From: Patagioenas fasciata
Lineage: Eukaryota; Chordata; Aves; Columbiformes; Columbidae
Direction of reading: 5' to 3'
Length of the DNA: 64,000 bases
NCBI RefSeq assembly: GCF_037038585.1
Contig: NC_092560.1
Span: 83,986,049 to 84,050,048, forward strand
Each line of letters starts with the position of its first letter. Within the stretch, counting starts at the first letter, position 1. This document shows, one piece after another, positions 1 through 64,000 of this stretch. A model generated the notes under the pieces. It made no database searches and was not told the origin of the DNA. It worked only from the letters and a program-made list of their open reading frames with translations. The position numbers and the translations under genes are program-made.

Positions 1-546
1 TTGTTCTGAGAGATTTTTGAAATAAAATGCTCGGAGGAAACCAAATATAAGAATTAAGAGTCTTTCCCCATTCCCTTCTTATCTCAGCGTCTCCTTCAAA
101 GTGATGTGCTTTGATATATAAGCTCCCATACAGCTACAGAGGAGGGAAATGGAACAGGTGAGGAAGTAAATATATAATAATCTCTATTTTGTAAAGCCAA
201 GCTTTGCAGGGGGAGTGAGAATAAGAGTTAAACAGCCATCACTTCAGAAAAGCAATTCCTACGCCATCAAAGCTCCGCCAGGCCCAAACAAATATCCCGG
301 CTTTTCCCCTGGCTTTATTCTTGAGTAAAAGCTCATAACAAAGAACGTACTCAAATCAAAATGAAACGTATAAATCACAGGGAAGAAATGCCAGAGCTTG
401 AATTAAAGCTTTCAAGCGTCTTTCCTTGGAAGGCTGAGCGAGCCCAGGAGCTGACGCGCGCCCCGCAAAATGCGAACGCCCGCAAGGTTCCACCTCCAAA
501 AACCTTCAGGTTTTGCAGGTTTAAATTGTTATTGCTCCGGAGAATT
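1..546. other. MYO5B intron 3, no recognised feature
   Basis: Unique-looking sequence inside the presumed intron 3 of MYO5B. No exon, RNA gene or repeat was recognised. Confidence 0.5.
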
Positions 547-2490
547 GGTTTGGAAAGGTGCCTGGTGGAAAAGGATCTGGGGGGTTGGTTAAATTAGGCA
601 CCAGAATCACCTCAGGGGGCAAAATGGCGGCACCAGGGGCACCAGAATCACCTCAGGGCTCAAAATGGTGGCACCAGGGGCACCAGAATCACCTCAGGGT
701 TCAAAATGGTGGCACCAAAATCACCTCAGGGCTCAAAATGGTGGCAACAGGGGTGCCAGAATCACCTCAGGGCTCAAAATGGTGGCACCAGAATCACCTC
801 AGGGCTCAAAATGGGGGCACCAGAATCACCTCAGGGTTTAAAATGGTGGTAATGGGGGCAACCAGAATCACCTCAGGGCTCAAAATGGTGGCATCATGGG
901 CATCAGAATCACCTCAAGGCTCAAAATGGTGGCACCAGAATCACCTCAGGGCTCAAAATGGCGGCACCAGAATCACCTCAGGGCTCAAAATGGCGGCCAT
1001 GGGGGCAACCAGAATCACCTCAGGGCTCAAAATGGCGGCACTAGAGTCACCTCAGGCCTCAAAATGGTGGCGCCAGGGGCACCAGAATCACCTCACGGCT
1101 CTAAATGGCGGCACCAGAATCATCTCAGGGCTCAAAATGGGGGCACCAGAATCACCTCAGGGCTCAAAATGGCGGCACCATGGGCACCAGAATCACCTCA
1201 GGGTTCAACATGGCAGCCCTGGGGCCACCAGAATCACCTCACGGCTCAAAATGGTGGCCCCAGAATCACCTCAGGGCTCAAAATGGCGGCACCAGAATCA
1301 CCTCAGGGCTCAAAATGGGGGCACCAGAATCACCTCAGGGCTCAAAATGGCGGCACCATGGGCACCAGAATCACCTCAGGGTTCAACATGGCAGCCCTGG
1401 GGGCACCAGAATCACCTCACGGCTCAAAATGGTGGCCCCAGAATCACCTCAGGGCTCAAAATGGCGGCACCAGAATCACCTCAGGGCTCAAAATGGGGGC
1501 ACCAGAATCACCTCAGGGCTCAAAATGGCGGCACCATGGGCACCAGAATCACCTCAGGGTTCAACATGGCAGCCCTGGGGGCACCAGAATCACCTCACGG
1601 CTCAAAATGGTGGCCCCAGAATCACCTCACGGCTCAAAATGGCGGCACCAGAATCACCTCAGGGCTCAAAATGGGGGCACCAGAATCACCTCAGGGCTCA
1701 AAATGGCGGCACCATGGGCACCAGAATCACCTCAGGGTTCAACATGGCAGCCCTGGGGCCACCAGAATCACCTCACGGCTCAAAATGGTGGCCCCAGAAT
1801 CACCTCAGGGCTCAAAATGGCGGCACCAGAATCACCTCAGGGCTCAAAATGGGGGCACCAGAATCACCTCAGGGCTCAAAATGGCGGCACCATGGGCACC
1901 AGAATCACCTCAGGGTTCAACATGGCAGCCCTGGGGGCACCAGAATCACCTCACGGCTCAAAATGGTGGCCCCAGAATCACCTCAGGGCTCAAAATGGCG
2001 GCACCAGAATCACCTCAGGGCTCAAAATGGGGGCACCAGAATCACCTCAGGGCTCAAAATGGCGGCACCATGGGCACCAGAATCACCTCAGGGTTCAACA
2101 TGGCAGCCCTGGGGGCACCAGAATCACCTCACGGCTCAAAATGGTGGCCCCAGAATCACCTCACGGCTCAAAATGGCGGCACCAGAATCACCTCGGGGCT
2201 CAAAATGGTGGCACCATGGGCATCAGAATCACCTCAGGGCTCAAAATGGTGGCACCAGAATCACCTCAGGGCTCAAAATGGCAGCACCAGGGGCACCAGA
2301 ATCACCTCAGGGCTCAAAATGGTGCCACCAGAATCACCTCAGGGCTCAAAATGGTGGCACCATAGGCATCAGAATCACCTCAGGGCTCAAAATGGCGGCC
2401 AGAGGGGTGGCGCGATCACCTCACACCAAGAAAGGCCTTGAGGTGCTGGAGCGAATTGAGAGAAGGGTAGAAAACACACATAGATGAGGC
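547..2490 (+). repeat. CR1 remnant with a 1.8-kb internal minisatellite (locus A)
   Basis: A CR1 fragment at about 547-595 (GCCTGGTGGAAAAGGATCTG is a typical mid-3' CR1 stretch) runs directly into an array of about 32-bp units containing AGAATCACCTCAGGGCTC and AAAATGG. The array fills about 598-2400. It is followed by CR1 sequence (AAAGGCCTTGAGGTGCTGGA) at about 2420-2490. CR1 sequence between the array and the element's end appears partly deleted. Units vary at GGC/GGT/GGG, and some carry 9-14 extra bases. From 1204 to about 2270 the array shows a 178-bp higher-order period. Confidence 0.85.
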
Positions 2491-3207
2491 AACCTCACTG
2501 ATTTTAGACAAAAAATCAAGCTTGCATCAAACTACAAGCCCACACGCAGCTGCAAAAGGCTGCGAGTTGTGTCAACAGTCAAACATCAGAGATAATTACA
2601 AATTCAAAGGAAAATTGCAACTATTACCAACCACCGAGGGCACTTATTTCAAGGATGCTACTCTAAAGAGTCATCTCCTCCTGCCAAGCGTTTCCTCAAC
2701 AACCCAAATTGCGACACTTAATCATCGCCGTACGTGCCACCCTTAAACCGGCCACAAAAACACGCGTTGCACCGAAATCTTCCCACTCATCACTTTGAGA
2801 AGCCATCAAGGTCTTCTTGAGCGGCAGCCAGAGGGTTCAACATTCAATACTCTCCAAGGTCACTGAATAAAAATGGCTGAATCGCCTTTTTTTGGGTTGG
2901 TTTTTCTTTAGGTTGCAATCTATTCATAGATAACCCGCTGTTTTAGAGTGGTTTTGGCGATCCACCCTCCCTAGGAAGGACAAACCCAAGCTCACTCTTT
3001 CTCTTTTGAATATAAGAATTAGAAGACCCCCAAATTCATCAAGAAAAGGAAGCAATAAGTCTTCTGAGGTCTACCAGGAGAAAAACCTGCTATGGATGGG
3101 TTGGATCGCATCTTTCTGGCACGCTGCTGTTCTCCGGTGTTTTGCTAGGTCCTGCTTTTCCCCTTTCCAGACCGCCAAGCACATCCAAAGTTGGCCTCAA
3201 ATTCATC
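2491..3207. other. MYO5B intron 3, no recognised feature
   Basis: Unique-looking intronic sequence between two CR1-derived segments. No exon or RNA gene was recognised. Confidence 0.45.
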
Positions 3208-3880
3208 ATTTAGAGAGCAGTGTAGGGGAAAGGGAGCTGGGGGTCCTGGGGACAGCAGGGTGAGCATGAGCCAGCACTGGGCCCTTGTGGCCAGGAAGGC
3301 CAATGGTACCTGGGGTGGGTTAGAAGGGGGTGGTCAGTAGGTCAGAGAGGTTCTCCTGCCCCTCTGCTCTGCCCTGGGGAGACCACCCCTGGAATCTTGT
3401 GTCCAGTTGTGGCCCCTCAGTTCCAGAAGGACAGGGAACTGCTGCAGAGAGTCCAGCGCAGCCACCAAGATGCTGAAGGGAGTGGAGCATCTCCCGGGTG
3501 AGGAAAGGCTGAGGGAGCTGGGGCTCTGGAGCTGGACAAGAGGACACTGAGGGGTGACCTCATTATGTAAAAGGTGAGTGTCAGGAGGATGGAGCCAGGC
3601 TCTTCTGGGTGACAACCAATGATAGGACAAGGGGTAATGGGTGCAAACTGGAACACAAGAGGTTCCACTTGGATATGAGAAGCAACTTCTTCATGGTGAG
3701 GGTGGCAGAGCCTGGCCCAGGCTGCCCAGGGAGGTTGTGGAGTCTCCTTCTCTGCAGCCATTCAAACCCGCCTGGACACCTTCCTGTGGAACCTCAGCTG
3801 GGTGTTCCTGCTCCATGGGGGGATTGCACTGGATGAGCTTTCCAGGTCCCTTCAATCCCTGACATTCTGTGATTCATCTG
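3208..3880 (+). mobile_element. CR1 LINE, 5'-truncated copy
   Basis: The 3' part of a CR1 retroposon in sense orientation, ending in the TTCAATCCCTGACATTCTGT type terminus. It begins abruptly at TAGAGAGCAGTGTAGGGG. It belongs to the main CR1 subfamily of this window, marked by CCTGGACACCTTCCTGTGGA and CCATGGGGGGATTGCACTGG. It lies in MYO5B intron 3. Confidence 0.9.
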
Positions 3881-4094
3881 TTGAGATGTTGCCACCAAGA
3901 TTTACATGCATGGACGACAAGCTTGGAGGTTCTCAGTGCACCAACCCTCAAAAACCACGTCTAGTTTGGCAATCTAAAGCTTGTTGGCTCACGTTCGTGT
4001 CTCCCATCTGCCTCAAATTCACACTCCCTGGACTTTCCATGTGCCACGGCCCCTGGTTTGTGGTCGGGAGCGGTTTCTAGGTGGACACAACTCA

Positions 4095-26725
<22,631 letters not shown>

Positions 26726-26956
26726 GGCCGGGGCGGGCGGCGCTAAGCGCGGGGCATGGGGCCGGCAGGCAGCGAGCGGCGCCGCCGGACCGACCGCCGG
26801 ACAGACACACCGACCTTTAGACCCGCCGCCGCCGGCCGGGGCGCGGGGAAGGGAAGGGAGCGGCGCGGCGAAGGGGGCAGGAGGAGGAGGAGGAGGAGGA
26901 GGAGGAAGAACCGCCCCCGCCGCGCCCCGCGCAGGTATGGGGCGGTGCGGCCGGGC

Positions 26957-27305
26957 ACGGCTTGGCTGCGTTCGGCTCCACTCGGCTGGGTTCGGCTCCG
27001 CTCGGCTGGGTTCGGTTCGGCTGAGTTCGGTTCCGCTCGGCTGGGTCCGGTTCAACTCGGCTGAGTTCGGCTCCGTTCGGCTGGGTTCGGTTCCGCTCGG
27101 CTGGGTTCGGTTCGGCTGAGTTCAGTTCGGTTCGGCTGAGTTCGGCTCCGTTCGGCTGGGTTCGGCTCCGCTCGCCACTGATGGGCTCGGTTCGACTCGG
27201 CTCCGCTCGGCTGAGTCGGTTCGGCTCGGCTGAGTTTGGCTCGGCTGAGTTCGGCTCCGCTCGGCTGGGCTCGGTTCCACTCGGCTGAGTTCGGCTCGGT
27301 TCGGC
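26957..27305. repeat. Promoter-proximal CG-containing minisatellite
   Basis: About 350 bp of degenerate 10-16-bp units of the type GGCTGAGTTCGGTTC or GGCTGGGTTCGGCTCCGCTC. Nearly every unit carries at least one CpG. It lies 230-580 bp upstream of the MYO5B start codon, in the short interval between CFAP53 and MYO5B. Frames stay open on both strands because of the repeat, not because it codes. Confidence 0.85.
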
Positions 27306-27310
27306 TGTGC

Positions 27311-28669
27311 TCTGCTTTCCCCGGGCTCGGGGGGGTAAAGGAGCAGCGCTTTGCTTCACCCCTTGTGCCGGTTTACAAATAGATTTTAAGAAAAACCCTT
27401 TTTTAGACATATTTCTCTTCACCTCCCCGGTCCCAGCTGCTTCCTGCCCTGATCCCCAGGCAGGGTGCCAGGCAGAGGGGCAAAGCATCACCCCTTCACT
27501 CAAACACACCCCGTTTCTCCTTGGGTTTGGGCTTTTTTAACCTTTTTATTCCTTTTCCAAGAGAAAAAAAGTAACAAAACCTCAAGCAGGTTCCTCTGGG
27601 TGGTTTGAGGTGCTGCCATGAGGGGACGCCCCATTTATTGGGGTGCAGGAACAGCTTTAATGGGGTGTAGGAACAGCTTTAATGGGGTGTCACCCACACC
27701 AGCCCACTGGAAATCCATTGGAGGAAAGCACCAGGGATGGGTTTTTGTTCAATCCGCTTCCCTCCATCCCCAGGTGCTTCTATTCCTGCTTACGAGGCGC
27801 TTTCTGAGCTCGAGAAGGACGATGCGAATGCAAAATATTCCTGATGAATCACTCTAGCTGCTCATTAGCATCGGAGGTATTTTGCATATTAACTAAGCAG
27901 GCAGAAAATGTGCTCAGGCTTTGTTTGCTCTGCCACCCGTGGTTTGGGCTGCGTTGTTCGCTGGGCACCCAGTTTGCCTTTAAAGCCATCGCTGGTGGCT
28001 CCTTGTCCTTTGGGGGTGAAACTGTCCCCTCTATTTGTCACCTGTTCCTTTAGCCCCCCCGCAGCACCACGGATCCGATGGGAGGACAACAAACAGCACG
28101 AATATCTCCTTATTTTCCTCACTCTAACGTCCTTGGTGAATCCAAATAAATCGCAGGCGGCGCTGGGGAAATCTCTGCAAAACAGTTTTGTCGGGCAAAC
28201 AAAACTTGTTCGTCTCCTTTTATTAATTAAACCGTAGAAAGAAAATGTATAAGGAGTAAAGATTTCGGTGAGGATGGGGTGGTAATGACAGCGCAGAAGA
28301 AAGCGCTGCCATCCCTGTTCTGATCTTCCATTAATAGAAGACTTTAATTAAAGAGAAACTAAAGCCCTCAAAATACAGAGAAAATCCCTGAAGTGTGTCC
28401 TAAGTGCTGGAAATCTCTCATTTGGAAGGCAAAGGCTTCTGTTCCTTTGGGAATCAAAACTTGTGCTGATCATATTTAACAAGCAGTAGCCTATTAAATA
28501 TTTTATCATATTGGCAAGCGCCAGGGTTTTAAATTTGGGGGTAAATCTGGAGTGATGTGATTGGGATTGGAGTTCCCAGCTCTGCCACGGCCAAGTCGTC
28601 CACCCCATCAAGGTGGGAAAGCAGGATAAAAATAGATAGGAAAGTATCATAAAAATAGATAGGAAAGTA
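27311..28669. other. Interval between CFAP53 stop codon and MYO5B promoter
   Basis: About 1.4 kb that should contain the CFAP53 3' UTR (minus strand). A short tandem repeat of about 23 bp (AGGAACAGCTTTAATGGGGT) lies at about 27640-27690. Candidate antisense AATAAA/ATTAAA signals occur near 28220 and 28344, but none can be chosen by eye. Confidence 0.4.
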
Positions 28670-28673
28670 TCAT
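28627..28673. repeat. Tandem duplication of 23-24 bp at the CFAP53 stop codon
   Basis: Two copies of AAAATAGATAGGAAAGTATC plus ATA. The right copy abuts and contains the stop triplet of CFAP53, the left copy is in its 3' UTR. Confidence 0.85.
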
Positions 28674-28907
28674 AAGCGAACTTCTTGAGAGTTAGACCTG
28701 AGTTTTCGTCTCAAAGGGTGGATTTTTGCTGTTTGATCATAAGGCTTTGCTAGAACGTCCTGGATCCTCTCTTGGTAAGCTCGCTCTGCCGCTAAACCCG
28801 ACTCGCGTTCTCGCTGCTTCTCTTCTTCCTCAGCATCACGGGCCTGTTGTCGCTGGGTGATTTGAGCCCTGAGTTGCTCTTGGTATTCTTTTATTTCCTT
28901 GACTTTC
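28670..28907 (-). CDS. CFAP53: CFAP53 coding exon 8 with stop codon
   Basis: 238 bp with a TCCAG acceptor, ending in TGA at 28670-28672. It encodes [20 protein letters not shown] and the C-terminal [11 protein letters not shown] followed by NSQEVRL, matching the NIHPMRKA end of human CFAP53. The stop codon sits at the edge of a 23-24-bp tandem duplication. Confidence 0.95.
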
Positions 28908-31900
28908 CTGGAAATAACATAGGAATGGGTTATTTATAAAGCGTGGCTTAAAAACTAATCAATTATTTAATCCGTTAGCTTTAGACTAAAGAATCTCCTA
29001 CCCCTGTTTGGGCTCATTGGTGAAGCAGGAGTCACAAAGACGCCTCAAATGCCAACAGTTGAGTCAAGATTCGGGTGTAAATACAATTGGGATGGACCAC
29101 AAGTGACACAACTAAACGCCGGCTTTGCTAAGCGAAGCTTAAGACAAAACTCAGCGTGTTGCCTTCCAAATGGGGAGATTAAGAGCAGAGAAGGCAACAT
29201 TCCCAGTAACTTGGTGACCTCCCAAGTGCGGAGAAAGGGCATGAGCATCAAAAATAAAGGGAATAAGTGAAATAATGTCCTTTGCATGACACCCAGAGGA
29301 ACATTTTAGCTACTGCGGGTAACTCTTTTCACCCTAAGGTAAGAATTCCATGTTTACTTGCAGCAAGTTGACGGCTGATTAAATGACAGTTTAATTGAGG
29401 CGTGTGGGTGGAGTTGAGCAATTAGCACTAGTTCTCCCAGGTAAGTAACGAACTAAGCCCTCATTAACCCTCCTCCCTAATAACAGCTCGGAGTAGGAGG
29501 GGGTGTATTTAACAAACAAGTCATGCAATGGGTTAAAAAAGCCCAAAACGAGACGTAATGAGACGCCGTTATTTATGTGATTAAGTCGCTAATTCTGATC
29601 TCGCACCAACAGAGCAGCTCTGAACAGAAGAAAACCCACCGGGCGCTCTTAGAGTTATGGGAAAATACGAATTAAAAGATCGATGGGCGATTAAATGAAA
29701 TGATGGGATAAAAGAACAAAAGGAAACTACCTCACGTATTTTTCTTCTTCTATACGTTTGAGTTCTGCGATGGCTTCGGCGAATAACAACCTCTCCTGAG
29801 CGAGTTCTTCCTGCTCCTTTGCGTTTCTTTGCACTGAAAACCAAACCAACTTGTAGAAGATAAGCTAAGCTTAGAGGGACAGCGAGCCTGAGTTCAAGCC
29901 TAAAGAGCAAGACTAAGTTTCCTTGCTTCTCCAGAGGCACGTGAACAATATCAAGTTATTCTCATTTGGTTTTTACCCACTCAGAAGGCAAAAAGATTTT
30001 GCATTCAGAACTTAATATAATAAATACAGATTGCTTGCTCATGTAAGCTGTGCTTTACTGGGCTTTGCTTTGGTGATTGTAACAGGATATTAGTGTAAGG
30101 AATTCCCTTTTTAGGAAAATCGCTGCTAAAGTGCAAAAATAGTGAGTATATTTGTGTGGCTATTCTGGTTTTGGCCCCCATCTCTTCCTTTTGTACCCGT
30201 TTGGTTCATTCTAGGCAAAGGCCAGGACTTGCTAGTCTAAGTAAGCATCTTAACGCCTTAAAAAATCATGCATTATACATAATAAAAAGCAAAATCGAAC
30301 AGCACTAGGTATGTGCTGAGAATATGCCTTGAGTGAGGCATTTGGCACAGTGTCCCACAGCATCCTCACAGCTGAACTGAGGGAGTGCGGTCTGGATGAG
30401 CGGGTGGTGAGGTGGAGTGGGAACTGGCTGAAGGGAAGAAGCCAGAGAGTCGTGGGCAATGGGGCAGAGTCCAGTTGAGGCCTGGATCCAGTGCAGTGCC
30501 TCAGGGGGCAGTGCTGGGGCCGGGATTATTCAATATATTAATCAATTATTTGGATGAGGGAATAGAGTGACGATTAGAGAGCAGTGTAGGGGAAAAGGGA
30601 GCTGGGGGTCCTGGGGCCAGCAGAGTGACCATGAGCCAGCACTCGGCCCTTGTGGCCAGGAAGGCCAATGGTACCTGGGGTGGGTTAGAAGGGGGTGGTC
30701 AGTAGGTCAGAGAGGTTCTCCTGCCCCTCTGCTCTGCCCTCGGGAGACCACACCTGGAATCTGTGTCCAGTTGTGGCCCCTCAGTTCCAGAAGGACAGGG
30801 AACTGCTGCAGAGAGTCCAGCGCAGCCACCAAGATGCTGAAGGGAGTGGAGCATCTCCCGGGTGAGGAAAGGCTGAGGGAGCTGGGGCTCTGGAGCTGGA
30901 CAAGAGAACACTGAGGGGTGACCTCATTCATGGTTACAGATATATAAAAGGTGAGTATCAGGAGCATGGAGCCAGGCTCTTCTCAGTGACAACCAGTGAT
31001 AGGACAAGGGGTAATGGGTTCAAACTGGAACACAAAAGGTTCCACTTAAATTTGAGAAGCAACTTCTTCTTAGTGAGGGTGTCAGAGCCTGGCCCAGGCT
31101 GCCCAGGGAGGTTGTGGAGTCTCCTTCTCTGCAGACATTCAAACCCGCCTGGACCCCTTCCTGTGGAACCTCAGCTGGGTGTTCCTGCTCCATGGGGGGA
31201 TTGCACTGGATGAGCTTTCCAGGTCCATTCCAACCCCTGACATTCTGGGATTCTGTGATATTATCGCTGTGGGCAATGGGGCAGGAGAACAGGCCATCCA
31301 AGGGCTGTCAAACATCTTCCCAAAATGGGGTGGGTGGTCAAGATGGTCTTGGCTTAAATCATAAATCAAACCGCTAAAGCATCAGGAACCCCTTGCTGTG
31401 TATTCTGTGCATTTTCCAGCGGGACTCGATGATCTCAAGCATCACTTTACCACCAAAACGATCCTATAAACGCCCGTAGGAGTCAAGTTTCAGAAGGCGA
31501 TTCAGCCGTTATCACTCACGCTTCTCCTCAACCTGCAGTTGTCGTGTATCCAGGACGTTTTTCAGCAGCTGCTCTCTCGCCTCCCTTTCTAACCGCAGTT
31601 GTTCGGCCTTCTTGGCCCAAATCTTGGCCATCTCCTCATCCAGGAGCTGCTCGTCTTCCTTTTGGCGCCGTTTCTCCTCCTCCAGCTGTTGAGCCCGGTG
31701 CACCAGGTAGTTCTGTTGCTCCTTGAACAGCTCGTGCTGCGAACGCACAGATATTTGGAGAGCTGATCAAGCTACTTCACCCTCACCTGCATTAGAAACC
31801 TCGGGATTGAGAAATATGTTAAGACACAATAATAAACGTCACCTCCTCTAAGGTCTAACAGTGGGTTTATGCAACTTTCCTAACGTACGTGAGCTTCTAA

Positions 31901-34900
31901 ATGCCTGGAGCAGAGTAAAGAATTCAGCTCCTTGCTCTCTCAAAGTTACGTCAAGACCCATTTTCAATGGGCAAACAGACTCATCTGCCTTTCATGGCAT
32001 CTCCAAGATGTTTAACATGTGGTTTTGCATATATATCCAGCTCTTCAAGATTTTAAACCTTTTCTTAGTATTAATGAGTTGGAATAAGTTAAATATTGAC
32101 TTTCTTCAGCTCTTACTTTTCTTTTTGTTTTCTCCTCAGGGTCTTCCTGGGGTTCTTGAAGAGCTTTTTCTAAGATCTTCATCTCGAGGGCGAGTTCGCT
32201 TTGTTTTTCCTCATTAAGATGCTGCTTCTTGTCCTCGGCTGCGCTGAGCAACGTGTCCCTGAGTTCTTTCTGTTTCTGTCGCTTCTCCATCTGACGTTGT
32301 TCATTTTCTTGCTTAAGCAGCTTCTGCTGTTCTTCCTACAACGGGAAAAATAACCAGACTGTAAAATCCCACAATGTGAGGGGTTGAAGGGACCTGGAAA
32401 GCTCATCCAGTGCAATCCCCCCATGGAGCAGGAACACCCAGCTGAGGTTCCACAGGAAGGGGTCCAGGTGGGTTTGAATGTCTGCACAGAAGGAGACTCC
32501 ACAACCTCCCTGGGCAGCCTGGGCCAGGCTCTGACACCCTCACCCATTGGAGATCCCCCCAAATACATTGGAGGTCCCCCAACCCATTGCACATCCCCAA
32601 CTTAACCATGGGAGATGCCCTCAAAGCCATTGGAGATCCCCCCAAAACCACTGGAGATACCCTCAACCCACTGGAGATTCTCCCAACCCATTAGAGATTC
32701 CCCCAAACCCGTTGGATATCGCCCATCTCATTGGAGGTCCCGCAACCTATTGGAGATCTCCAAAACCCATTGGAGATCCCCCCCCAAACCCATTGGAAAT
32801 CCCCCAACCCATTGGAGATCCCCCAACACCCTTGGAAATGCCCAAACACATTGGAGATTCCCCAGCCCAACCATGGAAGATCTCCCAACCCAACCATGGG
32901 AGATCCCCCAACCCCTTGGAGATCCTTCCAAACCCGTTAAAGTTCCCCCAAACCATTGGAGATCCCTAATCCATTGGAGATACACAAACCCATTGGAGAA
33001 GCTCCGAGACCCATTGGAGATCCCCCCAACACTTTGGAGATTACTCCAAACCCATTTGAGGTCCTCTCAAACCCACTGGAGATCCCCCAACTCACTGGAG
33101 ATCCCCAAAACCCATTGGAGATCCCCCAACCCATTGCACATCCCCAACTTAACCATGGGAGATGCCCTCAAAGCCATTGGAGATCCCCCCAAAACCACTG
33201 GAGATACCCTCAACCCACTGGAGATTCTCCCAGCCCATTAGAGATTCCCCCAAACCCATTGGATATCACCCATCTCATTGGAGGTCCCGCAACCTATTGG
33301 AGATCTCCAAAACCCATTGGAGATGCCCCCCCAAACCCATTGGAAATCCCCCAACCCATTGGAGATCCCCCAACACCCTTGGAAATGCCCAAACACATTG
33401 GAGATTCCCCAGACCAACCATGGAAGATCTCCCAACCCAACCATGGGAGATCCCCCAACCCCTTGGAGATCCTTCCAAACCCATTAAAGTTCCCCCAAAC
33501 CACTGGAGATTCCTAACCCATTGGAGATACACAAACCCATTGGAGAAGCTCCGAGACCCACTGGAGATCTCCCCAACACTTTGGAGATTACTCCAAACCC
33601 ATTTGAGATCCTCTCAAACCCATTGGAAATCCCCCAACTCACTGGAGATCCCCAAAAACACATTGGAGATCCCCCCAAACACATTGGAGAACCCCCAACT
33701 TAACCATGGGAGATGCCCTCAAAGCCATTGGAGATCCAGTGGTATCCCCAGGGCAGAGCAGAGGGGCAGGAGAACCTCTCTGACCTACTGACCACCCCCT
33801 TCTAACCCACCCCAGGTACCATTGGCCTTCCTGGCCACAAGGGCCCAGTGCTGGCTCATGCTCACCCTGCTGGCCCCAGGACCCCCAGCTCCCTTTCCCC
33901 TACGCTGCTCTCTAATAGCTCATTCCCAACTTATACTGGAACCTGGGGTTGTTCATGCCCAGCTGTAAGACTCCTTGCATAACTTCCAACCAAACGATGG
34001 CTAAAATTAGTTTAACTGTAACATTGAAGAGCAAAGATAAGTAGCAAGATTTTCACTTAATGATAACAGAGCTTCACATATTGCGGATATTCTGCATCTC
34101 TAGCGGACATACATTTATATGAAGTAATTGCATCCTTATATTCTGACGGGCAGTTACTGAATTTCCATTTCCACCTTATATTGGAAAGAACAGGAAAAGC
34201 GACGGTAAAGTTGAGTTCTTAACAAAGAAACAATGAAAAGAGCTAACGGGTATACGTATAATTTAAGATTCTTTAGTCAAAATTAAAAAATAACACTAGC
34301 AAGCACCAGTAAAACCAGCACAACTACAACAAGCCTATACTGGAAAGGGATAGGAACGAAAACAACAGCGTATTGACCACAATGGTTGGGCCAAGCCAGC
34401 CAAACGCTTCCCGTAATGACGCCCAAGAGCAGCCAGGACTAATGGGTGAGAGCGTTTAGGCACTGAATTAGTTAAAAAATAAAATATAAACGGTGTATAT
34501 TCTGAAATTCCATCAGCTGAGGCATAAGCAGTTGGGATTTTGTACATAAATGCGTATCGTGGTCTGAGATCTGGTGTTGTGCGTCCCAGCTGGGACACAA
34601 GGAAATCAGAATCACCTCAGGGCTCAAAATGGCGGTAACAGAATCACCTCAGGGCTCCAAATGGCACCAGAATCACCTCAGGGCTCCAAAAGGCGGCACC
34701 AGAATCACCTCAGGGTTCAAAATGGCACCAAGGGCACCAGAATCACCTCAGGGTTCAAAATGGCGGCACCAGAATCACCTCAGGGTTCAAAATGGCGGCA
34801 CCAGAATCACCTCAGGGTTCAAAATGGCACCAGAATCACCTCAGGGCTCAAAATGGTGGCACCAGAATCACCTCAGGGCTCCAAATGATGGTACCAGAGT

Positions 34901-37900
34901 CACCTCAGGGCTCAAAATGACGGTACCAGAGTCACCTCAGGGCTCCAAATGGTAGCACCAGAATCACCTCAGGGCTCCAAATGGTGGCACCAGAATCACC
35001 TCAGGGCTCCAAATGATGGTACCAGAGTCACCTCAGGGCTCAAAATGGTGGCCCTGGGGGTACCAGAATCACCTTGGGGCTCCAAATGGTGGTACCAGAG
35101 TCACCTCAGGTCTCCAAATGGCGGCACCAGAGTCACCTCAGGGCTCCAAATGGTGGTCAGAAGGATGGCGGGATCACCTCCCAAGAAAGGCCTTGAGGTG
35201 CTGGAGCGAGTGGAGAGAAGGGAACGGAGCTGGGGAAGGGGCTGGAGCACAAGTGTGATGGGAGCGGCTGAGGGACCTGGGGGGTTCAGCTGGAGAACAG
35301 GAGCTGAGGGGAGACAGGGACACAAAGAAACGGCCTCAAGTTGCATTGGGGAAGTTTAAATTGGATATTAGGACACATTTATTCATCTAAAGGGCTGTGG
35401 GGCATTGGAACAGGCTGGAGTCACCATCCCTGGAGGGGTTGAAAAGACACAGAGATGAGGTTCTCAGGGCCATGGGGCAGTGCCAGGGGTGGGTTAATGC
35501 TTGGACTCAATGATCTCGATAGTCTCTTCCAACCAAAACGATTAATAATTCTACGATTCTAAAAGCTTAAAAACACGTTGATTTCCCACAAAAGGCTCCG
35601 AGAGGCTTGAAATGCCCAAATCCTTGACACGCTGAGTTTCAAAAGCCGTATTTCCCTCAGTAAACAGGAGCGCGTTTGCCACAGGAAAGAGGCTTAGCAT
35701 AATAGGACAGTCTCAGATCCTAATGGAATCAGTGAAGACACAAAGAATGTATGGATTAATCTAAATGTTTAGTAAGCCTATCACCAGGAGGGCCTTCTAG
35801 ACATCTCCGAATGGAGAATTATATAGAAATTACCAGCAACTGAGCCTCTTCTTCCTTCAGCCGTTTCTCCTCCTCTTTGCGAGCGCCGAGCGCCGCGACC
35901 TGGGCGCCGAGAACGTTGAGCGTTTCCCGGTGCCGTTGTGCTGATTTCTGCATCTCGGAGGCGTCTCGCTGCTCCTTGGCCAGCCTGTCCTGCTTCCAGA
36001 GCTCGGCGAACATCTGCTCCTCCTCCTGCTGGTGCTTTTTCAGCTCTTCCTTCAGAGCCAACTGGGCCAGCCGGTCGGCGCACACTTCCCGCTGGTGCTT
36101 CTTGGTCAGGTGCACGCGGAGCTCCTCGCATTGTTGGCTGGAAAGGCAAGGGAAAAGGTTGAAGCTGAAATACTAAGGCGCAAAATAACGCATGAGTTAG
36201 GTGGGGTGAGGATGATGGAGGATCCTGGGTCGTATAGATACATAGGAATGGTGCTTGGGATGCCAAATTCTACAGCTGGTGTGGCGCTGGCTCTTTGGGA
36301 GGTGTAGGAAATCAAAGAGAGATTGGAGGGAGATTTGCACCTTGATCTGTTGGGGAGCAGCTCCTGGATCTTCATTTGTAGGAAAAGGAGAAAAGGAGAA
36401 GGAGGGGGGGGAAGGAGGAGGGGAAGGAGGAGGAAGGAGGGGGGGGAAGGAGGAGGAAGGAGGGGGGGGAAGGAGGAGGAAGGAGGGGGGGGAAGGAGGA
36501 GGAAGGAGGGGGGGGAAGGAGGAGGAAGGAGGGGGGGAAGGAGGAGGAAGGAGGGGGGGGAAGGAGGAGGAAGGAGGGGGGGGAAGGAGGAGGAAGGAGG
36601 GGGGGGAAGGCGGAGGAAGGAGGCGGGGGAAGGCGGGGGAAGGAGGAAGAGGGGGGGAAGGAGGAAGAGGGGGGGAAGGAGGAAGAAGGGGGGAAGGAGG
36701 AAGAAGGGGGGGAGGAGGAAGAAGGGGGGGAAGGAGGAAGAAGGGGGGGAAGGAGGAAGAAGGGGGGGAAGGAGGAAGAAGGGGGGGAAGGAGGAAGAAG
36801 GGGGGGAGGAGGAAGAAGGGGGGGAGGAGGAAGAAGGGGGGGAGGAGGAAGAAGGGGGGGAGGAGGAAGAAGGGGGGGAGGAGGAAGAAGGGGGGGGAGG
36901 AGGAAGAAGGGGGGGGAGGAGGATGAAGGGGGGGAAGGAGGAAGAAGAGGGGGAAGGAGGAAGAAGGGGGGAAGGAGGAAGAAGGGGGGGAGGAGGAAGA
37001 AGGGGGGAAGGAGGAAGAAGGGGGGGAAGGAGGAAGAAGGGGGGGAAGGAGGAAGAAGGGGGGGAAGGAGGAAGAAGGGGGGGAAGGAGGAAGAAGGGGG
37101 GGAAGGAGGAAGAAGGGGGGGAAGGAGGAAGAAGGGGGGGAAGGAGGAAGAAGGGGGGGAAGGAGGAAGAAGGGGGGGAAGGAGGAAGAAGGGGGGGAAG
37201 GAGGAAGAAGGGGGGGAAGGAGGAAGAAGGGGGGGAAGGAGGAAGAAGGGGGGGAAGGAGGAAGAAGGGGGGGAAGGAGGAAGAAGGGGGGGAAGGAGGA
37301 AGAAGGGGGGGAAGGAGGAAGAAGGGGGGGAAGGAGGAAGAAGGGGGGGAAGGAGGAAGAAGGGGGGGAAGGAGGAAGAAGGGGGGGAAGGAGGAAGAAG
37401 GGGGGGAAGGAGGAAGAAGGGGGGGAAGGAGGAAGAAGGGGGGGAAGGAGGAAGAAGGGGGGGAAGGAGGAAGAAGGGGGGGAAGGAGGAAGAAGGGGGG
37501 GAAGGAGGAAGAAGGGGGGGAAGGAGGAAGAAGGGGGGGAAGGAGGAAGAAGGGGGGGAAGGAGGAAGAAGGGGGGGAAGGAGGAAGAGGGGGGGAAGGA
37601 GGAAGAAGGGGGGAAGGAGGGAAGGAAGAGGGGGGAAGGAGGGAAGGAAGAAGGGGGGAAGGCGGAAGGGGGGGGAAGGCGGGAAGGAAGAAGGGGGGAA
37701 GGAGGGGGGGAAGGAGGGAAGGAAGAAGGGGGGAAGGAGGGAAGGAAGAAGGGGGGAAGGAGGGAAGGAAGAAGGGGGGAAGGGGGAAAGGAAAAATGGG
37801 GGTGGAGGGGGGGAAAAAGGGGGGTGGAGGGGGGGAAACAGGGGGTGGAGGGGGGGAAACAGGGGGTGGAGGGGGGGAAACAGGGGGTGGAGGGGGGGAA

Positions 37901-40900
37901 ACAGGGGGTGGAGAGGGGGGAAACAGGGGGTGGAGAGGGGGGAAACGGGGGTGGAGAGGGGGGAAACGGGGGTGGAGAGGGGGAAAAAGGGGGGGAGAGG
38001 GGGAAAAAGGGGGGGGAGAGGGGGAAAAAGGGGGGGGAGAGGGGGAAAAAGGGGGGGGAGAGGGGGAAAAGGGGGGGAGAGGGGGAAAAGGGGGGGGAGA
38101 GGGGGAAAAAGGGGGGTGGAGAGGGGGAAAAAGGGGGGTGGAGAGGGGGAAAAAGGGGGGGGAGAGGGGGAAAAAGGGGGGGGAGAGGGGGGAAAGGTAT
38201 AGATGTAGTTGGAACATATGCTGTGTGAGGTTTGCATATATAGGCCTTTCTTTTACATATAAACCACATGCAGAATACGCTCGTTCAAACACGTGGGTTG
38301 TTCTTCATTCAAATAAAGACTTAAAATAAGTCTCCTGGTCACTCGAAAGCTCATTCCCATGGGGAAAATCCTCGGAGAGCGGAAATATAGGTTACGCTGG
38401 TCAATAGGAACCACTAGAATACGCTGTCAAACAATCTTTATTGTGGCCAATATATGAGTATTTTAATTGTTTTATCATCAGGATATCAATGTTCATCAAC
38501 AAGGGTGAAGATCTACAGGTGTGACAGACACAGAGGAATAACAATGGAATGAAATAGAACAAGGGCAAGTGTAGAGTCTTGAATGTGGGCAGGAACAACC
38601 CCAGGTTCCAGTGTAAGTTGGGGAATGAGCTGTTGGAGAGCAGTGTAGGGGAAAGAAACTTCTACTTCTTATACCTTAACACAATGGGTTCAAAGTTCTC
38701 TCAGCAGTGAAGGAATAAACAATTATTCATCCTTTTTTGCGCTTATAAACTAATCTGAATTTAATTGCGTTCTCAGAGGGGGAGAGAGCTTTTATTTAAG
38801 TTCATCGTGGATAGAATAATAGAAAATACTCCTGTAATTGCTTGATCTCATCAAAATAATTCCTTTAAGGCAGCTTTTACGGCAACTTAGAAGCATCTGC
38901 TCCCCCAGATGGTTGGATTTCTTCCTCTCTTGATGTCCTAAGCTTCTTAACATTAAAATTATGTCTGTATTTGCCACTTCCCAAAGACAAAAACCTCATG
39001 TATTTCCCTCATCCCTGGTTATTTCTTCATTTTACGGTCCAAAGTCGCTGCGATAACATTTTCCATATGGATCCTTCTGATGTTATCGCAAAATAGAAGA
39101 GGATGCAATATTAAAGGTACCAATAATGAACATACACAGATTTTTGGTCATGGATCTTCAACAAATATTCATCTCCTGATGAGCAAAATCTCTCCATGGA
39201 CCAAGTTGTTTAAGGATGAAAATAACAAGGGGAAAACAGATTTGGAGCTACTTAAAGATAACAAAATTGTCACCTTTTTGCCCAATCACCTCTTGGTATT
39301 TATTTGGGGTAACACTAAGATATTTTTCTGGTGATACCTGAATTGCTGCTCCCGTTTCTCAGCCACCAGTTGTTGTCTTTCTCTTTCTCTCTTTTCTCTC
39401 AGTATTTTCGCTTGTTCCTTCATTTTGTCGTGTTTCTCCTGTACCGTTTCTTCAAGCGCGTCCATCTCAGCAAAGTATTTGTTTTCCTCTGCTTCCAGAA
39501 GCTCACGAAGCCTGTATTGAAAATATTTAAACAGAAGTTAAAATAATCATTCTGGAGAAGGAGAAAGTTCTAGTTTATTGGTTACAGGCGCAAAATGAAG
39601 GTAACAAGGGAAAGTGCAGAGTGTTACATCTGGGTAGGAACAACCCCAGGTTTCAGTGTAAGTTGGGGAATGAGCTGTTGGAGAGCAGTGAAAAGGGACC
39701 CGGGGGTCCTGGGGCCAGCAGGGTGAGCATGAGCCAGCACTGGGCCCTTGTGGCCAGGAAGGCCAATGGTACCTGGGGTGGGTTAGAAGGGGGTGGTCAG
39801 TAGGTCAGAGAGGTTCTCCTGCCCCTCTGCTCTGCCCTGGGGAGACCACACCTGGAATCTTGTGTCCAGTTGTGGCCCCTCAGCTCCAGAAGGACAGGGA
39901 ACTGCTGGAGAGAGTCCAGCGCAGCCACCAAGATGCTGAAGGGAGTGGAGCATCTCCCGTGTGAGGAAAGGCTGAGGGAGCTGGGGCTCTGGAGCTGGAC
40001 AAGAGGACACTGAGGGGTGACCTCATTCATGGTTACAGATATATAAAGGGAGAGTGTCAGGAGGATGGAGCCAGGCCCTTCTGGGTGACAACCAATGATA
40101 GGACAAGGGGTAATGGGTTCAAACTGGAACACAAGAGGTTCCGCTTAAATATGAGAAGAAACTTCTTGATGGTGAGGGTGGCAGAGCCTGGCCCAGGCTG
40201 CCCAGGGAGGTTGTGGAGTCTCCTTCTCTGCAGACATTCAAACCCGCCTGGACCCCTTCCTGTGGAACCTCAGCTGGGTGTTCCTGCTCCATGGGGGGAT
40301 TGCACTGGATGAGCTTTCCAGGTCCCTTCCAAACCCTGACATTCTGGGATTCTGGGATTCTGTGAAAACGAGCACATCACTCCTTCCAACATTGTCCAAG
40401 GGAACATCAAATTTTAACTCAGGGATCACTGCAAAATCCCCTCTGATGACAGAAAAGTCCCGTCCTGGCATGGATTAAGCTCTTCATCTTGCAAACCCAA
40501 ACCGTACTAGTTACTGTGTTTAAATAACTATCTCTAGCGATTGGCTCAGCGAGTAGTAGCCCAATTAACTAATGTTTATTCTACATCACTGCTTCACCAA
40601 CACGCCTACAGTTATGATGAATAATTAATATTATGCCCCAACACACTGTGTAACAAGGTGCTGAGCTCTACTGAGTGTTTTTCCCACCATCACTTCTCCA
40701 AGAGCAAAGTTAAATTGAAAATATTAAGGGAGATATTGGTTTTAGCTACGCGGTTGGTACCTCTCTCTCCTCTCATCAGCTCCAGGTAGATATTCCCGCA
40801 TGGCCGCGTCCACCTTTCTCTGCAGGGCGCTGCGCAGCCATTTCTGCTCATTGTGTTTCTGCCACTCGTTGACGTGGCGATACTGGGCGTAGAGCTTTAA

Positions 40901-42310
40901 GAGATTGGCATATTCAAGTTCTTTTTCTTCCCGTCTTTGGGCGGAGGCAAAGTTTTCAATGGTTTGCTCTTTAGGAGGCCTGGCTCTCTGTAAGAGAAAG
41001 CATTGGCAGGGGTGAAAATATAATCTGTGTTTTGGTTTGGATGAATTCATGATGAAATAAGGTGAGGCCGCACCTCAAATCCTGGGTCAGTTTTAGGGCC
41101 CTCCCAAGAAAGGCCTTGAGGTGCTGGAGCGAGTGGAGAGAAGGGAATGGAGCTGGAGCACAAGTGTGATGGGAGCGGCTGAGGGACCTGGGGGGTTCAG
41201 CTGGAGAACGGGAGCTGAGGGGAGACAGGGACACAAAGAAACGGCCTCAAGTTGCACCAGGGGAGGTTGAGGTTGGATCTGGGGAACAATTTCGTGCTCG
41301 CTGTATTAGAGAAACGCGCATGTGTAGAAAAACCAATGTTCCACTGGGCCCCAGGGCATCCACCCATGCAGTTTTGAATCTTTTTTAAAAAAGATAAACC
41401 AAGACTCATCTTTGAATCCCATATGGGATGTTGGGAAATCTGTAGGATGGTCTCATCCAGCATTGAAGAGCTGAAAATCTTCCAAGTGTTGGGGGGGACA
41501 CATGAGGCCAAATCTCAAATCCTGGGGGCAGTTTTGGGCTCCTCACCTCAGGGCTCCAAATGGTGGCACCAGAATCACCTCAGGGCTCAAAATGGCGGCA
41601 ACAGAATCACCTCATGGTTCAAAATGGTGGCACCAGAATCACCTCAGGGCTCCAAATGGTGGCAACAGAATCACCTCATGGTTCAAAATGGTGGGCAGAG
41701 GGGTGGCGGGATCACCTCCCAAGAAAGGCCTTGAGGTGTTGGAGTGAGTAGAGAGAAGGGAACGGAGCTGGGGAAGGGGCTGGAGCACAAGTGTGATGGG
41801 AGCGGCTGAGGGACCTGGGGGGTTCAGCTGGAGAACAGGAGCTGAGGAGAAACAGGGACACAAAGAAACGGCTATGACTTCTATCTCATCCTCTTCATCC
41901 AAGAGAGCGTTTATGGTGTGTTTTACACCTGCCCAACAAGCATTCCCACCACAGGTACCCTCCAGCCAGCTCCACAACCTCTCTGGACAGCCTGCTCCAA
42001 GGCTCTGGCACCTCAAAGGAAAGAAGTTCCCCGTTATATTCAGATGGACCCTCCTGTTCTTCAGTCTGTGCCCGTTGCCCCTCATCCCGTCACTGGGCAC
42101 CACTGAATCTGCTCCATCCCCTTCTCCCCCTCCCCAGGCCTCAGCCTCCCCCGGGAACCCCGCGTCGCTCCCCGCCCCTCTCACAGGGCCCAGCCCCAAC
42201 CGGCATGGGGCTGGAGCGCCCCCCAAGGACCCGCTCACCAGCGCCGTGGAGTGCGGGAAGGGCCTGGGCACCTCCCGGCACCGCGGCCGCTGCCGGCGCC
42301 GCGCGTCCAT
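28670..42310 (-). CDS. CFAP53: CFAP53 (CCDC11), complete, 8 coding exons
   Basis: Cilia- and flagella-associated protein 53, a coiled-coil protein of the trichohyalin/plectin-homology type. In other vertebrates it sits at ciliary bases and inside axonemal doublet microtubules and is needed for left-right axis formation. Exons: 42239-42310, 40761-40987, 39338-39511, 35834-36137, 32117-32335, 31520-31736, 29731-29833, 28670-28907. They join without frame conflict into 517 codons plus stop, close to the human length of about 514. Diagnostic stretches include [54 protein letters not shown] and a C-terminal IHPLRRK. Acidic and basic residues alternate almost throughout, as expected for a long helix. 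In human, CFAP53 also lies just upstream of MYO5B in the same orientation. Introns 3 and 4 each contain a large minisatellite. Confidence 0.95.
29731..29833 (-). CDS. CFAP53: CFAP53 coding exon 7
   Basis: 103 bp with a TTCAG acceptor and a GTAGTT donor. It encodes [18 protein letters not shown] and IEEEKYV. Phases match exons 6 and 8. Confidence 0.93.
30320..31262 (+). mobile_element. CR1 LINE with part of the reverse-transcriptase ORF
   Basis: Sense copy of the main subfamily in CFAP53 intron 6. Its left part translates to reverse-transcriptase-like residues ([19 protein letters not shown], then [11 protein letters not shown]). It jumps at about 30570 to GATTAGAGAGCAGTGTAGGG, so about 200 bp are missing inside. 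Terminus CATTCTGGGATTCTGTGAT. Confidence 0.9.
31520..31736 (-). CDS. CFAP53: CFAP53 coding exon 6
   Basis: 217 bp with a CGCAG acceptor and a GTGAGT donor, ending in phase 1. It encodes [32 protein letters not shown] and TRQLQVEEK, matching the TPH region of human CFAP53 closely. The acceptor has a weak pyrimidine tract, so its exact position is a little less certain. Confidence 0.93.
32117..32335 (-). CDS. CFAP53: CFAP53 coding exon 5
   Basis: 219 bp, phase 0 at both ends, with a TGTAG acceptor and a GTAAGA donor. It encodes [15 protein letters not shown] and later [16 protein letters not shown], corresponding to the HENEQ and LVQRALQDLQEE stretches of human CFAP53. A CR1 copy starts 30 bp upstream of the acceptor. 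Confidence 0.93.
32366..32545 (-). mobile_element. CR1 LINE, 3' part, interrupted by a minisatellite
   Basis: Antisense main-subfamily CR1 from its 3' end (CACAATGTGAGGGGTTGAAG) to GGCTCTGACACCCTCACC, where the minisatellite of 32546-33739 begins. The matching remainder lies at 33740-33975. It is in CFAP53 intron 4. Confidence 0.88.
32546..33739. repeat. CATTGGAGATCCCCC minisatellite inside a CR1
   Basis: Units of about 18-19 bp (CCATTGGAGATCCCCCAAAC and variants with CACTGG, CCTTGG, CTCATTGG), with interspersed CTTAACCATGGGAGATGCCC units. The block is organised in 547-bp higher-order copies: the CTTAACCATGG marker recurs at 32601, 33148 and 33699. It replaces about 300 bp of internal CR1 sequence. 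Open frames rich in P, N, L, E and W are repeat by-products. Confidence 0.93.
33740..33975 (-). mobile_element. CR1 LINE, 5' part of the interrupted copy
   Basis: Resumes the same CR1 in the same orientation at TCCCCAGGGCAGAGCAGAGG and runs to TGGAACCTGGGGTTGTTCAT. It contains the TACGCTGCTCTCTAATAGCT variant seen in other copies. Confidence 0.88.
33976..34605. other. CFAP53 intron 4, no recognised feature
   Basis: A+T-rich unique intronic sequence between the interrupted CR1 and the next repeat array. Confidence 0.4.
34606..35566 (+). repeat. CR1 with internal minisatellite (locus B)
   Basis: An array of about 17 units of AGAATCACCTCAGGGCTC type fills about 34606-35155. It passes straight into sense CR1 sequence: TCCCAAGAAAGGCCTTGAGG, then GGCCTCAAGTTGCATTGGGG, and a CR1 terminus of the AATTCTACGATTCT type at about 35565. 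No CR1 sequence was recognised left of the array. It lies in CFAP53 intron 4. Confidence 0.87.
35834..36137 (-). CDS. CFAP53: CFAP53 coding exon 4
   Basis: 304 bp with a TCCAG acceptor and a GTAATT donor, ending in phase 0. It encodes [33 protein letters not shown] and LKEEEAQLL. It forms the central coiled coil. Confidence 0.95.
36396..38198. repeat. Purine-rich minisatellite, about 1.8 kb, in CFAP53 intron 3
   Basis: The core is a very regular 19-bp unit AAGGAGGAAGAAGGGGGGG at about 36930-37600. It is flanked by variant blocks: AAGGAGGAAGGAGGGGGG at about 36400-36640, 24-bp units with GGAAGGAAG at about 37600-37790, and GTGGAGGGGGGAAACAG or GAGAGGGGGAAAAA units at about 37795-38195. The plus strand is all purine over long tracts, so the CFAP53 pre-mRNA is pyrimidine here. 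It starts about 260 bp upstream of the exon 4 acceptor. Confidence 0.95.
38199..38544. other. CFAP53 intron 3, no recognised feature
   Basis: Unique intronic sequence between the purine array and a short CR1 fragment. Confidence 0.4.
38545..38654 (+). mobile_element. CR1 fragment
   Basis: 110 bp of sense main-subfamily CR1 from GGAATGAAATAGAACAAGGG to GAGAGCAGTGTAGGGGAAAG, truncated at both ends. Its right edge is the same CR1 position at which the copy at 3208 begins. Confidence 0.85.
39338..39511 (-). CDS. CFAP53: CFAP53 coding exon 3
   Basis: 174 bp with a TACAG acceptor and a GTATCA donor. It encodes [19 protein letters not shown], then [16 protein letters not shown], among the most conserved parts of the protein. 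The intron on its 3' side holds the 1.8-kb purine array. Confidence 0.95.
39607..40363 (+). mobile_element. CR1 LINE, 5'-truncated copy
   Basis: Sense main-subfamily copy in CFAP53 intron 2, ending in a CATTCTGGGATTCTGGGATT type terminus. Confidence 0.9.
40761..40987 (-). CDS. CFAP53: CFAP53 coding exon 2
   Basis: 227 bp with a TACAG acceptor and a GTACCA donor, ending in phase 2. It starts RARPPKEQ and ends ADERRER. The spacing of tryptophan, histidine and the ERR motif follows human CFAP53. This is the start of the coiled-coil region. Confidence 0.92.
41056..41296 (+). mobile_element. CR1 fragment without the internal repeat (locus C)
   Basis: Sense CR1 in CFAP53 intron 1. It reads GTGAGGCCGCACCTCAAATC, then CAGTTTTAGGGCCCTCCCAA directly joined to GAAAGGCCTTGAGGTGCTGG. 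At exactly this junction the copies at 41.5 kb and, in antisense, 43.0 kb contain AGAATCACCTCAGGGCTC units. This copy has none. Confidence 0.85.
41490..41880 (+). repeat. CR1 with short internal minisatellite (locus D)
   Basis: Sense CR1: CTCAAATCCTGGGGGCAGTT, then CTCCTCACCTCA, then about 4-5 repeat units at 41545-41700, then TCCCAAGAAAGGCCTTGAGG and further CR1 to about 41880. It lies about 200 bp right of the repeat-free copy C and may be a duplicate of it. Confidence 0.85.
41955..42125 (-). mobile_element. CR1 fragment, diverged
   Basis: Antisense CR1-like sequence: AGCTCCACAACCTCTCTGGA, then AGTCTGTGCCCGTTGCCCCT and CATCCCGTCACTGGGCACC. It is more diverged than the main copies and sits about 110 bp from CFAP53 exon 1. 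Confidence 0.65.
42239..42310 (-). CDS. CFAP53: CFAP53 coding exon 1
   Basis: 24 codons from an ATG in strong context (GCCATGG) to a GTGAGC donor, phase 0: [20 protein letters not shown] and four more residues. It aligns with the basic human N-terminus through the spaced pattern REV..P.P, continued by RPPK in exon 2. An upstream in-frame TTG was not used because the ATG fits better. Confidence 0.82.
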
Positions 42311-42336
42311 GGCCGGGGAGGCGGGACGCGTCGCCC

Positions 42337-42350
42337 GTTGCCGTGGCAAA
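42337..42350. promoter_or_regulatory. RFX-type X-box upstream of CFAP53
   Basis: GTTGCCGTGGCAAA is one or two bases from the palindromic X-box GTTGCCATGGCAAC bound by RFX factors, which drive ciliary genes. It lies 27 bp upstream of the CFAP53 start codon in a CpG-rich stretch (about 42180-42430). An ETS-like CCGGAAGTG follows at 42359-42367. Confidence 0.6.
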
Positions 42351-42454
42351 GCGCCGCGCCGGAAGTGGCGTCATGACGCTGGGCGCGCAGCCGCGGGCGG
42401 GCTAAGGGAGGAGGTGTGGCTGTCATGGCGGCCGAGGGGGCGTAGGTTGGGGAG

Positions 42455-43210
42455 ACACAGAACCATGCAGAGCCTCAGGATCTTCGAATCCAAGCATTAA
42501 TCCACCCCTGGCACTACCCCATGTCCCTGAGAACCTCATCTGTGTATTTTCAACCCCTCCAGGGATGGTGACTCCAGCACTGCCCTGGGCAGCCTGTTCC
42601 AATGCCCCATAGCCCTTTAGATGAATAAATGTGTCCTAATATCCAATTTAAACTTCCCCAATGCAACTTGAGGCCGTTTCTTTGTGTCCCTGTCTCCCCT
42701 CAGCTCCTGTTCTCCAGCTGATCCCCCAGGTCCCTCAGCCGCTCCCATCACACTTGTGCTCCAGCCCCTTCCCCAGCTCCATTCCCTTCTCTCCACTCAC
42801 TCCAGCACCTCAAGGCCTTTCTTGGGAGGTGATCCCACCACCCTTCTGACCACCATCTGGAGCCCTGAGGTGATTCTGGTGCCGCCATTTGGAGCCCTGA
42901 GGTGATTCTGGGTGCTGCCATTTTGAGCCCTGAGGTGATTCTGGTCCCACCATTTGGAACCCTGAGGTGATTCTGGTGCCGCCATTTGGAACCCTGAGGT
43001 GATTCTGGTGCCATTTGGAGCCCTGAGGTGATTCTGGTGCCACAATTTTGCGCTCCCAAAACCGCCCCCAGGACTGGCGGTTTGGCCTCCCCAGGTCCCA
43101 GCACAGGGACGGTCGCTGCCCTGGGCCTGCTGGCCACACCAGTGCTGGTACCAGCCAGGATGCTGGTGGCCTTTTGGGCCACCTGGTCCTCCAAGTGTGA
43201 CACATCACAC
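42455..43210 (-). repeat. CR1 with internal minisatellite, antisense (locus E)
   Basis: Antisense CR1. Its 3' part lies at about 42455-42830 (CCCCTCCAGGGATGGTGACT, then TCCAGCACCTCAAGGCCTTT), the repeat units at about 42840-43055, and 5' CR1 sequence at about 43056-43210 (GGCCACCTGGTCCTCCAAGT). Relative to CR1 sense the repeats have the same orientation as at loci A, B and D. The element starts about 145 bp upstream of the CFAP53 start codon. Confidence 0.87.
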
Positions 43211-45454
43211 TGACACCCCTTATTAATAGAACATCACCTCGCTGTGAGGTGCTGGTGACATCTAGTGGGAGCAGAGCCTGGCACAGACGGCTACAAGAGT
43301 GACGAAGATTTGAGTTAATAAGCACATAAAAGGAAGATCTGAGCTTCATGCTGGTGGTCGCTGTGTGAAGCCCACAGCTCAGGACAAGCCCTGGTAAGAA
43401 CCTCCTGTGGTCCGTGTCCTAACGGCAGACGCGACCCAGAGCGGCTCACCCTGTAGATAAATAGGAAATAAAACATTATCTATGGATCCGTGATGGCGTC
43501 AAGTTCATTGCCCGCAAAGAAGTCACGGGAAAAAGACGTCGCTGAAGTTTGGAAGCTGATAAGAGCTTTGCATGCTGGCAGATAGTCAGGACTTGGCTGA
43601 TAAGAAGTTAGCTCCTGGAAGAGCTAATTTTCGTCTAAAAGTATCACAGATGTCTTGAGATGTTAATATTAGATGAAGAGACAGATTCTTCTTAATCCAC
43701 ACGCCAAAGGGAACTCTGGTTGCTGCGCTTTTCTCCAGGGTTTCCTCACTGGGGGCATATGTGTGCGATATATACGGTGTGTCTTGGATTCTCCTTCCCG
43801 AAACCTCTCTCTCAGGATCTGTTTTACACTCAGGTGTCCACAATTGCACACAAGTCAGAGTTTTAGATGTGGGCTGAGGTTTTAAGCTGCTTTAAACAAG
43901 CCCAACCAGTCACAAAAAAAGCTGGAGCCGCCTCTCCTTTCTCTCCTCGGCACAAAGATCCAGCTCGTGTGGTTAAACCATAATGAAGGGGCGACGTGGC
44001 TCCTCGGGTTCCATCCGCCTCGGCCCAGCTGCACGAACACGAACGGCGGCGCGAGGGAAGTTCTGGGGTGAGAAGAGGGAAGAACGGCACCTCATGATGA
44101 TTTAAAGCAATTTGGGAAACCAGAGATGTGGGAAAGTCCATCCAGGACAGTTGGGCCTTTCTGCTCTTTGCAGAAGCGTAAGTTGATTGTTATCAATCGA
44201 TGAACAATTCCCCCTTTTCTTTGTACAAAGGAACTTCTTCTTCCAGAAGGAAAATTAACTGCGTTAAGGGAACCACAGGCATCCCCACCCCTCAGAATAA
44301 GACAAAACTTTCCTTACAGCTTTGAGACATCACCAGTTCCGAATTCCCCAAGGTTTCCTCTGCTCACGCTCCCTTCTAACCCTTCCAGATAATCTTCAAA
44401 ACACTTAGGGAAATCATTTTGATGTCTTTTAGGTACTTTCGAGATGGAGCCGGTCAGCGTTCAAATATTAGGAGCTGAAAAGAAAACAGTGAATCTTCTG
44501 AGGGAATAAAGGAGGCGGCTGATGGGCCGGGGCGACGTTTGGTGGGATCAACGTGGCTCCTGCTCGCTTGTTGTGGTTTAAATGGAGAAGTGCAAAGATC
44601 AGAGACCTTTCCCGACCACGGCGCAGACAGAAAAATGCTCCTTTTTACCCCCGACGCGCCGAGCAGATCGGAACGGGAGAGCAAATCGGTTTCTCTCCGC
44701 GCCCACGGGCAAGTAGAGGAATTAATCCCTTCATTTCCTTCTCTCAACCTTCAAAGGAAACCACAAAGGGAACGCAGATGATAAGATCCAACGTGGGTTT
44801 CATCACTTTGTCCCACTCAGTCACCATCTGGATGTCACCAAAATTCCCCTCCCAGGACATCGGAGGCGATGGAGCTGGAATCGCTGTGGTCGCAACTTCC
44901 TAATTCAACTTCACGCAGCAACAATTTCCCCACCGTAAAAGTGAGAGAATATTTGTTGCTGGGCAACACATTTGTTCACAGGGGCAAGAATTGTGTAACT
45001 CTGCTGCTATTCAAAGAGGAACGGAAAGTTGGAAGTTTTTCGCACTTTTTGCTAATTTTGGGAGCTCCATAAAAGATTATTTCAATATTTTCTGCTAAAA
45101 AGTTGGCTGTAAACTTCCCTTCCTGTTATTTTCATGAGGTTTCACAAAAGGTCCGAATGATTCTAAGAAATAAGATCGTACACTGTGAATAGAGTTACTG
45201 CGTCATCCCCATGTGCCGATCATGGGACGGTGATTTGCTGTCCCCGTTGCACCATGGGTCACCAAACATGCGGCAAATTGGGCAGGAAAGAAGGAATAAA
45301 GGGTTAGAATCAAGGGGAGGGTGAGGAAAGGGGAGGTTACACAGTGTTATTTTACAAACTGATGGTTCTCAAATGATGGGTTTTATCTTAAATAAGTATA
45401 ACAATGTTTTCGGTCATCTCAGAGCTGTTCACGATGAGTTTTTTGGGAGGGATG
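43211..45454. other. Intergenic, CFAP53 to tetraspanin, no recognised gene
   Basis: Unique-looking sequence between two divergent genes. MBD1 and CXXC1, which lie between CFAP53 and SKA1 in human, were looked for by eye (CXXC zinc-finger and MBD motifs) and not seen. Confidence 0.45.
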
Positions 45455-46228
45455 TGAGGTGGGGATGAAGTTCACCAAGGCCAAGTGGGGGGTCCTGTAC
45501 TTTGACCACAAGAACCCCCTGCAGCGCTCCAGGCTGGCACAGAGTGGCTGGAGAGCAGTCAGGCAGAAAGGGACCTGGGGGGACTCATGGACAGGAAGCT
45601 CAACAGGAGCCACCAGTGTGCCCAGGTGGCCAAGAAGGCCAATGGTGTCCTGTCCTGTATCCAAGAGCGTGGTCAGCAGGATGAGGGCAGTGATCCTTCC
45701 CCTGTGCTCTGCATTGGGAGGCCACACCTGGAGTATTGTGTTCAGTTCTGGGCCCCTCAGCTCAGGAAAGAGATTGAAGTGCTGGAGCGGGTCCAGAGAA
45801 GAGCAACAAGACTGGGGAAGGGACTTGAGCACAAGCCCTATGGGGAGAGGCTGAGGGAGCTGGGCTTGTTCAGTCTGGAGCAGAGGAGGCTTAGAGGTGA
45901 GCTCAGCACTCTCTAGAACGACCTGAAGGGCAGTTCTAGCCAGGGGGGGATTGGGCTCTTCTCCCAGGCACTCAGCAATAGGACAAGGGGGCTTAAACTT
46001 AAATTTAGGCTGGAGATTAGAAAGCAATTCTTCACAGAGAGAGTGGTCAGGCATTGGAATGGCTGCCCAGGGAGGTGCTGGACTCACCAGCCCTGGAGGT
46101 TTTTAAGCTGAGATTGGCCATGGCACTTAGTGCCATGATCTGGTCAATGGACTGGAGTTGGCCCAAGGGTTGGACTGGATGATCTCTGAGCTCTTTTCCA
46201 ACCCAGTCCATTCTGGGATTCTGTGCAG
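45455..46228 (+). mobile_element. CR1 LINE, second subfamily
   Basis: Sense copy closely related to 18411-19321 (GGACTTGAGCACAAGCCCTA, then CAACCCAGTCCATTCTGGGA). It starts abruptly near GATGAAGTTCACCAAGGCC. Confidence 0.9.
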
Positions 46229-47640
46229 GTTGAAGAACAGAAAAAGAGCTTGGAAATGAGAAGCCAATTAACATCAGTTCCTGAAAAACATCAAAAAAGC
46301 TGTGGAATAATTGGGAAATCAGCCGCAAGAAGAAAACAGGGGGGTGAATACCAGGCGACGTGGATTTGTCGAGGACAAGCGGTTTCATTTTAATCTCATT
46401 TCCTTCCGTGCCGGGCGCCAGGCCTGGTGGGGAAAGCAGCAAAAAATAACACGTGATAAAGGTTTTAACGCCGCCCCACGAATGCAGGGACGTTCGCTCG
46501 TGGGTCTGCGTCACCAAACTCTCCCGGGTTTTAATTCAGTAAGAAAGCAGAGGATTAAAAAGAGAGAATTGAAATGTGGAGGATTTGGGGGGAAAGGCTG
46601 AAAAGCACGAGGGAGCGACGGGGAGAAGCGGATGGGGATGAGATAGCTCGGAAGTGGCACAAATAGATGTGGGGTGAGCTGGAAGTGAATCAGCAATGTC
46701 CCGTTTAAACCCAGTTTTAAGCACTTCGAGAAAAATGGGGCTTAATAGGAGAAAATCAGATCTGGAAAAGACCCAAGCTTAACCACGCAATAAATAAATG
46801 GGTGGGAAAGCTGGTGCTTGCCCAACACGTTTTGGAAACCAATTTAAAGCCGACAAACCCACCCAATTCATCAAGGTCACGAGGCAGAAAACGGCTCTGG
46901 AATTGTTGCAAAATTAACTCTACACTTTCAGTGATTTTAAAAGCACGAGCGGGTGGAAATAAAGCGATTTTTGCAGCTCTCCGCAGTCCCCAAATTCAAA
47001 TCATTCTCCTGAAGGAAGGCGCCAAATTAATGTGGATTAAGTTATAAAAGACATACCCATCATTAAGTGATACGAGATAAATGCTTTCTGAAGAAGATAA
47101 ATGCAAAACGAGGGGATATTTTTCACGTTTTAAATCCTTCGGTGTGGCGAGGAGACAGATTAAGTGACACTAAGTCGCTTAGTGCTTAGTTTATATTTAA
47201 CTAATAATTAATAGCTGTATTGTGAGAAAATAATCAACCATAACATCATCAATTATTTCTTAGTATAGATGTGACAATTTTCAAAAATCATAATGCATAT
47301 ATAATAATTATGTGAATATAAGTAATGCAAGAGTGTCCAGTCTTTGGAGCGCTTATGGAGAATAATACCCAGCGCTGATAAAATAAATAATGCCGTTTAA
47401 CAGTCTAATTGATTCTGCTGTTAAATTCATTTCTCCATTTCTTATTTCTTATATTTTGGTGGCCGGGATGTATTTTGAGGTGTCCAAACCTTGTAGATGT
47501 GGAAAAATGGGCACCACGCCGTGTCAAAGCAGGGAAGTTGAGGAGTGATGGGAGACACTCAGAGGGAAAAAGATCAAAAATTAAGCAAACAAAGCAAAAA
47601 TAAAAACCATCGTGAAGTGAATAATTTGCTGACGGGGGAA
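46229..47640. other. Intergenic, A+T-rich, no recognised feature
   Basis: Unique A+T-rich sequence leading into the tetraspanin promoter. Confidence 0.4.
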
Positions 47641-47654
47641 GTTGCTCCATGGCC

Positions 47655-47806
47655 ACCGCCCCGTGGGCGGGAAGGGCCGGGGCGGGCGGGAAGAGCCGGG
47701 GCAGGCGGGAAGAGCCGGGGCGGGCGGGCCCGGGGGCGGCTCCACACGGACCTCACGGCGAATTCCTGCTCGTTTTGTCGCAGAATCGCTGCTTTTCTGT
47801 CACGAT
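47655..47806 (+). promoter_or_regulatory. GC-box promoter of the tetraspanin gene
   Basis: About three tandem 18-bp units GCCGGGGCGGGCGGGAAG at about 47670-47730, followed by GGGGGCGGC. Each contains an Sp1-type GC box. They lie about 75-140 bp upstream of the start codon. The transcription start was not determined. Confidence 0.55.
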
Positions 47807-57759
<9,953 letters not shown>

Positions 57760-58970
57760 TAAAACACAAACATCACATTTTTCGCTTCCCGGTGATAAAA
57801 TAGAGGACAATTTATGACCTTCTCGCTAAGTTTTTGATGTACATGAAGCTGAAAGAATGGGTGTTGACTTGGGAAAGTTCCTTGTGTTTGGCCCTCGAAA
57901 CATGCAGAAGGAAAACCTTTTGAATTCAATCTATATTCAATATGTTCATATATTGTTTGTAAGCGTGGGGAGTTAGAATATGTTTTCTCTATATCTGATG
58001 GTATTTCTGTTTGATTTTTCTTTCTCCTTCTGGTCTTATGTTGTAATTCAGTTTACCACAGAGGTGGTCAGCGCAAAACAACCTTATTTAAAGTCTAGAA
58101 CCGTATATTTGAGTTGGTTTTTAAAAGCACTTAGCAAATGTGAAGCAACGCCAGGCTAGGAGGGGACGCGTGTTATTATTTGACGTTAAAAATTGCTCAT
58201 GAAGCAGCGCTTTTGATTTCTTTTCCTTTTATTGATGCTTTAATAGTTTGGTCAACAGGCTGTGTCTCTTCATTTAACGTACAAGTTGCAAAGGTTATTG
58301 GGAAGATGAGAATCACAGGACACGTTGGTTCATGTGGTTGTGTAGATGGGATGGCTGGAGGGCTCAATTCTGCCATCCCTACTCCTTTCACCTCTTTTCA
58401 CCCCTAAAAATATAAAGACGACGCATTTTTGTACCGAGGAATTGCAATAATTTGCTGGCTGGTGGAGTCACGCGATTCCTTGTTTGTTCTTTTAATTTCT
58501 CCTCGAAATTCTGATGAAAGTCACTTCTTGGATGGCCTTCTTGGTTCTTCTTTAACACATTTGTGTGTTAATCTGTTTCTCAGTTCTTTTAGGGGTTTTG
58601 GGGTTGGTTTTAGGGTTGGGGAAGGAGGGAATTACGAGCTATTCACTGTTAGGGAATTGTGGAAAAACAGCAGAGTTTTGCTTATATTTTTATTTGGAGA
58701 GATAAGCAGTCAATCCTTAACAGTAAAAATTTATATTTTTAGTTAATTAGGGGAAAAAAAAGGAGTTTAGGGTAAGGTAGGCTGTTTATTTATACTTCCC
58801 CCCCCAGAGTAAAAAGCAATGGGTTATGACGATGTTCTATAAATGTACCATTATGAGTATGTATATGTTGAAAAGCGACTTAATTTTTATAGAGGGCTTT
58901 TGTCTTTTACTGAATGTGGAAATAAACTGAATTTATATGGATAATTAATAAAAGCTATGAGGTGTTTTGT
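57760..58970 (+). other. Presumed 3' UTR of the tetraspanin gene
   Basis: A+T-rich sequence without coding potential. AATAAA signals at 58921-58926 and 58947-58952 suggest cleavage shortly after, giving a 3' UTR of about 1.2 kb. A diverged copy of the signal lies at 59117-59122 in the second half of the duplication. Confidence 0.5.
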
Positions 58971-59194
58971 GTGGGGAGGAGCTGTGCAGGGCGATCCCCC
59001 CCAGAGTAAAAAGCAATGGGTGATGATAATGTTCTATAGATGCACCATTATAAGTATGTACATGTTGAAAAACGACTTAATTTTTAGGTAGGGCTTTGTC
59101 TTTTATTGAATGCTGTAATAAAGTGAATTTCTATGGGTAATTAATACAAGCTGTGAGGTGTTTTGTGTGGGGAGGAGCCGTGCGGGGCGGTCCC
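58801..59194. repeat. 197-bp tandem duplication between the tetraspanin and SKA1
   Basis: Two head-to-tail copies, 58801-58997 and 58998-59194, offset by exactly 197 bp at CAGAGTAAAAAGCAATGGGT and roughly 85-90% alike by eye. Each contains an AATAAA signal and the stretch GAGGTGTTTTGTGTGGGGAG. The first copy covers the likely tetraspanin polyadenylation site. The second runs into the SKA1 CpG-rich promoter. Confidence 0.9.
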
Positions 59195-59420
59195 AGGGCG
59201 GGTCCCTCAGCGCTTCCCGCCTTCCCAACGGCCGCTCCGGGTTTGAAACGGCGCCGGGAGCGATCGCGACTCTTTTTGGGGAGCTTTTCTCACCCTTTCC
59301 GGCTTCTTCACCTTCTTCAAGGCTTCTTTACCCTTTTCAAGGCTTCTTCCACCCCTCACAGCCCCGACCGAGCCGGCTCCGGTGAGAGCGAAGCGGGAAA
59401 CACTCGGCTCGGGACCTGAG
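59195..59420 (+). promoter_or_regulatory. SKA1: SKA1 promoter and presumed non-coding exon 1
   Basis: A CpG-rich block with GGGCGGG, a TTTGAA element at 59242-59247 that resembles the CHR site of cell-cycle genes, and a CT-rich repeat (AAGGCTTCTT x3, about 59295-59356). A good donor, CCTGAG followed by GTAAAA, at 59420/59421 suggests a 5' UTR exon spliced to the acceptor at 60208. The exon start is unknown. Confidence 0.5.
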
Positions 59421-60208
59421 GTAAAACGGGGCCGCGGTTCCGCTGCCGAGGGTTGGAGCGGTTTCTCCTGTTTTGTATCCTCACAATGTGTGGAAATCGG
59501 TAAATCTCTAATTTAGCGAGCGTGCTGGTTCGCCATATTTTAAAAACGAAAGGGAAAAGCTTCGTTTTTAAGTGTTTGGTAACCGCCAGAGGGAGCCGAG
59601 CGAGCGCTGGAAACACAAGGGGAGCCAGGAAATGGGGTTAAATGCTGGTTTGTTACACTGAGGCTGGGGAAGATGCGTTTCAGCAACGGGTTTGTTATCA
59701 GTTATTTGGTATTATAGAGTTAATGAGCATACTCACACAAGAGTAACCACTTTTTGCACCTCTATTCTGCTGGCAAGCAACTGCACATTTTCATTTGTTT
59801 AATTATTGGTCTTAAAACTGCAAACCTACCTCTTGAAATATTGATTACCTGATGCGGTCTCCCTGAAAGCGCCTCATAGCACCACTTTATATAGACCAGA
59901 TGTATCTTTATTGCCGTAAATTGCCATCTTTAGTAACTAAGAGCTTGATATAACGCTTATCCAGTTTTTAGGAGGAATTGTTACATTTTGCTGCTCTCCA
60001 GAGTTCAGGGAAATTGCTTTATTTTGTCTAACGTCAGTCGCTTCGTGCTTCCTCCTGTTTCCAATTCAGGAGGATAAAAGGTAGTTATGACTTTTATTGC
60101 TTTATTTAAATTCTCTTTGCTGCTTTGCCACATCAGTTTCAAACTTCTGTTTGTGTGCTTTGTGTTCGCGACTTGGGTCGTTCTTATATATCCTTTATTT
60201 TGCTTTAG
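59421..60208. other. Presumed SKA1 intron 1
   Basis: A+T-rich sequence between the candidate 5' UTR donor and the TTTTGCTTTAG acceptor just before the start codon. Nothing else was recognised. Confidence 0.45.
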
Positions 60209-60222
60209 TATAATAGAGGAAC

Positions 60223-60310
60223 ATGGCATCCTCAGAGCTGGAAGATTTGTGCTTTCACATCAACACGAAGATTTCAACGATTAAAAAGACCCTTCAGCTA
60301 AGGAACATAG
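60223..60310 (+). CDS. SKA1: SKA1 first coding exon
   Basis: The ATG lies in AACATGG context, 14 bp after a TTTAG acceptor. 29 codons plus one base end at a GTAAAA donor. It encodes MASSELEDLCFHINTKISTI, then KKTLQLRNI. Confidence 0.94.
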
Positions 60311-61503
60311 GTAAAAGCTATTAAAAGCGGATTATTTCCTTCTAGAACTGCGCTGAGACGAGGAGTGTGATGTGAAGCGGGCATCAAGTCATAAAGTGAG
60401 CGCGGATGGCCAAATAGCAGCGTTTTAGTGGAACCAGGTGCCAAGCGGAGAACATGGGCTTAGAAAAGTATATTCCTTTGAGAGACTTGGAAATTGGTGG
60501 TTAATTCACCCTATATTTTATATACTCGGTGGGGGAAGCCCCAGATAAGAGAAGAAAGAATGTTGGCGAGTATATGAAACCTAATGATAAAAATGCGCAA
60601 AGGCACAAGTGGAGGTTTTATGCAGATGTTGTCTCGGAGTAACTGGTTGTGATGTAGCCACCCAACAAGGGGCAAATGTATTGAAACTGAGCTGCTGAAA
60701 TGTTTCAGGTTTTTGGCTGGATTTTCTCCCTTTGATAGGTCAAGAAGCATCCCTCAAAACTACACTCTGTAAAATAGGAAATGAGATGGCTCTTGTGCAC
60801 GATCTCCTGAATCGAATGGAGGCGGAAGTTCAGCAGCAAGAAAAACTGAATGATTTGCTAAAAGTAACATTTTTCTTTCTGTTCCTAAAACGCTGAGAAA
60901 TTCCAAGCGTTGATAAGCGCGTGGTTCTTTTTGAAGTCGTACGTTTTGATGCATGTGTTTATATGTAAAACATGCTCGCGACAGGAGTAGATCCTGCGAT
61001 CTAAAGAGCAGCTCTCATTTTCCATCTTTGCAACAGCTATGAAACCGACTTAATGAGAACATTTATCTATTTTAGTGCGTGGTTGCGGTGCCTTCATGTG
61101 TTAAGTCTCTATGGGAAGGTGTTTTTTTGGGGAATATAGATGAGTTGCCTGTAGTTTCTGTTCATCACCACCACCCAGATCTTCCAGGGTATTTGTTAAA
61201 TATCCACTTATTACCCACTTAAATGTTTCTGATGGACAACGTTGTTTTCTTGCTCTGAGCTCTGCTCCTTGCTCTTGGGGAAATTTGGGGTAAAGAGATG
61301 GAGAGAGCAAAGAACACCTCTCAATTTAAAATGTGTTAGCATCCCCCTAATAGCAAACTGATTTTCCTTGCTTGGCATTAAATTTCTGATGATGTCTAAT
61401 GCTCATTTCAGGAGCTGCAGAAATCTGCTGAGAGACATCAAAACGAAGCCCAGCACCTACGGGAAAACATCCCTCCCCATCTGCCCAAACCAACACAGAG
61501 CTG
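60223..61503 (+). CDS. SKA1: SKA1, 5' part (coding exons 1-3 seen)
   Basis: Spindle and kinetochore-associated protein 1. With SKA2 and SKA3 it forms the outer-kinetochore complex that holds microtubules in mitosis. Exons 60223-60310, 60739-60863 and 61412-61503 join in phase to about 101 residues: MASSELEDLCFHINTKISTI, LRNIGQEASLKTTL, KIGNEMALVHDLLNRMEAEV, and ENIPPHLPKPTQS. These follow human SKA1 (MASSDLEQLC, LRNCGQEPTLKTVL, ENVPSHLPQ). This is the N-terminal coiled coil that assembles with SKA2/SKA3. The linker and the microtubule-binding winged-helix domain would lie right of the last exon and were not found before 64000. In human, SKA1 lies in the same 18q21 block and orientation relative to CFAP53. 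Confidence 0.93.
60739..60863 (+). CDS. SKA1: SKA1 second coding exon
   Basis: 125 bp with a GATAG acceptor and a GTAACA donor. It completes the glycine of LRNIG and encodes QEASLKTTLCKIGNEM and HDLLNRMEAEVQQQEKLNDL, a coiled coil. Confidence 0.94.
61412..61503 (+). CDS. SKA1: SKA1 third coding exon
   Basis: 92 bp with a TTTCAG acceptor and a GTATGT donor, ending in phase 2. It encodes ELQKSAERHQNEAQHLREN, then IPPHLPKPTQS. The next exon should start with one base to complete a codon. Confidence 0.92.
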
Positions 61504-63179
61504 GTATGTGGAACATTAAACGATCGGGCTGCTCGTGGCAGCATCCCTTGTACCCCTTTTATCCTATATTTTGGGAACTAATGTCGTTAGATGTGTTAAT
61601 TCTGCAGTTTGCTCTTGACTTGCACCCTAACAAATTGTTCAGATGGAAGCTTCTAGTAGCAGGTGTGACGTTGCGGTAGAAAACCAGTTCGTTGATAAAC
61701 CGGAGCGTTCCTTGCCGTAGGATTGCGAACGTGCTGATTTAATAGCTGCGGTGCCTAAGGATTGAAGGGTGGGTCGCTAGAGCTGATGTTCAACACCACC
61801 CTTCCAAATATCATATTAAATATATATATATATAATTCAATCATCTTTCTGTAGAGATTTAAATGATGGTTGTGATAGTTTTATTCTCTTTTAATTGCAG
61901 CAGCTTGGCATTTATTCTATCTAGCAATGACATCCACCTGCCTTTAGAGGGCGGTATGAAGAAGCCGTTCCCGTTCGGAATGAGACACAAATCTGTGCCA
62001 CAACCTCTATTATCATTCAAAAGCCTTCTAAGATGTTAGACTGAATTTATCAGAGCGATCAGCTCTTTCATCTATGCCAGATGGGGGTCTTGTCTTGATC
62101 CTGACATCTGAACATCCCTTGTTTCCACCCTATAGCTCATCAGGAGGCAATTTATCAGTATTTGAATTTAACGCTTGCAACATGTACCCTGAATCTCTCA
62201 GCTTTCCCTTCTCTTGCTCCTAATGCCAGACAAACCTCAGGGTGAAAACATTCCAGGCGTATTCCAGCAAAGTAAAAGGTTAAGGATGTGGACACAAGGT
62301 TGCAGGGGAGAAAAGTGAGCCGTAATTTTGGATATTATCACCGGGGTTCTGCTTTCTTTGTGTAACTTACTTGACCTTAAACTTAGATTAACTCCTGGGA
62401 ATTGTTTAGGTGCAAATGAGGCTTGTTCAGCAATTATATCAGTTTTGATATCAAGAAGATTCTTTGGGGTGTTGGTTTTCCTTCCAATCTCATCCTGCTT
62501 TTGGTCAAGATAATTGTAATATAAGTTTAGCTGGTCCTTCCTTTTCTAAATAGACCCGCATATGTAAAACTAAGCAAGTTTTTTTAAGACTATTCTATTA
62601 TCTGTCTGCCAGACCAAAATTGGGCAGAACCCCCAAACCTTCATCTGTTTGAGGCTCTAAATTGAGGGTTTATTATAAAAATTAATGCTCTAGTAATCAC
62701 TCAAAACAGGAAATTCCTTGGCCGTTGAGATCTTGCCTAAACATATATATATATATATTAAACATACAATTCAACACCATCCAGCAGGCTGGAATATGCT
62801 TCAAAAGCTCAATAGATGAGTCAGGCTTCCCGAGAGTTGAACTTGGTTCAAAGAGCTGTGAAGCGTTTCAAAATCCGCCCGTTAGGCTGCAGCTCCATGC
62901 TCTGCTTCATCTGATTTAAAAAAAACCTAAAGAAAACCAGGCCTCCTGTTCTGTGAAATGTAAGGGTACGTTGGATTCTTAACCGCTCGCTGCTGCGTTT
63001 GGATTCCTTCCAATTCACCTGCTCGCAGCCTCTCCGGCGGAACAGCTCTAATTTAAAGTCGGTGCAAACACGCAACCTGAAATGGAGTAGGCTTGCTGCG
63101 TTTTATTTCTTTTTCTTGCGAAGATGGTGAGTTGTGTTCACCCAGACGGGCTGAGAGTAAGCAGATGTACTAATGTACT
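61504..63179. other. SKA1 intron, no further exon recognised
   Basis: A+T-rich sequence with AT dinucleotide runs near 61820 and 62740. A good acceptor-like site at 61899 is followed by codons unlike SKA1. Confidence 0.45.
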
Positions 63180-64000
63180 ATGTTATTCAATATATTCATC
63201 AATGATTTGGATGAGGGAATAGAGTGACTGTCAGCAAGTTTGCTGGTGACACCGAGCTGGGAGGAGTGGCTGACACTGGAAGCTGTGCTACCATCAGAGA
63301 CCTGGACAGGCTGGAGAGTTGGGCGGGGAAAATAGAATGAAATAAAACAAGGGCAAGTGTAGAGTCTGGAATCTGGGCAGGAACAACCCCAGGTTCCAGT
63401 GTAAGTTGGGGAATGAGCTGTTGGAGAGCAGTGAAAAGGGAGCTGGGGGTCCTGGGGCCAGCAGGGTGAGCATGAGCCAGCACTGGGCCCTTGTGGCCAG
63501 GAAGGCCAATGGTACCTGGGGTGGGTTAGAAGGGGGTGGTCAGTAGGTCAGAGAGGTTCTCCTGCCCCTCTGCTCTGCCCTGGGGAGACCACACCTGGAA
63601 TCTTGTGTCCAGTTGTGGCCCCTCAGTTCCAGAAGGACAGGGAACTGCTGGAGAGAGTCCAGCGCAGCCACCAAGATGCTGAAGGGAGTAGTGGAGCATC
63701 TCCCGGGTGAGGAAAGGGTGAGGGAGCTGGGGCTCTGGAGCTGGACAAGAGGACACTGAGGGGTGACCTCATTCATGTTTACAGATATATAAAGGGTGAG
63801 TGTCAGGAGGATGGAGCCAGGCTCTTCTGGGTGACAACCAGTGATAGGACAAGGGGTAATGAGTGCAAACTGGAACACAAAAGGTTCCACTTAGATATGA
63901 GAAGAAACTTCTTCGTGGTGAGGGTGGCAGAGCCTGGCCCAGGCTGCCCAGGGAGGTTGTGGAGTCTCCTTCTCTGCAGACATTCAAACCCGCCTGGACA
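63180..64000 (+). mobile_element. CR1 LINE, running off the window
   Basis: Sense main-subfamily copy starting at TATTCAATATATTCATCAAT. It keeps the CAGCAAGTTTGCTGGTGACA region missing in several other copies. Its 3' end lies beyond 64000. Confidence 0.9.

Follow-up and report, generated by a model that had tools for sequence, protein, structure and literature searches.

A CR1 lineage with an internal 32-bp minisatellite at four loci within 64 kb of a bird genome

The window analysed here, a 64-kb stretch of the Patagioenas fasciata genome, contained two exons of CFAP53 on the minus strand (35836-36139 and 39334-39513), which were identified by PDB sequence match, and a GC-rich stretch at 42160-42440 that may be a candidate first exon of the same gene. 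A young type-N lineage of CR1, a non-LTR retrotransposon common in birds, occupied 13 places between 3210 and 63999 at high density, with 93-99% match to the consensus of nine copies. Eleven TRF arrays covered 10.6 of the 64 kb. In addition to the loci described below, large tandem arrays were located at 6517-8703, 12528-14404, 26954-27307, and 36393-38195, two of which were purine- and G-rich, and a 196-bp tandem duplication with two copies at 88% was found at 58799-59194. Scans of the 64-kb window against Rfam, at the gathering threshold, and for tRNAs returned no matches.

A scan of both strands of the whole window with a 20-base repeat core, allowing up to four mismatches, revealed matches confined to four clusters, with 50 at locus A (+), 17 at locus B (+), 5 at locus D (+), and 6 at locus E (-). 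The identical four arrays were recovered by the TRF tandem-repeat scan. Cutting the arrays at the ATCACCTC motif gave the same numbers of whole units (A 50, B 17, D 5, and E 6; 78 in total), which were mostly 32 bp long, with other forms of 29, 33, 38, 41, and 42 bp. Unit numbers had been expected to run from about 4-5 to more than 50; the range from 5 to 50 was confirmed by counting, but locus A contained 50 units and not more. The array of locus A (607-2422, +) included six near-identical five-unit blocks of 178 bp and was followed by a short CR1 flank (2423-2467, +) interrupted by an internal deletion, with a possible CR1-like remnant extending to ~2496 as judged by eye. At locus B, the array (34612-35180, +) was followed by the 3' part of CR1 (35181-35559, +), which reached a degenerate CR1 terminal repeat, ATTCTACGATTCT. 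Locus D consisted of a CR1 segment 5' of the array (41486-41542, +, start by eye), the array itself (41543-41718, +), and a 3'-truncated CR1 segment (41719-41872, +). On the minus strand, locus E contained CR1 5' of the array (43057-43186), an array in which a damaged first unit was followed by six whole ones (42826-43056), and the 3' part of CR1, with damage close to the terminus (42456-42825, end by eye). Locus C (41061-41297, +, end by eye) was an array-free, 3'-truncated CR1 of the same lineage. Loci C and D were located on the 5' side of the CFAP53 exons and locus B on the 3' side; should the first exon lie in the GC-rich stretch, locus E would also be 5' of the gene.

The CR1 word AAGAAAGGCCTTGAGGTGCTGG was found 3' of each array, at 2428 (A), 35183 (B), 41721 (D, with one mismatch), and 42802 on the minus strand (E), as well as at 41106 in the array-free locus C. 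These four clusters with their common junction word, and flank E-values down to 3e-158, far beyond chance, agreed with the original prediction that four arrays of a roughly 32-bp unit adjoin CR1 at one common place. The predicted junction 3' of the array was present at all four array loci, with three extra bases at A, where ~40 bp of CR1 was kept in addition to the possible remnant. CR1 also preceded the array at D and E, as had been proposed: the array of D was flanked by CAGTTTTGGGCTCC on one side and CCAAGAAAGGCC on the other, and at E, the damaged first unit was preceded by a 132-bp CR1 segment with a 71% match to another CR1 in the window. No CR1 match was found in the DNA adjoining the 5' side of the arrays at A and B. 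Such one-sided edges would be expected of an independent satellite into which CR1s had inserted at one preferred motif; however, consecutive CR1 sequence lay on both sides of the array at D and E. When the array of D was removed at the TCACCTC motif that bracketed it, taking out 169 bp, the collapsed sequence aligned with the window CR1 copies K1/K2 straight through the junction, with a 2-nt gap there. The alignment with locus C had gaps of 6 nt at the junction and of 12 nt farther on. This near-continuous CR1 at locus D contradicted a pre-existing satellite hit by CR1s, an explanation that we consider extremely improbable. Because collapsed D aligned through the junction with K1/K2, the array is an insertion into CR1. 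The insertion cost CR1 little or no sequence and lies in the ORF2 region, with the QFWAP codons on one side and the KKGLEVLE codons on the other.

The junction of locus C read GGGC-CCTCCCAAG. As we read the alignment, it could have arisen by the loss of 6 bp from a copy without an array or, likewise in one step, by the loss of those bases together with the array. The expected CR1 junction with no array was present at C, but its use as the ancestral state failed: locus C is uninformative in this respect because a single deletion yields its junction from either starting state.

The flanking CR1 sequences of B, C, and E differed mutually at only 2-3 of 148-160 sites, and D differed from them at 9-11 sites, some of which lay past the truncation of D. 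Across the longer 3' segment, 15 of 358 sites differed between B and E. The flanks of the array lineage differed from K1/K2 at 55-58 of 143-156 sites, and two single-base gaps were common to B, C, D, and E. The C-terminal coding region of CR1 ORF2 was recognized in the reading frame of K1/K2, which was open across 150 nt and with which the array flanks aligned; we take the open peptide to be that of CR1 ORF2. The corresponding peptide in B, D, and E hopped frames. Because these frame shifts were common to its copies, the array lineage looks non-autonomous and seems unable to make the ORF2 protein. The elements were named CR1 because of the ORF2 peptide and the terminal octamer TTCTGTGA. An octamer repeat of this sequence at the CR1 3' end is described in PMC2612034. 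It was seen in 6 of the 11 printed type-N CR1 ends of the window. In the array lineage, the 3' terminus was degenerate yet recognizable at B and damaged at E, and A, C, and D were without it.

The arrays shared a distinctive end. At all four array loci, the last unit was a 41-bp form with CAGARGGRTGG, a form seen in none of the 74 internal units, and the final TCACCTC motifs were located at 2416 (A), 35174 (B), 41712 (D), and 42832 on the minus strand (E). The terminal units were 4-7 edits apart from each other and 7-10 edits from the nearest internal unit. Sharing extended to other units: B had one 29-bp unit identical to a unit of E and one 32-bp unit identical to a unit of A. The TCCAAATGG type made up 8 of the 17 units of B, 2 of the 5 of D, and 5 of the 6 of E but none of the 50 of A; units of the GGTTC type also recurred at several loci. 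The recurrence of the 29-bp, 32-bp, and TCCAAATGG-type units across loci suggests that the arrays trace to a single ancestral array that already contained several types of unit. The units of A stood apart, with a mean distance of 6.8-7.6 edits from the others, compared with 3.7-4.6 among B, D, and E, and A was the most removed of the four arrays.

Conserved internal unit order was not found, with order no better than shuffled in all six locus pairs. Of 74 units, 54.1 had their nearest neighbour within their own locus, compared with a mean of 35.8 and a maximum of 46.9 in 1000 shuffles; this count was weighted heavily by the repeated 178-bp block of A, to whose array TRF fitted 9.9 looser periods of 178 bp. 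Only the terminal unit was in register, so a short array with later remodelling fits better than a long travelling array; the arrays were probably remodelled locally after the inheritance of an array that was itself probably short. The lack of a conserved unit order, the strong similarity of units within their own locus, and the separation of A would also be expected if the lineage had carried a mere seed, consisting of two motifs and the terminal variant, from which each array was born in place by slippage with no VNTR having travelled. Both the unit order and the separation of A weigh against our preferred explanation. Minisatellites were also held by an unrelated CR1 and by several other sites in the window (11 arrays, ~10.6 of 64 kb), and this regional abundance lends some weight to separate births. 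However, the 29-mer and the TCCAAATGG-type and GGTTC-type units recurred across loci, and a two-motif seed supplies none of these, although recurrent change could. We regard separate births from a seed as unlikely, while granting them a serious hearing, and prefer the inheritance of a short array of several unit types.

The unrelated CR1 was a type-N copy at 32365-33973 on the minus strand. It contained a different minisatellite of ~20-bp units and 1196 bp, which replaced consensus positions 251-571 (321 positions), and its unit ends resembled CR1 at both edges by eye. Because this unrelated copy holds a different minisatellite, arrays arose inside CR1s at least twice. A derivation of the 32-bp unit from another stretch of CR1 was analysed under two scorings, with two queries against four targets. 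Against the upstream CR1 of E, the unit dimer reached a score of 13, and against that of K2 a score of 15, values reached by ~1 in 300 base shuffles; in the background, 12 of 902 window-strands scored at least 13 and four at least 15, two of these four being K copies. With mixed scores and a background that reached the same values, this derivation was not relied on. Searches of the unit and the flank in viral contigs, a collection not expected to contain this genome, gave 0 and 0 matches. The unit matched eight stretches once each in bacterial and archaeal genomes, likewise not expected to contain this genome, and these matches are due to chance, since ~30 were expected for random sequence by a hand estimate.

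The four arrays belonged to one lineage, with one insertion point and one common terminal unit, in separate surroundings. In flanks of 245-1150 bp, the DNA beyond the element matched solely other CR1 copies. A single segmental duplication was not supported because, within these 245-1150 bp, no common DNA other than CR1 copies was present beyond the element, and the reading of the copies as a spreading element survived this check. The proposal that the repeat arose once inside a CR1 and then spread with it was supported by the same junction and terminal unit at four of four loci in separate places, but this support did not extend to the travel of a long array, and retroposition enters only as the likeliest means of spread. 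Five copies were located within 64 kb, three of them within 2.2 kb, and with such clustering local copying may have taken part. Copying by local DNA-level duplication or gene conversion, which overlaps the preferred explanation and differs from it in means only, would account for this clustering and for the absence of 3' ends in three of the five copies. Loci A, C, and D lacked the CR1 3' end expected from target-primed reverse transcription, which counts against retroposition; 3'-end loss, however, occurs in type-N CR1s too, since only 7 of the 11 printed 3' ends kept ATTCTGTG, and their 5' ends were variable. Against local copying, the 245-1150 bp flanks had nothing but other CR1 copies in common, A and B started within the array, as expected after 5' truncation, and B retained a degenerate CR1 terminus. 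Spread by local copying instead of retroposition is accordingly given a low probability, and retroposition is kept as the likeliest means.

These results are best explained, with good though incomplete confidence, by a defective CR1 that gained a minisatellite, the dispersal of copies with a short array, and the subsequent remodelling of each array at the DNA level. The proposed order of events would be as follows. A defective CR1 lineage would have acquired the minisatellite in ORF2, between the QFWAP and KKGLEVLE codons. The 7-bp CR1 motif TCACCTC brackets the array and also recurs within its units; for this reason, slippage between two of these motifs, accompanied by filler sequence, probably gave rise to the array by duplication. 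CR1 copies with a short array and the distinctive last unit would then have been dispersed, with CR1 reverse transcriptase in trans as the likeliest agent, and the positions at which A and B begin point to 5' truncation inside the array at these two loci. Finally, DNA-level remodelling at each locus would have produced arrays of 5 to 50 units and the 178-bp higher-order block of A.

The units contained CAAAATGGCGGC, whose complement includes GCCAT. This core was present in 38 of the 78 units (A 25/50, B 8/17, D 1/5, and E 4/6), and AA[AG]ATGGCGGC occurred 20 times in the window and never outside the arrays. The monomers of mouse L1 Tf are ~200 bp long. They are likewise tandem units with the YY1 core GCCAT in a LINE, but they are located at the 5' promoter, whereas the array here is internal and its putative sites were recognized by sequence (PMC11602158). 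The putative YY1 motif serves as a lead only, as it was spotted post hoc and amounts to repetition of a single motif. It is a doubtful extension of these findings, to which we attach little probability, that the arrays represent a genome-wide family of VNTRs mobilized by CR1, a bird counterpart of SVA/LAVA, which would spread YY1-type sites acting on its own transcription or on genes nearby, such as CFAP53.

Mobile elements with central VNTRs are already known. SVA and gibbon LAVA are VNTR composite retrotransposons, described as specific to hominoid primates (PMC4432496). The lineage described here resembles them in being apparently non-autonomous and in having, at several loci, a central VNTR whose unit number varies (four loci, 5-50 units, and a common terminal unit), and the SVA/LAVA units are of similar size at 30-50 bp (PMC4432496). 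SVA/LAVA, however, are composites of several elements mobilized by L1 in primates, whereas here a single CR1, which at D flanks the array in near-continuous register, was interrupted by an array, and its mobilization is inferred. According to the same source, conservation of LAVA VNTR units is confined to the 5' and 3' ends, and changes in the VNTR are ascribed to microhomology-driven events at the DNA level (PMC4432496). In our arrays, only the 3' terminal unit was comparable, as A and B were cut and E was damaged at the 5' end. DINE-TR1 elements also have tandem repeats in the middle of the element but are Drosophila Helitrons (PMC6947457). The chicken HinfI (SCR1) satellite is a bird tandem repeat that is likewise associated with sequence from CR1 ORF2; there, CR1 lies within the repeated unit, whereas here the repeat lies within CR1 (PMC9659126, PMC6947457). 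Minisatellites born in retroelements include Ms6-hm in MaLR and Alu-derived cases, for which an origin between short direct repeats was proposed; these are described as minisatellite origins, whereas the present case is a lineage in which four loci have the array at one common point (PMC6947457). No CR1 with an internal VNTR was found in the titles and abstract starts among the matches listed, which is no proof of absence, and among these matches the CR1 carrier appears new.

A CR1 lineage with a VNTR would be a case independent of SVA/LAVA and based on a different LINE. Such a case lets one ask how tandem repeats arise in a mobile element, survive reverse transcription, and are remodelled there. 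For bird genomes, which are described as low in repeats (PMC4992247), such a lineage would in addition provide mobile minisatellites.
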